In this document: one piece after another, positions 1 to 55,671 of the stretch
Position numbering within the stretch: the first letter of the stretch is position 1
How the letters are laid out: every line of letters starts with the position of its first letter
NCBI RefSeq assembly: GCF_017581925.1
Contig: NZ_JAGEVG010000024.1
Span: 1-55,671, forward strand
Direction of reading: 5' to 3'
Origin: Gelidibacter pelagius
GTDB lineage: Bacteria > Bacteroidota > Bacteroidia > Flavobacteriales > Flavobacteriaceae
Length of the DNA stretch: 55,671 nucleotides
The notes under the pieces: model-generated
Databases searched by the model: none
The model's input: the letters and a program-made list of their open reading frames with translations, nothing else
Told to the model about the DNA's origin: nothing
Program-made: the position numbers and the translations under genes

Positions 1-132
1 CTCTTTTATCTTTATTCTTTTCTCCTGCTTCTTGGCTCCTGGCTCCTTGCTCTTTATTCTTTTCTCCCGTTTCTATTTTCTATTCTCTTTTATCTTTATT
101 CTTTTCTCTTGCTTCTTGGCTCCTGGCTCCTG
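1..132. repeat. Intergenic direct repeat, pyrimidine-rich
   Basis: A 48-base unit at 1-48 recurs at 85-132 with one mismatch, giving an 84-base period. It contains the short repeated words TTTATTCTTTTCTC and GGCTCCT. No coding frame or RNA is recognised. Related wording (TCCTGGCTCCTGATTCTTG) occurs again near 50850, so it belongs to a dispersed family in this genome. Confidence 0.7.
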
Positions 133-243
133 ACAGTGTGTAGACAGGTAGAAGTTGAGGAGTTTAATAAGAACCTAATGAGATTATAATGAACTCTTCT
201 GAAAAGTAAATTGAAAATATCGCAATTAAAATAATTGATTTTT

Positions 244-251
244 TATATTTG
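244..251 (+). promoter_or_regulatory. Probable -7 promoter box for tRNA-Leu
   Basis: TATATTTG matches the flavobacterial -7 consensus TANNTTTG and lies about 100 bases before the tRNA gene. A clear -33 TTG at the usual 17-19 base spacing is not seen. The leader carries a perfect 12-base palindrome, AAGCAATTGCTT, at 308-319. Confidence 0.4.
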
Positions 252-349
252 CACCGCTAAAGTTCTTTTGGATTTAGTTTTGTTTACCAGACATAACGCA
301 GAACGCTAAGCAATTGCTTGACATTCAAATCCATTAATTATTATGTAAT

Positions 350-433
350 GCGCACGTGGCGGAATTGGTAGACGTGCCAGCTTGAGGGGCTGGTGACCAT
401 TAGGTCGTGGAAGTTCGAGTCTTCTCGTGCGCA
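350..433 (+). tRNA. tRNA-Leu (anticodon GAG)
   Basis: An 84-base class II tRNA. The acceptor stem pairs GCGCACG (350-356) with CGTGCGC (426-432), followed by discriminator A433. The D-arm has GGCGGAATTGGTAGAC, the anticodon stem-loop is CCAGC-TTGAGGG-GCTGG with anticodon GAG, a long variable arm is present, and the T-loop is GTTCGAGTC. CCA is not encoded. The long variable arm and the anticodon both identify leucine. Confidence 0.97.
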
Positions 434-444
434 CTATTTGCAAA

Positions 445-600
445 TCATTGCTTCAGAATGGAAGCTTCTCCGACAAATCCGTGCTTTCTAAAGCGCGGTC
501 TATCTAAAGAATCAGATGGAGTATGATCTAAATAAGGATAAGCGTTTTTTAAATCTAAAGTGACAACTGAATCACCAACCGCTTTTTCAATGCATTCCAA
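445..600 (-). pseudogene. Short open frame or gene remnant of about 51 codons
   Basis: On the minus strand a frame runs from a possible TTG at 600 to a TGA at 445-447, bounded upstream by an in-frame TAA at 613-615. The protein-like content includes the words VVTLDLKNAYPYLDHTP and RPRFRKHGFVGEA. It has a purine-rich stretch (AAGGAAAT) just before the TTG but no ATG. It could be the C-terminal relic of a larger gene or a small gene. The family is not recognised. Confidence 0.25.
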
Positions 601-652
601 TATTATTTCCTTTTAAAACACATGCCTTTTTACAACATGTCATAAAATAGTT

Positions 653-660
653 TAATTTTG
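653..660 (+). promoter_or_regulatory. -7 promoter box of the carH-like regulator
   Basis: TAATTTTG fits TANNTTTG and ends 21 bases before the ATG at 682. This decides the start of the downstream gene: an upstream in-frame TTG at 658 lies inside the promoter and so cannot be the start. A GTTTAA half-site at 650-655 overlaps the box and resembles one arm of the crtI operator. Confidence 0.5.
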
Positions 661-681
661 TTTTATACTTTTCAAAAAAGA

Positions 682-1581
682 ATGAACAACATCAAAACGA
701 TTTTCAGTATTAAGGACTTAGAAAACCTTACGGGAATAAAAGCGCATACCATCCGGATTTGGGAAAAACGTTATGATCTGCTCGAACCCGAACGCACGGA
801 CACCAATATTAGATTTTATAATTTAGGTCATCTTCAAAAATTGTTGAACATTAGTTTTTTGAACAATAATGGGCTGAAGATCTCAAAAATAGCATCTTTA
901 AAAACTTCTGAAATACATGACCAAGTCAGAGCATTAGCGGGCAAAGGCCAAGTGAAAAATCATGCCATAAATACGCTAAAATTAGCGATGTTGGATTTTG
1001 ATCAGGAACTTTTTTATGAAACCTATAATGGACTCATTAAAAACAAATCGTTCCGAGACCTGTTTTACGAGGTGTTTATACCTTTCCTTTCTGAAATTGG
1101 CATGCTATGGCAAACAGACACCATCACTCCTGCCCATGAGCATTTTATTTCGGCGCTCATCAAACAGAAGCTATTGGTAAATACGGAGCTTCTTCAGGCC
1201 AAAAACAAAATAGAGCACAACAATGCCTACGTTCTTTTTCTCCCGGATAATGAAATCCATGAGATTGGTCTCATGTTTGTAAATTATGAGCTTGTGGCAA
1301 AGGGACAGCGCGCAATTTTTCTGGGTTCCAGTGTTCCAATCGTGAGCCTAACTGATGTACTGGCCTATTATAAACAGGTGACGTTCATTTCCTATTTTAC
1401 AGTCAACCCTCCAAAAGCGGAACTCTCCAACTATCTTGCCGATTTTAATGCACAGCTTCTAAAAGATAATAACCATGAATTATGGATTCTTGGTCAGATG
1501 ACACAACACATTGACACTAAGGGTTTACCAAAGAATATTAAAACTTTTAAAACAATAGACAGTTTAATTGCGACGATTTAA
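682..1581 (+). CDS. carH: CarH/LitR-type MerR regulator, B12 (adenosylcobalamin) photoreceptor
   Basis: A 299-aa protein. An N-terminal MerR winged helix-turn-helix (residues about 8-75, with HTIRIWEKRY at 22-31) is followed by a helical-bundle domain and a Rossmann-like cobalamin-binding domain (about 180-299). Two signatures of the CarH family are visible: W143-x9-E153-H154 in the bundle, which caps the adenosyl group, and E191-x-H193-xx-G196, where H193 is the expected lower cobalt ligand. In the known family, dark-state AdoCbl tetramers repress carotenoid genes and light breaks them apart. Residue 144, next to the Trp, is Gln, where Thermus CarH (from memory) has the His that takes over cobalt ligation after light. 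The gene sits 48 bases before crtI, whose promoter holds an inverted repeat. The start is the ATG at 682, not the in-frame TTG within the promoter box. Function as a light sensor is inferred. Confidence 0.85.
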   Translation: MNNIKTIFSIKDLENLTGIKAHTIRIWEKRYDLLEPERTDTNIRFYNLGHLQKLLNISFLNNNGLKISKIASLKTSEIHDQVRALAGKGQVKNHAINTLKLAMLDFDQELFYETYNGLIKNKSFRDLFYEVFIPFLSEIGMLWQTDTITPAHEHFISALIKQKLLVNTELLQAKNKIEHNNAYVLFLPDNEIHEIGLMFVNYELVAKGQRAIFLGSSVPIVSLTDVLAYYKQVTFISYFTVNPPKAELSNYLADFNAQLLKDNNHELWILGQMTQHIDTKGLPKNIKTFKTIDSLIATI

Positions 1582-1591
1582 TGCCTTAGAA

Positions 1592-1622
1592 TTGTTTTTT
1601 GTTTAACTTTTATTTACTTTTG
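1592..1622 (+). promoter_or_regulatory. crtI promoter
   Basis: The -7 box TACTTTTG (1615-1622) fits TANNTTTG. A TTG at 1592-1594 lies 20 bases upstream, slightly wider than the usual 17-19. The predicted transcript would start at or a few bases before the crtI ATG (1630), making it nearly leaderless. Confidence 0.5.
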
Positions 1623-1630
1623 TTAAACAA
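1599..1630. promoter_or_regulatory. Inverted-repeat operator at the crtI promoter
   Basis: TTGTTTAAC (1599-1607) and GTTAAACAA (1622-1630) form a perfect 9-bp inverted repeat with a 14-base spacer. The -7 box lies in the spacer and the right arm ends on the A of the crtI ATG. A repressor bound here would block RNA polymerase. The neighbouring CarH-like protein is the natural candidate to bind it. Confidence 0.6.
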
Positions 1631-3117
1631 TGAGATTAAATATAGCCATCATCGGTTCTGGATTTTCTGCATTATCTGCAGCATGCTACCTTGCAAAAGA
1701 GGGTCATGAAGTTACCATTTTTGAAAAAAACAAGACCATCGGAGGTAGGGCAAGACAGCTCAAGAAAGAGGGATTTACCTTTGATATTGGCCCCACCTGG
1801 TATTGGATGCCCGATGTCTTTGAACGTTTTTTTGCCGATTTTGGAAAACAACCTTCAGATTATTATCAACTAGAAAAACTGAATCCAGCCTACAGCGTTT
1901 ATTTTGGAAAGGACGATTTTATTACCATTGAAGACACTTTGGGGAAAATTTGCGACACCTTTGAAAAAGAAGAACCCGGAAGTTCCCAAAAACTTAAAAA
2001 ATTCATTGCCAACGCCCAACACAATTATGACGTAGCCATTAAGGATTTAGTGTACCGACCAGGAGTGACTCCTTTTGAGTTGATGACTCCTGTGACCATT
2101 AAAAAATTGGATCAATTTTTTAGCACCATAAAAAAGGACGTCCGTAAGGAGTTTAAAAATGATCGCCTTGCCAAAATCCTGGAATTTCCAGTACTATTTC
2201 TCGGTGCAAAACCTGACAACACCCCATCATTTTATAGTTTTATGAATTATGCCGATTTTGGAATTGGCACTTTTCATCCAAAAAAAGGGATGTATGAAGT
2301 CATTTTAGCCATGGAACAACTCGCCAAAAGCTTGGGAGTGACCATTAAAACGGAGAATTCGGTCGAGAAAATTTTGGTTTCGGATAGTGAAGCAACCAGC
2401 ATCATTTCCAATGGTGAAGTCTATAATTGTGATATTGTTTTGAGCGGCGCCGATTACCATCATGCAGAAACTTTATTGGATAAAAAATACCGCCAATATT
2501 CCGAAGCGTATTGGGAAAAGAAGACTTTTGCGCCTTCCTCCCTCCTATTTTATGTGGCCTTTGATAAAAAAATAAAAAACGTCAACCATCATACGTTGTT
2601 TTTTGATGTTGATTTTGAAGCGCACGCCAAAGAGATCTATGACACCCCAAAATGGCCAGAAAATCCATTATTTTATGCAAGTTTTCCATCTTTAACCGAT
2701 AAGAGCGTGGCGCCCCAAGGTCAGGAAGCAGGTATATTTTTAATTCCGTTGGCACCTGGTTTAGAAGATACAGTCGAATTAAGGTCTGTTTATTTTGACA
2801 AAATAATACAGCGTTTTGAAAATTTAACCTCGCAAAGTGTAAAAAATAACATTATATTTAAAGAGTCTTTTTGTGTTAATGACTTTATAGAGGACTATAA
2901 CTCTTATAAAGGTAATGCCTACGGAATGGCAAATACACTGTTGCAAACCGCCTTTTTAAGACCCAAACTAAAAAGTAAAAAAGTAAAGAATTTATATTTT
3001 ACAGGCCAACTTACAGTTCCTGGTCCTGGAGTACCGCCATCATTGATTTCCGGAAAGTTGGTTGCTGAACTCATCAAAAAACATCATACACTGAAAGCTC
3101 ATGAAAGCGCTATTTGA
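1630..3117 (+). CDS. crtI: Phytoene desaturase
   Basis: A 495-aa FAD-dependent amine-oxidase-fold enzyme that desaturates phytoene to lycopene. The dinucleotide-binding motif GSGFSALSA is at residues 9-17, and the CrtI signature IGGRARQLKKEGFTFDIGP is at about 37-55. The typical C-terminal FAD motif (FTGQLTVPGPGVPPS) lies near residues 457-471. The length is typical for the bacterial CrtI family. The ATG at 1630 overlaps the inverted repeat, and the 3' end overlaps crtB by 17 bases, suggesting translational coupling. Related desaturases and ketolases share the fold, but the direct crtB, crtZ and crtY context supports CrtI. Confidence 0.95.
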   Translation: MRLNIAIIGSGFSALSAACYLAKEGHEVTIFEKNKTIGGRARQLKKEGFTFDIGPTWYWMPDVFERFFADFGKQPSDYYQLEKLNPAYSVYFGKDDFITIEDTLGKICDTFEKEEPGSSQKLKKFIANAQHNYDVAIKDLVYRPGVTPFELMTPVTIKKLDQFFSTIKKDVRKEFKNDRLAKILEFPVLFLGAKPDNTPSFYSFMNYADFGIGTFHPKKGMYEVILAMEQLAKSLGVTIKTENSVEKILVSDSEATSIISNGEVYNCDIVLSGADYHHAETLLDKKYRQYSEAYWEKKTFAPSSLLFYVAFDKKIKNVNHHTLFFDVDFEAHAKEIYDTPKWPENPLFYASFPSLTDKSVAPQGQEAGIFLIPLAPGLEDTVELRSVYFDKIIQRFENLTSQSVKNNIIFKESFCVNDFIEDYNSYKGNAYGMANTLLQTAFLRPKLKSKKVKNLYFTGQLTVPGPGVPPSLISGKLVAELIKKHHTLKAHESAI

Positions 3118-3940
3118 CTTCGTCTCACATCAATGTAGTAAGGCAGTTACCAACTCGTACAGCACGTCATTTTCTTTGGCCACCAAAATGTTGGCACAAA
3201 GTATCAGACAGGATATTTATAATATCTACGGATTTGTGCGCTTTGCCGATGAGATCGTCGATTCTTTCCACGATTATGATAAAGAGGCGCTTTTCGACCG
3301 TTTTGAGGAAGATCTGGAACTCGCCCTTTTGCATAAAATCAGTTTGAATCCCATTTTGAATGCCTTTCAGGAAACGTATCACAAATACAATATTGACAAG
3401 GATTTGGTGGTTTCTTTTATGAAAAGCATGCGATTGGATTTGCACAAAAGTGATTACTTGACGGAAGCAGAATATAAAATGTATATTTATGGCTCTGCCG
3501 ATGTGGTCGGGCTCATGTGTTTAATGGTGTTTGTGAAAGGTGACAGAAAAAAGTATGAACATTTGAAAGAAAGTGCCATGAGTTTAGGTTCAGCATTTCA
3601 AAAAGTGAATTTTTTAAGGGACTTAAAAGCCGATTATGAGGATTTGAGCCGGACATACTTCCCCAACACCAATTTGAATCACTTAGATGAAGGTTCCAAA
3701 CAACGGATAATCAAGGATATCGAGAATGATTTTACTTTAGGTTTTCAAGGTATAAAGGAACTTCCCATTGAGGCGAAATTTGGTGTTTTCATGGCCTATC
3801 GCTACTACTACCAACTCCTTAAAAAGTTGAAGAGCACCCCTGCATTGGAAATAAAGTCCACTCGCATCCGCGTACCCAACTATAAGAAGTTTGAACTTTT
3901 GACCAGAAGTTACGTCAAGTATCAACTCAATTTAATGTAA
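3101..3940 (+). CDS. crtB: Phytoene synthase
   Basis: A 279-aa squalene/phytoene synthase that condenses two geranylgeranyl diphosphates to phytoene. The first Asp-rich motif, DEIVD, is at residues 50-54, and the second, in FLRDLKADYED, is at about 171-181. These bind Mg-diphosphate. The gene begins 17 bases inside crtI and is followed after 8 bases by crtZ. A geranylgeranyl diphosphate synthase (crtE) is not in the window and must lie elsewhere. Confidence 0.95.
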   Translation: MKALFDFVSHQCSKAVTNSYSTSFSLATKMLAQSIRQDIYNIYGFVRFADEIVDSFHDYDKEALFDRFEEDLELALLHKISLNPILNAFQETYHKYNIDKDLVVSFMKSMRLDLHKSDYLTEAEYKMYIYGSADVVGLMCLMVFVKGDRKKYEHLKESAMSLGSAFQKVNFLRDLKADYEDLSRTYFPNTNLNHLDEGSKQRIIKDIENDFTLGFQGIKELPIEAKFGVFMAYRYYYQLLKKLKSTPALEIKSTRIRVPNYKKFELLTRSYVKYQLNLM

Positions 3941-3948
3941 ATTTGATC

Positions 3949-4398
3949 ATGCAAACATTTTATTGGATCCTTATATTTTTTGGCACATTTGCCATGATGG
4001 AGTTTAATGCGTGGTTTACTCACAAGTACATTATGCATGGTTTTCTATGGAGCCTTCATAAAGACCATCACAAAAAAGACCATAAAAGCTGGTTTGAACG
4101 CAATGATGCCTTCTTCATCTTTTATGCCGTGGTGAGCATGACCTTGTTTTATCTTTGGAGTTATGAAGATCTTTGGTACTGCCTTCCGCTTGCACTCGGC
4201 ATTTTAGCTTACGGAATTGCCTATTTTACCGTTCATGACATTTTCATACATCAACGCTTTAAAATCTTTAGAAACGCCAATAACAGGTATGCTAAAGGGG
4301 TAAGACGCGCCCACAAAATGCATCACAAGCATTTGGGAAAAGAAGATGGCGAATGTTTTGGGATGCTTATCGTTCCTTTTAAATACTTCAAAAAATAA
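3949..4398 (+). CDS. crtZ: Beta-carotene hydroxylase
   Basis: A 149-aa integral membrane di-iron hydroxylase of the fatty acid hydroxylase superfamily that converts beta-carotene to zeaxanthin. Its four histidine motifs are HKYIMH (25-30), HKDHH (37-41), HDIFIH (96-101) and HKMHH (122-126). Hydrophobic segments lie near 5-20, 53-70 and 77-95. The ATG at 3949 is preferred over an in-frame TTG two codons earlier. The gene lies in the crt operon between crtB and crtY. Confidence 0.92.
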   Translation: MQTFYWILIFFGTFAMMEFNAWFTHKYIMHGFLWSLHKDHHKKDHKSWFERNDAFFIFYAVVSMTLFYLWSYEDLWYCLPLALGILAYGIAYFTVHDIFIHQRFKIFRNANNRYAKGVRRAHKMHHKHLGKEDGECFGMLIVPFKYFKK

Positions 4399-4412
4399 TC
4401 GATAGGTCAGAC

Positions 4413-5567
4413 ATGCAAGACGATAACCATTTTGATTATCTCATTATTGGAAATGGTCTTGCCGGGTTGCAATTAGCCTTGGAACTGTCAAAAGATCCAT
4501 TTTTCAAGACCTACACCATCGGTCTTATTGATCCCTCCAATAAATCTGAAAACGATAAAACCTGGAGTTTTTGGGAACAGGGTCAGGGAAAATTTGACGC
4601 GATTGTAGAAAAGGTTTGGCACACTGCGAAATTCGAATCTGCTGAAGTTTCATTAACCCTGCCTCTCAAAGAATACGATTACAAAACCATCAGATCCATT
4701 GAATTTTACAATTGGGCAAAAAAGGAACTATCAGCAAAAGACAATTTCAAATTCATTTTAGATACTGTTCAAAACATTGAAGAAGCTGATGGCATCAAAG
4801 TCGTTGGCGACCACCAAAGCTATTCGGCAAACCATGTGTTTGACAGCAGAGTTCCCAAGGAATTTTACGCGAAGGAATCACATTACACCTTAATCCATCA
4901 GCATTTTAAAGGATGGATCATCGAAACTGAATCGGCTTGCTTTCAACCGGAAGCTTTTACGATGATGGATTACAGATTTCAATATAAAGATTCCACAAGT
5001 TTTATCTATGTCTTGCCATTTTCCGAAACCAAGGCCTTGGTAGAATATACCTTTTTCACACCATTTCTGGTTGAAACTGAGGTTTATGAGGAGGCACTAA
5101 AAAACTATCTCAAAACCGAATACCAACTAAGCAATTTTCAAATTCTGGAAACTGAAGTTGGCAATATTCCGATGACCGATTTCCCATTTTGGAACTATCA
5201 CACAGAAAATATTACTAAAATTGGTACTGGAGGCGGTTGGGTCAAAGGCTCAACGGGCTATTCTTTTAAGCATACCGAAAAGCATGTTGCCAAAATTATA
5301 GAGAACATCAAAGCAAAGAAAAGTCCCTCCCATCAATTATTCAAAAAGAAATTCAAGTTTTACGATAAGATCTTTCTAAAAGTACTCCACGATGAAAACG
5401 AAAAAGGCGTGTGGATTTTCGAAAGCTTCTATTCCAAAAATTCCATAAGGACTATGTTTCGGTTTTTAGATGAGGAGACCACCTTTTCGGAAGACCTCGG
5501 CATTATGAAATCGCTTTTTTCAATGGCTTTCATAAAGGCTTTCTTTAAGGTATTATTCAAGTCGTAA
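4413..5567 (+). CDS. crtY: Lycopene beta-cyclase
   Basis: A 384-aa FAD-dependent cyclase of the CrtY type that converts lycopene to beta-carotene. The dinucleotide-binding segment YLIIGNGLAGLQLALEL is at residues 9-25. The cyclase motif DKTWSFWE is at 48-55, and GTGGGWVKGSTGYSF lies roughly at 272-286. It is the last gene of the crt cluster, 14 bases after crtZ. Its 3' end overlaps by 15 bases the end of the convergent thioredoxin-like gene. With CrtZ the predicted end product is zeaxanthin, possibly modified further by genes elsewhere. Confidence 0.92.
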   Translation: MQDDNHFDYLIIGNGLAGLQLALELSKDPFFKTYTIGLIDPSNKSENDKTWSFWEQGQGKFDAIVEKVWHTAKFESAEVSLTLPLKEYDYKTIRSIEFYNWAKKELSAKDNFKFILDTVQNIEEADGIKVVGDHQSYSANHVFDSRVPKEFYAKESHYTLIHQHFKGWIIETESACFQPEAFTMMDYRFQYKDSTSFIYVLPFSETKALVEYTFFTPFLVETEVYEEALKNYLKTEYQLSNFQILETEVGNIPMTDFPFWNYHTENITKIGTGGGWVKGSTGYSFKHTEKHVAKIIENIKAKKSPSHQLFKKKFKFYDKIFLKVLHDENEKGVWIFESFYSKNSIRTMFRFLDEETTFSEDLGIMKSLFSMAFIKAFFKVLFKS

Positions 5568-6125
5568 AAGATCATCCAATAATTTCCTTACACTCTTACT
5601 GTTCCAATCGGCCGCACCCGTCTTATCAATAACGATATTCCCTTGTTGATCCAAAACAAAAGTCCGCGGAATGGAAGACGTTTCCAATTGCTCAGGATTT
5701 GCAGTCAAAGAAGCATGCACTAAAAACTCGTAGTCATTCTTTTTCTTGAATTTGGAAATGACCTCTTGCGTTTCATTTGAAACAAAAAGAAAATCGACAT
5801 CGTCCTTATAGTCTTGATATAATTTTTCCATACTTGGCATTTCAGCAATACATGGCGGACACCAAGTCGCCCAGAAATTGATAAAAACCACCTTTCCTCT
5901 GGCGTCATTAAAGTTATAGGCCAAACCATTCTCATCTACAAGTTGCCAGTTATAATCGGTCAGAACAACACGATCCTCTTCGTCAATCACCGACGGACTG
6001 AACATAGCCAAACCCTTTTGTAAAAAAACTTGAATCGGCTGTCGTGTTTGCGGGATAACGATCAGCAAAATAATCACAAGAAAAATAATATTACTACGTT
6101 GACTTTTTGATATTTTCATTGCCAT
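5553..6125 (-). CDS. TlpA-like membrane-anchored thioredoxin
   Basis: A 190-aa protein with one N-terminal membrane segment (about 12-25) and a periplasmic TlpA/ResA-type thioredoxin domain (about 58-188). The redox motif is WCPPC at 88-92 within FINFWATWCPPC. The cis-Pro region is SSIPRTFVLD. It probably reduces disulfides in exported proteins or during cytochrome maturation; the substrate is unknown. It lies downstream of aconitase on the same strand but is separated by a terminator-like hairpin that ends 6 bases before the start codon. Its 3' end overlaps crtY tail to tail. Confidence 0.88.
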   Translation of the reverse strand: MAMKISKSQRSNIIFLVIILLIVIPQTRQPIQVFLQKGLAMFSPSVIDEEDRVVLTDYNWQLVDENGLAYNFNDARGKVVFINFWATWCPPCIAEMPSMEKLYQDYKDDVDFLFVSNETQEVISKFKKKNDYEFLVHASLTANPEQLETSSIPRTFVLDQQGNIVIDKTGAADWNSKSVRKLLDDLLRLE

Positions 6126-6130
6126 AAATT

Positions 6131-6159
6131 AAAAACTCCCAATATTCATCGGGAGTTTT
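6131..6159 (-). terminator. Intrinsic terminator after aconitase
   Basis: AAAACTCCC (6132-6140) pairs with GGGAGTTTT (6151-6159) around a 10-base loop. Read on the minus strand the stem is followed by a short T run. It lies between the aconitase stop (6184) and the thioredoxin-like ATG (6125), so it either ends the aconitase transcript or acts as an attenuator for the next gene. Confidence 0.7.
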
Positions 6160-6183
6160 ATAATTAATAATACGATTATCTAC

Positions 6184-8448
6184 TTAAGAAGCACTTTCCT
6201 TTTTAATCAAGTTCAATGCAGAACCTTCATTGTACCAATCAATTTGTTGTTGATTGTACGTATGGTTCACTTTGATAACGTCCTTACTGCCATCGGCATG
6301 AACGAACTCTATATGAAGTGGTTTGTCCGGCGCAAATTGATCTAAGTCCAAGAAATTGATGGTATCATCTTCCTGAATCAAATCGTAATCACTTTCATTA
6401 TCGAAAGTCAAGCCCAACATCCCTTGTTTTTTAAGGTTTGTTTCATGGATACGTGCAAAAGACTTCACCAATACCGCCGCAACACCCAAGTGTCTTGGCT
6501 CCATGGCCGCATGCTCACGAGAAGAACCTTCACCGTAGTTATGGTCGCCCACAACAATCGTATGGATACCTTTTGCTTTATAATCTCTTGCTACATCAGG
6601 AACACCGCCAAACTCACCAGTCAATTGGTTTTTAATAAAGTTTGTTTTCTTTCCAAAAGCATTTACGGCTCCAATAAGCATATTGTTGGAAATATTATCC
6701 AAATGCCCTCTGTAACGCAACCATGGTCCAGCCATTGAAATATGGTCTGTGGTACATTTTCCAAAAGCTTTGATCAATAGTTTTGCACCAGTAATTTTAT
6801 TTCCTAAAGGTGTAAAAGGTTCTAATAATTGCAAACGCTCTGAGGTTGGACTAACCGATACATCCACTTTACTTCCGTCTTCAACCGGCTCTATATATCC
6901 TGCATCTTCTACATCAAAACCTCTTGGTGGCAATTCAATACCTTGTGGTGGATCCAATCGCACTTCTTCTCCATCTTCATTGATCAAGACATCATTCATC
7001 GGATCGAAATCCAAACGTCCCGAAATAGCAATTGCAGCCACCATTTCTGGAGATCCCACAAAGGCGTGTGTATTAGGATTGCCATCAGCACGTTTAGAAA
7101 AGTTACGGTTGAACGAATGTACAATCGTATTTTTCTCATCCCCTTTTAAATCACTTCTATCCCACTGCCCAATACAAGGCCCACAAGCATTCGTAAAAAT
7201 AGTGGCATCTAAATCTTCAAATATTTTTAAAATACCGTCACGTTCTGCGGTGAAACGGATCTGTTCAGAACCCGGATTGATCCCAAAGTCTGATTTTGCT
7301 TTTATATTTTTATCTACGGCCTGTTTCGCAATGGAAGCAGCACGTGTCAAATCTTCATAAGACGAGTTGGTACATGAGCCGATCAAGCCCCACTCAACTT
7401 TAATTGGCCATCCTTTTTCTTTGGCAAGTTTACCAAGCTGTCCAACTGGCGTAGCCAAATCTGGCGTAAACGGTCCGTTTAAGTGTGGACGTAAGGTATC
7501 TAAGTTAATTTCAATAACTTGATCAAAATAGGACTCAGGATCTTCATAAACCTCAGGATCACCGGTCAAATACTCACGGATTTTATTAGCTTCATCAGCT
7601 ACTTCATTACGGTCTGTCGCTCTTAAGAAACGCTCCATAGAATCGTCGTAACCAAATGTAGATGTCGTCGCGCCAATTTCGGCACCCATATTACAAATGG
7701 TTCCTTTTCCTGTACAGGATAGGTTCTTTGCACCAGGTCCAAAATATTCAACAATGGCTCCGGTACCACCTTTCACGGTCAAAATACCAGCCACTTTTAA
7801 GATCACGTCTTTAGAAGCAGTCCATCCGTTCAAATTTCCTGTCAATTTCACGCCAATCAGCTTAGGAAATCTCAATTCCCACGCCATCCCGGCCATCACG
7901 TCAACAGCATCTGCACCTCCAACACCAATAGCTACCATTCCCAATCCACCTGCGTTCACAGTATGCGAATCGGTTCCGATCATCATTCCGCCTGGAAATG
8001 CATAATTTTCTAAAACAACTTGGTGGATAATACCTGCACCTGGTTTCCAGAAGCCGATACCATATTTATTAGATACTGACGCTAAAAAATCAAAAACTTC
8101 ACTGCTCGTTTCATTTGCCCGTTTTAAATCTGGCGCTGCACCTTGCTTTGCTTGAATCAAGTGGTCACAATGTGTTGTTGTAGGAACTGCAACTTTAGGT
8201 TTTCCTGCTTGCATAAACTGCAACAGTGCCATTTGTGCCGTAGCATCCTGCAACGCAATCCTGTCCGGAGCAAAGTCTACATAGTCTTTACCTCTTGTAA
8301 AAGCGGTGGTTGGATTCCCATCCCAAAGGTGGGCGTATAAAATCTTTTCAGATAAAGTTAAAGGTTTACCAACAATCTGACGTGCTTTGTCCACACGTTC
8401 AGGCATAGTTTTGTAAACTTTTTTAATCATGTCAATATCAAATGCCAT
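6184..8448 (-). CDS. acnA: Aconitate hydratase, mitochondrial type
   Basis: A 754-aa [4Fe-4S] enzyme that interconverts citrate and isocitrate in the TCA cycle. The three cluster cysteines are C359 (GSCTNSS) and C422/C425 ([10 protein letters not shown]). The N-terminal substrate-binding segment [14 protein letters not shown] is at 158-171. The C-terminal swivel domain includes [15 protein letters not shown]. Length and motif spacing fit the mitochondrial aconitase branch common in Bacteroidota rather than AcnB; the symbol acnA is used loosely. It is likely transcribed from a -7 box at 8502-8509. Confidence 0.96.
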
Positions 8449-8482
8449 AGAGTATATTTTAAGGTTGATGTTTATTTTATGT

Positions 8483-8509
8483 TCCGAGGACTCGGAGTGT
8501 GCAAATTTA
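8483..8509 (-). promoter_or_regulatory. Aconitase promoter with palindrome at the transcript start
   Basis: On the minus strand TAAATTTG (8509 to 8502) fits the -7 consensus. Immediately downstream TCCGAG-GA-CTCGGA (8483-8496) forms a 6-bp inverted repeat near the expected start of transcription, about 35 bases before the ATG. It could be an operator or a 5' hairpin. No good -33 element is seen. Confidence 0.45.
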
Positions 8510-8688
8510 CGAAATTTAAGAGACTTTTAAAAATCTGTAAGGAAATCAAACAAACATTAAACATTCATCAATAAATAGCAAATAAAAGGCTGCGAAATAG
8601 TGACTTTGACAAAATAGATGCTGATAAAATATTGAATTAACAATTTATCTGATCAGTGAATCTTTTCAAAATGAAAATTGAAGGTATT

Positions 8689-9798
8689 TTATCGCAACTT
8701 TCTGTCACGGTAATTTAAAATTGGCTTCTCAAAATAGGTATAAACCAAATTCGAAATACTCAGTGTTAACAGCAAATAAATCGTACACAAACCAATTTTC
8801 ATCATTAGGGAGGCTGAGTTAAGATCAACAAAATAATAGAAGCACAACAAAATGGCGGAAAAATTCACAAGATAAATGGCATAAGATCGGGTGCTAACAA
8901 AATATATGAGTCCGTTAAAAGTTCCACTGCGTTTCATCCCGATAGCATAAGGAAATAATAACCCACAGCTCATCGAGATCAGAGGAAGGTACATAAAGAC
9001 AAAGAAATACAGATGGGTTTCCGGTTGTATGTTCGCAATATAAATCAAGAGATGGGTTGCGGCGAAAACGCTACCACCCAGAAGCAAAAACCCCAGTTTA
9101 AACCTTTGAAAAAAGTCCGGCCAATGTCGCATCAAATACACCAGCAAAAACCCGATATATATAGCATCCAATCTATAAATCACCACTTTCCTGAACATGG
9201 AACTCCAATTCTTCTGACTTAGCGAGTCGGTATTCATATAGAATTGGATCTTCAACAAAAACCCCATCAAAATAACCGCCAAAGTGGCCCATAAAAAAAC
9301 AGAGTTCTCTCGGTCTTTAAAAACAAAGAATCCGCAGAAGAGAAGAAAGGGCAAAATTAAATACGCATATTCTTCAATTGACAAACTCCAAGACTCTGTA
9401 AAAAACTCGGACTGAGGGTCTGAAAAATTCTGAAGAAACACAAAATAGGAGCCGATGGTATCGGGTAAATCTTTCGAAAAAACATAAAGAATTCCGATGT
9501 TTATGAGCAATATTAAGAAATAGTTGGGCAAGGTCCGCCACCAGCGACGCTTCCAAAACGTCAATAAATTAGAGAATTTGGTGCGTTTTTGCTCAATTTC
9601 CTTTAATAATATGCCGCCGATTAAAAAACCGCTCAACACAAAAAACAGATCGACCCCCACGGCCCCCATTGTTCGTATCAAGACGACAATCAAATTCTCG
9701 GAATCTTGAACAAAGAAAAACGTAGCATGGGACAGGACGACCAAAGTAATAGCAATTGCTCTTACCAAATCCAATCCGAAATTACGTTCTCTTCGCAT
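8689..9798 (-). CDS. Acyltransferase 3 family membrane protein (OafA/YrhL type)
   Basis: A 369-aa polytopic membrane protein of the acyltransferase_3 family, which O-acylates surface glycans or other exported molecules. The N-terminal signature LDLVRAIAITLVVLSHATFF is at residues 9-28 with H24 as the expected catalytic histidine. FVLSGFLIGG follows and the conserved RRWWRTLPNYF is near residues 88-98. About ten hydrophobic segments are visible. There is no C-terminal SGNH domain. It stands alone upstream of aconitase with gaps of more than 200 bases on both sides. The substrate cannot be told from the sequence. Confidence 0.88.
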   Translation of the reverse strand: MRRERNFGLDLVRAIAITLVVLSHATFFFVQDSENLIVVLIRTMGAVGVDLFFVLSGFLIGGILLKEIEQKRTKFSNLLTFWKRRWWRTLPNYFLILLINIGILYVFSKDLPDTIGSYFVFLQNFSDPQSEFFTESWSLSIEEYAYLILPFLLFCGFFVFKDRENSVFLWATLAVILMGFLLKIQFYMNTDSLSQKNWSSMFRKVVIYRLDAIYIGFLLVYLMRHWPDFFQRFKLGFLLLGGSVFAATHLLIYIANIQPETHLYFFVFMYLPLISMSCGLLFPYAIGMKRSGTFNGLIYFVSTRSYAIYLVNFSAILLCFYYFVDLNSASLMMKIGLCTIYLLLTLSISNLVYTYFEKPILNYRDRKLR

Positions 9799-10113
9799 TC
9801 AAAAAAATTAAGGTTGAATCAAACACCTCTCGGCATTAAAACCCACTAGTGGGAATAAACTATTATAAACACAAACAATGACTAAGCCCTGCAAAGCTTT
9901 CTATGGGAATAAAATAGCTTACCAATTTTATTATGGTGTAATAAGTAAATGCATGCTCTATGATATGATATTGTCACTAATCAACAAAAGCGTTCTCATT
10001 GTTTTAATAGAAGTAACCATCTGCTTTCAAAAATAAAAGTTAGCAAATAAGAAAGTTCTATAATCTCATATTGGAGAGGCTCGATTGTTTTCTATATGAC
10101 ATTGAACACTTTC
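9799..10113. repeat. Non-coding gap with CCCACTAGTGGG dispersed repeat
   Basis: This 315-base gap holds no gene. At 9827-9855 lies a segment reading CTCGGCATTAAAACCCACT then AGTGGGAATAA; its core CCCACTAGTGGG is a perfect palindrome. A near-identical segment occurs at 16575-16605. The rest is AT-rich with no recognised signal. Confidence 0.6.
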
Positions 10114-10311
10114 TCAATTCGTTTTTCCATTGTAAATCTTGATAAGCTTTAGTATTGCCATAACTAAGGAAATAACTTCAAGAGCCATTCCAGCAATTAA
10201 AGCTTCCACAGCAAACTGCCAATGCATTATTTTGAATAGGCTCCCTATTATGATGAACACAAAACCAGATAGAAAGAGAATAAGTGGTAAGATGAATGTT
10301 TTTAAATTCAT
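10114..10311 (-). CDS. GldL-like small membrane protein
   Basis: A 65-aa protein with two predicted membrane helices (about 6-27 and 34-57) joined by GSLFKIMHWQF. That word closely resembles the loop in the N-terminal membrane part of GldL, the gliding/type IX secretion motor subunit. The cytoplasmic region of GldL is absent. The start codon overlaps the moxR stop codon as TAATG, so translation is probably coupled. The role is unknown; a membrane partner of the MoxR ATPase is one possibility. Confidence 0.7.
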   Translation of the reverse strand: MNLKTFILPLILFLSGFVFIIIGSLFKIMHWQFAVEALIAGMALEVISLVMAILKLIKIYNGKTN

Positions 10312-11264
10312 TAAAACACGCTTTTTATAATCTGTTCATCGGTAATGCCTTCAGCTTCGGCCTTATAATTTTTGATGATGCGATGTCTGAGAATGCCATT
10401 CGCCACAGCTTGTACATTTTCAATATCCGGAGAGAACTTACCATTAATAGCGGCATGTGTTTTGGCTGCTAAAATCAGGTTTTGCGAAGCTCTTGGCCCT
10501 GCACCCCAATCGACAAACTCTCTCACCAAATCGGAAGCTGATGCTTCTTTGGGTCGTGTTTTACCAACCATCGCCACTGCATATTCAATAACATTGTCCG
10601 CAACTGGAATGCGGCGAATCAAATTTTGGAAATCGTTAATTTCTTGGGCTGAAAACAATGGATTGACCGTTGGCTTCAAATCGGTAGTTGTCGCTTTGAC
10701 TACTTGTACTTCTTCTTTAAATGAGGGGTACTCTAAGTGGATGGCAAACATAAAACGGTCCAACTGAGCTTCTGGCAAAGGATAGGTTCCTTCCTGCTCA
10801 ATTGGGTTTTGTGTGGCCAGTACAAAATAAGGCAAGCTTAATTGGTAATGGTGTCCCGCCACGGTTACGGAACGCTCCTGCATGGCTTCCAATAATGCAG
10901 CTTGTGTTTTTGGAGGCGTTCTGTTGATCTCATCCGCCAAGATGATATTTGCAAATATGGGACCTTTGATAAATTTAAACTGTCTGTTCTCGTCCAAGAT
11001 TTCACTGCCAAGAATATCACTCGGCATTAAATCGGGTGTGAATTGGATGCGTTTGAAGTCAAGACCCAAGGCTTGGGCAATGGTATTGACCATTAATGTT
11101 TTTGCCAATCCGGGAACGCCAATCAATAAGGCATGTCCGCCGGAAAAAATAGAAATCAAGATTTGGTTCACCACTTCATCCTGCCCTACAATCACTTTGG
11201 CAACTTCAATCTTTAAGGCTTTATACTTTTTTACAAACTGTTCTACCGCAGCAACGTCAGACAT
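10311..11264 (-). CDS. MoxR-family AAA ATPase
   Basis: A 317-aa AAA+ ATPase. Walker A GVPGLAKT is at residues 49-56, Walker B and adjoining residues ADEINRTPPKTQAALLEAMQ begin at 110, and sensor ATQNP follows. MoxR proteins act as chaperone-like ATPases that assemble or activate protein complexes, usually beside VWA-domain proteins. No VWA/BatA-type genes follow here, only a GldL-like peptide. It lies one base after the surA stop codon, so it is the fourth gene of the folding operon. Family assignment is firm; the client is unknown. Confidence 0.93.
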   Translation of the reverse strand: MSDVAAVEQFVKKYKALKIEVAKVIVGQDEVVNQILISIFSGGHALLIGVPGLAKTLMVNTIAQALGLDFKRIQFTPDLMPSDILGSEILDENRQFKFIKGPIFANIILADEINRTPPKTQAALLEAMQERSVTVAGHHYQLSLPYFVLATQNPIEQEGTYPLPEAQLDRFMFAIHLEYPSFKEEVQVVKATTTDLKPTVNPLFSAQEINDFQNLIRRIPVADNVIEYAVAMVGKTRPKEASASDLVREFVDWGAGPRASQNLILAAKTHAAINGKFSPDIENVQAVANGILRHRIIKNYKAEAEGITDEQIIKSVF

Positions 11265-11265
11265 A

Positions 11266-12717
11266 CTATCCTTTTTTTAACCAATTACTTTCAAACTCAC
11301 AGTCTCTGTATTCGCCATTAATATTGATATAGGTATCCATCACTTTCTCATTGACCCATTTTTCAATGGCCTTGAATTGCTTGTCCTGTTCTGTCAAGTT
11401 TTTGATTTTCAGATAATCTTTGGCAAAATCGGCCTCATGTTCATTTATTCGGTCGGTAACGGTCAAAATCTTAAATTTTATCGGATTGATGCGGTCTTCA
11501 TCTTGAAGCACTAAACTGATCTCACCATCCTTTAAGCTTTCAATTTGGGTATAGAGCTCTGGATCCATTTTGGTCAATTCAAAACTGTAGTCTTGCGTCC
11601 GTGGATTGATGAGCTGTCCACCATCGTTCCGCGTTTCATCCTCGTCACTGAATTCCCTCGCTGCTTGAGAAAAGGTAATTTCGCCATCTACAATACGCTT
11701 GCGGACAAGTTCCATCTTTTCCTTCGCATCTTTTATGGCTTCTTGAGTGACTGAAGGACGCAATAAAATATGACGCACATCATATTCTTGACCTCTTATT
11801 TTTTCCAAATAGATAATATGATATCCAAAGTCGGTTTCAAAAGGATCAGAAACTTCACCTTCCTGCAAAGAGAATGCAACATCTCTGAATTCCTTCACCA
11901 TCTGCGGACGCTTTCTGTTCAAGGTAAATAAACCTCCTGTTCTACGCGATGATACATCATCAGAATATAAAACGACTTTAGAGGTAAAACTCGCACCTCT
12001 TTCAACAACATCTTCTTTAAATTCTTTAAGTTTCTCTATAACTATTTGTTTTTCAGCATCAGAAATCTTAGGGATAATAACAATCTGGGCAACCTTTAAT
12101 TCCGTACCAAAAAACGGGCGTTCTTCTTTAGGGATATCATTAAAATATTGTCTTACTTCTTCTGGAGTGACTTCAATATCTGCAACTATCTTTTCTTTCA
12201 TCCGGCCTGCAAGTTGCTGACTTTTGTTGATTTCAAACATTTCGTCACGCAAACTTTCTTCTGTGTCTTTGTTATAAAACTTGAGCATTCTTGGTAAACT
12301 TCCGTCCATTTGCTCCAATATATAGCTAAATTGTTGATCGACCTGAGAGCGAATCTCCAAGTCATTGACCACAATACTATCTTGAACAGCGTGATGCGCA
12401 TATAGTTTGTCTTCAAGTAACTTCCCAAACAACTGACAGCGGTTGGGCATATCTGATTTAGACACTCCTGAGGCTTCCAATTGGGCCAATTGCTTGTCAA
12501 GATCGGAATCCAAAATAATATAGTCGCCTACAACAGCAACTACACCATCAATTTTTACACGCTTTTGAGTAGACGTGTCTTTTATTCTTTCCTTTTCTAC
12601 AACCCCTTCTTCAATGACTTCCTGAGCAGAAGTAAACGCATAGGATAATAGGACAACTAAGGTTAATGCGAACTTAAGATTAGTTGTAAATTTCAAATTG
12701 GTTGTTTTTAATAGCAT
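11266..12717 (-). CDS. surA: SurA-like periplasmic peptidyl-prolyl isomerase
   Basis: About 483 aa with a signal peptide (hydrophobic FALTLVVLLSYAFTSAQ near residues 16-32). A SurA N-terminal chaperone region follows, then two parvulin (PPIC) domains at about 195-295 and 305-405. The second contains the typical DVRHILLRPS and DGGQL words. It probably escorts outer-membrane proteins through the periplasm. The ATG at 12717 is chosen; a TTG seven codons upstream would lengthen an already long overlap (38 bases) with the preceding gene. It is the third gene of a minus-strand operon. Confidence 0.88.
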   Translation of the reverse strand: MLLKTTNLKFTTNLKFALTLVVLLSYAFTSAQEVIEEGVVEKERIKDTSTQKRVKIDGVVAVVGDYIILDSDLDKQLAQLEASGVSKSDMPNRCQLFGKLLEDKLYAHHAVQDSIVVNDLEIRSQVDQQFSYILEQMDGSLPRMLKFYNKDTEESLRDEMFEINKSQQLAGRMKEKIVADIEVTPEEVRQYFNDIPKEERPFFGTELKVAQIVIIPKISDAEKQIVIEKLKEFKEDVVERGASFTSKVVLYSDDVSSRRTGGLFTLNRKRPQMVKEFRDVAFSLQEGEVSDPFETDFGYHIIYLEKIRGQEYDVRHILLRPSVTQEAIKDAKEKMELVRKRIVDGEITFSQAAREFSDEDETRNDGGQLINPRTQDYSFELTKMDPELYTQIESLKDGEISLVLQDEDRINPIKFKILTVTDRINEHEADFAKDYLKIKNLTEQDKQFKAIEKWVNEKVMDTYININGEYRDCEFESNWLKKG

Positions 12718-13534
12718 CTTTTGTAATATCTTTTTCAAATTGCTTGATGAGTTCTAATTTTCTACGATTGAGTATGATCTGATTGACCGTAGGTTTCACA
12801 TATTCTAAGGGCGCATAATCATTTTGCTGTAGGACCTCATTAATTTGGATCAAATATAGTCCTAATGAATCTTTGAGCTGTATATAATTAGATTTTTTTA
12901 ACAGTTCTTTTTTGTTATCGGCATTCACAACTGGAATTTTTTGAGCGACTTGAGCAGCCCTGATCCAGACGGAATCGTTTAAGAAATACGATTTAAATTG
13001 AATCCCCAAAGAATCAAGAAATCGCTTATCCGTTTCATCAAATCGCTTAAAGCGTTTTTCAATATCCTCTTTATTGAGAGCATTTTGAGAAATATTGATA
13101 TACCTCAACTTGACCAACTCCTCATTAAGTTTAAAGGATTCCTTATTGCTTTCATACACCTTAAGCGCCTCAGACATGGAGACAGCGGTGTCTATACTCC
13201 TTTTTACCAAGGTTTCCACATAAGCTTTTGTAAACAGGTCATTCCGATATTGATTGACGAGCTTACCATATTCGTTCTGTATGTTTTCTGGCAGATTCCT
13301 TTTGGCACCGTCAACCAGCAATAACTGGGTTGCCCATCGGGTGATATAGCCATTGACCAAAAGAGTGCTGTCTTCTACAGATGTTCCTCCGGCCACCAAA
13401 TCTTCAACGTCCTCTTTATAGAGATAAGATTCTCCAACTCTTGCAATTGGCGTCCTAGAATCAGTCTGCTTGAAAAAGTTGCAAGAGACCAAAAAGCTAC
13501 AATTTACGAGTATAAGAATTGCTCTTTTAATCAA
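12680..13534 (-). CDS. SurA/PpiC-like lipoprotein lacking a clear isomerase domain
   Basis: A 284-aa predicted lipoprotein: the lipobox SFLVSC ends at C18. The next part (ARVGESYLYKEDVEDLV) resembles the N-terminal chaperone segment of SurA/PpiC proteins. No convincing parvulin catalytic domain can be seen in the C-terminal part, which is rich in charged helices. It lies between two parvulin genes and overlaps both (8 bases upstream, 38 downstream). A holdase-like partner of the two parvulins is the likely role, by context only. Confidence 0.72.
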   Translation of the reverse strand: MIKRAILILVNCSFLVSCNFFKQTDSRTPIARVGESYLYKEDVEDLVAGGTSVEDSTLLVNGYITRWATQLLLVDGAKRNLPENIQNEYGKLVNQYRNDLFTKAYVETLVKRSIDTAVSMSEALKVYESNKESFKLNEELVKLRYINISQNALNKEDIEKRFKRFDETDKRFLDSLGIQFKSYFLNDSVWIRAAQVAQKIPVVNADNKKELLKKSNYIQLKDSLGLYLIQINEVLQQNDYAPLEYVKPTVNQIILNRRKLELIKQFEKDITKDAIKNNQFEIYN

Positions 13535-15476
13535 TTTTGGGTTGGATTTGAGATTTCACTTTTTGTAAAACATCAGCATTTATCTCCACTTCATAACGCT
13601 CATTAAGCGCCTCCAACCAATTGGCTTCCAACGTATTTTGATAATCACTAATAATCTTACCTTTTGCCTCGTCAAAGGTCTTATTGGTTTTAGGCAATAA
13701 TGCATTCACTTTCACAACATGATACGCATCATTGTATCGATAAATTTTAGAAAGTCCTGTCCTGAAAATTCCATCCTGAGGCAAACTTTGATCATTTGAA
13801 GGCCTGATTCCTTTGGTAAACATAACTTTCTGTTCCTTCTCTGTGTTCAGTTCTTTGCTGATATCATCTGCCGATTGACCTCTTCTCAAAAGTCGTGCAA
13901 CTGTTTTGATATCATTTTCTTTAGCTCCCGTAGCAATAAGGACATCTACACGATCTTCCCAAAAATAATCATCTTTATGGGTCTTGTAATATTTTTGCAA
14001 GCCTATAGTATCTGAAGCGGCGGCATTCCACACTTCCTTTTCCATAAGATCAAACAATAACAACCCATCTCTATATTCTCCTAAGATTTGGGCAAAGTCT
14101 GCATTTTCAAACTCCAAATTATCTTCATGATACTTTAGGATAGCGTCTTCTTCAAAGTTTTTATACTCCTTCTCAATGACCGTTCTAAAAGGCATCTTTT
14201 GGTCTGCATACACTCTTTGGATGCTCATCAGACGCTTTCCAAAATCGTCGTATCTTAAAGTATCTGCTTCAATGGTCAATAAGATTTGATCCTTTTCAAA
14301 ATTTTTCGGCAAGGTCCATGAGCTCGAGAAAAAATTGGCATTCATAATAGATTCAAAATAGCCTTTTGCATTCGGGTTGATCACCAGCTCATAATTGGCC
14401 TTTAAATCATTTGCCAAAGAGGTATTGATCAGACTGGAACGTGAATCGCGCTGGATTTTATTCTCAATATCAAACTTCACATCATTATAGGGTGGTACTC
14501 CTTTTTTATCCAATAGCTTAATAATATGCCATCCGTAATTGGTTTTGAACGGCTCTGAAATACCACCAATAGCCTTCATATCAAAGGCCACTTTCTCAAA
14601 TTCAGGAGCGCTCAATTGTCCGCCGGTAAATGGCGCCAATACCCCACCATTGTTAGCTGAGCTCTTATCGTCAGAAAACTGTTTGGCCAAGGACTCAAAG
14701 TCTTCTCCTTGTTTTAACTTCTTATAAATCTCACGGATCCGTTTTTCAGAATCAGATATACTATCTTGTTCATTGGCCGTGACCATGATGTGCGCTACGG
14801 TCACCTCACCAAGTGAACGTCTTTTGTCCTCAACATTGACAATGTGATAACCAAAACGTGTTCTAAACGGCATAGAAACATCACCCACCTTAGTAGTATA
14901 GGCGGCATTTTCAAACTCGTAAACCATTTTAAAGGCTGAAAAATAACCTAACTCTTCAGCAAAAACAGTCTTCCCATCGTGGACCTCGTCTTTGACCTTC
15001 GCAAACCCCTCCTTGATGACACGATCACGCAATTTCAATAGCTCCTGATATACCTTTAAAGTGTCTGTTTCATTTTCATCTAGGCGGATCAAGATGTGCG
15101 ACCCCTTTACATCATAGCCCATTCGGTCATAAGCTTCCTTCATCAAGGCCTCTGTAACCTTTGATTCGGATAGGTAGTTTTTAACCAACTGATCTTTGTA
15201 CGATGAAAACTCTCTTATATATTTGGTATCTTGATCTAGTCCCAAACGCTTGGCTTCTTTGACCTTTAACTGATAGTTCACGAAAAGATTGAGATAGCCA
15301 TCAATATCCTTCTGGCTTTCATCCTTTACCAAATCGAGATTTTTATTGTAAACTCTTATAAATTCCTCCGCTTTAATCGGGTCGCCATCAACGGTAAACA
15401 ATACGTCCTCAGGAGTCACTTGTGCATTTGCAAAGGCCGCGAGCCAAAGCACCAATAAACTGATATATAATTTCAT
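13527..15476 (-). CDS. Periplasmic peptidyl-prolyl isomerase with two parvulin domains
   Basis: A 649-aa secreted protein with the signal peptide MKLYISLLVLWLAAFANAQ. A SurA_N-like segment is followed by two parvulin domains, about 117-215 (GSHILIRLDENETD to RFGYHIVNVED) and 225-322 (AHIMVTANEQ to YGWHIIKLLDK). A long C-terminal region contains a further degenerate parvulin-like stretch. It is the first gene of the minus-strand folding operon and overlaps the next gene by 8 bases. It probably assists folding of outer-membrane or secreted proteins. Confidence 0.9.
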   Translation of the reverse strand: MKLYISLLVLWLAAFANAQVTPEDVLFTVDGDPIKAEEFIRVYNKNLDLVKDESQKDIDGYLNLFVNYQLKVKEAKRLGLDQDTKYIREFSSYKDQLVKNYLSESKVTEALMKEAYDRMGYDVKGSHILIRLDENETDTLKVYQELLKLRDRVIKEGFAKVKDEVHDGKTVFAEELGYFSAFKMVYEFENAAYTTKVGDVSMPFRTRFGYHIVNVEDKRRSLGEVTVAHIMVTANEQDSISDSEKRIREIYKKLKQGEDFESLAKQFSDDKSSANNGGVLAPFTGGQLSAPEFEKVAFDMKAIGGISEPFKTNYGWHIIKLLDKKGVPPYNDVKFDIENKIQRDSRSSLINTSLANDLKANYELVINPNAKGYFESIMNANFFSSSWTLPKNFEKDQILLTIEADTLRYDDFGKRLMSIQRVYADQKMPFRTVIEKEYKNFEEDAILKYHEDNLEFENADFAQILGEYRDGLLLFDLMEKEVWNAAASDTIGLQKYYKTHKDDYFWEDRVDVLIATGAKENDIKTVARLLRRGQSADDISKELNTEKEQKVMFTKGIRPSNDQSLPQDGIFRTGLSKIYRYNDAYHVVKVNALLPKTNKTFDEAKGKIISDYQNTLEANWLEALNERYEVEINADVLQKVKSQIQPKID

Positions 15477-15833
15477 TATGTTAATTTGATATCTTCATTT
15501 TAAAACATGGCAATTCTATAGTCTTTTGAAAGGACGGCCATATCTTTGTGTTAAAAACAGATTGACAATAGTTGCAAAAATAATATAATTAGTGCATTAA
15601 ACAAGTTGCTTTTTTTCAAACGAAGCACATCGGTGTTTAGTATATCAATTGGCGTATAAGGCAGGTAATAAATATCGATTCAAGAACTTGGAGGCCTGCA
15701 TTATCTCATGAAAAATGCTTTTATAGATCAATAAATAACATTTCAGCAGTTTTTTTTACAGTTAAACATTAGGAGATCCATTCTTTTTAGAAACCAATGT
15801 ATCTTTATCCCAAGATTTTCATTTTTTTGATCA
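15477..15833. other. Divergent non-coding gap
   Basis: A 357-base region between the folding operon (minus) and the SRPBCC pair (plus). On the plus strand TATCTTTG at 15541-15548 is a perfect -7 box facing right but nearly 290 bases from the next gene. A weaker TATCTTTA lies at 15800-15807, close to the SRPBCC gene. No conserved RNA is recognised. Confidence 0.4.
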
Positions 15834-16289
15834 ATGAAATATACGCTCGACATCCTAATTGAGGCTCCTTTGGAGGTTTGTGCCAAGAAATTTAGCATAA
15901 CAGAATACATGAATCACTGGCACCGCGGCTTGGTTTCGATAGAACATTTATCGGGAATCCCAAATGAACTTGGATCAAAAATGAAATTACATTACAAGAT
16001 CGGAGGACTCAATTTAAATCAGATTGAGACCATCACCCATAAAAATTTACCCCATGAGCTCCATTGCTCCTACGCCACAAAAGATCTGGACCATCTTCAA
16101 GATAATTTTTTTACGGCCACATCCCAAAACCAAACCAAATGGACCAGTGTTAATGAATGTGTGCCACTAAATTTTAACATGCGCATCAAACTATGGCTAA
16201 TGCCAAAAACATTTAAGAAACAGTCGTTGCAAGCGATGAAAGATTTTAAGAACTTTGTCGAAAATGGAACTTCAGTAGCTCATGCGTAA
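15834..16289 (+). CDS. SRPBCC-fold protein
   Basis: A 151-aa protein of the START/SRPBCC hydrophobic-ligand-binding fold. The N-terminal strand YTLDILIEAPLEVCAKKF is typical of polyketide-cyclase or coenzyme Q-binding members. The C-terminal helix FKKQSLQAMKDFKNFVENG closes the pocket. It has no signal peptide. It overlaps the next gene by 8 bases. The ligand and role cannot be predicted. Confidence 0.75.
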   Translation: MKYTLDILIEAPLEVCAKKFSITEYMNHWHRGLVSIEHLSGIPNELGSKMKLHYKIGGLNLNQIETITHKNLPHELHCSYATKDLDHLQDNFFTATSQNQTKWTSVNECVPLNFNMRIKLWLMPKTFKKQSLQAMKDFKNFVENGTSVAHA

Positions 16290-16518
16290 ACTAAAATTAA
16301 TTTGGGATTTTAAAGGTCCCGACGGCATAAAGATTGCAGAACACCATGCCATTCATCTCAACGAATTTATTGAAGCAGAAAACTACGAGGATCTCTCTAC
16401 GGGGTTTGAAGCCCTCAATGAGTTTCACGCGATTGCTTTTTTAATTACTCCTGAAAACCAGATGAAACCAATAAGAGATGCGTTAAAACCCCATCGTGGG
16501 CAGGTGTATACTGAATAA
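16282..16518 (+). CDS. Conserved small hypothetical protein
   Basis: A 78-aa soluble protein, translationally coupled to the SRPBCC gene by an 8-base overlap. The visible content includes WDFKGPDGIKIAEHHAIHL and a C-terminal GQVYTE. No family is recognised; the histidine pair HH may be structural. The stop region forms the left arm of an inverted repeat (TGAATAATT at 16512-16520 with AATTATTCA at 16551-16559). Confidence 0.7.
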   Translation: MRKLKLIWDFKGPDGIKIAEHHAIHLNEFIEAENYEDLSTGFEALNEFHAIAFLITPENQMKPIRDALKPHRGQVYTE

Positions 16519-16570
16519 TTGCCGTGGTTTTTAACACAAATAGCGTGGGAAATTATTCATCGCGAATCAA

Positions 16571-16610
16571 GAACCTCGGGATATTAAAACCCACTGGTGG
16601 GAATCAATGC
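16571..16610. repeat. Second copy of the CCCACTRGTGGG dispersed repeat
   Basis: CCTCGGGATATTAAAAC is followed by CCACTGGTGGGAATCAA. It matches the segment at 9827-9855 in order and spacing, with the palindromic core CCCACTGGTGGG carrying one centre change. It lies in the convergent gap after the SRPBCC pair. Confidence 0.6.
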
Positions 16611-16647
16611 TTCCAATCTCTATTGACTTCAGAAAGACTTTAATGTC

Positions 16648-17349
16648 TTAATCTCTATTTTCAGCATAAGCATCTACAAATTTCTTTGCACGTTTATTTT
16701 TCGGATTCAGATCAAGAGCCTTTTTGTAATTGACATAAGCCTGCATACTGTCTTTAGTTTCCAAATAAGCTTCGCCTAAACTATCATATACATTGTCACT
16801 TTCCGGAAACAAAACTGTATTCATTTCAAAAATGGCAATGGCATTTTCGTACTTCTTCTTTTGCAATAAACCGTAGCCAATATTATTTACCTCCTGCTCC
16901 TCAATATAAATCTTCGATGCGTTTTGTTTTTTAAGTTCCAAAAACCCCTCGATGGCAAGGTCATATTCGCCGTCATTTAAATGCATGCGTGGCGTTTTGT
17001 AGTGGTCATCAACTTTGGGATATTCAAAAGTCAGAATCTCATCATCATCTTCAGACACCAGTCCGAGATACATTTTCTGGTTGTCCTGATGTTTTACAAA
17101 GCGTAATTTCTTGTAGAGGTCAGCCACAAAAAAAGTGTTCTCATCCAAAACCACAGGGGTCTTCGCAACGCCTTTATATTTTACAAACAACTTATTCTCG
17201 TCATAAAAGATGTCAATAATTTCATTGTTATCGTATAAATAACGTCCTGAAGTTTGCTCAATATGCTCCGCAGAATAATGTATATTTTTTGAGCAACTTG
17301 AAATAATGACAATTAAAATTAAGGCTAATAAAGAAGTTGTGGTCTTCAT
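16648..17349 (-). CDS. TPR-containing lipoprotein
   Basis: A 233-aa predicted lipoprotein: hydrophobic signal LLALILIVIISSC with lipid-bearing C19. After a beta-rich region (about 25-120) come at least two tetratricopeptide repeats (about 135-225), for example DSLGEAYLETKDSMQAYVNY. TPRs mediate protein-protein contacts; the partner is unknown. The gene is preceded by a terminator-like hairpin that isolates it from the upstream isomerase gene. Confidence 0.8.
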   Translation of the reverse strand: MKTTTSLLALILIVIISSCSKNIHYSAEHIEQTSGRYLYDNNEIIDIFYDENKLFVKYKGVAKTPVVLDENTFFVADLYKKLRFVKHQDNQKMYLGLVSEDDDEILTFEYPKVDDHYKTPRMHLNDGEYDLAIEGFLELKKQNASKIYIEEQEVNNIGYGLLQKKKYENAIAIFEMNTVLFPESDNVYDSLGEAYLETKDSMQAYVNYKKALDLNPKNKRAKKFVDAYAENRD

Positions 17350-17378
17350 TCGGTTGGATTTAGTGGTGAATAATGGTA

Positions 17379-17406
17379 TAAAAAAAGTCCCATTAAAGAA
17401 TGAGAC
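17379..17406 (-). terminator. Intrinsic terminator upstream of the TPR lipoprotein
   Basis: GTCCCATT (17387-17394) pairs with AATGAGAC (17399-17406) with one mismatch and an AAAG loop. On the minus strand it is followed by seven T. It would stop transcripts from the cyclophilin-FKBP gene. Confidence 0.65.
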
Positions 17407-17504
17407 GATTTTTATTATGAATTGTTACTTGATTGTAAGTGCTTATTCTAATTGATTTCCAAAAAAGACTTCTAGTCTTGGTTCCTACTGGCCAGTAGAT
17501 TGAC

Positions 17505-17585
17505 TCTTCTAGCGCAACGAGAATTGCTAAGCTTGTCTAAGAATCTTGACTCTTTTAGCGCAGCGGTCTTGGTTCTTTTTCAAAA
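17505..17585. repeat. Imperfect tandem repeat with TAGCGCARCG words
   Basis: Two units about 46 bases apart each contain TTGACTCTT(C/T)TAGCGCA(A/G)CG. A related segment, TCTTGATTCTAACAGCGAAGC followed by GGTCTTGATTC, is found at 53531-53563. It seems to be a dispersed family; no gene is present here. Confidence 0.5.
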
Positions 17586-17614
17586 TAATACTGAAAGAAA
17601 AGTTGGATTCTTGC

Positions 17615-18547
17615 TTATTTCACATCCATCAATTCCACATCGAAAACCAAGATGGCATTTGGAGGAATCACACCTCCAGCGCCTTGTGCCCCATAGCCCA
17701 AATCACTTGGAATGACCAAACGCGCCTTGTCACCTACTTGCAACAAGCAAATACCTTCGTCCCATCCGGAAATCACCTGACCCACGCCAACTTGAAAGTC
17801 TAAAGGCTGGTTTCGTTTGTATGAGGAATCAAAAACAGTTCCATCGGCCAATTGGCCTTTGTAATGCACAGAAACCATTTTACCTTTTTCAGCAGCCTTT
17901 CCGCTACCTTTATTAATTATTTTATATCGTAAACCGCTGTCTGTCTGTTCAAAACCAGCAGCCAATTTATCAAGTTCGGCCGCTTTCGTTTTGCGCTCTT
18001 CAGCAATTCGTTTTTCTCTTGATCCTTCAAAAGTTCTAAAAGCTTCAACAGCATTGAAATTCTTGGCTTCTTCGCCCTGTCTGACAATCTCTATTTTTTC
18101 TATCACATCACCTTGTGCAATAGCATCAACCACATCCTGACCTTCAACCACATTTCCAAAAACAGTGTGCTTGTCATCTAACCAAGGGGTAGCAATATGC
18201 GTAATAAAAAACTGGCTTCCGTTTGATCCTGGCCCTGAATTAGCCATAGACAAGACACCTGGAGCATCATGTCTTAAGTCCTGATGAAACTCATCGTCAA
18301 ATTTATAGCCTGGATTTCCAGTTCCTGTGCCTTGCGGACAACCACCTTGGACCATGAAATCAGGAATCACACGATGAAACTTCAAACCATCATAAAATGG
18401 TTTGCCTTGTGGCTTAACAGAATTCTCTAAATTCCCTTCTGCCAACGCCACAAAATTACCAACCGTCCCCGGGGTTCTTTTGTATTCTAAATTCACTAAA
18501 ATATCACCTTTATTGGTGACGAACTTTGCATATAAACCGTCTTGCAT
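17615..18547 (-). CDS. Cyclophilin-FKBP fusion peptidyl-prolyl isomerase
   Basis: A 310-aa protein with two isomerase folds. A cyclophilin domain (about 1-150) has [13 protein letters not shown] and GSQFFIT. A linker helix (about 165-200) precedes a C-terminal FKBP domain (about 205-310) with [18 protein letters not shown] and [14 protein letters not shown]. Active-site words of both families are intact. It has no signal peptide and is likely cytoplasmic. It has its own promoter, TATCTTTG at 18573-18580 on the minus strand. Confidence 0.93.
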
Positions 18548-18971
18548 TATTTTTTGTTTTTATTTGAAGCTGCAAAGATACGAATTGATTTGGAAAATTT
18601 TAGGGATTAGGGAAATGGCATTAGGAAGTTAACTCGCCCAAACCTAAAAAGATTCGTTCGGCCAAGTCGTAAATCGTTAAAGCCAAGAGGGGATACAAAG
18701 TTGAGCAATGACTTTTTTAATGAAAAGATGCTCTTTGGGGCTTTACCCCCAGCCCCTAAAGGGGTGAGGAGGGATCTGGCTTTTGGAATAACAAATAACG
18801 GTTAACTCTATTCAGGGACATTCATCAATCATCAACCCGCCCATACTTTAAAAGGTACGTTCGGGCGAATCGTTAATCAAACTTCACACACCTCTCTCCA
18901 ACTCACTTCTCCGCCACACTATCCACTACCAACTACCCACTACCCACTACAAATTACCCACTACCCACCAA
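18548..18971. repeat. Repeat-rich gap with two REP-like palindromes and a CTACCCA tandem repeat
   Basis: No gene is present. REP-like copies lie at 18631-18679 and 18834-18878 (see the third at 20531-20577). At 18745-18766 CCCCCAGCCCCTAAAGGGG is a GC-rich hairpin segment. At about 18925-18971 a 7-base tandem repeat of CTACCCA type runs up to, and supplies, the stop codon of the next gene. Confidence 0.65.
18573..18580 (-). promoter_or_regulatory. -7 box of the cyclophilin-FKBP gene
   Basis: On the minus strand TATCTTTG is a perfect TANNTTTG match, 25 bases before the ATG. A -33 TTG is not obvious. Confidence 0.55.
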
Positions 18972-20363
18972 CTACTGCCCTCTATAATAAACCACCGTAC
19001 TTAAGGTCTTCACCATGATATTCAGATCGAGAAATATGCTTCTATGCTTAATATAGAATAAGTCATATTGCAATTTAACGAGACTCTCATCAACCGAAGC
19101 GCCATACCGTGTTTTCACTTGCGCCCAACCTGTCAGTCCAGGCTTCACGATGTGTCGGGTTTCATAGAAAGGAATGGTCCGGGCGAGTTCATCAACAAAA
19201 AATTGCCGTTCAGGTCGCGGACCGATCACACTCATCTCGCCTTTGAGGATATTATAAAACTGGGGGATTTCGTCTATTCTACTGCGTCGCAGAAACTTTC
19301 CAAATTTAGTGATCCGCACATCATTGACTTTCGCCCATTCGGCACCATTGGTTTCGGCATTGACGATCATGCTTCTCAGCTTGACAATCTTAAAAATCTT
19401 TCCGTTTTTACCCACCCGTTCCTGTTTGTAAAACAAAGGGCCTTTGTTGCCAAAAAGATTTCCTATCAAGATAAATGGTAGAATGAAAATCCCAACAAGC
19501 AATCCAATCATCGAAAAGAGGATATCAAATATGCGATGAAAAAACAGGTATAAGGTGTTTTGGTTACTGCGGCTAAAAGGGAAATATTTATAAAAATCCT
19601 TTCCAACAAATTGAATCGGCACCCGATGCGTGATCTCTTCATACACCTGGGTATATTCCCTGATGGTAAAGCCGCGCTCCAAGAGCTGCATGAGATCACT
19701 ATAGATGTCCGCAGTGATGGTCTCCGTATTAAAGCTGGCCACCACTACTTCTGAAATCTGCTCGTCAATAATCATCTGCATCAAGTCATTGGGCTGAAAT
19801 TCAGGAATCCCCTTAAACTTTATCGGATGCTCCTTTGGTAGTTCGCAATTGATAAACCCGACAATCTTATAATGCGGATCAGATTGGCTTAGGGCATTGA
19901 CAAAAGCTTCTACATAAGTGACCTCACCAACCAACAGTACCTTTTTATAAAATCGGGGGGACGCAATCAAACTGACATAGGCCACCCGCCAAAAAAAGAT
20001 ACAAAAGATGATGGTCAGATAAAAATAGACAATTTGAAGGCGTTTCTCAGGTAAAAAAGGGGTCAATACCGGGGTCAAAAAATAGAAGAGCACACTTGTA
20101 GAAACCATGAGTACAATGATCCTAAACGTCACATCAAGTTGACTCGATTTCTGTAAATCGTAAATTTCAAAAACCGTCCCAAAGACGGCTAAGTACAACA
20201 AGAGAAGAAAAATGGCCACACTGTTGTCCCAGCAAATCTCAAGATAGGTATAATCAAAAAAGAAACTCAGCAAGTATAACCCAAGCACCACCATCACCAA
20301 ATCCATTCCTCGGAGCAAGAGTTTACGCTCTGAAACTTGAAAATGAATTCTCTTTTTTGGCAT
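18972..20363 (-). CDS. Polyprenyl-phosphate sugar phosphotransferase (WcaJ/WbaP family)
   Basis: A 463-aa membrane enzyme that transfers a sugar-1-phosphate to undecaprenyl phosphate, the first step of O-antigen or capsule assembly. There are four to five N-terminal membrane helices (about 15-130), a CoA-binding-like Rossmann domain (about 140-250), a re-entrant hydrophobic helix (about 280-300), and the catalytic C-terminal domain. The latter has KLRSMIVNAE, RRSRIDEIPQFYNILKGEMS and VIGPRPER, then PGLTGWAQV. It is probably expressed from its own promoter (20384-20413) and lies apart from the main glycan locus. The donor sugar is not determinable. Confidence 0.92.
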   Translation of the reverse strand: MPKKRIHFQVSERKLLLRGMDLVMVVLGLYLLSFFFDYTYLEICWDNSVAIFLLLLYLAVFGTVFEIYDLQKSSQLDVTFRIIVLMVSTSVLFYFLTPVLTPFLPEKRLQIVYFYLTIIFCIFFWRVAYVSLIASPRFYKKVLLVGEVTYVEAFVNALSQSDPHYKIVGFINCELPKEHPIKFKGIPEFQPNDLMQMIIDEQISEVVVASFNTETITADIYSDLMQLLERGFTIREYTQVYEEITHRVPIQFVGKDFYKYFPFSRSNQNTLYLFFHRIFDILFSMIGLLVGIFILPFILIGNLFGNKGPLFYKQERVGKNGKIFKIVKLRSMIVNAETNGAEWAKVNDVRITKFGKFLRRSRIDEIPQFYNILKGEMSVIGPRPERQFFVDELARTIPFYETRHIVKPGLTGWAQVKTRYGASVDESLVKLQYDLFYIKHRSIFLDLNIMVKTLSTVVYYRGQ

Positions 20364-20383
20364 TTGTTAAAATAATCTTAAAG

Positions 20384-20413
20384 CGAAGATAGTAAGTCTT
20401 CACAATTCTACAA
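20384..20413 (-). promoter_or_regulatory. Promoter of the polyprenyl-phosphate sugar transferase
   Basis: On the minus strand TTG (20413-20411), 19 bases, then TATCTTCG (20391-20384) fits TTG-N17-19-TANNTTTG with one change. It ends about 20 bases before the start codon. Confidence 0.5.
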
Positions 20414-20530
20414 GTATTCATCGGATTTTATCATTAAATGTCAGCAGATTAAATGTTTCAGTCTTCAGTCCTCAGTCTTCAATCAAAATTCTCCGATCAT
20501 TAATCGTTAATTATTATCCAAAAAAATCGT

Positions 20531-20577
20531 TAACCCGCCCATACCTACAAAGGTCCGTTCGGGCGGGTCGTAAATCA
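20531..20577. repeat. REP-like palindrome, copy 3
   Basis: ACCCGCCC (20533-20540) and GGGCGGGT (20561-20568) form a perfect 8-bp inverted repeat, then CGTAAATC. The arms enclose ATACCTACAAAGGTCCGTTC. Copies 1 and 2 keep the order CGCCCA, AAA, CGTTCGG, TCGT.AATC. Confidence 0.65.
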
Positions 20578-21174
20578 TCAACAGTCCTCAGTCTGTCAAT
20601 GCCAAAATAACATTGAATAATTTTCACGTTAATAGTCAGTATTAATTATAAAATCCAAGGTCTTTTGAGGGCCTTTGTGCAACCTGTGTCTGCTTTGTGA
20701 AACTCTGTGCCTCCTTTGTGGAACTCTGTGTAACAACTCAAAAAATTGAAGTTTACTTTTTTAGACACTGATTACACGAATTTTCACGGATTCAATAATT
20801 TCACCAATTTCATCTTATATCAGCAAAATCTCTCTGAATTACCTGTGTCAGGACTATTATGTCCCGCAGATTTACTTCGCCAGTTCGCTATCGCTCGGGT
20901 TGCAGATGCTCGCAGAACACTAATCCATTAATCCTTCCTTAAAACAGTCTATAACATTTCCTTACTTACTACACCAACTAATCCCAAATCCCTAAAACCT
21001 CTTTCCTTTGTGCGTCATAGTTTTATGGCAAGAAACTCGCATCTATAAAAACGATAAGGAAGTCAGTTAAACCCTTCATTTTCAATTTCCCGCCTTCGCT
21101 TTACTACGGACGGGCAGGCAATTTCAATTTAACTTCAGCAAACCAATGACTTAGACATCTCCTCAATCTTCAAA

Positions 21175-21234
21175 GCCCAAACTCTGAACTCATAACTCAT
21201 AACTCATAACTCTGAACTCTGAACTCATAACTCA
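21175..21234. repeat. Tandem repeat covering the 3' end of a glycosyltransferase gene
   Basis: Short units of AACTCATAACTC and AACTCTGAACTC type are repeated. Read on the minus strand the unit is GAGTTATGAGTTCAGA. The last codons and TGA stop of the adjoining glycosyltransferase (GAG TTA TGA) lie inside this array. Confidence 0.65.
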
Positions 21235-22250
21235 TCCCTCCCCAACAACACCTCCTCCCAAAGTCCTCTCACTTTCCCCCAATCAAAATCTTCCACCTTC
21301 TTCCTCGCCCTAACAACCCTCGCCTCCGTCCGATCAACATCTTCAAAAGCCGAACAAATCGCATCCGCCATCGCCACTTTATCACTAGGAGCCACCAAAA
21401 GCCCATCCTCGCCATCGTCAATCAAATACGGCATCCCACCCACATTGGTTGACACGACAGGAAGTCCCAAAGCCATAGCTTCAATGACGCTTACCGGCAT
21501 ATTGTCAAAATTGGTGGTATTGATAAACACATTATAATCTTTTGAAAGTTCAATCCATTCAGCTTTCGTGAGTTTCCCAGTAAAAGTAACGCACACATTC
21601 AGCCGTTCCGCCAAGGCCTTCACCTCGGCCAAACTCCCATCCGAATCGGGTCCTACCATACATAAAGTTGCATCATAACCACGTTGCCTAAGTGCATGCA
21701 ACACCTTGACCGCCAAAGTCGGATTATAAATTTCAGAAAACGAACGCACCCACAAAAGTCGGGGTGCATCATAGGTTTTTTTGTGCTGCGGGTAATTTTC
21801 AAGGCTAATGGTATTGGGAATATACACCACATTCTCATAGCCAAACGCTTCAAAGCTTTCTTTTAAATATAAAGACGGAGACACATTCGCATAAGCATTC
21901 TTAAAAAGTTTCTTGGAGCGTTTCGGAGATTTTTTTAAACGGTTAGGCAAATTGCCGCCATGCAGAATGGGCAAATAGGGCAATTTTAATAGTCGGCACA
22001 ATTGACTGACCAGCAACGCGAAATAAAAGTTCTGGGTACTGTACGTATCAATCAGCACGAGGTCTGTTTTTTTACGAGAGATAAATGTGGTCCATAGCAT
22101 ATCCCAAAGTCTCAGTACTTTATTGGTTTTATTGGAGGTATAATGTACTTCATAACCGCCTTGCTCTAGCAAAGGTCCCAAAACAGCACTGTAACTAAGG
22201 TTAGTCTGTGAGTTCTGGAGATGGTTTCCGACGTAGACTAGGTTTTTCAT
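21225..22250 (-). CDS. GT4-family glycosyltransferase
   Basis: A 341-aa GT-B fold glycosyltransferase of the GT4 type. The C-terminal donor-binding half contains DNMPVSVIEAMALGLPVVST and GGMPYLIDDGEDGLLV. The N-terminal acceptor half begins MKNLVYVGNHLQ. It overlaps the upstream O-antigen ligase-like gene by 50 bases, showing close coupling. It adds one sugar of the surface polysaccharide; the donor is unknown. Its stop codon lies in a tandem repeat. Confidence 0.9.
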   Translation of the reverse strand: MKNLVYVGNHLQNSQTNLSYSAVLGPLLEQGGYEVHYTSNKTNKVLRLWDMLWTTFISRKKTDLVLIDTYSTQNFYFALLVSQLCRLLKLPYLPILHGGNLPNRLKKSPKRSKKLFKNAYANVSPSLYLKESFEAFGYENVVYIPNTISLENYPQHKKTYDAPRLLWVRSFSEIYNPTLAVKVLHALRQRGYDATLCMVGPDSDGSLAEVKALAERLNVCVTFTGKLTKAEWIELSKDYNVFINTTNFDNMPVSVIEAMALGLPVVSTNVGGMPYLIDDGEDGLLVAPSDKVAMADAICSAFEDVDRTEARVVRARKKVEDFDWGKVRGLWEEVLLGRDEL

Positions 22251-23565
22251 TTCTAACGTTTAGTAAAGCGAGGCCATATATAAAGGCTGGTGCCGCAACT
22301 CTCATAGAAGAGTGATTAATAGTAGCAAACCAAAATGCTAAAAAAGCATAAAAATAATAATTTTGTCTATTGTTAGCGCGCATATTCAATGGTTTAAATA
22401 AGAGAATAACCAAGATAATCACACCAAAAATACCATGTTCTGCCAAGGTGCGGCTTATCTCATTGTGAGAAGTTAATCCTTGCTGAGCTTCTTCAATACG
22501 TTGGTCTTTAGCACGACTGGAGCCTATTCCTAAAAAGGGACTTGCAACAAAGCCTTCTAATTCATTGATAAACAACTCTGTCCTACCGGTAGTAATATCT
22601 TCCTTTTCAATACCCGCAGCGTTTTGATTGGCATAGCGTTTTTCAGCTAGACCTCCAGATTGATTCGAGCTTATTACCCATGCCAAGGCTAATGCTCCAA
22701 TAAACAAAATAAACGCACTTAACACTTGATTTCGGACCTTCGGTTTTGCTTGCTGGTAATACATCACTAGAAAAATGGCAATACATAAAAGTCCGGTAAT
22801 CACACCGCCTCTACTAAACGTAAGAATGGCACGGTACGATATTATAATTAAAAGCACCATATTTAACAGCCTAAAACTAAATGTCGGTGAATTCAAAAAT
22901 ATCCGAACAGCTAAGATAAACATGCCTAACCCTAACGCACTTGCTACTTGATTGGCTCCAAAGCCACCAGCGGCTGCACTATTAGAAGCTGTACTAGTCA
23001 AAACATCTCGTAAATCAGGTGCATAAAAATAAACATATGCAGTATGTGCAAGAATCGGGAGTAACATATATAATAAAACTTCCGACATCTGCTTAAACGA
23101 TATAGGCTTATTATAACAAAATAAAGCTGTCAATCCCAAACAGACAGGACCACTCAGAACAAAAGCAATATTCGTCCTGAAATTGGCGTCAAAACTCAAA
23201 GTGGTGGAAGCCACAAAAATTGAAGGAATCAATAACATGAGATAGATGAAGTAAGGATAGCCTTTACCAGATAAGCCCCTATAAAATATACCCATCATTA
23301 CAAAAAGGATGACCATATACTTCCCGGCTTCGTAGGAGATACCACCCTTTGTGGCTCTAAACAGTACTTCAGCCCCCACAAAGTAAGCACAAGCTTTTAG
23401 AACTTCATAGGTTTTCTCCTTCTCTGCAACTGTGATGATGCGGAATAAAAAATAAAATGTAGCTGCAAAAAAATAGAGCTTAGCAATATTCTCAATAAGA
23501 AAAATTAAAATCCCCAAAGCAACATGAAAACCAACAAGAGTGATATAGGTAATATTAGTCTTCAA
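22201..23565 (-). CDS. O-antigen ligase/polymerase-like membrane protein
   Basis: A 454-aa protein with about 11-12 hydrophobic segments and the Wzy_C/O-antigen ligase segment near residues 320-400. That segment includes GRTELFINELEGFVASPFLG and GLTSHNEISRTLAEHGIFG, the large periplasmic loop with the catalytic-type His. It either joins O-antigen to lipid A core (WaaL) or polymerises repeats (Wzy). The ABC exporter in the same locus favours ligase. The start is a TTG (23565); no ATG is available. A 50-base overlap with the next gene is unusual. Confidence 0.85.
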   Translation of the reverse strand: MKTNITYITLVGFHVALGILIFLIENIAKLYFFAATFYFLFRIITVAEKEKTYEVLKACAYFVGAEVLFRATKGGISYEAGKYMVILFVMMGIFYRGLSGKGYPYFIYLMLLIPSIFVASTTLSFDANFRTNIAFVLSGPVCLGLTALFCYNKPISFKQMSEVLLYMLLPILAHTAYVYFYAPDLRDVLTSTASNSAAAGGFGANQVASALGLGMFILAVRIFLNSPTFSFRLLNMVLLIIISYRAILTFSRGGVITGLLCIAIFLVMYYQQAKPKVRNQVLSAFILFIGALALAWVISSNQSGGLAEKRYANQNAAGIEKEDITTGRTELFINELEGFVASPFLGIGSSRAKDQRIEEAQQGLTSHNEISRTLAEHGIFGVIILVILLFKPLNMRANNRQNYYFYAFLAFWFATINHSSMRVAAPAFIYGLALLNVRNEKPSLRRKPSPELTD

Positions 23566-23650
23566 ATTAGAACTGGTTGGAGTTTAAAATTATATGTCTG
23601 TAAGATATTATATAATTGCTAATATCATGTGCCTGAGAAAATAAAAACGA

Positions 23651-24457
23651 TTAGGAAAATATTTTTTTATAATCGTCCATTGGAAATTCATAGTGATAGC
23701 TCTTTCCGATTACATAAACCGCAAAATGAATTAAAAAAACAGGAACTCGAGGTCTTGCCCACCTTAGATAGGTGTCATAGACTTTATTCCGATAATCACA
23801 AATTAAAAAAGGAGTGACATCCGTATTTAAATAGTTTTTAATCACTTGGCCTTCTTCAATTACTCGACCTTCAATGAAAGAGCGATACCTTACGGTTTCA
23901 CCTGTTCGGGACAATTGGTATAATTCAAGAACCGATAAGGGCACCCCCTGTTCATCATAGAACAACAAACCTAAACTAGCATCAATCAACACCCATTTTT
24001 GCAATTCATTTATATACACTTCATTAAACGAATGCCCTCCGTTTTCGCGACTAAACGGTGCACTCGTAGTACCCCATTCTCTGACTTGAATATCGTTGAT
24101 CACACAAAAATTATTAAAGATCTGAGCCATATCACTACACACCCCCCCTTTCCCATAGACCATAATTTCAAGGGCCTTGTCAGAAGGCTCACTCAAACCA
24201 GGTCCTACTCTAGTATGCTCATAGAGCCAAGATACCATTTGTTTAACAACTTCCAAATCTGTATCAGGTTTTGTTTGCTCGAAAATAAGTTCATTAACCT
24301 TATAAAAATTACGAGGCATCTCTTCCTTCTTGTTCAAAACATTATAAGAAATGGACTCAATAGCGGCGGCACTCGAGTTCCTAGACAATAACCGAAATCG
24401 GGTCATGTACAAAAAAGGGTGTCGCTTTAAAGTCCAGTGTATTTTTTTAAGAATCAT
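23651..24457 (-). CDS. Transglutaminase-like cysteine protease-fold protein
   Basis: A 268-aa protein with an intact transglutaminase-like triad: C107 in GKGGVCSDM, H142 in GGHSFNEVY and D159 in WVLIDAS. It has no signal peptide or membrane helix that would clearly export it. Such domains act as proteases, amidases or acyl transferases. Its place between a glycan ligase and a GT4 gene suggests a role in glycan decoration or in a peptide/amide link, by inference only. The start is the ATG at 24457; a TTG lies one codon upstream. Confidence 0.82.
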   Translation of the reverse strand: MILKKIHWTLKRHPFLYMTRFRLLSRNSSAAAIESISYNVLNKKEEMPRNFYKVNELIFEQTKPDTDLEVVKQMVSWLYEHTRVGPGLSEPSDKALEIMVYGKGGVCSDMAQIFNNFCVINDIQVREWGTTSAPFSRENGGHSFNEVYINELQKWVLIDASLGLLFYDEQGVPLSVLELYQLSRTGETVRYRSFIEGRVIEEGQVIKNYLNTDVTPFLICDYRNKVYDTYLRWARPRVPVFLIHFAVYVIGKSYHYEFPMDDYKKIFS

Positions 24458-24520
24458 CAACTAAATGACAAAGAGTTAGTTCGGGTTAAAAATATCATTT
24501 TTATTTTAAAATATGAGGCA

Positions 24521-25645
24521 TTATAAAACATCTTTTAATAGGCGCTGATTGTAATGGGCATAACTAAAGGCATCTATAAATCCATGGGAGGTCGATGCCA
24601 TCTGTTTATAAGCAGACGCCTCCATGCCCAATAAGGCCATGAGACAGACCTGCAATGAAGAAACATTCAATTCTTCCATTAAAAATCCATTTTCAAGGTG
24701 ACTTATATAATGGCTGATAGAAGACACGTTCGAAACAATAGGGACGCATCCAAAATTCATGGCTTCGGCAATCACTTTAGGAAAGCCTTCAGAGGCGGAT
24801 GGCAATAAAATAGCTTGAGATTTTCTGTAAATCTGATGCACCTCAGTTCTGGATAGATACCCATAAAACAAAATAGGCAAAGCTGAATCGTCCACTCGTT
24901 TTTGATAGGCTGCCATCTGCTGTCCTGCTCCAACCAAATGAATTATTCCTATCTTATGAAGTGACTCGGCATCTAAATTTGCTAGAGCCTCAATAATCAA
25001 ATCCACACCTTTGGCAGCTTCCAAACGCCCCACAAAACAAAGTTCCAAAGGAAATTGAAGCGTTTTGGTGGCAATAACTACTTGTCCTGCTTGAATTTCT
25101 TCGTCGGTCAGACAGGGATTTTCAAAACTCAAACATTGCTTGGGTTGATCCTCCCAAAACCCATTAATGGTTACTGGTCGGGATTGTCTTTCTAAAAGCC
25201 ATTTCTGAAACCAATACGCTAAAGGTGCGTCGGATGGTTTCCAATTCCCCGCATATTTAAACCAGCCTTTTTGCGAGTTAAACATTACCAAATAAGGAAT
25301 CACAAAAACACCTATCCCTGTAGGGGCTCTAAATTGAAAATAATCGGATGCTTTTAATGCCTTTCGAATGGTCCCCAATATTTTAGGCGCTTGAAACACG
25401 ATAGCCATTTTGGCGCTCAAAGTTTCACCACCAACTGCTGGCAAAGCCACGAACCTAATTTTATCGGAAACATACGGCAAGGCACTTGGTGGTGCTACAG
25501 TATGATGCAGCATGGCCACGTGGGTAATGTTATCGAAAATCGCCAAAAGCTCATTGATTTCAGTCACCGTAGAACCTAAGCCCACAAGACTTCCGTCAGG
25601 CAAGATATAATGTTCAGTATGTGAAATAATGGTTAAACTTCTCAT
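24521..25645 (-). CDS. GT4-family glycosyltransferase
   Basis: About 374 aa, GT-B fold. The C-terminal donor site includes LCFVGRLEAAKGVDLIIEAL and SEGFPKVIAEAMNFGCVPIV. The start at ATG 25645 overlaps the preceding gene as ATGA; an in-frame start 13 codons upstream would create a longer overlap. N-terminal region MRSLTIISHTEHYILPDG. It adds a sugar to the surface polysaccharide; specificity unknown. Confidence 0.9.
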   Translation of the reverse strand: MRSLTIISHTEHYILPDGSLVGLGSTVTEINELLAIFDNITHVAMLHHTVAPPSALPYVSDKIRFVALPAVGGETLSAKMAIVFQAPKILGTIRKALKASDYFQFRAPTGIGVFVIPYLVMFNSQKGWFKYAGNWKPSDAPLAYWFQKWLLERQSRPVTINGFWEDQPKQCLSFENPCLTDEEIQAGQVVIATKTLQFPLELCFVGRLEAAKGVDLIIEALANLDAESLHKIGIIHLVGAGQQMAAYQKRVDDSALPILFYGYLSRTEVHQIYRKSQAILLPSASEGFPKVIAEAMNFGCVPIVSNVSSISHYISHLENGFLMEELNVSSLQVCLMALLGMEASAYKQMASTSHGFIDAFSYAHYNQRLLKDVL

Positions 25646-26736
25646 GACAAATGCAATAGGTACTGTTTTATAATCTGATTCCAATCGTGCTCCTCAGCCC
25701 AAGCTTTTGCTTGGGATTTGAATTTTTGTGGATCGTTCAATAAGCTGTTAAGAATAGAACTAAAAGCAACCACATCCTGTGAATCCACTAAAAACCCTGA
25801 AATTTCATCTGCAATGGCATCCTCTATCCCATAGCCTTTGGAACCAATACTCGGAATCCCCAAAGCGTTGGCTTCCAAAATTGCTATCCCAAAGCCTTCC
25901 ACATCGCCTGTATTACTCTCAGTACTCAACATCACAAACACATCTGTTGCTAAAAGCGATGTTTTCAAAGTTATATCATCCACAGCCCCATGGAAACTCA
26001 CTTGATCTTCCACTCCCAAGGCTTTTGCTTGACTTAAAAACGCTTCAGCTTCGGTAGGAATCCCGATACAGTGATAATGAATTTTTGGATATATATTTTT
26101 CAATTCAGGTAATAATTTAATGACCTGCAACTGGCCTTTTCGAGAACTCACCCTGCCAACCGTAGTTAAAACAGGAAATCCTTTTAAACGCCCTTTTGAT
26201 ATGTTGTCGGCCTGCCATTGGCTTAAGTCGATGCCATTAGGAATGACCGCAACCTTACGGTTTAAATGAGCTACCAACTGCTTGGTATATAGAGATACGG
26301 CGACTATAACATCAAAGCGTTTAAGCGACAAATCAATCGCTTTTTTCAAAATAGTCGATCTAAAATTCACCTCCGTACCATGAATCACCGCCATTTTGTG
26401 ACGCTTAAAAAAAAGCGAACAGAACGCCACATTCCAAAGCGAGAATTTCCCTGTGGCAATCACATCATCGGTTTGCTTGAACGCTTGAAAGGTTTTAAAA
26501 ATCCGATCAAAATACATGAAAATTCTAAACCGTTTCAAAGAGATCCGATTCACAACAAAAGGCAAGGCCGCATCAAAAGTTTGTTCTACACTATTATCAA
26601 CATCACGCTGATCCGCAATTACCGAAACGCTATAATCATTTTTAGATAAATACCAAGCCAAATAATACGCATGGTTCCCTATGCCGCCAGGTTGTGGTGG
26701 AAATTCAGAGGTGACGATGAGTATGTTCTTTTTCAC
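25642..26736 (-). CDS. GT4-family glycosyltransferase
   Basis: A 364-aa GT-B enzyme. The N-terminus KKNILIVTSEFPPQPGGIG is the classic GT4 glycine-rich acceptor loop. The C-terminal half has TVGRVSSRKGQLQVIKLLPE and FGIAILEANALGIPSIGS. The start codon is GTG at 26736, directly against a run of four CTGTTGT heptamers, so no normal ribosome-binding site is visible. Four-base overlap with the next gene. Confidence 0.9.
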   Translation of the reverse strand: MKKNILIVTSEFPPQPGGIGNHAYYLAWYLSKNDYSVSVIADQRDVDNSVEQTFDAALPFVVNRISLKRFRIFMYFDRIFKTFQAFKQTDDVIATGKFSLWNVAFCSLFFKRHKMAVIHGTEVNFRSTILKKAIDLSLKRFDVIVAVSLYTKQLVAHLNRKVAVIPNGIDLSQWQADNISKGRLKGFPVLTTVGRVSSRKGQLQVIKLLPELKNIYPKIHYHCIGIPTEAEAFLSQAKALGVEDQVSFHGAVDDITLKTSLLATDVFVMLSTESNTGDVEGFGIAILEANALGIPSIGSKGYGIEDAIADEISGFLVDSQDVVAFSSILNSLLNDPQKFKSQAKAWAEEHDWNQIIKQYLLHLS

Positions 26737-26765
26737 TGTTGTCTGTTGTCTGTTGTCTGTTGTCG
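26736..26765. repeat. Heptamer tandem repeat at a start codon
   Basis: Four consecutive copies of CTGTTGT. On the minus strand (GACAACA units) the array ends at the GTG start codon of the GT4 gene. Further right TCATTCATCATTCGTTATTC words make a second simple repeat (about 26788-26828). Confidence 0.75.
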
Positions 26766-26849
26766 TTTAATAAGCTACTTTTTTTACTTCAGTATTCGTC
26801 ATTCATCATTCGTTATTCATTATTCATTTTCAAACAAACACAATAAGCT

Positions 26850-26901
26850 CCTTCCCTTTTTTCAAGGGAAGGTGGCTTTAAGCTCAGAAAAGAGCTTAAA
26901 G
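26850..26901. repeat. Double-hairpin dispersed element
   Basis: CCTTCCCTT (26850-26858) pairs with AAGGGAAGG (26864-26872), and CTTTAAGCTC pairs with GAGCTTAAAG (about 26876-26901). Both stems are perfect and adjacent. It may stop transcription between the two glycosyltransferase genes, but no long T run follows. Confidence 0.55.
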
Positions 26902-26925
26902 ACGGAAGGGTTATTCCTCCCTAAT

Positions 26926-28254
26926 TCATAGCCTCTCAATCCTCGCCCCTTCCCCCAACTTCACACTCGCCAACCGCCAACTCCGCCACACTTGGACCAC
27001 CACCACGGGCATCAGCAAGATACTCAAGAGCGCCCCAATCACCAACATCGGTTTGTTTTTTTTAAATTGATAGGGCATTATTGACAAAGGTATGGTGCGT
27101 AAGAGAGACCATCGCGCTGCTGCATTCCCATAATATTTTCTGTAAAAATACAACACACTCGGGATCGGTCTAGGTGCAAAAATTGTCGAAGGTCTAAACG
27201 CATCCCAACTACCCATCTCACGCAACCCCCCTGTACCAACTTTTAAATGTAAACGCTCAGAATAGGGGTTTGACACATTCAAAACACCTGCTAAATAACA
27301 ACGTAAACCAAACTCGCCATCACCCATTCGCTGCTTTTCAAATTGTCTATCGAAAAGTCCAACATGCTCAAAAACTTCTTTTTTTATTAATACGTTACCG
27401 GTATCTAATTGATCACTTAATCTAAAATACGAATAGTTTTTAGGCACTTTAGCACCTACCTGAGAAATGGAAACTCCAGAAGAAACATTAGCTTTAAAAT
27501 AATCTAAACATTTCAAGTGGTTACTTATCCAATTAACTGCAACTCTACTATCATCATCAAATAATAAGAGATAGTCACCCTTGGCTTCTTTAATGGCTCT
27601 ATTTCTAGCCAACCATAAGGCTTTTTCTTCTTGCCGGATCACACGAATCTCCAAATCAAAATCATTATAAAACTCGGGCTGAAATGGTATGGATTGATCC
27701 ACAATAATCACTTCAAAATTGTGATAATCTTGTTTTTCCAAATCTTCCAACACATCGTTTAAATATACATAGCGATTTAAGGTTGGAATCACCACAGACA
27801 CTAAGGACTGCTGAGCGATTAACGTAGATTCATAAGATTGCCAAGGAGTGTAAGCTATGGGTTTAATGTTGTTATTTTGGTTTTTTATGGAGGATGTTCT
27901 TAACCAAGCCTGAATGTCTCTTAATGGATGATGTAAGGTCACCAACCGCATAACCAACACATAAAACACCCAAATAGGATGAAACTGTTTGCGAATAAAG
28001 TGATAATTATCACGAACAGAAACGATTTCAAAGCGACTATAGGTTTTTGCAGAACCCACATACCCTGCTTGTACAGCCTGCCATGATAAATCATAGTCGC
28101 GTGCTATTTCTGTTTCATAAGCCGTATCTTCCACAAGTTGTTCTAAAATAGACTCTGGCAGGGAAGAAACTAAAGGAAACACTGTGGCTCTATTCTTAGT
28201 ATATAGACGAAAATAGTGAGTAGGTTGTAAATATTTTAAAAAATTAAATGGCAT
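26926..28254 (-). CDS. GT2-family glycosyltransferase with N-terminal extension
   Basis: A 442-aa protein. An N-terminal region of about 140 residues without a recognised domain precedes a GT-A fold GT2 domain: VSVVIPTLNRYVYLNDVL, then IIVDQS and LLLFDDDSRV, with the DxD-type metal site. A hydrophobic C-terminal segment (LVIGALLSILLMPVVVVQVW) suggests membrane attachment. Part of the surface polysaccharide locus; acceptor unknown. Confidence 0.87.
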   Translation of the reverse strand: MPFNFLKYLQPTHYFRLYTKNRATVFPLVSSLPESILEQLVEDTAYETEIARDYDLSWQAVQAGYVGSAKTYSRFEIVSVRDNYHFIRKQFHPIWVFYVLVMRLVTLHHPLRDIQAWLRTSSIKNQNNNIKPIAYTPWQSYESTLIAQQSLVSVVIPTLNRYVYLNDVLEDLEKQDYHNFEVIIVDQSIPFQPEFYNDFDLEIRVIRQEEKALWLARNRAIKEAKGDYLLLFDDDSRVAVNWISNHLKCLDYFKANVSSGVSISQVGAKVPKNYSYFRLSDQLDTGNVLIKKEVFEHVGLFDRQFEKQRMGDGEFGLRCYLAGVLNVSNPYSERLHLKVGTGGLREMGSWDAFRPSTIFAPRPIPSVLYFYRKYYGNAAARWSLLRTIPLSIMPYQFKKNKPMLVIGALLSILLMPVVVVQVWRSWRLASVKLGEGARIERL

Positions 28255-28285
28255 AAGGCTATATTACGTTGTCCTTTAAAAGTCG

Positions 28286-29374
28286 TCAAGTATCTGTTTT
28301 TTGATCTAAAATCACCGCTTTTATCCTTTTATAAATAATCTCTTTTTCAAAAGCTTCAGAGTACATGGTTTTAAAATAATCAGCCTTAAAGCCTTTATGA
28401 TTTATATAAGGGGCTAATTTATTAATTAATTCATGGAGTGAATGTGGGTTAAAAGAAAAATCTTCCAAGGGGAACTTCTTATCATTTATAAAGTCCAAAG
28501 CTCCAAAAGCTTTCGAAACCAACACCGGAGTACCTAAAGCGATAGCTTCAATAAAAACTAATCCAAAAGCTTCATGAAAGCTTGGCAAGACCACCACATC
28601 CATAGCCTCATAAAACGCGGCCATACTATTTACATCCAACAACCCTAAAAAAACGACCTCCTGCTCAAGCTTTAAATCTCTAACCAAGGTTTCTAATTGG
28701 TTACGATACACACCATTGCCTGCAATGTATAAACGAATGCGACTTGTATGGTTTTTTTTAAGCTGGAAGACTGCCTCTATCACCAAGGCATGATTTTTAT
28801 CGGCAAGCAAACGACCAGGGCAACCAATATTTATGACAGATTGGTCTTTTGGAATCTTTAAAGTGTTTGAATCTGAAGAATATTTTGTAATATTCGTCCA
28901 AAACGGTACCCTTCTGGTATTATTTTCTGGCACCTTATAGACGCTCTGCATTTCCTTTTGTAAAGACGCTGAATTTGCTACCACCACATCTGCCATATTT
29001 AAATAAAGCGTTTTATTCCATACTTTTAATTTGTTGGGTTTTGTATGGCCATAAGCGGAATGAAACCATGCTACGTTATGTTTTACGCCTAATAATTTAC
29101 CAAATAAAATAGCAGGGTTAATATAACTAAAATTAGAGACGACTATATCTGGTTGACTTTGTTTAATCATCTTATATATAGCGTGATAATTAGAAATAAA
29201 ATCACGTCGTTTTTCCCCATAAATCGTTACCCCATTTTGTTTAAAACAGGCTTTTTCATGTTTTAAATAAAAATTATCCACCTCAAACCCATCAGCACAA
29301 AGTTTCTCTGAAAACTCTTGATAAAACTCAGACAAAAGACCTTTGTTATAAGTGTATAGGATAAGTATTTTCAA
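28286..29374 (-). CDS. GT4-family glycosyltransferase
   Basis: A 362-aa GT-B enzyme. The donor domain has INIGCPGRLLADKNHALVIE and HEAFGLVFIEAIALGTPVLV, the E-x7-E motif. The start is TTG at 29374, overlapping the previous stop as TTGA, a coupled arrangement that supports the non-ATG start. Next gene 31 bases downstream. Confidence 0.9.
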   Translation of the reverse strand: MKILILYTYNKGLLSEFYQEFSEKLCADGFEVDNFYLKHEKACFKQNGVTIYGEKRRDFISNYHAIYKMIKQSQPDIVVSNFSYINPAILFGKLLGVKHNVAWFHSAYGHTKPNKLKVWNKTLYLNMADVVVANSASLQKEMQSVYKVPENNTRRVPFWTNITKYSSDSNTLKIPKDQSVINIGCPGRLLADKNHALVIEAVFQLKKNHTSRIRLYIAGNGVYRNQLETLVRDLKLEQEVVFLGLLDVNSMAAFYEAMDVVVLPSFHEAFGLVFIEAIALGTPVLVSKAFGALDFINDKKFPLEDFSFNPHSLHELINKLAPYINHKGFKADYFKTMYSEAFEKEIIYKRIKAVILDQKTDT

Positions 29375-30153
29375 TGGTTCCTATTTTTAATCTTACCATA
29401 TGATTTAGCTTTTTTTATCATTTTTTGATAATAATATGGAGCTCGAATACAATGTCTTATCCGTTTTGCTGTAGCACTAATAAAGCTGTCTTCATAAGAG
29501 GTTCCAAACCCAGCATTGACACCTTTAATCCTCAATGGATGTTTCAGTTGCCTAAAATTCCCATCAGAATTTAGATATTTTAAAGCAGAATCCCATAACG
29601 CCATCTCTATTGAATATTGAAGATCAATAGTCTGACCTACTTCCCGCAGAAATGGAAAAAAATCCTTAGTAAAAAAGAAACAACGAGCATCCATTTTTTT
29701 CAACTTATAGATATTGCAAGAAAAAACTTTTTTAAATCGCTCTGCTTGGGATAAATATTTCGTAGTTAATTCTATTATATTTAAAACTTTTAGTCTTCCA
29801 GTTACTTTAATCACAGCAAAAGATTCAGATATAAATTTAGAATGATTAACAGCATAATCTATAATCTCAAGTTCCTTTGCTCCTTTTCCTTTATCAGGTA
29901 CAGTTGGTTTTGATTTGTAGGTTATGAGCTCCAACCTTTTTCTATCCTTATTATTTTCAAATTCTTTATATAGTTCAACACCCGAATTTTCAACAAAAAT
30001 TATATTTAGCGTAGTATTTGTTAGATAAAACCTTATGGCATCAACATATTGCGACTTCCTTACCTCTGGATCTTTCAATGCTAAAGTCGCAAAACTATTA
30101 GGTTTAATAGTACCAGTCATGAGAATGACTATGTTACTTAAATTAATACTCAT
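29371..30153 (-). CDS. Uncharacterised glycan-locus protein, possible GT-A glycosyltransferase
   Basis: A 260-aa soluble protein. The N-terminal strand NIVILMTGTIKPNSFATLAL, then YVDAIRFYLTNT and IIFVENSG, resembles the alternating pattern of a GT-A nucleotide-sugar fold. A GKGAKELEIIDYAV segment is followed by a possible acceptor region. No clear DxD motif is seen. It lies between two GT4 genes and overlaps the next start. A sugar or phosphosugar transferase is likely from context, but the family is not recognised with certainty. Confidence 0.6.
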   Translation of the reverse strand: MSINLSNIVILMTGTIKPNSFATLALKDPEVRKSQYVDAIRFYLTNTTLNIIFVENSGVELYKEFENNKDRKRLELITYKSKPTVPDKGKGAKELEIIDYAVNHSKFISESFAVIKVTGRLKVLNIIELTTKYLSQAERFKKVFSCNIYKLKKMDARCFFFTKDFFPFLREVGQTIDLQYSIEMALWDSALKYLNSDGNFRQLKHPLRIKGVNAGFGTSYEDSFISATAKRIRHCIRAPYYYQKMIKKAKSYGKIKNRNH

Positions 30154-30165
30154 TTTGACTTTTGT

Positions 30166-31239
30166 TTATTTATTTGCTAATTCTTTAAAAAAATTAATAT
30201 CTCGATTAATAGCAACCGAATTCTCATAACATTCTATGAATCGCTGATAACCAGCCTGCGCTAAAGAATTTCGGTAATCTACATCCAAAATGACTATTTG
30301 TAATTTCTGAACCAAATCATTTGGATTACCAGTTTCAAACAGCAAGCCTGTTTCCTCATGTTTAATTATCTCTTTGATCCCCGTATTATTAGCACCTATA
30401 ACACAAGTACCAACGCTCATAGCTTCTATAACAGTAAACCCAAAGGCTTCAGAACGACTTGGAATAATGGTACAAAATGACTTTTTATAGGCCTTTAATA
30501 CCATTTCTTTTTTATGTTCTCCTAAAAAAGAAACACTCTTAGATATGTCTAAAGACTCTGTTAGCGCTATAAGTTCCTTTAAAATTTCTCCCTGACCAAT
30601 TATATCTAGATGAAAATTTGGAAACCTCTTTAATAATGTTGAAAAAGCACGTAACAAAACATCAATGCCTTTGCTGGGATGAAGACGTCCAACATATAGT
30701 AGGTTTTTTTTATTGGTAGTTTCTTCCAATAATGTATCACTATAATCTTTTACTGAATTTGGAAGTACTGTTATTTTACATTTAGGAATTTTAAAAAAAT
30801 TAGAAACGTCTTTTTTAGTCGTATTTGAGTTTGTTATGATATTTGTTGCTAAACTATAAATCAACGACTTCCGCATTACTTTGTATCTTTTTTGAGTGTA
30901 TTGAGAGCTCAAAGTTCTAATCCAGGCGACTCTAATATTTACACGTAAAAACCAGCCTACAATTAAAAACGGATTAACAAAACTAAACATGGATAGCATC
31001 GCATCTGGCTTATAAGTTTTGATTAATTTATAAAGAAACCAAAAATCCTTCCAAGAGTTTGGTCTTTCTGACGGCCATTTTAAAACGGTAATATCTTCCT
31101 TTAATATAATATTCGTTTCTCTAATCTTTCCAGCAATAACTACCACTACATTCTCTTCAGACAACTTATTACTTAAGGTAATAAAATAATCACCAGTTGA
31201 CGTATTCATTAAGTTATAAGATAAGAAATATACTTTCAT
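30166..31239 (-). CDS. GT4-family glycosyltransferase
   Basis: A 357-aa GT-B enzyme. Donor half: KKNLLYVGRLHPSKGIDVLL and SEAFGFTVIEAMSVGTCVIG, then GIKEIIKHEETGLLFETG. Clearly AT-rich relative to the genes left of 24500. It lies 12 bases before the uncharacterised transferase-like gene in the same direction. Confidence 0.9.
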   Translation of the reverse strand: MKVYFLSYNLMNTSTGDYFITLSNKLSEENVVVVIAGKIRETNIILKEDITVLKWPSERPNSWKDFWFLYKLIKTYKPDAMLSMFSFVNPFLIVGWFLRVNIRVAWIRTLSSQYTQKRYKVMRKSLIYSLATNIITNSNTTKKDVSNFFKIPKCKITVLPNSVKDYSDTLLEETTNKKNLLYVGRLHPSKGIDVLLRAFSTLLKRFPNFHLDIIGQGEILKELIALTESLDISKSVSFLGEHKKEMVLKAYKKSFCTIIPSRSEAFGFTVIEAMSVGTCVIGANNTGIKEIIKHEETGLLFETGNPNDLVQKLQIVILDVDYRNSLAQAGYQRFIECYENSVAINRDINFFKELANK

Positions 31240-31333
31240 TAACTATTGTTAGATAATTAGACTTCTAAAAAAATAATCTCTTTTTTATATAGGATAAATT
31301 CAGACAATATTTTTCACAAAATACTCGACGTTG

Positions 31334-32389
31334 TTACATTTTTATTTTTTGCATCTTAAAAAACCCAGATAAGGTTAGGTTTTCCTTCCACAACCTACGA
31401 TTGTTTTCAAACAATACCTGCATCTTCTCTTGATCTAGTTTGCTATGAAATTCTAACAAGATGTCCGCTATACGATGTCGGTCTTTATAATCCACCCAAA
31501 CCACGTGATTCTTCCAATCTATTATATCATTTAAAGGCAAATAGCCATCGGTATGCACATACAACGGAATTCGTCCCATCATGAGTGTTTCATAAAAGCG
31601 GACTGAAAAATTCCCTGCGCCACGCACGCATAATACATATTGCGACATCAACATATTACAATAAAATTCTTTAGTGCTAATGTGGGTTTCTTTGTTTTTA
31701 GTCACTCCAGCGCGATAGTGCTTGCGCTTAATAAAACGGGAATCAATAGCTTTATTACTTTCTAATTTTTTTAACAAGTTCGCACGTAAAAAACTCGTAG
31801 CTGAAATTTTCTGTGGCTCTAAGTTCCTCAATCCTATCCTACTACCCAAGTTACGTAAAACTTGCTTTATCATTTCTTTAAAGGCATCCAATTTTGATGA
31901 ATTTGTTTGTCCACAAAAACCAACAAGGGGCAGTGTGCCATAAACACTGTCTAAATACCTATCTCCTATCTGATGTTTATGAAGGTAATCTTCAATTATA
32001 GAAGGAAAACCTTTATGACCTAATTGTTTATTTGCAACATAACCACTTTGTCTATAAACTAGTAGATTTCTAAAATACGGTATTTTCACCCCAAAATCAC
32101 CGGTATTAATAGACCAAACTTTTTTATCTAACTTTTTAGCCTCTTGTATAAGTGTATAGGCCAAATCCATTTGCTTTGTTCTAACATAATAATTCCAAGA
32201 CATGGGTAGAACCACTATATCAGCAGTATCCATCGTGTCTACCATTTCAAAATCACGCTCACTAATACCATATAATAATACGCGTTGCATGTCGGTAAAA
32301 TCTTTATTTTTTATAAATGCCTTTAATAACGGGAATACTTGGCCACGATAAGAAGCATTATAATGATTGGATGGATAGTATAGTTTCAT
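31334..32389 (-). CDS. Exostosin-like glycosyltransferase (GT47)
   Basis: A 351-aa protein of the exostosin/GT47 type. It starts with KLYYPSNHYNASYRG. The diagnostic C-terminal segment CVRGAGNFSVRFYETLMMGR and IPLYVHTDGYLPL lies near residues 250-285, and FCGQTNSSK around 160. Bacterial GT47-like enzymes add various sugars to surface glycans. Separated from its upstream neighbour by 5 bases. Confidence 0.82.
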   Translation of the reverse strand: MKLYYPSNHYNASYRGQVFPLLKAFIKNKDFTDMQRVLLYGISERDFEMVDTMDTADIVVLPMSWNYYVRTKQMDLAYTLIQEAKKLDKKVWSINTGDFGVKIPYFRNLLVYRQSGYVANKQLGHKGFPSIIEDYLHKHQIGDRYLDSVYGTLPLVGFCGQTNSSKLDAFKEMIKQVLRNLGSRIGLRNLEPQKISATSFLRANLLKKLESNKAIDSRFIKRKHYRAGVTKNKETHISTKEFYCNMLMSQYVLCVRGAGNFSVRFYETLMMGRIPLYVHTDGYLPLNDIIDWKNHVVWVDYKDRHRIADILLEFHSKLDQEKMQVLFENNRRLWKENLTLSGFFKMQKIKM

Positions 32390-32394
32390 AGAGG

Positions 32395-33567
32395 CTATTT
32401 CATATAAAATTCGTCAAAAGCTTGTTTCTGTTGCTCCAAATTAAAATCGTTTTGCACGCGTTTGATAACTCGTTTGGTGAAAGCTTCTTTTTCTTTAAAA
32501 CTAAACTCAGAAATATCAATGATAATTTTTGCCATCGCTTCCACGTCGTAAGGTTCAATGAGCCAACCGGTTTCCTTATCCCTAATATTTTCTGGCAAGC
32601 CGCCAACTTTGAATGCAAGACTTGGTATTCCTAATGCCTGCGCTTCTAAAACCGCATTACAAAACCCTTCGTTTAAACTGGTTTGTACATACATATCAGC
32701 AGCTGCTAAACAATTCAAAGTTTCAGAATGTGAACAAGCCCCTTTTAAAATTACCTGCGTTTCTAATTCTCTTTCTTTAAGAAGATACATATAACGTTCT
32801 GTTTCCGCATTTAGCCCTGAGCCTATGACGAGCCATTCGAAATTGACCTTAGCATTTCTTAAGCATTTAGCAACTTCAATTAAATAATCAATCCCTTTTA
32901 TCCAATGCAACCGAGCAATAGTGACAATTTTAATAATCCCCTTAGAATTATGATTCTTTGTACTTGGTAAACTACTTAAATCAACTGCTGGGGATATTAT
33001 TTGATAGGGAACATGTTTAGATAAACCTAAAAGCCAAGCTTTTTGTAACAAAAAATGAGATATAGAATGAACCTTATTCACTTGCTTCCAAAGCAATTTA
33101 TAACAACTGGGGTGTTTTAAAGGATAGACATTGATGTCGTAACCTCTCAAACTCACAGCCATTTTAGCTCCAATTGCTTGTGCAACTAGTTCTCGGTCTA
33201 TGGTGAGAGTAGCAAATCCAAAATGTAGCCAATCACCTTTAAATTTTAACAATTCAGAGTTCATATAAATTTTTTCAATCGATCTTTTTAAGGAACTACC
33301 GTATTGCCGCTCAAGTTTAAAATAGTTCCTCACGGCTTTTAAGTGTGGAAGCAACTGAAATCCTACCAAAAACATCTTGAACACTTGTAATATAAAATAT
33401 TTATAGACTTTCGGGCTTTTTATATGTGTACAACCTCCATATTTTTCCTGAGTAGGTCCCGTAAACAGAACAATTTTATACCCATTTTTTTTCAGTCCTT
33501 TAATTTTGGAATTAAAAAAGGTTTCAGAATATCCAGGAGGTTTGGAAAGTATAATTCCTATAATCAT
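32395..33567 (-). CDS. GT4-family glycosyltransferase
   Basis: A 390-aa GT-B enzyme. The motif TIARLHWIKGIDYLIEVAK marks the donor half, followed by SLNEGFCNAVLEAQALGIPS and GGLPENIRDKETGWLIEP. The layout resembles colanic-acid-type WcaL/AmsK transferases. One base separates it from the upstream SGNH-like gene. Confidence 0.9.
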   Translation of the reverse strand: MIIGIILSKPPGYSETFFNSKIKGLKKNGYKIVLFTGPTQEKYGGCTHIKSPKVYKYFILQVFKMFLVGFQLLPHLKAVRNYFKLERQYGSSLKRSIEKIYMNSELLKFKGDWLHFGFATLTIDRELVAQAIGAKMAVSLRGYDINVYPLKHPSCYKLLWKQVNKVHSISHFLLQKAWLLGLSKHVPYQIISPAVDLSSLPSTKNHNSKGIIKIVTIARLHWIKGIDYLIEVAKCLRNAKVNFEWLVIGSGLNAETERYMYLLKERELETQVILKGACSHSETLNCLAAADMYVQTSLNEGFCNAVLEAQALGIPSLAFKVGGLPENIRDKETGWLIEPYDVEAMAKIIIDISEFSFKEKEAFTKRVIKRVQNDFNLEQQKQAFDEFYMK

Positions 33568-33568
33568 T

Positions 33569-34504
33569 TTAATTGCTGACGTGTTTCAATTTCTTCATTT
33601 GGTATGCTAAATCTAATGAAAATTTTTTTCCTGAATTAACAGTTAAATGATTTCCATCCGTATAATCATAAGCGTGGTTATATAGCATCATATTGATATA
33701 AGGACTTTGGTGGTGTTTTGCTAGCAAGTCGATTCTTTCATCAAAATTAGGTATCAATTCATTTTCAATTTCTAACATCTCTTCTATTACAGGTATTCTA
33801 ACTAAATATACATCTCCTTGTTCTTTAAATAAATTAATCGTTTTAATTAAATAATTCCATCTGTATTCAGAAAAGCCGTTATAATTAGAAAGCATGTTCC
33901 TATAGCTTTCAATTTTATTTTTCGTTCTTATTGTCTTGGAAATCATATCGGATTCTATAGTTACCTCTAGCCAACCATTATCTTGCACGTAAAATGTCTG
34001 ATATAAGCCTTTCCTATATTTATTTCTAATAATAGCCTCGTTTTTCGGAATAAAAGATTCTAAAAGATACTCAATATTGGGTTTTAAATTAACAAAATTA
34101 GTTTTTCCAATAAAATCATGATCTTCAGGATATCCCATGCTATTCTTATTATTGAATTTATTTTCTGATAAAGACCATGGGGTTACGGCTATTATAAAAA
34201 CACCATTTTTACATTTACTATTAAGCTTCTTTGAAATACTTTCATAATATGCTTTGCCATAAGGAGAAGCTGAGATTGTAAAGCTGTAATTATATATATT
34301 GTTGGAACCATAGATAGAATCTATAATGTTTGGATGGATTCCTTGGGCAGCCCTAGAGGATCCCACAATTAATGATGTTTGTTTTGGTGATGACAGTTTT
34401 TTATAAAACGCATCAGTAGTCCCATCTGCTATACTAAACACCACGAAAAAACTGGCAAGCAACACAATTAAAAATAAACTTGTATGAAATAAAAATCGCC
34501 GCAT
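33569..34504 (-). CDS. SGNH-like partner of the MBOAT acyltransferase
   Basis: A 311-aa protein with an N-terminal membrane anchor (about 4-25) and a periplasmic DltD/AlgJ-like SGNH domain. The nucleophile-type motif is VGSSRAAQG (about 47-55) and the Asp-His pair lies in YTDGNHL (about 281-287). Its ATG overlaps the MBOAT stop as TAATG. Such pairs move an acyl group across the membrane and onto a glycan. Confidence 0.78.
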   Translation of the reverse strand: MRRFLFHTSLFLIVLLASFFVVFSIADGTTDAFYKKLSSPKQTSLIVGSSRAAQGIHPNIIDSIYGSNNIYNYSFTISASPYGKAYYESISKKLNSKCKNGVFIIAVTPWSLSENKFNNKNSMGYPEDHDFIGKTNFVNLKPNIEYLLESFIPKNEAIIRNKYRKGLYQTFYVQDNGWLEVTIESDMISKTIRTKNKIESYRNMLSNYNGFSEYRWNYLIKTINLFKEQGDVYLVRIPVIEEMLEIENELIPNFDERIDLLAKHHQSPYINMMLYNHAYDYTDGNHLTVNSGKKFSLDLAYQMKKLKHVSN

Positions 34505-35940
34505 TAAAATTGAAAATAAATAAATTCTTGAGTCCTTCCACCGTATAAAAAAATCATCATTGCGATTGTATAATAAACAAACAATCTTATAGGTTTAGGA
34601 TATTTAAACCACAAACGTTCTATGGCATAAAAATCACGTCTCCCTGCCCATTCTATAGTAATGAAAATTAGTAAAAAAATCAGTAAATCCGTTGGTCTTA
34701 TTTGTGGAATGGTAAATAAAGATGAATTCGCTGTTCTATAAAGAAAGTGAAGTGCCATTGAAACACTCTCAGCTCTAAAAAAGACCCAAGCAATAACCGT
34801 CAAACTAAACGTCAGCCCCATTTGCAACAATTCTTTAACACTTGGCAATAAGCGATGTTCGGCCACAACATCGGTATTTACGCGATTTTTATTCAGTAAT
34901 AACAAAGGTATGAAGTACACAGCATTTAATCCACCCCAAATAATGAAGGTCCAATTAGCACCATGCCAAAATCCACTTACTATAAAAATGATAAAAACAT
35001 TACGGATTTGATTCCTTTTAGTTCCCCGTGATCCTCCTAATGGGATATATAAATAATCCCTAAACCACGTAGATAGAGAAATATGCCAGCGCCTCCAAAA
35101 TTCAGCCATATCTCGAGAAAAATAAGGAAATGCAAAATTTTGCTTTAAATCAAATCCAAAAAGTCGGGAGGTGCCAATAGCTATATCTGAGTACCCAGAG
35201 AAATCACCATAAATCTGAAAGGCAAAAAATACCGCTCCTAACAATAAGGTACTTGCAGAATAAGATTCGTAACCCTCAAAAATCGCATTGGCAACATTTG
35301 CACAATTATCGGCAATGACTACCTTTTTAAACAGACCCCAAAGTATTTGTCGTAGTCCATCAACGGCCTTTTGGTAAATAAAATGTCGTTTAACGTAAAA
35401 TTGTGGCAACAAGTTCGAAGCGCGCTCTATAGGACCTGCTACTAATTGCGGAAAAAAACTTACAAAAGCTGCAAAAGATATAAAATTCCTCGTAGGTTCC
35501 AATTTTCGTTTATAAACATCGATAGTATAGCTTAGTGTTTGAAACGTATAGAAACTTATACCGACAGGCAATATGATATTTAAGGTATTTGGCTGGATCT
35601 CACGACCGAAAAAAGAAAACGCTTGTACGAAATTATCAACAAAAAAATTATAGTATTTAAAGAAGCCCAGAAAACCGAGATTAATTATAATGCTAATCCA
35701 TAATAGTATTTTGCGATTGCTATAATTTTGCTGTTTGGATAAAGCCATGCCGACTGCATAATCAACAAGGGTACTGAAAAGTATTAAGATCAAAAAGCGC
35801 CAATCCCACCAGCCATAGAACACATAGCTAGCAACAACAATGAGTAAGTTTTGATACTTCAACTCCTTATTCACAACAAACCAATAGAGTACAAATACTA
35901 TTGGAAGGAAAACTGCAAAATCTAAAGAGTTAAAAAGCAT
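34504..35940 (-). CDS. MBOAT-family O-acyltransferase (AlgI-like)
   Basis: A 478-aa polytopic membrane protein with about 10-12 hydrophobic segments. MBOAT signatures are visible: FWRRWHISLSTWFRDYLYIP and, further on, SGFWHGANWTFIIWGG with the catalytic-type His. AlgI-type proteins transfer acyl groups out to a periplasmic partner, here the overlapping SGNH gene. The acyl group (often acetyl) and acceptor sugar are not known. Confidence 0.92.
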   Translation of the reverse strand: MLFNSLDFAVFLPIVFVLYWFVVNKELKYQNLLIVVASYVFYGWWDWRFLILILFSTLVDYAVGMALSKQQNYSNRKILLWISIIINLGFLGFFKYYNFFVDNFVQAFSFFGREIQPNTLNIILPVGISFYTFQTLSYTIDVYKRKLEPTRNFISFAAFVSFFPQLVAGPIERASNLLPQFYVKRHFIYQKAVDGLRQILWGLFKKVVIADNCANVANAIFEGYESYSASTLLLGAVFFAFQIYGDFSGYSDIAIGTSRLFGFDLKQNFAFPYFSRDMAEFWRRWHISLSTWFRDYLYIPLGGSRGTKRNQIRNVFIIFIVSGFWHGANWTFIIWGGLNAVYFIPLLLLNKNRVNTDVVAEHRLLPSVKELLQMGLTFSLTVIAWVFFRAESVSMALHFLYRTANSSLFTIPQIRPTDLLIFLLIFITIEWAGRRDFYAIERLWFKYPKPIRLFVYYTIAMMIFLYGGRTQEFIYFQF

Positions 35941-35949
35941 GTAACGCGA

Positions 35950-37065
35950 CTAATTGATGAGTTTAAGATATAATTCCTGACAACGTTTGACTTCTTTATC
36001 AATATGGTAATGTTGGACAACATAGTCCCTAAATTGGTTTCCAATATGGGCATTCCTCTCTCTTGTATTGGAACAATACCTTAATAATGCTATATACCAA
36101 GCTTCGATATCGCCCGCTTTCACCAAATGTTGGGGAAAGGGTTGTAACTGATCTTTTATGCCCGACACATTTGAACCTAAAACGTTCTTACCGCTTGCCA
36201 TCGCTTCCAACAAAGAAACAGGCGAGCCTTCCTTTCTGCCCTCATTAAGCGTTGGTAATACCACAACTTCCGCCAAACTCAGATAATCTTGAACATTATT
36301 TTGCTTGCCACAAAATACAACCTGCTCTTTTAAACCTAATGTATTTGCTAGGCCAATCATTTTCTGTCCATAAGGATTATTATGATCCCCCACAACCATT
36401 AATTTCCAGTCTGGAAATTTTGCATTCATCCATTGAAAAGCCTGTAACAACACTTCAATGCCTTTTACGGGCACTAAATTGGCCACACACATAATAATGC
36501 GCTTGTCAGTCTCCAATTGCCATTCCTTAGCTAAGTCTTCACTTTTTTCCAAGGGCTTAAAAGTCTCCACATCCACACCCCTCGGAATTAGAATTGTTTT
36601 GCTTGAATTCTTAAAAAACTCTACCATCATATCAGTATTCTGAACTACAATAGCAGCCGCCAAAAAGCTTCTTAAATACCAAGCGTTTTTAGAAGCACCT
36701 CCCCAATTCATGTTCTTTTTAGTATAGACCCATTGAATACCAGCCATTTTTGCTGCTAAGGGTTCAGAATAATCGGCGGCATAATGAAAGCTATGGATAA
36801 TATCGGGTCCGATGTTTTTTAACTTTTTGCTTATCTCATAACACGCTTTCAAACCTTTAACATAGGGTTTCATGGGCGTCGTATAGTCAAAAATATGAAT
36901 AGAAAAACCAGAGGCTTCAACAGTTTTAAAAAAAGCCCCGCGATTGTGCATACATGCAATGTGCACCTCAAAACGCTTAGGATCTAATCTTTTGGCGATG
37001 TGAAGTAAGGCTTTACCGCTACCGGCGGTATCAAAATTTGGGATGGTAAACAATATTTTTATCAT
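35950..37065 (-). CDS. GT4-family glycosyltransferase
   Basis: About 371 aa. N-terminus MIKILFTIPNFDTAGSGKAL with the glycine-rich loop. Donor half: MCVANLVPVKGIEVLLQAF and GSPVSLLEAMASGKNVLGSN. ATG 37065 is chosen because it overlaps the asnB stop as ATGA; an in-frame start 11 codons upstream lies inside asnB. Confidence 0.9.
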   Translation of the reverse strand: MIKILFTIPNFDTAGSGKALLHIAKRLDPKRFEVHIACMHNRGAFFKTVEASGFSIHIFDYTTPMKPYVKGLKACYEISKKLKNIGPDIIHSFHYAADYSEPLAAKMAGIQWVYTKKNMNWGGASKNAWYLRSFLAAAIVVQNTDMMVEFFKNSSKTILIPRGVDVETFKPLEKSEDLAKEWQLETDKRIIMCVANLVPVKGIEVLLQAFQWMNAKFPDWKLMVVGDHNNPYGQKMIGLANTLGLKEQVVFCGKQNNVQDYLSLAEVVVLPTLNEGRKEGSPVSLLEAMASGKNVLGSNVSGIKDQLQPFPQHLVKAGDIEAWYIALLRYCSNTRERNAHIGNQFRDYVVQHYHIDKEVKRCQELYLKLIN

Positions 37066-38891
37066 TTCAATAAGGCGTATATGGTAAATAACGGCCATTT
37101 TAAATCGTGCTGGCCACTTTGATGCACCTGCAACATATTTTCTATAGCACGGCGATCAAACCCAAAAGAGGTTAAATCGGCATCCAAAAGACGCTTGATA
37201 AAAAGAGGTTTCAAATCTTCCCTGAGCCAATCTGTTATCGGGATTGAAAATCCTTTTTTAACCTTTTCTTCTCCTACTGATGGAATACGTTTATGAAGAA
37301 TATTCTTTAGTACTTGTTTGCTTTTATTTCTGCCATAATTCAACAAAGGATCGATTCGCAAACTGGCTTCAATCATCTCTTTGTCTAAAAAAGGCACCCG
37401 CACTTCCAAACTGTTTTCCATACTGGCCAAATCCACCTTGCGCAACGTTTTTTGCATCATCCCATAAAATTCAGCATGCCGCATATGTTGCAATAAGGTT
37501 CTTGTATCTTTTGTGTTCTGATAATTATATACTTGATATGCGTCAGGCAAAGCCACACCTGTTAGATCTGGTGTCAATCGATCTAACCATTCATTTCTGA
37601 ACCTTGAATGTAAACCCTGGTGCGCTTTTGCTTGACTCGAAGCCAAAAGTACGGCGTTTAAGTTTTTATTCCCACTGGTATATTTATCTAAACCATATAA
37701 ACCTTTGCGCAAAAGACTTGGATAGTGTTGGTATTTGATGTTCTTACCTATACTCCAAAAACGTTCATAGCCAAAAAATAGCTCGTCGCCTCCATCCCCG
37801 CTTAAAGCAACACTTACGTGTTTTTTAGCTAACATAGAGACTAAATAGGTGGGCAAGATACTAAAGTCGGCCATTGGTTCATGCACCGCCTTCATGGCTT
37901 CATCCCAATAAGAAAGCATCTCCTTAGCGTTCAAATTCCAAATGGTCTGTTGTAATTCCATCGCCTCAGCCAATTGCTTGGCACGTTCAGATTCGTCGTG
38001 CTTTTCACTATCAGAACCAATGGTAAATACTTGAGTGTTTTTGTGAAATTTCTTTAAGGAGCTCACAATTAATGAAGAATCAACACCTCCTGACAAAAAA
38101 GCGCCTAAAGGAACATCAGAGATCAGTTGTCTTTGGACTACCTGATCTAATATAGATTCTATACAAGTTTCGGCCTCTTTAGAATCGGATATAAATGAGG
38201 TTCGATCCACCGGCAATTCCCAATAACGTTGCTGTGTTTTAAATCCCTTATTATTGAACGTTATGATTTCACCTGGTAAAACTTGAAAGGTGTCCTCATG
38301 AAGCCCAAAAGGTACAGGTAAAAAATGTTGTTGTAAGTAGAGCTTCAAAACCTGTGGATTAACGGATTTGCTTGAATAAGCAGGATGCGCTTTAATTTGA
38401 TCGTATTGACTGGCGGCAACTAATGTCCTCCCATCCCATCCATAAAACAAAGGTTTGATGCCTGCAAAATCCCGAACCAAACTCACTTCTTGTGTTAAGT
38501 GATTATAGATAACCAAAGAAAACATACCATTAAGCGATTTTATGGTTTTCTCAATTCCCCAAACCTCCAAACAAACAGTAATGGTCTCCGTATCACTATG
38601 GCCACGATACTTTGTAAAACCGAGTGCTTTACGCAAATCTAAATGGTTATATATTTCACCATTAAAAACAATTGTAAATTTATTATTAGGACTTTGCATG
38701 GGTTGTTTTCCCGCTATAGAAGTATCTTGTATAGCCAACCTATTAAAACCCATTTGTAAATGTGGTTCTATAGAAATATAACCGCAGCTATCAGGACCCC
38801 GCTTGTGTGAGAGCTTCAACAAATCTATAAACTGACCCTTACGGAAGTTACTTGAACTTGACAGATTGTATTCAGTTAAAAATCCACACAT
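37062..38891 (-). CDS. asnB: Asparagine synthase, glutamine-hydrolysing
   Basis: A 609-aa protein from ATG 38891, which places the catalytic Cys at position 2 (MCGFLTEYN), as the class II glutaminase domain needs. An in-frame upstream start would bury it. N-terminal domain: NRLAIQD, VFNGEIYNH, GHSDTETI. ATP-pyrophosphatase domain: GAFLSGGVDSSLIVS and ALSGDGGDELFFGYER. In a glycan locus such enzymes often amidate sugars (for example uronic acids) rather than make free asparagine. Confidence 0.92.
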   Translation of the reverse strand: MCGFLTEYNLSSSSNFRKGQFIDLLKLSHKRGPDSCGYISIEPHLQMGFNRLAIQDTSIAGKQPMQSPNNKFTIVFNGEIYNHLDLRKALGFTKYRGHSDTETITVCLEVWGIEKTIKSLNGMFSLVIYNHLTQEVSLVRDFAGIKPLFYGWDGRTLVAASQYDQIKAHPAYSSKSVNPQVLKLYLQQHFLPVPFGLHEDTFQVLPGEIITFNNKGFKTQQRYWELPVDRTSFISDSKEAETCIESILDQVVQRQLISDVPLGAFLSGGVDSSLIVSSLKKFHKNTQVFTIGSDSEKHDESERAKQLAEAMELQQTIWNLNAKEMLSYWDEAMKAVHEPMADFSILPTYLVSMLAKKHVSVALSGDGGDELFFGYERFWSIGKNIKYQHYPSLLRKGLYGLDKYTSGNKNLNAVLLASSQAKAHQGLHSRFRNEWLDRLTPDLTGVALPDAYQVYNYQNTKDTRTLLQHMRHAEFYGMMQKTLRKVDLASMENSLEVRVPFLDKEMIEASLRIDPLLNYGRNKSKQVLKNILHKRIPSVGEEKVKKGFSIPITDWLREDLKPLFIKRLLDADLTSFGFDRRAIENMLQVHQSGQHDLKWPLFTIYALLK

Positions 38892-38972
38892 AAATAAAAA
38901 TGTTCTAATTTTAAAATAACAAAACGATCTATAAACAAGTCCAAATGCTGACAATAGCAGTATGTTTTACAC

Positions 38973-39968
38973 TCATTTAACAGCATATTTCATGTAATAT
39001 CTCAGCACAAAATAAGCATACACCTTATAAACATTGCCGTTTCCGGATAACATAACAATATTAATAAAAGGTCTTAAAAAAACAGGAATCCTTAAAGGTT
39101 TTATCTCTCGGAATAATTTATTTTTTAATTGCTTCTTTTGGGCATAGCCTTTAGTTAAAAACAACATGTGCGGAATAGAACCATAAACCCGCACTAAAAC
39201 TTGCTTTCTAAAATCGAGCGGCACGTCATGCGTTAACAGATAAGGAATATGCGAATGGATCAAAGGTTCCCAATACGTAAAAACCTTTGATTGCTTTTTG
39301 TTTTGAGCGGATACGGTTGACTGCTCGTGTCTAAAATACAATAGTATGTTTTTATCTAAATGGGCGACCTGGCATTCCATGCCTAACTTCACATGAAAAG
39401 CAGCATCCTCACCGAGCTTTAATTTGGTATTAAAACAACTAATCTTGTCAAAAACATTTTTCCTGTGAAGAAAACATCCTGTATTTGGTAACGTAGCGTA
39501 GGTCATCCAGAGCATGCCCCAATAATAACGTTCACAAAAAGTAATTTTATTAGTGTCATCGTTCCCGATAGGTGTATCTAATAATTTCAAGGTCGACCTT
39601 ACCATATTCCCATGAACGCTATCTAAATCTTCATTGCTAATTAATACTTCCAATAAGGCATTTAAAGCATTATCAAATAATTCATCATCGACATCAAAAA
39701 AGTAAATGAATTCGCCTTTTGCATATTTTAAACCTGCATTCCGTGCAGCAGCTGCCCCTTGCTCAAACTCTTGATAAAGCAACACACGAGCATCCGTTTT
39801 AATTATGTTATTAATTATCTCAACAGAACTATCAGTTGAATTATTATCAACAAAAATAATCTCAAAATTATCAAGCTTCTGATCAATTAAAAGCCGGTAA
39901 GCATCTCTAATAAAAGATTGCCCATTAAAGACAGGAATAATGATACTGACCAAAGGACTAAGTTGCAT
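38973..39968 (-). CDS. GT2-family glycosyltransferase
   Basis: About 331 aa, GT-A fold. N-terminus MQLSPLVSIIIPVFNGQSF, then IIFVDNNSTD and the metal-binding FDVDDEL near residue 90. The ATG at 39968 gives the usual GT2 N-terminus; an earlier ATG at 40022 would overlap the upstream gene by 28 bases and cannot be excluded. Confidence 0.88.
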   Translation of the reverse strand: MQLSPLVSIIIPVFNGQSFIRDAYRLLIDQKLDNFEIIFVDNNSTDSSVEIINNIIKTDARVLLYQEFEQGAAAARNAGLKYAKGEFIYFFDVDDELFDNALNALLEVLISNEDLDSVHGNMVRSTLKLLDTPIGNDDTNKITFCERYYWGMLWMTYATLPNTGCFLHRKNVFDKISCFNTKLKLGEDAAFHVKLGMECQVAHLDKNILLYFRHEQSTVSAQNKKQSKVFTYWEPLIHSHIPYLLTHDVPLDFRKQVLVRVYGSIPHMLFLTKGYAQKKQLKNKLFREIKPLRIPVFLRPFINIVMLSGNGNVYKVYAYFVLRYYMKYAVK

Positions 39969-39994
39969 TTTATTTATTGATAAATCCTCCAAAC

Positions 39995-41383
39995 TCACAA
40001 GGTTTTTAACTTTCTGTGCCATACTGATAACGTAAGCAGCATACTCATAGCATGCGAATAAAAGACGACATCTTCAGTTGTGAATTTTTGGTACAAATAA
40101 TCAACAACGTCCTTACCTACAAAATTTAAAAAATCTGGCTGATATAAATAACCTCTTAAATGACCATCATTTTCTTCACCTAAAAATTGCAACTCCCAAT
40201 TACGTTGGATATATTTTTTACCTAAAACAGCATTAATCTCTCGTTGCATTTTATTCTTAACCCGATACGAAAAAGTTTTCAACAATTGACGGTCCTTATA
40301 ATTATACAAATTATAGGGCATTTGATCTTGCCATTCAATCTTTGCCACATTGGGATTCCTGTTTTTGATATATTCAATTTGAATTTTGCGATCTGCCAAA
40401 TAGGCTTCTGGTATTCCACAAACAAAACGGCACATGCGGTCATCATAATAAGGTAGATGGATTGGATGTGCGTTTTCAAAAAAGGTTAAACTTACTGAAG
40501 TCCATCGTGGCGCCCAATACAACGATTTGAAAGCTCTAACCTTAGACTCTCTGTGTGGAATGTCAATCTTGTCTAATAGATCCTGAATGCGTTGTTTTAA
40601 ATAAGATTCAAAATCGCCATCCAAATCCCAAGCCTTCCAGAGTTTAGAAGCTACTGCCATGCCACCCTTCTTGACTACCTTTTTATAGATGATTTCCAAA
40701 TCAGAGTACTTTTCATCTGCCGCAGCAAAACCTCTATCAAAGAAGACATCCCCCCAATGCCCTAATGAAAATTCACCTTGCATTCTTTTAAAATCATCTA
40801 ATACCGCAATTTGTCTGGGATGCGTAAAATCCGAATAACAATCATTGATACTTGACACCTCTTCTATCACATCCCATAAATAATTGGGTGGAATTATAAA
40901 TGGATCATACCTGAAGCCACAAACCTCCGCTATTTTTCTGCCAATTTCGTGTTCCTTAAACCCATTTTCAAAACTATAACAATATGAATGAACGGCTGCA
41001 CCAAGATGTTTTAAAGCCACCGCTTGGGTCCGGCTATCCAATCCTCCAGACAAGGGTAACAAAACAGTATTAGTACCACTTTGTTCCTTAATAATGGTTT
41101 CAAATAAATCTGTAAATTCAGTAACAGCTGTTTTAAAACTGATATTTCGTGGCTTATAATGCCAACGGAAATTCTCTTTACTATTAATAACCTCACCGTT
41201 TCCATCAAGCGTATAAGTCGTTCCTGGCTTTAAGGCAATTTCATCCTTCCAATACGTATCCTGATCCAAAAAAAAGCCAATAGCTGTAAATACACAGATG
41301 GCTTCATAATTAAGTGTATGTGGCGTCTTTACATTCGCAAACGTCTGTTTTACAGGAATAATTGGGGTTGTGATTGTTTTCAT
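39995..41383 (-). CDS. Asparagine synthase-like protein lacking a glutaminase Cys
   Basis: A 462-aa protein with a full PP-loop ATP-pyrophosphatase domain (LLPLSGGLDSRTQ, SGGLDS at 112-117). Its N-terminal part (1-100) is short and lacks the Cys2 nucleophile of class II glutaminases. It may use ammonia, accept it from another glutaminase, or catalyse another ATP-dependent amidation or adenylation. It is the second asparagine-synthase-family gene within 4.5 kb, suggesting sugar or amino-acid amidation in the polymer. Confidence 0.82.
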   Translation of the reverse strand: MKTITTPIIPVKQTFANVKTPHTLNYEAICVFTAIGFFLDQDTYWKDEIALKPGTTYTLDGNGEVINSKENFRWHYKPRNISFKTAVTEFTDLFETIIKEQSGTNTVLLPLSGGLDSRTQAVALKHLGAAVHSYCYSFENGFKEHEIGRKIAEVCGFRYDPFIIPPNYLWDVIEEVSSINDCYSDFTHPRQIAVLDDFKRMQGEFSLGHWGDVFFDRGFAAADEKYSDLEIIYKKVVKKGGMAVASKLWKAWDLDGDFESYLKQRIQDLLDKIDIPHRESKVRAFKSLYWAPRWTSVSLTFFENAHPIHLPYYDDRMCRFVCGIPEAYLADRKIQIEYIKNRNPNVAKIEWQDQMPYNLYNYKDRQLLKTFSYRVKNKMQREINAVLGKKYIQRNWELQFLGEENDGHLRGYLYQPDFLNFVGKDVVDYLYQKFTTEDVVFYSHAMSMLLTLSVWHRKLKTL

Positions 41384-41564
41384 GTTAAAGCAAAATTGAA
41401 GATAACATATTTTGTGACTTTTGTAATAATAAAGTGAAATTCATACGCGATCTATCTTGATAAAAAGTTGATTATGGATGATAATGCATCTATTGATTAT
41501 CCTGAAATAAGATTGAAATTGCTGATTCAGATACATGTTAAAATTACCAATTGTAAGCGCCACT

Positions 41565-42476
41565 CTATTCGAACAATGTATTAGTGATTCCAAAATATTC
41601 AAACACCTCTTTAACTTGCCGATTATTGTCGTTATTAAATACATTTTTTGACGACAGTTTTTCTTTTTGGGAATCAGGAATTTCAAGAAAAGGTTGAAAA
41701 TAAAAACTGGTAAATACAACGGCAATATGATTATCAATCTGACCAGCTTTTAACCAAATATCATCTCCAAGACAATTCGTTTTTTTAATTCCTTCGAGAT
41801 CAAAGAACGATTGTTTAAAAAATCTTGGGTGATAAAGCACACCCCCAACTCCAGTAGCAAATATTCTTTTGGAAGGGTTACCCCTGCCCACTTCGTTTAT
41901 TTTCCAAGCTCTATAATGTTTAAATTGATTGCCTTTCATTTCCATATAACGAACGCGATTGGCTACCACGCAATTGGGAAACTTTTGATGGGCTTCAAAT
42001 AACTTAGCCAATAGATGTATAGGGTATATTATATCATCATCTACAGTCACAATTAAATTATCTGGATATTTCTGAAAAGCATAATAATATTTTGTATGGG
42101 CACCGATATCTTCACAAAACTCAATGTCCAATCCTAAGGGTTTCAATTCCAATAATGAACTTGGTAAACTCTCTTCACCAAGAGGGAACTGTGCATTCCC
42201 TAACCATAATATTATTTTTTGGGGTCTTAGGGTTTGATTTAGTATACTCCGTATGGACAGATAAACCAAATCAATTCTTGCTGGAAAAGAAGTCAAGCTG
42301 ACGATAAAACTACTCCCAGCATCAATCCCTAAAGATTTGGGAGAAACATTCTTATAGTATTTAATCAAACCTACTTTCAAATATTTATAAAGTTGCCAAT
42401 GTAACCACTCAATCAACTTATTGTCTTTTTTAGAGGGTTTTCTCGTTAAGGTGAAATTATATAGAAAGTGAATCAT
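41565..42476 (-). CDS. GT-A type glycosyltransferase
   Basis: About 303 aa from ATG 42476; a TTG 14 codons upstream is also in frame. The N-terminal strand FIVSLTSFPARIDLVYLSIR and then ILNQTLRPQKIILWLG match a family of small glycosyltransferases in Bacteroidota glycan loci. The metal site is IVTVDDDIIYP. A late GDDIWLK motif resembles the acceptor-side acidic motif. Gaps of 181 and 188 bases flank the gene. Confidence 0.78.
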   Translation of the reverse strand: MIHFLYNFTLTRKPSKKDNKLIEWLHWQLYKYLKVGLIKYYKNVSPKSLGIDAGSSFIVSLTSFPARIDLVYLSIRSILNQTLRPQKIILWLGNAQFPLGEESLPSSLLELKPLGLDIEFCEDIGAHTKYYYAFQKYPDNLIVTVDDDIIYPIHLLAKLFEAHQKFPNCVVANRVRYMEMKGNQFKHYRAWKINEVGRGNPSKRIFATGVGGVLYHPRFFKQSFFDLEGIKKTNCLGDDIWLKAGQIDNHIAVVFTSFYFQPFLEIPDSQKEKLSSKNVFNNDNNRQVKEVFEYFGITNTLFE

Positions 42477-42664
42477 AATATTTGATGAAACTATATTTTG
42501 AACTTGGATGAGTTTCAAAATTATTTAAAATAACTAAGTCAAACTTTAATACCTTATGTTTAAACCTTTTATTCAAAAACAAAGTAACGGCTAAACTGAG
42601 CTTATTGCTACCAATTTCTTTCCCAATATAAACCAAGATCTGTTAAAATTAATCATCAAGTCTT

Positions 42665-43636
42665 TTATTGATTTTCTTGTTTTAAATGGTAAGTATTAAA
42701 AACTTCATTCTGTTTCATCAACTCATAAAATTTGTAATACTTACCAAAAGCTGAATTTGTGAATTTTGCAACATAAAAAAAGTAATAACGTTTTGGAAAT
42801 GCCTCTTTTAATTCTTTCATAAATCCATTTGGTAAACCTATTTCGTTCTTCAATTCTAAATAACAATGAACACATTGCAACAAGGAATACCTGTTAAATT
42901 TCGATGAATTGGCTTGCTCTTTTATATCTATATAATTATGCCAATGTGTTTCAAACATTTTTTTAAGATGTATTTCAGCTGATTGATCTCGTTGTCCTTG
43001 TATCGAGCTTGGTGTGTACCTTCTCAACGTTAAAAAAGTGTCTAAATAATATAAATTATTGGTTTTTAATAAGAGCTTACAATTAAAGTTATGCTCTTGT
43101 CCGGCGGACATAATTTCGTTAAATTGAATAGTTTTAATAACGGAACGTTTTACCATCAAATCTGGCGTGTGCCATCTTATATAATCGATTGCATAACTTT
43201 CAAAGGTGACATCTGACACTTCAAAATCATAATTAAAAAATGAATTATTTTTCGTATTAAAGTACTTTGTTTTACTCACCACAAAATCAACATCATTTTC
43301 AGTCAAAGCCTTAGCTTCTAACTCTAATTTTTTGGGAACCATCAAATCATCACTATCAAACCACTGAATATAATCACCTTTACTTAATTTAAAACCATAA
43401 TTTCGAGCACCATTACCACCTGGTAAATGTGTGTCTGGGCGTTGGTGATATTGAAATCGACTATCATTGACCATATAACCCTCAATAAGTTGTTCTGTAG
43501 TATCCATACTTCCATCATCAACTATTATACATTCCCAATTACTATAGGTTTGTGCAATAATTGAATCAAGCGTTTCTCCAATTAAATGTGCTCGATTATA
43601 GGTTGGAATGATTATAGAAACTAGTGGGTTAAGCAT
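42665..43636 (-). CDS. GT2-family glycosyltransferase
   Basis: A 323-aa GT-A enzyme: PLVSIIIPTYNRAHLIGETL, CIIVDDGSMD, GGNGARNYGF and IQWFDSDDLM with the DxD-type site. The first 100 residues closely match the proteins at 44649-45626 and 45688-46623, so these are paralogues with divergent acceptor halves. Confidence 0.92.
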   Translation of the reverse strand: MLNPLVSIIIPTYNRAHLIGETLDSIIAQTYSNWECIIVDDGSMDTTEQLIEGYMVNDSRFQYHQRPDTHLPGGNGARNYGFKLSKGDYIQWFDSDDLMVPKKLELEAKALTENDVDFVVSKTKYFNTKNNSFFNYDFEVSDVTFESYAIDYIRWHTPDLMVKRSVIKTIQFNEIMSAGQEHNFNCKLLLKTNNLYYLDTFLTLRRYTPSSIQGQRDQSAEIHLKKMFETHWHNYIDIKEQANSSKFNRYSLLQCVHCYLELKNEIGLPNGFMKELKEAFPKRYYFFYVAKFTNSAFGKYYKFYELMKQNEVFNTYHLKQENQ

Positions 43637-43845
43637 TTAATTTGTTTTCAAATATATAAAATCGGCATTCTAATATTTTAGTTTAAAGTATATTTACAAT
43701 AAGCTATATACAGTCATTTTTAGGTCTTTCAATATAGAGCTTATTAAACTATTTAACATCTCTTGAATTTAAGTATTGACTCCTTCTGAGATTATTAATG
43801 TTTTTAAAAATGAGCAATGCTCGTTATTCTATTCTAAGAAATTAT

Positions 43846-44588
43846 TTAAAAATTTGAAATCATAAAGGGTAAAGTATCAAAAGACTTGTTACTCCTAAAA
43901 TAAGTATATCTCCCCATAAATTGAGGTTTGACCTGTAATATGTGAGCCCAATTTTCAGAAATTTTACGTTCCTCTTCTCTATGACCATCATCCAAAAAAC
44001 CGCATAATCTTTGGCTAATCTATTCTGAAGGAATGGAATTGCTGTATAGCGAGCGTATGGAGTGCTACTTCCAAAAGGTCCATCAACTATAACTAAATCA
44101 AACTTTTTCACATTCTGCAAAGCGCTAGTTAGTTTCTCTGAATCATACCAAAGTTCTTGTTCATGTAAACCAAGCTCTTTAGGAACAGCGACCATAGTAG
44201 CATGAACGAATGTAACAATATCATTTAGACCATAACGAGAAATTTCCTTGTGCATATTTGATAGCCACTCTTCATTTGACTCTACAGAATACAATCGTGT
44301 AGGCAGTTTCAAAGTCTTAATTAATTGAGCTATATACAGTGTAGAAACACCAGAGCCAAACTCAATAATATTCTGACGTTTATTAATAACTATATCATTT
44401 AAGATGTGCAAAATAACACTTGGTGAAATTGACCAATCCGTATAAGGAATAAAATCAGGCTCAGGAAATAATCTGCTTATTTGAGCATAATCCAACACAA
44501 CTTGCTCGCTTTTTTGTTGATTTACAGCTATTTCCTTAATACGATCCTGTATATAGATTTGTAATTTTTTCTTGAAATTAAATGACAT
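43846..44588 (-). pseudogene. SAM-dependent methyltransferase, frameshifted near the 3' end
   Basis: The main frame starts at ATG 44588, with the SAM-binding motif IIEFGSGVSTLYIA (74-87) and the DLVIVDGPFG motif near 164-173. After residue 197 that frame turns into unfamiliar sequence. The other frame continues the typical family ending, FLDDGHREEERK then WAHILQVKP and GRYTYFRSN, and stops at 43846-43848. The switch falls at a run of six A on the plus strand (43994-43999); seven A would restore one 248-aa product. This is a real mutation, a sequencing error, or a slippage site. The uncorrected frame ends at 43860. Confidence 0.8.
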
Positions 44589-44648
44589 TGTTTCAGTTTT
44601 TAAGTTGCGTGTTTGTGTTAATTATAAAATCTATTTATAATCGTTTGT

Positions 44649-45626
44649 TCAATCACTTTTAAAGTCCTTAAAGGTTTTTTGCGAATCAATAATAACAAAT
44701 TGAGTAGCACCGCGTTTTATTAAAAATTGAGAGACAATACAGCCCATTAAATAAACCTTTTGGCCTATGCTCAAGTATTGAAAAGCAATCAAGCGCTTAA
44801 CTACCTCATGATAGTAACCATTTCTTAACATCACTTTTAAACTATTTAAACAGCGTTGTTTATATCTGTAAATACCTTTTGTGTGCTTTTGTGCCGCAAA
44901 ATAATTCAAAACCATATGATATACTTGATATATAGATACCATTTTTAAAATATCCTTATCCGAATGATAGCTCATTGAACCATCATGAGTCCTAACTGTA
45001 AAAAGTATCTTGTTAACATGGACAATTTTTAAGGAATCAGATGATGTAAAAAACCGAAAGAAAAAATCAAGATCTTGGTTTTTTTTCAAAGTTTCGTCAT
45101 AGCGCATATTTGCTATTTTGTTTCTTCGCAACATAAAAGAATAAGGCCCAAAAGAAACATGTCCATCTACTAAATCGTCAAGGATGTTGCCACTAAAGCT
45201 TTGATTGGCTATTCTCGTTCGTTCACCCTTTTCATTGACGTTTTCAAAAGCTGAAAACACAACATCCGTATCAAGGTTTATTATAAAAGGTCGTAGTTTG
45301 GCTTCAAGGAAATCCGACATCATGATATCATCACTATCAAACCATTGAATATATTTCCCAGTACTCTTTGAAAACCCATAATTTCTTGCTCCATTTCCTC
45401 CAGGTTTATGAGAATCTGGACGTTTATAGAACTTGAATCGTTTATCTTCGTTTAAATATTGAATGAGTAAATCCGCAGTTTCATCTGTACTCCCATCATC
45501 TACTATGATACATTCCCAATTCGTATAGCTTTGTGCCAATACGCTATCAAGTGTCTCACCAATGAGGTATGCACGGTTGTAGGTAGGAATAATAATAGAA
45601 ACTAAAGGTTTTTCTTTCAATGACAA
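44649..45626 (-). CDS. GT2-family glycosyltransferase
   Basis: A 325-aa GT-A enzyme: PLVSIIIPTYNRAYLIGETL, IIVDDGSTDE, GGNGARNYGF and IQWFDSDDIM. The start is TTG (45626 or 45620); no ATG is available. It is a paralogue of the neighbours at 42665 and 45688, with a different C-terminal half, so the acceptor probably differs. Confidence 0.9.
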   Translation of the reverse strand: MSLKEKPLVSIIIPTYNRAYLIGETLDSVLAQSYTNWECIIVDDGSTDETADLLIQYLNEDKRFKFYKRPDSHKPGGNGARNYGFSKSTGKYIQWFDSDDIMMSDFLEAKLRPFIINLDTDVVFSAFENVNEKGERTRIANQSFSGNILDDLVDGHVSFGPYSFMLRRNKIANMRYDETLKKNQDLDFFFRFFTSSDSLKIVHVNKILFTVRTHDGSMSYHSDKDILKMVSIYQVYHMVLNYFAAQKHTKGIYRYKQRCLNSLKVMLRNGYYHEVVKRLIAFQYLSIGQKVYLMGCIVSQFLIKRGATQFVIIDSQKTFKDFKSD

Positions 45627-45687
45627 TGGTTATTTATATTAAAACACTATTTTAATCGGATACTAATTTAATATTTAAGGTAAAACT

Positions 45688-46623
45688 TTAAACACTATGA
45701 CCAATTAGCTTTTTATAGAAAAAATAACCCTTATCCTCGCTAACCTTAAAACTTAACCACATGGGAAAAAAGTAAATGGCTTTAACGTGTAGTTCGCTAA
45801 ATAGCGCTTTTATAAAATCAATTTTTTTGGGTGCGTAACCCATATTGCGACCTTTGGCCATATAAAAAAGACACTTTTCTAACAGTAAAACCCTTATTTC
45901 CTTTTCAGTAATTTCTTTTAAATCTAAATAAGTTAACCATTTTGATTTAAAGGCACCAGAAAGCAACTTTTGCTCATTATCAATACGTCCTCGTATAGAA
46001 TCTGTGTGATAAAGCCGTAAACTTACAACCTTATCTATAAAATAAGCATGGGTTGAGTGATGAACCAAAATGGAAAAATAATTATACTCTTGACCAGATT
46101 GTAACGCTTCATTAAATCTTATACGCGTTGCCAAATCTCTTTTAATACAAATATCTAAGGTCAACCAATTAATATTCTGTGCGATATAATTATATTTTGA
46201 TATTTTGAAATCTTCGAAATTGTAATAATTCCTAAGTTTTTCTGATGTATGGTTAAAATATTCCGTTCGAGTAATCACGTAATCACAATTATATTTTTGC
46301 ATTGCGTGTACTTTAACTTCTAAATGATTTTCGGTCATTAAATCATCACTATCAAAAAAAACTACGTAATTACCTTGTGCTTTCTCCAAGCCTATGTTTC
46401 TACATGCATTTGCTCCCTTCGGTTTTGATTCGGGTCTGCAAAAAAGTTTGATGCGTGAATCTCGATTGGTATATTTATTTATGACAACCATGGTATTATC
46501 GGAACTACCGTCATCTATAACCAAACATTCCCAATGTATATAACTTTGCGCTATGATGGAATCTAATGTTTCAGTAATCAAATGCGCGCGGTTGTAAGTT
46601 GGCATAATTATAGAAACCATCAT
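45688..46623 (-). CDS. GT2-family glycosyltransferase
   Basis: A 311-aa GT-A enzyme: MVSIIMPTYNRAHLITETL, LVIDDGSSDN, ACRNIGLEKAQGNYVVFFD with the SDDL site. Its ATGATG start overlaps the preceding gene's TGA stop. Third member of the local paralogue set. Confidence 0.9.
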   Translation of the reverse strand: MMVSIIMPTYNRAHLITETLDSIIAQSYIHWECLVIDDGSSDNTMVVINKYTNRDSRIKLFCRPESKPKGANACRNIGLEKAQGNYVVFFDSDDLMTENHLEVKVHAMQKYNCDYVITRTEYFNHTSEKLRNYYNFEDFKISKYNYIAQNINWLTLDICIKRDLATRIRFNEALQSGQEYNYFSILVHHSTHAYFIDKVVSLRLYHTDSIRGRIDNEQKLLSGAFKSKWLTYLDLKEITEKEIRVLLLEKCLFYMAKGRNMGYAPKKIDFIKALFSELHVKAIYFFPMWLSFKVSEDKGYFFYKKLIGHSV

Positions 46624-47708
46624 TCCTTCGTCTTTGCTATTTTAATTATTTTTGATAGGTTATTTAAATGATGTGACATTGTATAATTATTTTCAATTCT
46701 CTCTTTCCCTCTCATACCCATAATTTGCGATTCTTGTGGGTTTTCAAGTACCCACAACAAATGTTTGGTCATAGCTATTATATCCCTTTCCTGACTTAAC
46801 AAGCCTGTTTCTTCATGTAGTATAACATCTGGAATACCCGCATGAATCGTACTTATTACAGGTAATCCTGCGGCGCTTGCTTCTAAAATAGATACAGGAG
46901 TACCTTCCATATCACCATCTTGTGCTTCAATAGAATGTTGCACGTAGGCTAATGATTCTGCTAAATAGTCTTGATATTCATTGGGTGTAATCCTACCAGG
47001 AAATTTCACTTTTTTGGAAATACCTAATGCTTCCACTAAATCCTTACAACTATCCAACAGAACCCCATCCCCTGCATATATCAATACAACATCATTATGG
47101 ATTTTTAACACATCATTAAAGGCTAAGATAGTTAAATGAGGTGCTTTTTTATCGACAAAACGACCAATGCTGATAAACTGTTTTTGGCTGTATTTTGGCA
47201 ATAAACTTAAATAATTATTTGCTGGACCATAAACATTATACGCTATTTTGTTTTCTGGACATCCAATAGCAATTAATCGCTTGGTCATTTCCTTACTTAC
47301 AGAAACAATTGTTAATCGTTCATAAGAAAACAGCTTTTTGTAATTTTCATAGTGTTCCAAAACTGATTTCCTAACTGCATCATGACCATGAAAGTGAACG
47401 ACCAAAGGTAAATTTAAAATTTTACATGCTTTCAAAACTTCTTCACCCATCATTCCATATTGAGCAAAAATCAATTGAATGTTTTTTAAGTGTAAATCTT
47501 CCACAAAACGATTCAGATTAGATTTCTTTTTTATTAAACCCAACTTCCGAAACCCCAAGAATAATATGCTTGGTTTGGTTGCTTCAATATTAAATGGTAT
47601 TTTTCTACCCCAATAATGCAGCATTTTAAAAGGCAAACCATCAACTTGAGCTTTAATGAATGTTTCACAATCTTCGTATGGTTTATTCGTAATAAAAGCA
47701 ATCTTCAT
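46620..47708 (-). CDS. GT4-family glycosyltransferase
   Basis: About 362 aa from ATG 47708; a TTG lies two codons upstream. Donor half: FISIGRFVDKKAPHLTILAF and MEGTPVSILEASAAGLPVIS, then HAGIPDVILHEETGLL. It lies between a methyltransferase gene (10 bases upstream) and a GT2 gene (four-base overlap). Confidence 0.9.
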   Translation of the reverse strand: MKIAFITNKPYEDCETFIKAQVDGLPFKMLHYWGRKIPFNIEATKPSILFLGFRKLGLIKKKSNLNRFVEDLHLKNIQLIFAQYGMMGEEVLKACKILNLPLVVHFHGHDAVRKSVLEHYENYKKLFSYERLTIVSVSKEMTKRLIAIGCPENKIAYNVYGPANNYLSLLPKYSQKQFISIGRFVDKKAPHLTILAFNDVLKIHNDVVLIYAGDGVLLDSCKDLVEALGISKKVKFPGRITPNEYQDYLAESLAYVQHSIEAQDGDMEGTPVSILEASAAGLPVISTIHAGIPDVILHEETGLLSQERDIIAMTKHLLWVLENPQESQIMGMRGKERIENNYTMSHHLNNLSKIIKIAKTKE

Positions 47709-47717
47709 TTTCAAGAT

Positions 47718-48419
47718 TTATTTTCTGACAATTCCATATAAGCCAGTAATCATCTGTCCGTTTTTAAACTGAACAGATTTAGGGTTATCCAATTTGATTA
47801 AATACTTTATTATTGGCTTTAGTGATTTTGATAAAAACTTTCTTTTTCTCTTAGACATGGGGCTTCGTCGCACCCACAAACCCAACATTTGAGCCATAGA
47901 TGCATGCCAGCCTCCTGTAGCCTTTATATTGATATCTCTAAATCCGCTATTCTTCAAATGACGTTTTAAAGAAAATGGCGTATAACGATATTCGTCATGT
48001 GGAACCTCATGTAAATTCCACAAAAATGGAACCGTAAAAAAGAAAACACCACCTGGTTTTAAAATGCGATATACTTCTTTTAAAACTATTTCAGGTTGTG
48101 GACAATGTTCCAATACCTCAGTGCCAAAAGCACAATCAAAACTGGCATCTTCAAAAGGCATCATGATACCATCCCAAAAAAAATCAGGTTTCACATTCTT
48201 GTCATAAATTATTGCCGTTTCAATATCTAAACCTGAATAACTTGAAACTGTAGAATTTTCTAATATATAATTTTTATAAGGCATTTTACCACAACCAACA
48301 TCTAATAATTCACCATTAAAATTGATAAGAACTTCTTTAAGTGCATTAAATATTGCATTCCTGATAATATACTTATCGAGATTTTTTACATTTAATTTTA
48401 TGTCAATAAAATCTTTCAT
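47718..48419 (-). CDS. SAM-dependent methyltransferase
   Basis: A 233-aa class I methyltransferase. Motif I LLDVGCGKMPY is at 38-48, the acidic loop SGLDIETA near 82-89, and FDCAFGTEVLEHCPQP near 109-124. The family (Methyltransf_11) methylates small molecules, here probably a sugar or the chain end. Start overlaps the preceding stop as TAATG. Confidence 0.87.
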   Translation of the reverse strand: MKDFIDIKLNVKNLDKYIIRNAIFNALKEVLINFNGELLDVGCGKMPYKNYILENSTVSSYSGLDIETAIIYDKNVKPDFFWDGIMMPFEDASFDCAFGTEVLEHCPQPEIVLKEVYRILKPGGVFFFTVPFLWNLHEVPHDEYRYTPFSLKRHLKNSGFRDINIKATGGWHASMAQMLGLWVRRSPMSKRKRKFLSKSLKPIIKYLIKLDNPKSVQFKNGQMITGLYGIVRK

Positions 48420-49324
48420 TAAGACAATTTTCTAAATACCACTAAAATATTTCTCCCATCAATAAAATGACACAATATCTTTTTTAAAAATTTAGGTGAA
48501 ATCCCATTGATCATTTTTAAAAACCCAGCATAAATTGGATTAGAATTCTTAATATATGTTTTTAAAAATTGAGAATAGGTTTTTTCCAATGGTTCGTAAC
48601 TTACAGACTCCAATTTAACTTCAAAAAGACTTTCTAAGGATTTCAATGATTTCTTGTTCCATAATCCAGCATGATGTGGTGGAAAGTTAAGTGTATGATA
48701 TTTATCTTTAACGAACAAATAAGGGTTGTTATTAGGAACCCCAATAATTAGCTTTCCATTTGTTTTTATTGTTTTCAAAGAGTCGTTGATAAAATCATGA
48801 ACATTCGTTACATGTTCTAAAACCTGAAAGTAACAGACCACATCAAATTGTTCTGGATGATTCTTTGAAAACTTATCTATAAGCATACTATGTATTTTCA
48901 ACCCTTCCTTTTTGCAAATATTAATTGCCTCTGGATTGAGCTCAATACCTTCCGCTTCTATTCCTCTATCTTTTAATAGCTTCAAAAAAACTCCAAAACC
49001 AGAGCCTATTTCCAAAACTTTTTCATTCTTTTTAATAGTCGGTAATATTTCAAGATGCTCCCAACGGGTTGAATAATAATTTTCTCGATTTAATGATAAA
49101 TCTTTGTAAAAAGTTGCATCACCTATAACTGAAAATGGATAATAATATCTGTAACCTGTTTTACGACATCGTAACAATTCTATTTCTTTCGTTCCATTAA
49201 ATAATCTTGCTACGTCAATTCCCATGGAGTTGTAAGCATCAAGAATCAGCCTAGTTTTAAATGTTTCAATTTTATCAACTAAACCATCTTTATATAGAGG
49301 GTTACTATACCTTGTTTTCATCAT
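48419..49324 (-). CDS. SAM-dependent methyltransferase
   Basis: A 301-aa class I methyltransferase with VLEIGSGFGVFLKLLKDRGI (103-122), the ribose-binding acid in EGIELNPEA, and VVCYFQVLEHVTNVHDF. It follows wzt with a 20-base overlap. A methyltransferase next to Wzt often modifies the chain end that the Wzt C-terminal domain recognises; that role is inferred. Confidence 0.87.
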   Translation of the reverse strand: MMKTRYSNPLYKDGLVDKIETFKTRLILDAYNSMGIDVARLFNGTKEIELLRCRKTGYRYYYPFSVIGDATFYKDLSLNRENYYSTRWEHLEILPTIKKNEKVLEIGSGFGVFLKLLKDRGIEAEGIELNPEAINICKKEGLKIHSMLIDKFSKNHPEQFDVVCYFQVLEHVTNVHDFINDSLKTIKTNGKLIIGVPNNNPYLFVKDKYHTLNFPPHHAGLWNKKSLKSLESLFEVKLESVSYEPLEKTYSQFLKTYIKNSNPIYAGFLKMINGISPKFLKKILCHFIDGRNILVVFRKLS

Positions 49325-50579
49325 TTATAGAAATAAACCATTCTGTATCATTCTCCTTATATACTGCCGATCCTTTCTGCCAATAGTAAGGTCTTTTATC
49401 ACTGTTAATAATTTCAAAATGACAAACTTCAAATAACCTATCAAAGGCTTTCTTGCTAAAATTATCTGCAAAAAAAACATTTAATCTATACTCGCCTTCA
49501 TATAGTTTTAAGCCTCTTATAACAGAAGTTAATCTATAAATACCTTTTTCTTCTCCAAATGCTTCCTCAGTATTTAAAATAAGTTCATGGATGATAGGCA
49601 GGTTGTCATTATTTATTATTTGGTAAGAAACGGCCGGTGCCTGAATCTCTTCTGCACAATTAATTATAATTTCAACTTGTAAGTCTTCCTTGAATTCATG
49701 AAAACCTTTTTTACTGGTAATTACTTTTACACTTTTTACGTAATTCTCATTATTTCCTATTTTTTTTGAAATATAGCGTTTTGATCTTTCTTTAGTTTGA
49801 TTTAAATAAAAATCAACAGCTTCATCCGTTTCTCCTTCAAAAACGGTTTTTCCATGCTCCAAAACAATAGCACGGGTACACAAACTCTTCACCGCCGCCA
49901 TATTATGGCTTACAAACAATACCGTCCGTCCGTCGCCTTTACTAATGTCCTGCATTTTCCCAATCGCCCTTTTCTGAAACTCCGCATCCCCAACCGCAAG
50001 CACCTCATCAATCACCAAAATATCAGGTTCTAAATGCGCCGCTACGGCAAATGCCAAACGCACCCGCATCCCGCTACTGTAACGTTTTACCGGGGTATCA
50101 ATATAACGCTCACACCCAGAAAATTCAATAATCTCTTCCTCCTTGGCTTTTATTTCAGCTTTGCTCATGCCTAAAATAGCCCCGTTTAAATAAATGTTTT
50201 CTCGTCCTGTCAATTCAGGGTGAAAACCCGTACCAACCTCCAATAATGAGGCGATCCGGCCTTTAGTCTTGATCTCGCCCGTAGTCGGTCCTGTTACACG
50301 CGACAAGATTTTAAGTAAAGTAGATTTACCGGCACCATTTTTTCCAATAATCCCCAGTACTTCGCCACGTTTCACCTCAAAATTAATATCCCGTAACGCC
50401 CACACATAATCACTATCAGCCTTCGTACTGCGGTCATTTACCGATCCAATCTTTAAAAATGGATCCTCCTTCCCACGAATGCCAGCCCACCATCGGTTCA
50501 AATCATGACTGATAGTACCCGTACCCACGAGCCCGAGGCGGTATTGTTTGCTGATATTTTCGGCTTTTAAAATGATCAT
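49305..50579 (-). CDS. wzt: O-antigen ABC exporter ATP-binding protein with carbohydrate-binding domain
   Basis: A 424-aa protein. The nucleotide-binding domain (about 1-255) has Walker A GKNGAGKST (79-87), signature YSSGMRVRLAF (167-177) and Walker B ILVIDE (187-192). A C-terminal beta-rich domain (about 270-420) corresponds to the Wzt glycan-recognition domain of ABC-dependent O-antigen systems. The membrane partner wzm is at 52257-53120, but an IS3-type element now separates them. Confidence 0.92.
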   Translation of the reverse strand: MIILKAENISKQYRLGLVGTGTISHDLNRWWAGIRGKEDPFLKIGSVNDRSTKADSDYVWALRDINFEVKRGEVLGIIGKNGAGKSTLLKILSRVTGPTTGEIKTKGRIASLLEVGTGFHPELTGRENIYLNGAILGMSKAEIKAKEEEIIEFSGCERYIDTPVKRYSSGMRVRLAFAVAAHLEPDILVIDEVLAVGDAEFQKRAIGKMQDISKGDGRTVLFVSHNMAAVKSLCTRAIVLEHGKTVFEGETDEAVDFYLNQTKERSKRYISKKIGNNENYVKSVKVITSKKGFHEFKEDLQVEIIINCAEEIQAPAVSYQIINNDNLPIIHELILNTEEAFGEEKGIYRLTSVIRGLKLYEGEYRLNVFFADNFSKKAFDRLFEVCHFEIINSDKRPYYWQKGSAVYKENDTEWFISINDENKV

Positions 50580-50911
50580 TAAAATATTACTTATTCTTTA
50601 TTTTTTATTTATTGTTTGGTCGTCATTGCGAGCTTCTTAATTATGCCGTCATTGCGAACGATGTGAAGCAAATGCAGAGCATTCACTAACACCCCTTTAT
50701 CAAAACTAAAAGACGTTAGTAATCTTTGGGTTTTAGCTAACCAATTATGAGATTGCCGCGTCGTTCCTTCGTCACTCCTCGCAATGACGCTAGGTGGAGA
50801 GGCTTCTCAATGACATCTCGTTATTCTTTGTTTTGGCTTCTCTGTCCTGGCTCCTGATTCTTGAATCGTTGATCTATTTTCTATCCTCTACCGACTCTAA
50901 TTGTACTTCCC
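50580..50911. repeat. Gap with CGTCATTGCGAG inverted-repeat element
   Basis: CGTCATTGCGAG (50621-50632) and CTCGCAATGACG (50778-50789) are perfect inverted arms about 145 bases apart. A further internal CGTCATTGCGAACG lies near 50647 and GCCGCGTCGTTCCTTCGTCA near 50755. This resembles a non-autonomous mobile element seen in many bacterial genomes. TCCTGGCTCCTGATTCTTG (about 50851) links to the repeat at 1-132. Confidence 0.65.
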
Positions 50912-50932
50912 TGAATAGAGTTGACCGTTTTT

Positions 50933-51769
50933 TTAGTTATTTATTTCATTGTTAAAAATAGTTATTATTGGTCTATCTTCAGGTTTCAAGGTCAACCAAT
51001 ATTCCTCAAAATTGTTTGGGCTCATTTTTGGTAAATTTTTATGTGTTCTTTTTTCATTGTAATTTTTTACAGCTTTTGCTACACATTCTTTTAACTGAAC
51101 GGATGTTTCAGGTTTCCAATAATCTAGATACTCTTCCTTTATAGTTCTATTGATACGTTCCGCATATGCATTGTCCAATCCACTTAAGGACATACTTATC
51201 TTGGTTCCATTGCTTACCAATAAATCTATATACTTATGATAAGTGTATTGGCTTCCTCTGTCCGAATTATGAATCTCAGGTGCATTATTTTCCTTTAGTG
51301 CCATTTTAAGAGCTTCTAAATTGGCTTGAGCCCGCATGTTATCCGATACTATAAATCCAACAATCTTTTTTGTATAAACATCTATTATGAACACAGCGTA
51401 ATAGTGTTTGCCATTGAGTGGCAAATAGGTTATATCCGATTGCCATAATACGTTTGGTGCGTTTATTCTTAAGCCTTTTATTAGATTGGGATAAAACTTC
51501 TTGCCTGCTATTGTTGTACGTTTATAATTCTTCTTCCTTTTTATCCTGTAACCGAGATCCATCATGGTTTCTATAAACCGATCTCTACCTATAAAATCCG
51601 GATCTAATATATCGTACATCTTTTCAACTCCACAACCAGGATGGTCCTCCCGAAGATCATCCGCCTCTAAAATTAATTGAGACACTCGGCCATCGAAAAC
51701 GGCCTGTCGCCGTGCATACTGACTGACAGCTTGTTTACTTATGCCTATGGTTTGATAAAGCTGGTTCAT
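50933..51769 (-). CDS. IS3-family transposase OrfB (DDE)
   Basis: A 278-aa integrase-core transposase with an HTH_21-like N-terminal part (HPGCGVEKMYDIL) and catalytic residues in WQSDITYLPL, EIHNSDRGSQYTY and AYAERINRTIKEEYLDYW, matching the D-D-35-E order. The frame joins orfA by a -1 shift at AAAAAA: the -1 reading continues ATA AGC TTT AGT into the ATG at 51769. It looks intact. Confidence 0.93.
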   Translation of the reverse strand: MNQLYQTIGISKQAVSQYARRQAVFDGRVSQLILEADDLREDHPGCGVEKMYDILDPDFIGRDRFIETMMDLGYRIKRKKNYKRTTIAGKKFYPNLIKGLRINAPNVLWQSDITYLPLNGKHYYAVFIIDVYTKKIVGFIVSDNMRAQANLEALKMALKENNAPEIHNSDRGSQYTYHKYIDLLVSNGTKISMSLSGLDNAYAERINRTIKEEYLDYWKPETSVQLKECVAKAVKNYNEKRTHKNLPKMSPNNFEEYWLTLKPEDRPIITIFNNEINN

Positions 51770-51777
51770 ACTAAAGC

Positions 51778-52176
51778 TTATTTTTTCTTTATGTGTCCTG
51801 AACCAGTTGATTGTGGAGTGCCGAAGTTTTTTTTGATATCTATATTTAAATCGTCCTTTGCGATATCAATCATCTTCTCCAAATAATCTATCTTGATCTG
51901 TTTGCGCCCAACTATGGCTTCAAGCTCTTTTATTCGAGCTTGTTGTTCTTTCATCTTTTGGGTGCTACTGTTTTTCATCTCTACAATTCTTGAACCTTTT
52001 TCATTAAAGGTAGAAAATTTATGAATCCATTTGTAAATCGATACATTACTTATATTATGTAATTTCTCTAACTGAGTTACACTGAATTCTCCCGATTCAA
52101 AGTCTTTTACAATTTGTAGTTTAAATTCATCCGAATAAATGCGTTGCTTTTTCAATAGTTTAATGTTTGCTTTCAT
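51778..52176 (-). CDS. IS3-family transposase OrfA
   Basis: A 132-aa protein with an N-terminal helix-turn-helix (RRIYSDEFK-type start, then VTQLEKLHNISNVSIYKWIH) and a C-terminal leucine-zipper-like coiled coil (about 75-110). It ends in AAG AAA AAA TAA, which provides the slippery run for frameshifting into orfB. Confidence 0.9.
   Translation of the reverse strand: MKANIKLLKKQRIYSDEFKLQIVKDFESGEFSVTQLEKLHNISNVSIYKWIHKFSTFNEKGSRIVEMKNSSTQKMKEQQARIKELEAIVGRKQIKIDYLEKMIDIAKDDLNIDIKKNFGTPQSTGSGHIKKK
51783..51792 (-). promoter_or_regulatory. Likely programmed -1 frameshift site of the IS
   Basis: Near the end of orfA the codons AAA AAA precede TAA. A -1 slip reads on into the orfB frame without an intervening stop. 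This is the usual IS3-family way to make the OrfAB transposase. Confidence 0.55.
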
Positions 52177-52227
52177 AAGTTTACACTTTGTTTAAAGTGG
52201 TCAACCTATACTAGAGACATACAAATT

Positions 52228-52260
52228 TCTACTCACTAATCCCTAATGCCTAATGCCTAA
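52228..52260. repeat. Short tandem repeat at the wzm stop codon
   Basis: On the minus strand the wzm stop is TAG, followed by GCATTAGGCATTAGGGATTAG, written here in two overlapping short units. The repeat unit itself contains the stop codon. A similar word, ATTAGGGAAATGGCATTAGG, lies at 18608-18627. Confidence 0.55.
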
Positions 52261-53120
52261 ACTGTATCAATAAACGTCTTCTCCGTTTTATTAAAAATAA
52301 TAATTCCCACTAAAAATAACACAATACTAATAGCTAATGTATATAAAAAACCAAACCAAGTAAAGGTACCCGTATTGAGTAGCATATATCTGAACCCTTC
52401 AATAATTTGTGTCAGTGGATTGTATTCCACGAAATTTGCAACCCATTCCGGAAATTTTTTTCGTGCCTCCGACAACGGATAAGGCACCGCCGACATATAC
52501 ATCAATAAACTCACACCAAACCCGATCACTACGGTCATATCTCGATATTTGGTGGTCATGGATGACAGAATCATGCCCAGTCCCAATCCAAGCATGGCCA
52601 TCATTAAAATATAAATTGGAAATAATAACAAATTCATATTCACTGATAGGATACTGCCTGTACTTAAATAAAAGATATAAAAACCTGCAAAGATACCCAG
52701 CTGTATAAAAAACTTCAACAAATTGGAAATGGTTACCGACATGGGCATAATGACCCTAGGAAAATATACCTTCCCGAATATATTCTCGTTCTTTTTAAAG
52801 GTGTCACTAGTTCCGGTCAAACAATTATTAAAATAGTTCCAAGCCGTGATACCGGCAAGGTTAAACAAAAATGGAGGAATACCTCCGGTACTGATATTCC
52901 CAAGATTATTAAAAATCAAGGTAAATATAACCGAAGTAAACAAGGGCTGAATCACATACCACAACGGCCCCAAAATGGTTTGCTTATACACCGTTACAAT
53001 ATCACGCTTTACAAATAACATCAGTAAATCACGATAACGCCAGATCTCTTTAAAATTGAGATCGATCAGTTTGTTTTTGGAAGAGATGGTGTATAACCAG
53101 TCGTCGTCTTTTGTATTCAA
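52257..53120 (-). CDS. wzm: O-antigen ABC exporter membrane protein
   Basis: A 287-aa ABC-2 type permease with six hydrophobic segments. Characteristic words are LMLFVKRDIVTVYKQTILGP, LWYVIQPLFTSVIFTLIF and EYNPLTQIIEGFRYMLL. With Wzt it exports lipid-linked O-antigen across the inner membrane. The start appears to be TTG (53120); the N-terminus NTKDDDWLYTISSKNKLIDL is typical of the family. First gene of the minus-strand glycan locus. Confidence 0.92.
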   Translation of the reverse strand: MNTKDDDWLYTISSKNKLIDLNFKEIWRYRDLLMLFVKRDIVTVYKQTILGPLWYVIQPLFTSVIFTLIFNNLGNISTGGIPPFLFNLAGITAWNYFNNCLTGTSDTFKKNENIFGKVYFPRVIMPMSVTISNLLKFFIQLGIFAGFYIFYLSTGSILSVNMNLLLFPIYILMMAMLGLGLGMILSSMTTKYRDMTVVIGFGVSLLMYMSAVPYPLSEARKKFPEWVANFVEYNPLTQIIEGFRYMLLNTGTFTWFGFLYTLAISIVLFLVGIIIFNKTEKTFIDTV

Positions 53121-53316
53121 TGATATAGCAGTTTTTGAATGGGTCTAATATAGTAATTCTGATGAGAAACATGGAAGCAGAAGAGCGAATTTATGGGGAC
53201 GTCGTAGAAACATTAAGTTTTTAATATATTTTTTGCCATGTATACAATCTTTCTTCTGAAGTATATAGTCTCCGTTATTAGTAGTCACCCCCATCCCTAT
53301 CTTGAAAAATAATCAA

Positions 53317-53324
53317 CAAACATA
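53317..53324 (-). promoter_or_regulatory. Possible promoter box for wzm and the glycan locus
   Basis: On the minus strand TATGTTTG fits TANNTTTG and lies about 200 bases before wzm. No -33 TTG is found at the right distance, so this is tentative. Confidence 0.3.
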
Positions 53325-53360
53325 TATGGCATATAGAATATTTTACTATATTTATTTACA

Positions 53361-53580
53361 TTAGTGTCCGATTAAAAATTGTAAAAAGTTGATGAGGCTT
53401 GTAAATGTAAGAGATTCAAGAAGTATTTAAAGAACGACCTTGCTTTATTGGAAATGATTTTAAAGAGTAAGAGAGGATAGTTTTGTTTTATAGGCACTCT
53501 GTTTATTAGTTATTTACAATCAAGTCTTTATTCTTGATTCTAACAGCGAAGCGGTCTTGATTCTTTATCGGACAACAATG
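53361..53580. mobile_element. MITE-like element or IS remnant with inverted ends
   Basis: TTAGTGTCCGATTAAAAAT (53361-53379) and the reverse complement of the segment at 53560-53579 share GTCCGAT and flanking bases, forming imperfect inverted ends about 220 bases apart. The interior has no long frame and includes the CAGCGAAGCGGTCTTGATTC repeat word. It is probably a deletion derivative of an insertion sequence. Confidence 0.45.
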
Positions 53581-53656
53581 ATTTATTTAGTATTCATCAA
53601 CCTATATTGATATAAACTACTTACGATAGCATTGATTGAACTAATTCACAAATATT

Positions 53657-53808
53657 GCTTAGAATTTCGTCTTAGAAAACTGGTAATTTATTAAGAAGCG
53701 AGATGATAAGTAAGATGCCCACGTCTCTTGACGTGGGCTTATTTTTTAGCGGTAGCATCGCATCACAATTTCTTAGTGGCGTTTAAGCTGAGTTCCACAC
53801 TCTTTTTG
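53657..53808 (+). ncRNA. Structured element, copy 1 (candidate non-coding RNA)
   Basis: The outer stem pairs GCTTAGA (53657-53663) with TTTAAGC (53782-53788). The apical stem pairs GCCCACGTC (53717-53725) with GACGTGGGC (53730-53738) around loop TCTT. Intermediate helices include TTAAGAA/TTCTTAG or CGTC...GAAA/TTTC...GGCG alternatives. AAGCTGAGTTCCAC follows the outer stem, then CTCTTTTT. The sequence words AAAACTGGTAATTT, GATGATAAGTAAGATG and AAGCTGAGTTCCAC are shared with copy 2 while arm sequences differ. No coding frame explains it. Strand is inferred from copy 2's promoter and the T runs. Confidence 0.6.
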
Positions 53809-53889
53809 CTTTAAGAAATTATTCTTTCCTGATTCATTAACTTCGACCATTTAAAAGTCTAAACTGAAACCGCGTCTGTTAACTAAAAA

Positions 53890-53921
53890 CCCCTCTCAGG
53901 GTTTTTAAACCCTGAGAGGGG
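53890..53921 (-). terminator. Long perfect hairpin, terminator on the minus strand
   Basis: CCCCTCTCAGGGTTT (53890-53904) and AAACCCTGAGAGGGG (53907-53921) form a 15-bp stem with a two-base centre. On the minus strand it is followed by TTTTTAG. It would protect the glycan locus from transcripts coming from the right. The sequence also resembles a widespread dispersed palindrome in flavobacteria. Confidence 0.6.
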
Positions 53922-54187
53922 TGGCTAAGCTTCATTTGATTTAAACCTGGTAATTTTGATGAGGGATTTAATACCAAACAAATTCCCCACAGATGGTTTA
54001 CAATGACAAATACACCAAAGCTGGTAGTGGAAAACACCAGCAGCGACGTAAATTGATTCTTCTTTGCCTATTTTGAAAAAATTTATTATTTTCAAACCTT
54101 AAAGGTTTCATTTTCAGAACAATGTTTTTACCAACGGTTATCATAAACTATTTCATGGCTCCCAACCTCCCTTAAACACAAATTGAT
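53922..54187. other. Non-coding stretch before the 96-aa gene
   Basis: AT-rich, with a small hairpin AAACCT-TAA-AGGTTT at 54094-54108. No clear TANNTTTG box is seen before the gene at 54188. Confidence 0.4.
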
Positions 54188-54478
54188 ATGAAAACAACAA
54201 CACCGACGAAACTTATAAATCTAATTTTTGATATCTTTTATGAAGAAGAAGTTTTGAAGATTAATATTTTATATCATAGGGTTTGTGACGAACTAACCAA
54301 AATTGAATTTGTGGGAAATGAAGATCAACCATTTTATGATTTAGTTTATCATGGCATGACAAAAAAGGTTATAGAACTTTTTATATTATCGGATTACTGC
54401 CCCATAAAGAGAGATTCTCTACTAATACTTATGGAATTATTATACGATACGAAAATAAAAATAGATAACTCAATTTGA
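54188..54478 (+). CDS. Orphan hypothetical protein, 96 aa
   Basis: A 96-aa, acidic, mainly helical protein without signal peptide or membrane segment. Visible words: LINLIFDIFYEEEVLKINIL and YDLVYHGMTKKVIELFILSD. No family is recognised. A strong plus-strand terminator follows at once, which supports a real transcription unit. It lies between the two structured-element copies and faces the HTH gene. Confidence 0.6.
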   Translation: MKTTTPTKLINLIFDIFYEEEVLKINILYHRVCDELTKIEFVGNEDQPFYDLVYHGMTKKVIELFILSDYCPIKRDSLLILMELLYDTKIKIDNSI

Positions 54479-54487
54479 AGTTTAGCC

Positions 54488-54515
54488 ATTGTTGGTGTGT
54501 TTCACCAACAATTTT
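54488..54515 (+). terminator. Intrinsic terminator of the 96-aa gene
   Basis: ATTGTTGGTG (54488-54497) pairs perfectly with CACCAACAAT (54503-54512) around TGTTT, followed by TTT. It starts 10 bases after the stop codon. Confidence 0.8.
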
Positions 54516-54604
54516 CAAATTGATAGAACAAAATTTAACCAATAGAAGAGACTCAATTGATAAAAGAATAATTTTACCATAGCTTGTCAAAACCGTAAAA
54601 TCTC

Positions 54605-55099
54605 TTAATTCCACTCTAACAGTCCTTGAATATTCGTGCTTAAGGTATCCGCAACCCTAGTTAAAATTGCGATACTCAAATTTGATTTTGCATTTTCTAT
54701 TTTACTGAGATTAGAACTGTCAATATTAGAAAGAACTTCTAAGTCAAGCAGCAATTCATCCTTTTCTTTTCTTACTAATTTAATATTAGTAGCAATATTT
54801 TTCAATACTAGAGAATAATAACTATTAACATCAACATTTTCAAGTTTAATTATATCATTTAGATTATCTTGGAAAAAGATAGTTATATCAACGTTAAGGA
54901 TAATGGCAACTTTGCAAAGATTATAAATAGTAATATTTGGATTATTTAGATAGTAATACCCTATTGTACTTTTCTTTTTCTCAGGGAAGAAAATTTTACC
55001 AAATTCATACGGAGTGATTCCTTTAACAGCTAAAATATTTTGAAAGTTTTTGCTAAACTTCTTTCTATTTCTAATTTCGTTATTGTCCTTGTTTATCAT
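54605..55099 (-). CDS. Protein with two tandem XRE-type helix-turn-helix domains
   Basis: A 164-aa DNA-binding-type protein from ATG 55099; a TTG eight codons upstream is less likely. The first half (KNFQNILAVKGITPYEFGKI to NLCKVAIILNVDITIFF) and the second half (NIKLVRKEKDELLLDLEVLS to ILTRVADTLSTNIQGLLEW) each have the five-helix Cro/CI pattern. The second retains the SNLSKIENAK recognition-like segment. Such small regulators control mobile elements or toxin-antitoxin genes. A palindrome at 55127-55138 lies just upstream and could be its own operator. Confidence 0.75.
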   Translation of the reverse strand: MINKDNNEIRNRKKFSKNFQNILAVKGITPYEFGKIFFPEKKKSTIGYYYLNNPNITIYNLCKVAIILNVDITIFFQDNLNDIIKLENVDVNSYYSLVLKNIATNIKLVRKEKDELLLDLEVLSNIDSSNLSKIENAKSNLSIAILTRVADTLSTNIQGLLEWN

Positions 55100-55126
55100 A
55101 TTAATTATATGTGTTCGGAACAATTT

Positions 55127-55138
55127 GCACAGATGTGC
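55127..55138. promoter_or_regulatory. Palindrome upstream of the tandem-HTH gene
   Basis: GCACA-GA-TGTGC is an inverted repeat 28-40 bases before the ATG at 55099. It is a candidate autoregulatory operator. Confidence 0.4.
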
Positions 55139-55224
55139 TTGAAATTAAATGGGTATATATTTGAATAGGTCAATTGTTTTTTTTATATTCGCTTTGTATC
55201 CAATTAAAAAAGGTTACATTTTAT

Positions 55225-55232
55225 TACATTTG
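55225..55232 (+). promoter_or_regulatory. -7 box in front of structured element copy 2
   Basis: TACATTTG fits TANNTTTG and lies 34 bases before the first stem of copy 2. The leader after it forms a small hairpin, TTCTATA-AGATA-TATAGAA (55241-55259). No matching -33 TTG is obvious. Confidence 0.45.
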
Positions 55233-55266
55233 CGAAAGCATTTCTATAAGATATATAGAAGCATTC

Positions 55267-55410
55267 GCTTAGAATCTCGCCGTTGAAAACTGGTAATTTT
55301 TGGAACGAGATGATAAGTAAGATGCTCACGTCAACTGACGTGGGCTCACTTATTGTTCCACGGTATACCAGTACTTCAACGGCAATAAGCTGAGTTCCAC
55401 GTCTTTTTTT
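55267..55410 (+). ncRNA. Structured element, copy 2 (candidate non-coding RNA)
   Basis: An almost continuous rod. GCTTA (55267-55271) pairs with TAAGC (55386-55390); GCCGTTGAA (55279-55287) with TTCAACGGC (55375-55383); ACTGGTA (55289-55295) with TACCAGT (55366-55372). Further in, TGGAAC (55301-55306) pairs with GTTCCA (55355-55360), ATAAGT (55313-55318) with ACTTAT (55348-55353), and GCTCACGTC (55324-55332) with GACGTGGGC (55337-55345) around AACT. CTGAGTTCCAC then CTTTTTTT follows. The overall architecture matches copy 1 while several helices differ in sequence, which points to selection on structure. Confidence 0.65.
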
Positions 55411-55479
55411 ATTAAAAAAAAGTCCACTCACTTCATTCTTAGCATTGCTCTATTATTTTTTAAAAGTTTCGCACTAATC

Positions 55480-55660
55480 CAGTTAGAATTAGTCTTAGGA
55501 TAGCTGCCGCTAAAAATAATCATTGGTTATTAGTCGCACATCATTAGGCTTAAACCTTAAAAAAATGCCTATGTAAAGATAGATTTCAAACAGAATACCT
55601 TCAACCAAAGGATTAATAGCAGATTTACACATTAAGAAACAGTTAGAATTAGTCTTGGGA
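55480..55660. repeat. Direct repeat at the right edge
   Basis: CAGTTAGAATTAGTCTTAGG at 55480-55499 recurs as CAGTTAGAATTAGTCTTGGG at 55640-55659, a 160-base period. The word TTAGAATT..GTCTTAG also resembles the 5' start of structured element copy 1. No gene lies in 55432-55671. Confidence 0.6.
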
Positions 55661-55671
55661 ACGGGCCGTTG

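Follow-up and report, generated by a model that had tools for sequence, protein, structure and literature searches.

Near the end of the 55,671-nucleotide stretch of Gelidibacter pelagius DNA analysed here (the window), two similar elements lie on the same strand about 1.6 kb apart, with 1602-1610 nucleotides from start to start. The question raised by the pair is what kind of element this is, the initial annotation having offered either an expressed small RNA of unfamiliar family or a folded DNA element used in mobility. The element is a widespread and apparently uncatalogued Bacteroidota RNA at the starts of gene messages, with two mutually exclusive folds, and its best reading is as a candidate cis-acting transcription attenuator or riboswitch-like leader.

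Table 1. Features of the window; functional names are those of the preferred reading
Feature	Position	Strand	Basis or remark
Copy 2 (intact leader)	55232-55409	+	family comparison
Copy 1 (W1, decayed leader copy)	53623-53807	+	damage to promoter box, P3, P4, P4h, P5 and terminator
Divergent XRE-type regulator, 172 aa, HTH_3	54605-55123	-	Pfam HTH_3 23.9 bits (cut-off 23)
Leader promoter -7 box TACATTTG	55225-55232	+	sequence
P1, leader 5' hairpin	55232-55268	+	A6 covariation: both-side changes in 8/8 tested pairs
P2 5' strand TCTCG	55275-55279	+	partner 55306-55310; helix crossing the rod and able to coexist with the terminator state
P3 5' strand	55280-55286	+	partner 55376-55382; both-side changes in 7/7 pairs; 95.8% of cells paired
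P4 5' strand ACTGGTA	55289-55295	+	pairs with P4h loop 55366-55372
P5 5' strand	55302-55306	+	partner 55355-55359; both-side changes in 5/5 pairs
P2 3' strand	55306-55310	+	base 55306 common to P5 and P2
P6 5' strand	55313-55318	+	partner 55348-55353; helices 6 and 7, 95.2% and 78.7% of cells paired
Strand A, P7 apical stem 5' side (putative antiterminator)	55324-55330	+	helices 8 and 9, 95.8% and 98.5% of cells paired
Strand B, P7 3' side, alternatively P8 terminator 5' arm	55337-55353	+	P7 and P8 covariation
P4h, GGY(loop)RCC hairpin, loop pairing with upstream P4 strand	55362-55375	+	GGU/ACC and GGC/GCC alternate
Strand C, terminator P8 3' arm	55385-55403	+	both-side changes in 15/19 pairs (P8 plus P4h)
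U run after terminator stem	55404-55410	+	sequence

An intact and a decayed copy

Much of what had been described for the pair stands. Three blocks are common to both copies, of 49 nt (86%), 33 nt (88%) and 35 nt (77%), with the motifs quoted in the initial annotation inside them; each carries the apical stem of 9 bp, capped by TCTT in one copy and AACT in the other, and one of its pairs is C-G in copy 1 and T-G in copy 2. Copy 2 folds into the proposed rod (-57.3 kcal/mol, z -7.7), 0 of 200 shuffles being equally stable, and it has the U run and the upstream -7 box, of the Bacteroidota type TAnnTTTG. Its reverse strand folds equally well (z -7.8), so that folding energy by itself cannot identify the strand. 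The 5' end had been placed too far downstream, as a 37-nt hairpin (P1) belongs to the element.

Copy 1 is a decayed relic, not confirmed as a functional duplicate. The consensus helices are disrupted in it, with 5/7 pairs left in P3, 4/7 in P4, 1/3 in P4h and 3/5 in P5, the letters of the -7 region are TACTTACG, the copy folds less stably by itself (z -3.0), and its tail adds no stability to the 3' half (31 of 100 tail shuffles are as stable, as against 0 of 100 for copy 2). On the broken helices and the lack of gain from the tail, a duplicated functional pair was rejected. With copy 1 decayed, the C-G/T-G difference between the copies is not the compensatory evidence it had been taken for, and the evidence for covariation comes from family alignments instead. 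An outer GCTT/AAG(C,T) helix is present in both copies, but its motif pair was found in only 42 of 84 rows and it was left out of the consensus.

Family and distribution

The family to which copy 2 belongs was detected in 55 of the 395 Bacteroidota genomes sampled, about one seventh, with 0 to 6 matches per genome. The locus scan is a sample from among the matches listed; as some loci are near-identical (L066/L076, L121/L136, L060/L128), the counts refer to loci rather than to independent events. The seed alignment comprises 34 of 36 elements, copy 1 and L065 being omitted. Copy 1 was also omitted from one set of pair counts, and is included in the covariation counts for the state I, P2 and state II tests below. 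A second locus set comprises 41 of 97 listed places (mostly lower-scoring, the six lowest omitted) together with 6 viral loci, and L112, whose 3' end is cut, was excluded from the folding-energy and U-run tests.

Membership in a known Rfam family was rejected on searches with Rfam 15 of the window and eight further loci, which gave no match at the gathering threshold and, at low thresholds, sub-threshold matches only or none. The 6S models, too, have no match on the window or these eight loci, and 6S RNA normally has one housekeeping copy per genome. A literature search found no published description of the element. As a structured RNA of the same phylum it resembles such Bacteroidetes families as 6S-flavo (RF01685), Flavo-1 (RF01705), Bacteroid-trp (RF01692) and Bacteroidales-1 (RF01693) (PMC2864571), but none of the four scores at the gathering threshold on the window or the eight further loci. 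For 3161 structured RNA candidates from the human microbiome the commonest neighbours are given as cbiO (219) and HTH-XRE (100), and some of the candidates are described as mostly Bacteroidetes (PMC8040213); the present element, too, often has an XRE-type neighbour and occurs in Bacteroidetes.

A mainly phage element was rejected on zero matches among 50,697 phage records (blastn, E 1e-5), and a mainly plasmid one on a single plasmid match, of 73% identity over 74% of the query. The strict pattern is present in 6 IMG/VR contigs, so that some copies do reside in prophages or phages. Some members have proteins of the phage-integrase family nearby, and some seem to ride on mobile elements.

The rod fold

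In state I, the P3-P7 rod, 92.1% of cells are paired and both sides have changed in 34 of 40 pairs; the covariation score is 0.445 against 0.148 for shuffled alignments, and slid versions reach at most 0.069. At its core the loop of a GGY-loop-RCC hairpin (P4h) pairs with an upstream strand (P4), between near-invariant G.AA and TT. P4 is nearly invariant in alignment A6, where the search pattern had fixed it; in A7 it is compensated, with 6 pairs and 282 of 282 cells paired. For P2 the covariation score is 0.315 against 0.182 shuffled (0/500), with double-change pairs (5 against 4.0 shuffled) not above chance (126/500). The predicted rod is a conserved RNA fold backed by covariation, one of the marks of a riboswitch.

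At one apical position 61 of 83 distinct rows have a G-U pair, which is standard in RNA but not in DNA and argues against a DNA element. The mobility proposal, in its specific form a folded single-stranded recombination site (attC-like or a transposon end), could draw on the equal folding of the reverse strand, on the two copies flanking a small cargo in the window and on a tyrosine-recombinase-like cluster, two of whose members are Pfam-confirmed. That cluster is near only 6 of 36 elements, one copy of the window pair is decayed, and the promoter-like box, the terminator with its U run and the co-orientation of the next gene also speak against such a site. The attC-like form was set aside on the G-U apical pairing, and a DNA site of any of these kinds is judged very improbable.

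A predicted competing terminator

For state II (P8 plus P4h) there are 64 double-changed cells against 25.2 in shuffles (0/500). With a score of 0.229 against 0.183, P8 covaries far less strongly than the rod, and as strand B is common to both folds, part of the P8 covariation could be indirect. The tail adds to predicted stability: median energies of the 3' half are -32.1 with real tails versus -17.5 with shuffled ones in A6, and -34.3 versus -19.2 in A7. In 80 of 83 (A6) and 47 of 47 (A7) elements no more than 1 of 100 tail shuffles is equally stable. At least four U occur in the 7 nt after the stem in 117 of 130 family members, a count made without composition control. P7 and P8 are predicted to be mutually exclusive through strand B, the arrangement of an expression platform. 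Counting against attenuation, full-length minimum-energy folding of copy 2 prefers the rod (-66.0, versus -54.6 with the terminator forced); in the 3'-half test, where the folds are near balance, the tail is left unpaired in the rod.

Neighbouring genes

The gene upstream frequently encodes a divergent regulator of XRE type, and in many cases a palindrome lies between it and the element. HTH_3 was recognised in 48 of 75 divergent upstream proteins (the tally covers 75 of 76 short divergent proteins). Where a divergent ORF is present, 42 of 82 loci have a palindrome that at most 2 of 40 shuffles equal; where there is none, 3 of 28 do. No such palindrome was detected for the window's own copy, 26 of 40 shuffles doing equally well (z -0.5). 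Over 76 loci, similarity of the XRE proteins correlates with that of the operators (rho 0.131, the largest of 500 permutations giving 0.074). A box-like promoter match, by a permissive pattern and without chance control, is found at 77 of the 82 loci that have a divergent ORF upstream and at 20 of the 28 that lack one.

Downstream, the next ORF is on the same strand at 97 of 116 loci (opposite at 9, none found at 10) and at 42 of the 47 in the second set (other strand at 5). The element lies upstream and on the same strand relative to the putatively regulated gene, which is the position of a riboswitch. The gap to the gene has a median of 208 over the 97 same-strand loci and is hundreds of nucleotides at many SusC loci, where a further promoter may exist, a point against attenuation; at 19 of the 97 the start codon is within 60 nt of the element end, at some directly behind the U run, and some copies stand directly before short genes. 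The downstream products belong to no common pathway; among them are SusC, sigma factors, response regulators, RteC, RibD_C/DHFR-like proteins, redoxins, secreted and unclassified proteins. The Pfam tally covers 58 of the 97 same-strand proteins, those dropped being mostly repeated SusC. Metabolite riboswitches usually have a consistent gene set, and the absence of a common pathway counts against one here. One member each of downstream 110-aa and 174-aa families gave no Pfam match above cut-off and no NCBIfam or PADLOC match, the 174-aa one having a TraG_N match below cut-off. As the window's last 77 bases are exactly the first 77 of contig C34, which opens with genes for a SusC-type protein, SusD and an M16 peptidase, the intact copy 2 most likely leads, and would control, a susC-susD-M16 peptidase operon continuing on that contig.

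These data bear on the small RNA of the initial annotation, of which the structured RNA without Rfam match holds and the free-standing form is less likely than a cis leader, given the same-strand bias (97 versus 9, 42 versus 5) and a conserved terminator competing with the apical stem. A trans-acting RNA of about 180 nt, with the following gene a mere neighbour in an XRE cassette, would account for the conserved promoter box and terminator, which would be its own, for the presence of multiple copies in a genome (as many as 6 matches) and for the long gaps to susC at many loci. It would leave the strand bias of the next gene and the start codons that at some loci stand directly behind the U run without a role, and a plain small RNA does not need a rod that competes with its terminator; it is judged unlikely.

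Probable mode of action and relation to known systems

The element is probably a 5' leader that controls the following gene by transcription attenuation. In state I strand A would hold strand B in the rod, and RNA polymerase would continue through the gene that follows. State II would join strand B to tail strand C in a long terminator hairpin followed by U, and transcription would stop. Whatever stabilises the core, whether a small molecule, a protein or another RNA, would turn the gene on. At many loci the divergent XRE-type protein may bind an operator immediately ahead of the leader promoter, setting the frequency of initiation, as position, palindromes and co-inheritance suggest; together with a switchable leader this would make two gates, first XRE, then RNA. 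Attenuation by a leader peptide was rejected for want of a common short ORF in the few leaders inspected by eye.

In terminator/antiterminator riboswitches and protein-sensing attenuator leaders, the 5' leader combines a conserved core with a terminator whose formation precludes part of the core fold. The family resembles both in this combination, and differs from the known classes in lacking an Rfam 15 match, in its unrelated downstream genes and in being coupled at many loci with an XRE-operator unit that can be swapped.

The put and EAR RNAs act by processive antitermination and, like this family, are structured leader RNAs before long operons. The epsC family (RF01735) is presumably EAR. 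It is named in PMC2864571. An RNA of this kind, loading onto RNA polymerase so that later terminators in long operons are passed, would suit the compact pseudoknotted core, the unrelated downstream genes and the long, variable 5' regions with more hairpin-like runs that are seen by eye before susC. Unlike put and EAR, the family leader has its own overlapping terminator, and it stands also directly before short genes, so antitermination of this type is improbable.

Nuclease-dead Cas12f reportedly acts together with sigma factors at susCD genes, and a structured RNA beside susC in Flavobacteriia might serve as guide or scaffold in a system that is RNA-guided or has a reverse transcriptase (dCas12f, TnpB, IscB, retron). 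By-eye inspection of the recurrent neighbour clusters of 36 elements, on which a guide RNA or retron was set aside, recognised no nuclease or reverse transcriptase, and at the 3' end there is a conserved arm of the terminator and no variable guide; the chance of such a system is very small.

Implications

A broader proposal, less likely than not, is that of a new, phylum-wide class of orphan riboswitch that senses a ligand and works as a two-gate module transferable between genomes. Its two parts, an XRE repressor with the operator matched to it and a bistable leader with a loop-strand pseudoknot core, would travel as a unit, placed on nutrient receptors, integrative-element regulators and drug-target-like enzymes. 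If so, the unrelated targets would point to a general signal rather than one nutrient, the candidates being a stress nucleotide, an antibiotic, or stress on the envelope or on translation. Regulation of susCD uptake operons and integrative elements in Bacteroidota has been studied mainly via sigma factors, two-component systems and small RNAs. A leader family in 55 of 395 genomes, with an alignment and two covarying folds, offers a direct test system for the signal that would flip it, and could show whether XRE proteins and RNA switches combine as interchangeable parts; a family covariance model could also relabel long unexplained 5' regions.

Two copies of the element in the window

The window carries two copies of a proposed two-state leader RNA of Bacteroidota, and the blocks that the initial annotation saw as common to them are borne out (49 nt matching at 86%, 33 nt at 88% and 35 nt at 77%). 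Copy 2 folds much more stably than chance (z -7.7). Copy 1, also described as structured, does fold above chance but less so (z -3.0), with several consensus helices broken: helices P2 and P7 are retained, the pairs left elsewhere are 5/7 in P3, 4/7 in P4, 1/3 in P4h, 3/5 in P5 and 5/7 in P8a, and the -7 region reads TACTTACG. Copy 1 is a relic of the leader element, and therefore the C-G versus T-G apical difference between the copies, which had been offered as evidence of compensation, is uninformative. Since the reverse strands fold about equally well (z -7.8 for copy 2, -3.3 for copy 1), strand is not deducible from energy alone. The extent first assigned was also too short, a 5′ hairpin behind the promoter box being part of the element (Table). 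Just 3′ of the decayed copy, at 53889-53922, two perfectly matching 16-bp arms form an inverted repeat around a 2-nt spacer.

Table. Leader elements and associated features in the window and in contigs C34 and C48 of the same genome (G000)
Feature	Position	Length	Remark
TAnnTTTG box	55225-55232		Directly before the 5′ hairpin
5′ hairpin of copy 2	55232-55268		Immediately 3′ of the TAnnTTTG box
Copy 2 of leader element	55232-55409		
Copy 1 of leader element	53623-53807		
L225, fourth own-genome copy	G000:C48:146246-146427		P4 altered on both strands
C34 first gene		996 aa	TonB-plug protein with CarboxypepD_reg-like domain, SusC type
C34 second gene		465 aa	SusD family protein
C34 third gene		964 aa	M16 peptidase

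The rod and its core

The family alignment of 84 rows, A6, has 92.1% of cells paired over the nested helices P1, P3, P4, P5, P6 and P7. Both partners have changed in 34 of 40 rod pairs, and the rod covariation score is 0.445, against 0.148 on shuffling and 0.069 or less in slid controls, all with the bias towards these helices that comes from fitting A6 to a model containing them. P4 is constant there by the search pattern. In 47 further elements (A7; 41 from searching whole genomes with the model and six from viral contigs by pattern) it is variable and compensated, with 282/282 cells paired over six pairs, in an alignment also fitted to the model with P4 included. P2 (TCTCG/CGAGA) covaries more modestly, one of five measures not being above chance; it has one base in common with P5 and is compatible with the terminator state.

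On the strand 3′ of P5 is a small GGY-loop-RCC hairpin (P4h), in which GGU/ACC alternates with GGC/GCC, and because its loop pairs with an upstream strand, P4a, the rod core is a loop-strand pseudoknot. Among the 41 model-found members near-invariant bases cluster here, G.AA 5′ of P4a, A and TT 3′ of it, and GG and CC flanking the core hairpin loop.

The predicted alternative terminator

Strand B, the 3′ side of the apical stem, alternatively pairs with a tail strand, C, immediately before the U run. Though this helix (P8) is absent from the model, the terminator-state structure, P8 plus the loop hairpin P4h, has both-side changes in 15 of 19 pairs and 64 double-changed cells versus 25.2 shuffled; its covariation score, 0.229 versus 0.183 shuffled, is much weaker than that of the rod. 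Rows whose sequence diverges from the usual one, e.g. L094, L114, L115, L125, L129 and L141, keep both pairings, judged by eye. Median folding energy of the 3′ half is -32.1 kcal/mol with the real tail versus -17.5 with shuffled tails in A6, and -34.3 versus -19.2 kcal/mol in A7, with at most 1 of 100 tail shuffles as stable for 80 of the 83 A6 elements and all 47 of A7; the corresponding shuffles number 0/100 for copy 2 and 31/100 for copy 1. When the rod tail is left unpaired the two states are similar in computed energy (medians, rod versus terminator, -51.3 and -52.4 in A6, -55.6 and -53.7 in A7), and with the tail of copy 2 free to pair its rod is the more stable. At least four U occur in the 7 nt 3′ of the terminator in 117 of 130 elements, a count uncorrected for composition. 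Between U run and start codon several members of one subgroup (L228, L237, L239, L241, L250, L257, L261) have, by eye, a further small hairpin of CACT..GG..AGTGA type. That the leader acts as a processive antitermination RNA is possible but less likely.

Neighboring genes

The first upstream ORF is divergent in 82 of 116 loci, and 48 of 75 upstream proteins scanned match HTH_3. Of the 82 loci with a divergent ORF, 42 have a palindrome just 5′ of the promoter box (at most 2 of 40 shuffles as good), compared with 3 of the 28 that lack such an ORF; by the shuffle test the window's own promoter region has no significant palindrome. Relatedness of the XRE regulators tracks that of the palindromes (Mantel rho 0.131 versus a permutation maximum of 0.074; 76 loci, 500 permutations), operator similarity being 14.3 for 140 similar XRE pairs versus 7.6 for 2144 dissimilar ones, a correlation raised in part by common ancestry of whole loci. 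Against PADLOC models, the XREs of three other loci show a likeness to controller proteins, which is weaker for the window's own XRE.

Downstream, 97 of 116 loci have the element and the next ORF (90 aa or longer) on one strand; in nine the ORF is opposite, and in ten none is found in the fetched stretch (42 same and five opposite for the 47 further loci). Of the 97, 19 have a start codon no more than 60 nt from where the element ends. A trans-acting sRNA is another possible, less likely reading. Products are SusC-like for 16 of 36 first-set elements, one member being typed SusC/RagA by NCBIfam; domains in the 58 of 97 proteins scanned include sigma-70 family (7), TonB plug (6), RibD_C (4), response regulators (3), redoxins (3) and RteC (2), and many further products look, by eye, secreted or unknown. 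Two protein families, of 110 and 174 aa, recur downstream (L082:3649-3978, L080:4373-4894 and relatives; alignments A2 and A3); one member of each, when scanned, gave no above-cut-off Pfam and no NCBIfam or PADLOC match.

For copy 2, the window ends in 77 bases (55595-55671) that recur exactly as C34:1-77, an overlap of assembler type, we infer, at a common k-mer, the break probably being an assembly-graph junction. As susC, susD and peptidase genes open C34, copy 2 very probably heads their operon. Between leader and susC in this genus is a second repeated block, TTAGAATTAGTCTT.GGA..G, flanked by complementary runs (55480-55500 and 55640-55660; also L035, L038, L039, L050 and L224), which looks like another structured 5′ element. 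Elsewhere (within 49305-53120) a transposase pair with rve and HTH_Tnp_1 domains (50933-52176), presumably of IS3 type, has a Wzt_C-type ATPase gene on one side and a gene for an ABC-2 permease on the other, the two probably forming a single polysaccharide export pair.

Distribution

As a DNA query copy 2 matches three places in its own genome and 29 of 98 genomes (E 0.1, weak matches and own genome included). A strict pattern scan of named genome records gives at least 80 loci, those listed being from Flavobacteriia, Sphingobacteriia, Chitinophagaceae, Bacteroidales and several metagenome bins. The covariance model R1, seeded with 34 of 36 elements, detects all 80 listed loci and both window copies, 84 in total. 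In a sample of 395 Bacteroidota genomes, searched with the more stringent filter settings of the tool, R1 finds the element in 55. It is present in six of nine genomes of the genus, with four copies in this one (two in C20, the contig that the window covers in full, and one each in C15 and C48); at the C48 copy the downstream ORF begins directly 3′ of the U run. A near-identical subgroup (L060, L067, L105, L109, L110, L123, L128, L146), in Elizabethkingia, Chryseobacterium, Flavobacterium and others, sits in what by eye resemble integrative elements, and the related L142 lies before a response regulator.

Novelty and possible mechanism

No known RNA had been recognized initially, and with Rfam 15 a tRNA is indeed the sole match in the window, the element region having sub-threshold matches only; eight further loci have no match at gathering score, and one divergent member none even at E 1. 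A listing-level literature search found no publication naming the element. A fragment of the family may already be among the candidate structured RNAs of human microbiomes in PMC8040213, without a name, since that study reports HTH-XRE as a frequent neighbor of its candidates. A terminator-versus-antiterminator device is of a known kind; what appears to be new is the family itself, along with its core and the way it is paired with XRE-operator units.

The leader would be started from its promoter, at many loci with control by an XRE-type protein that probably binds the upstream palindrome, and, as RNA polymerase makes it, would have to adopt either rod or terminator; binding of a ligand, protein or RNA would stabilize the rod and let transcription continue. 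Sequence conservation is strongest in the rod core, as expected of a binding site. That the targets are unrelated, that presence is sporadic and that genomes can have several copies all speak for a portable module responding to a general signal, rather than to one nutrient.
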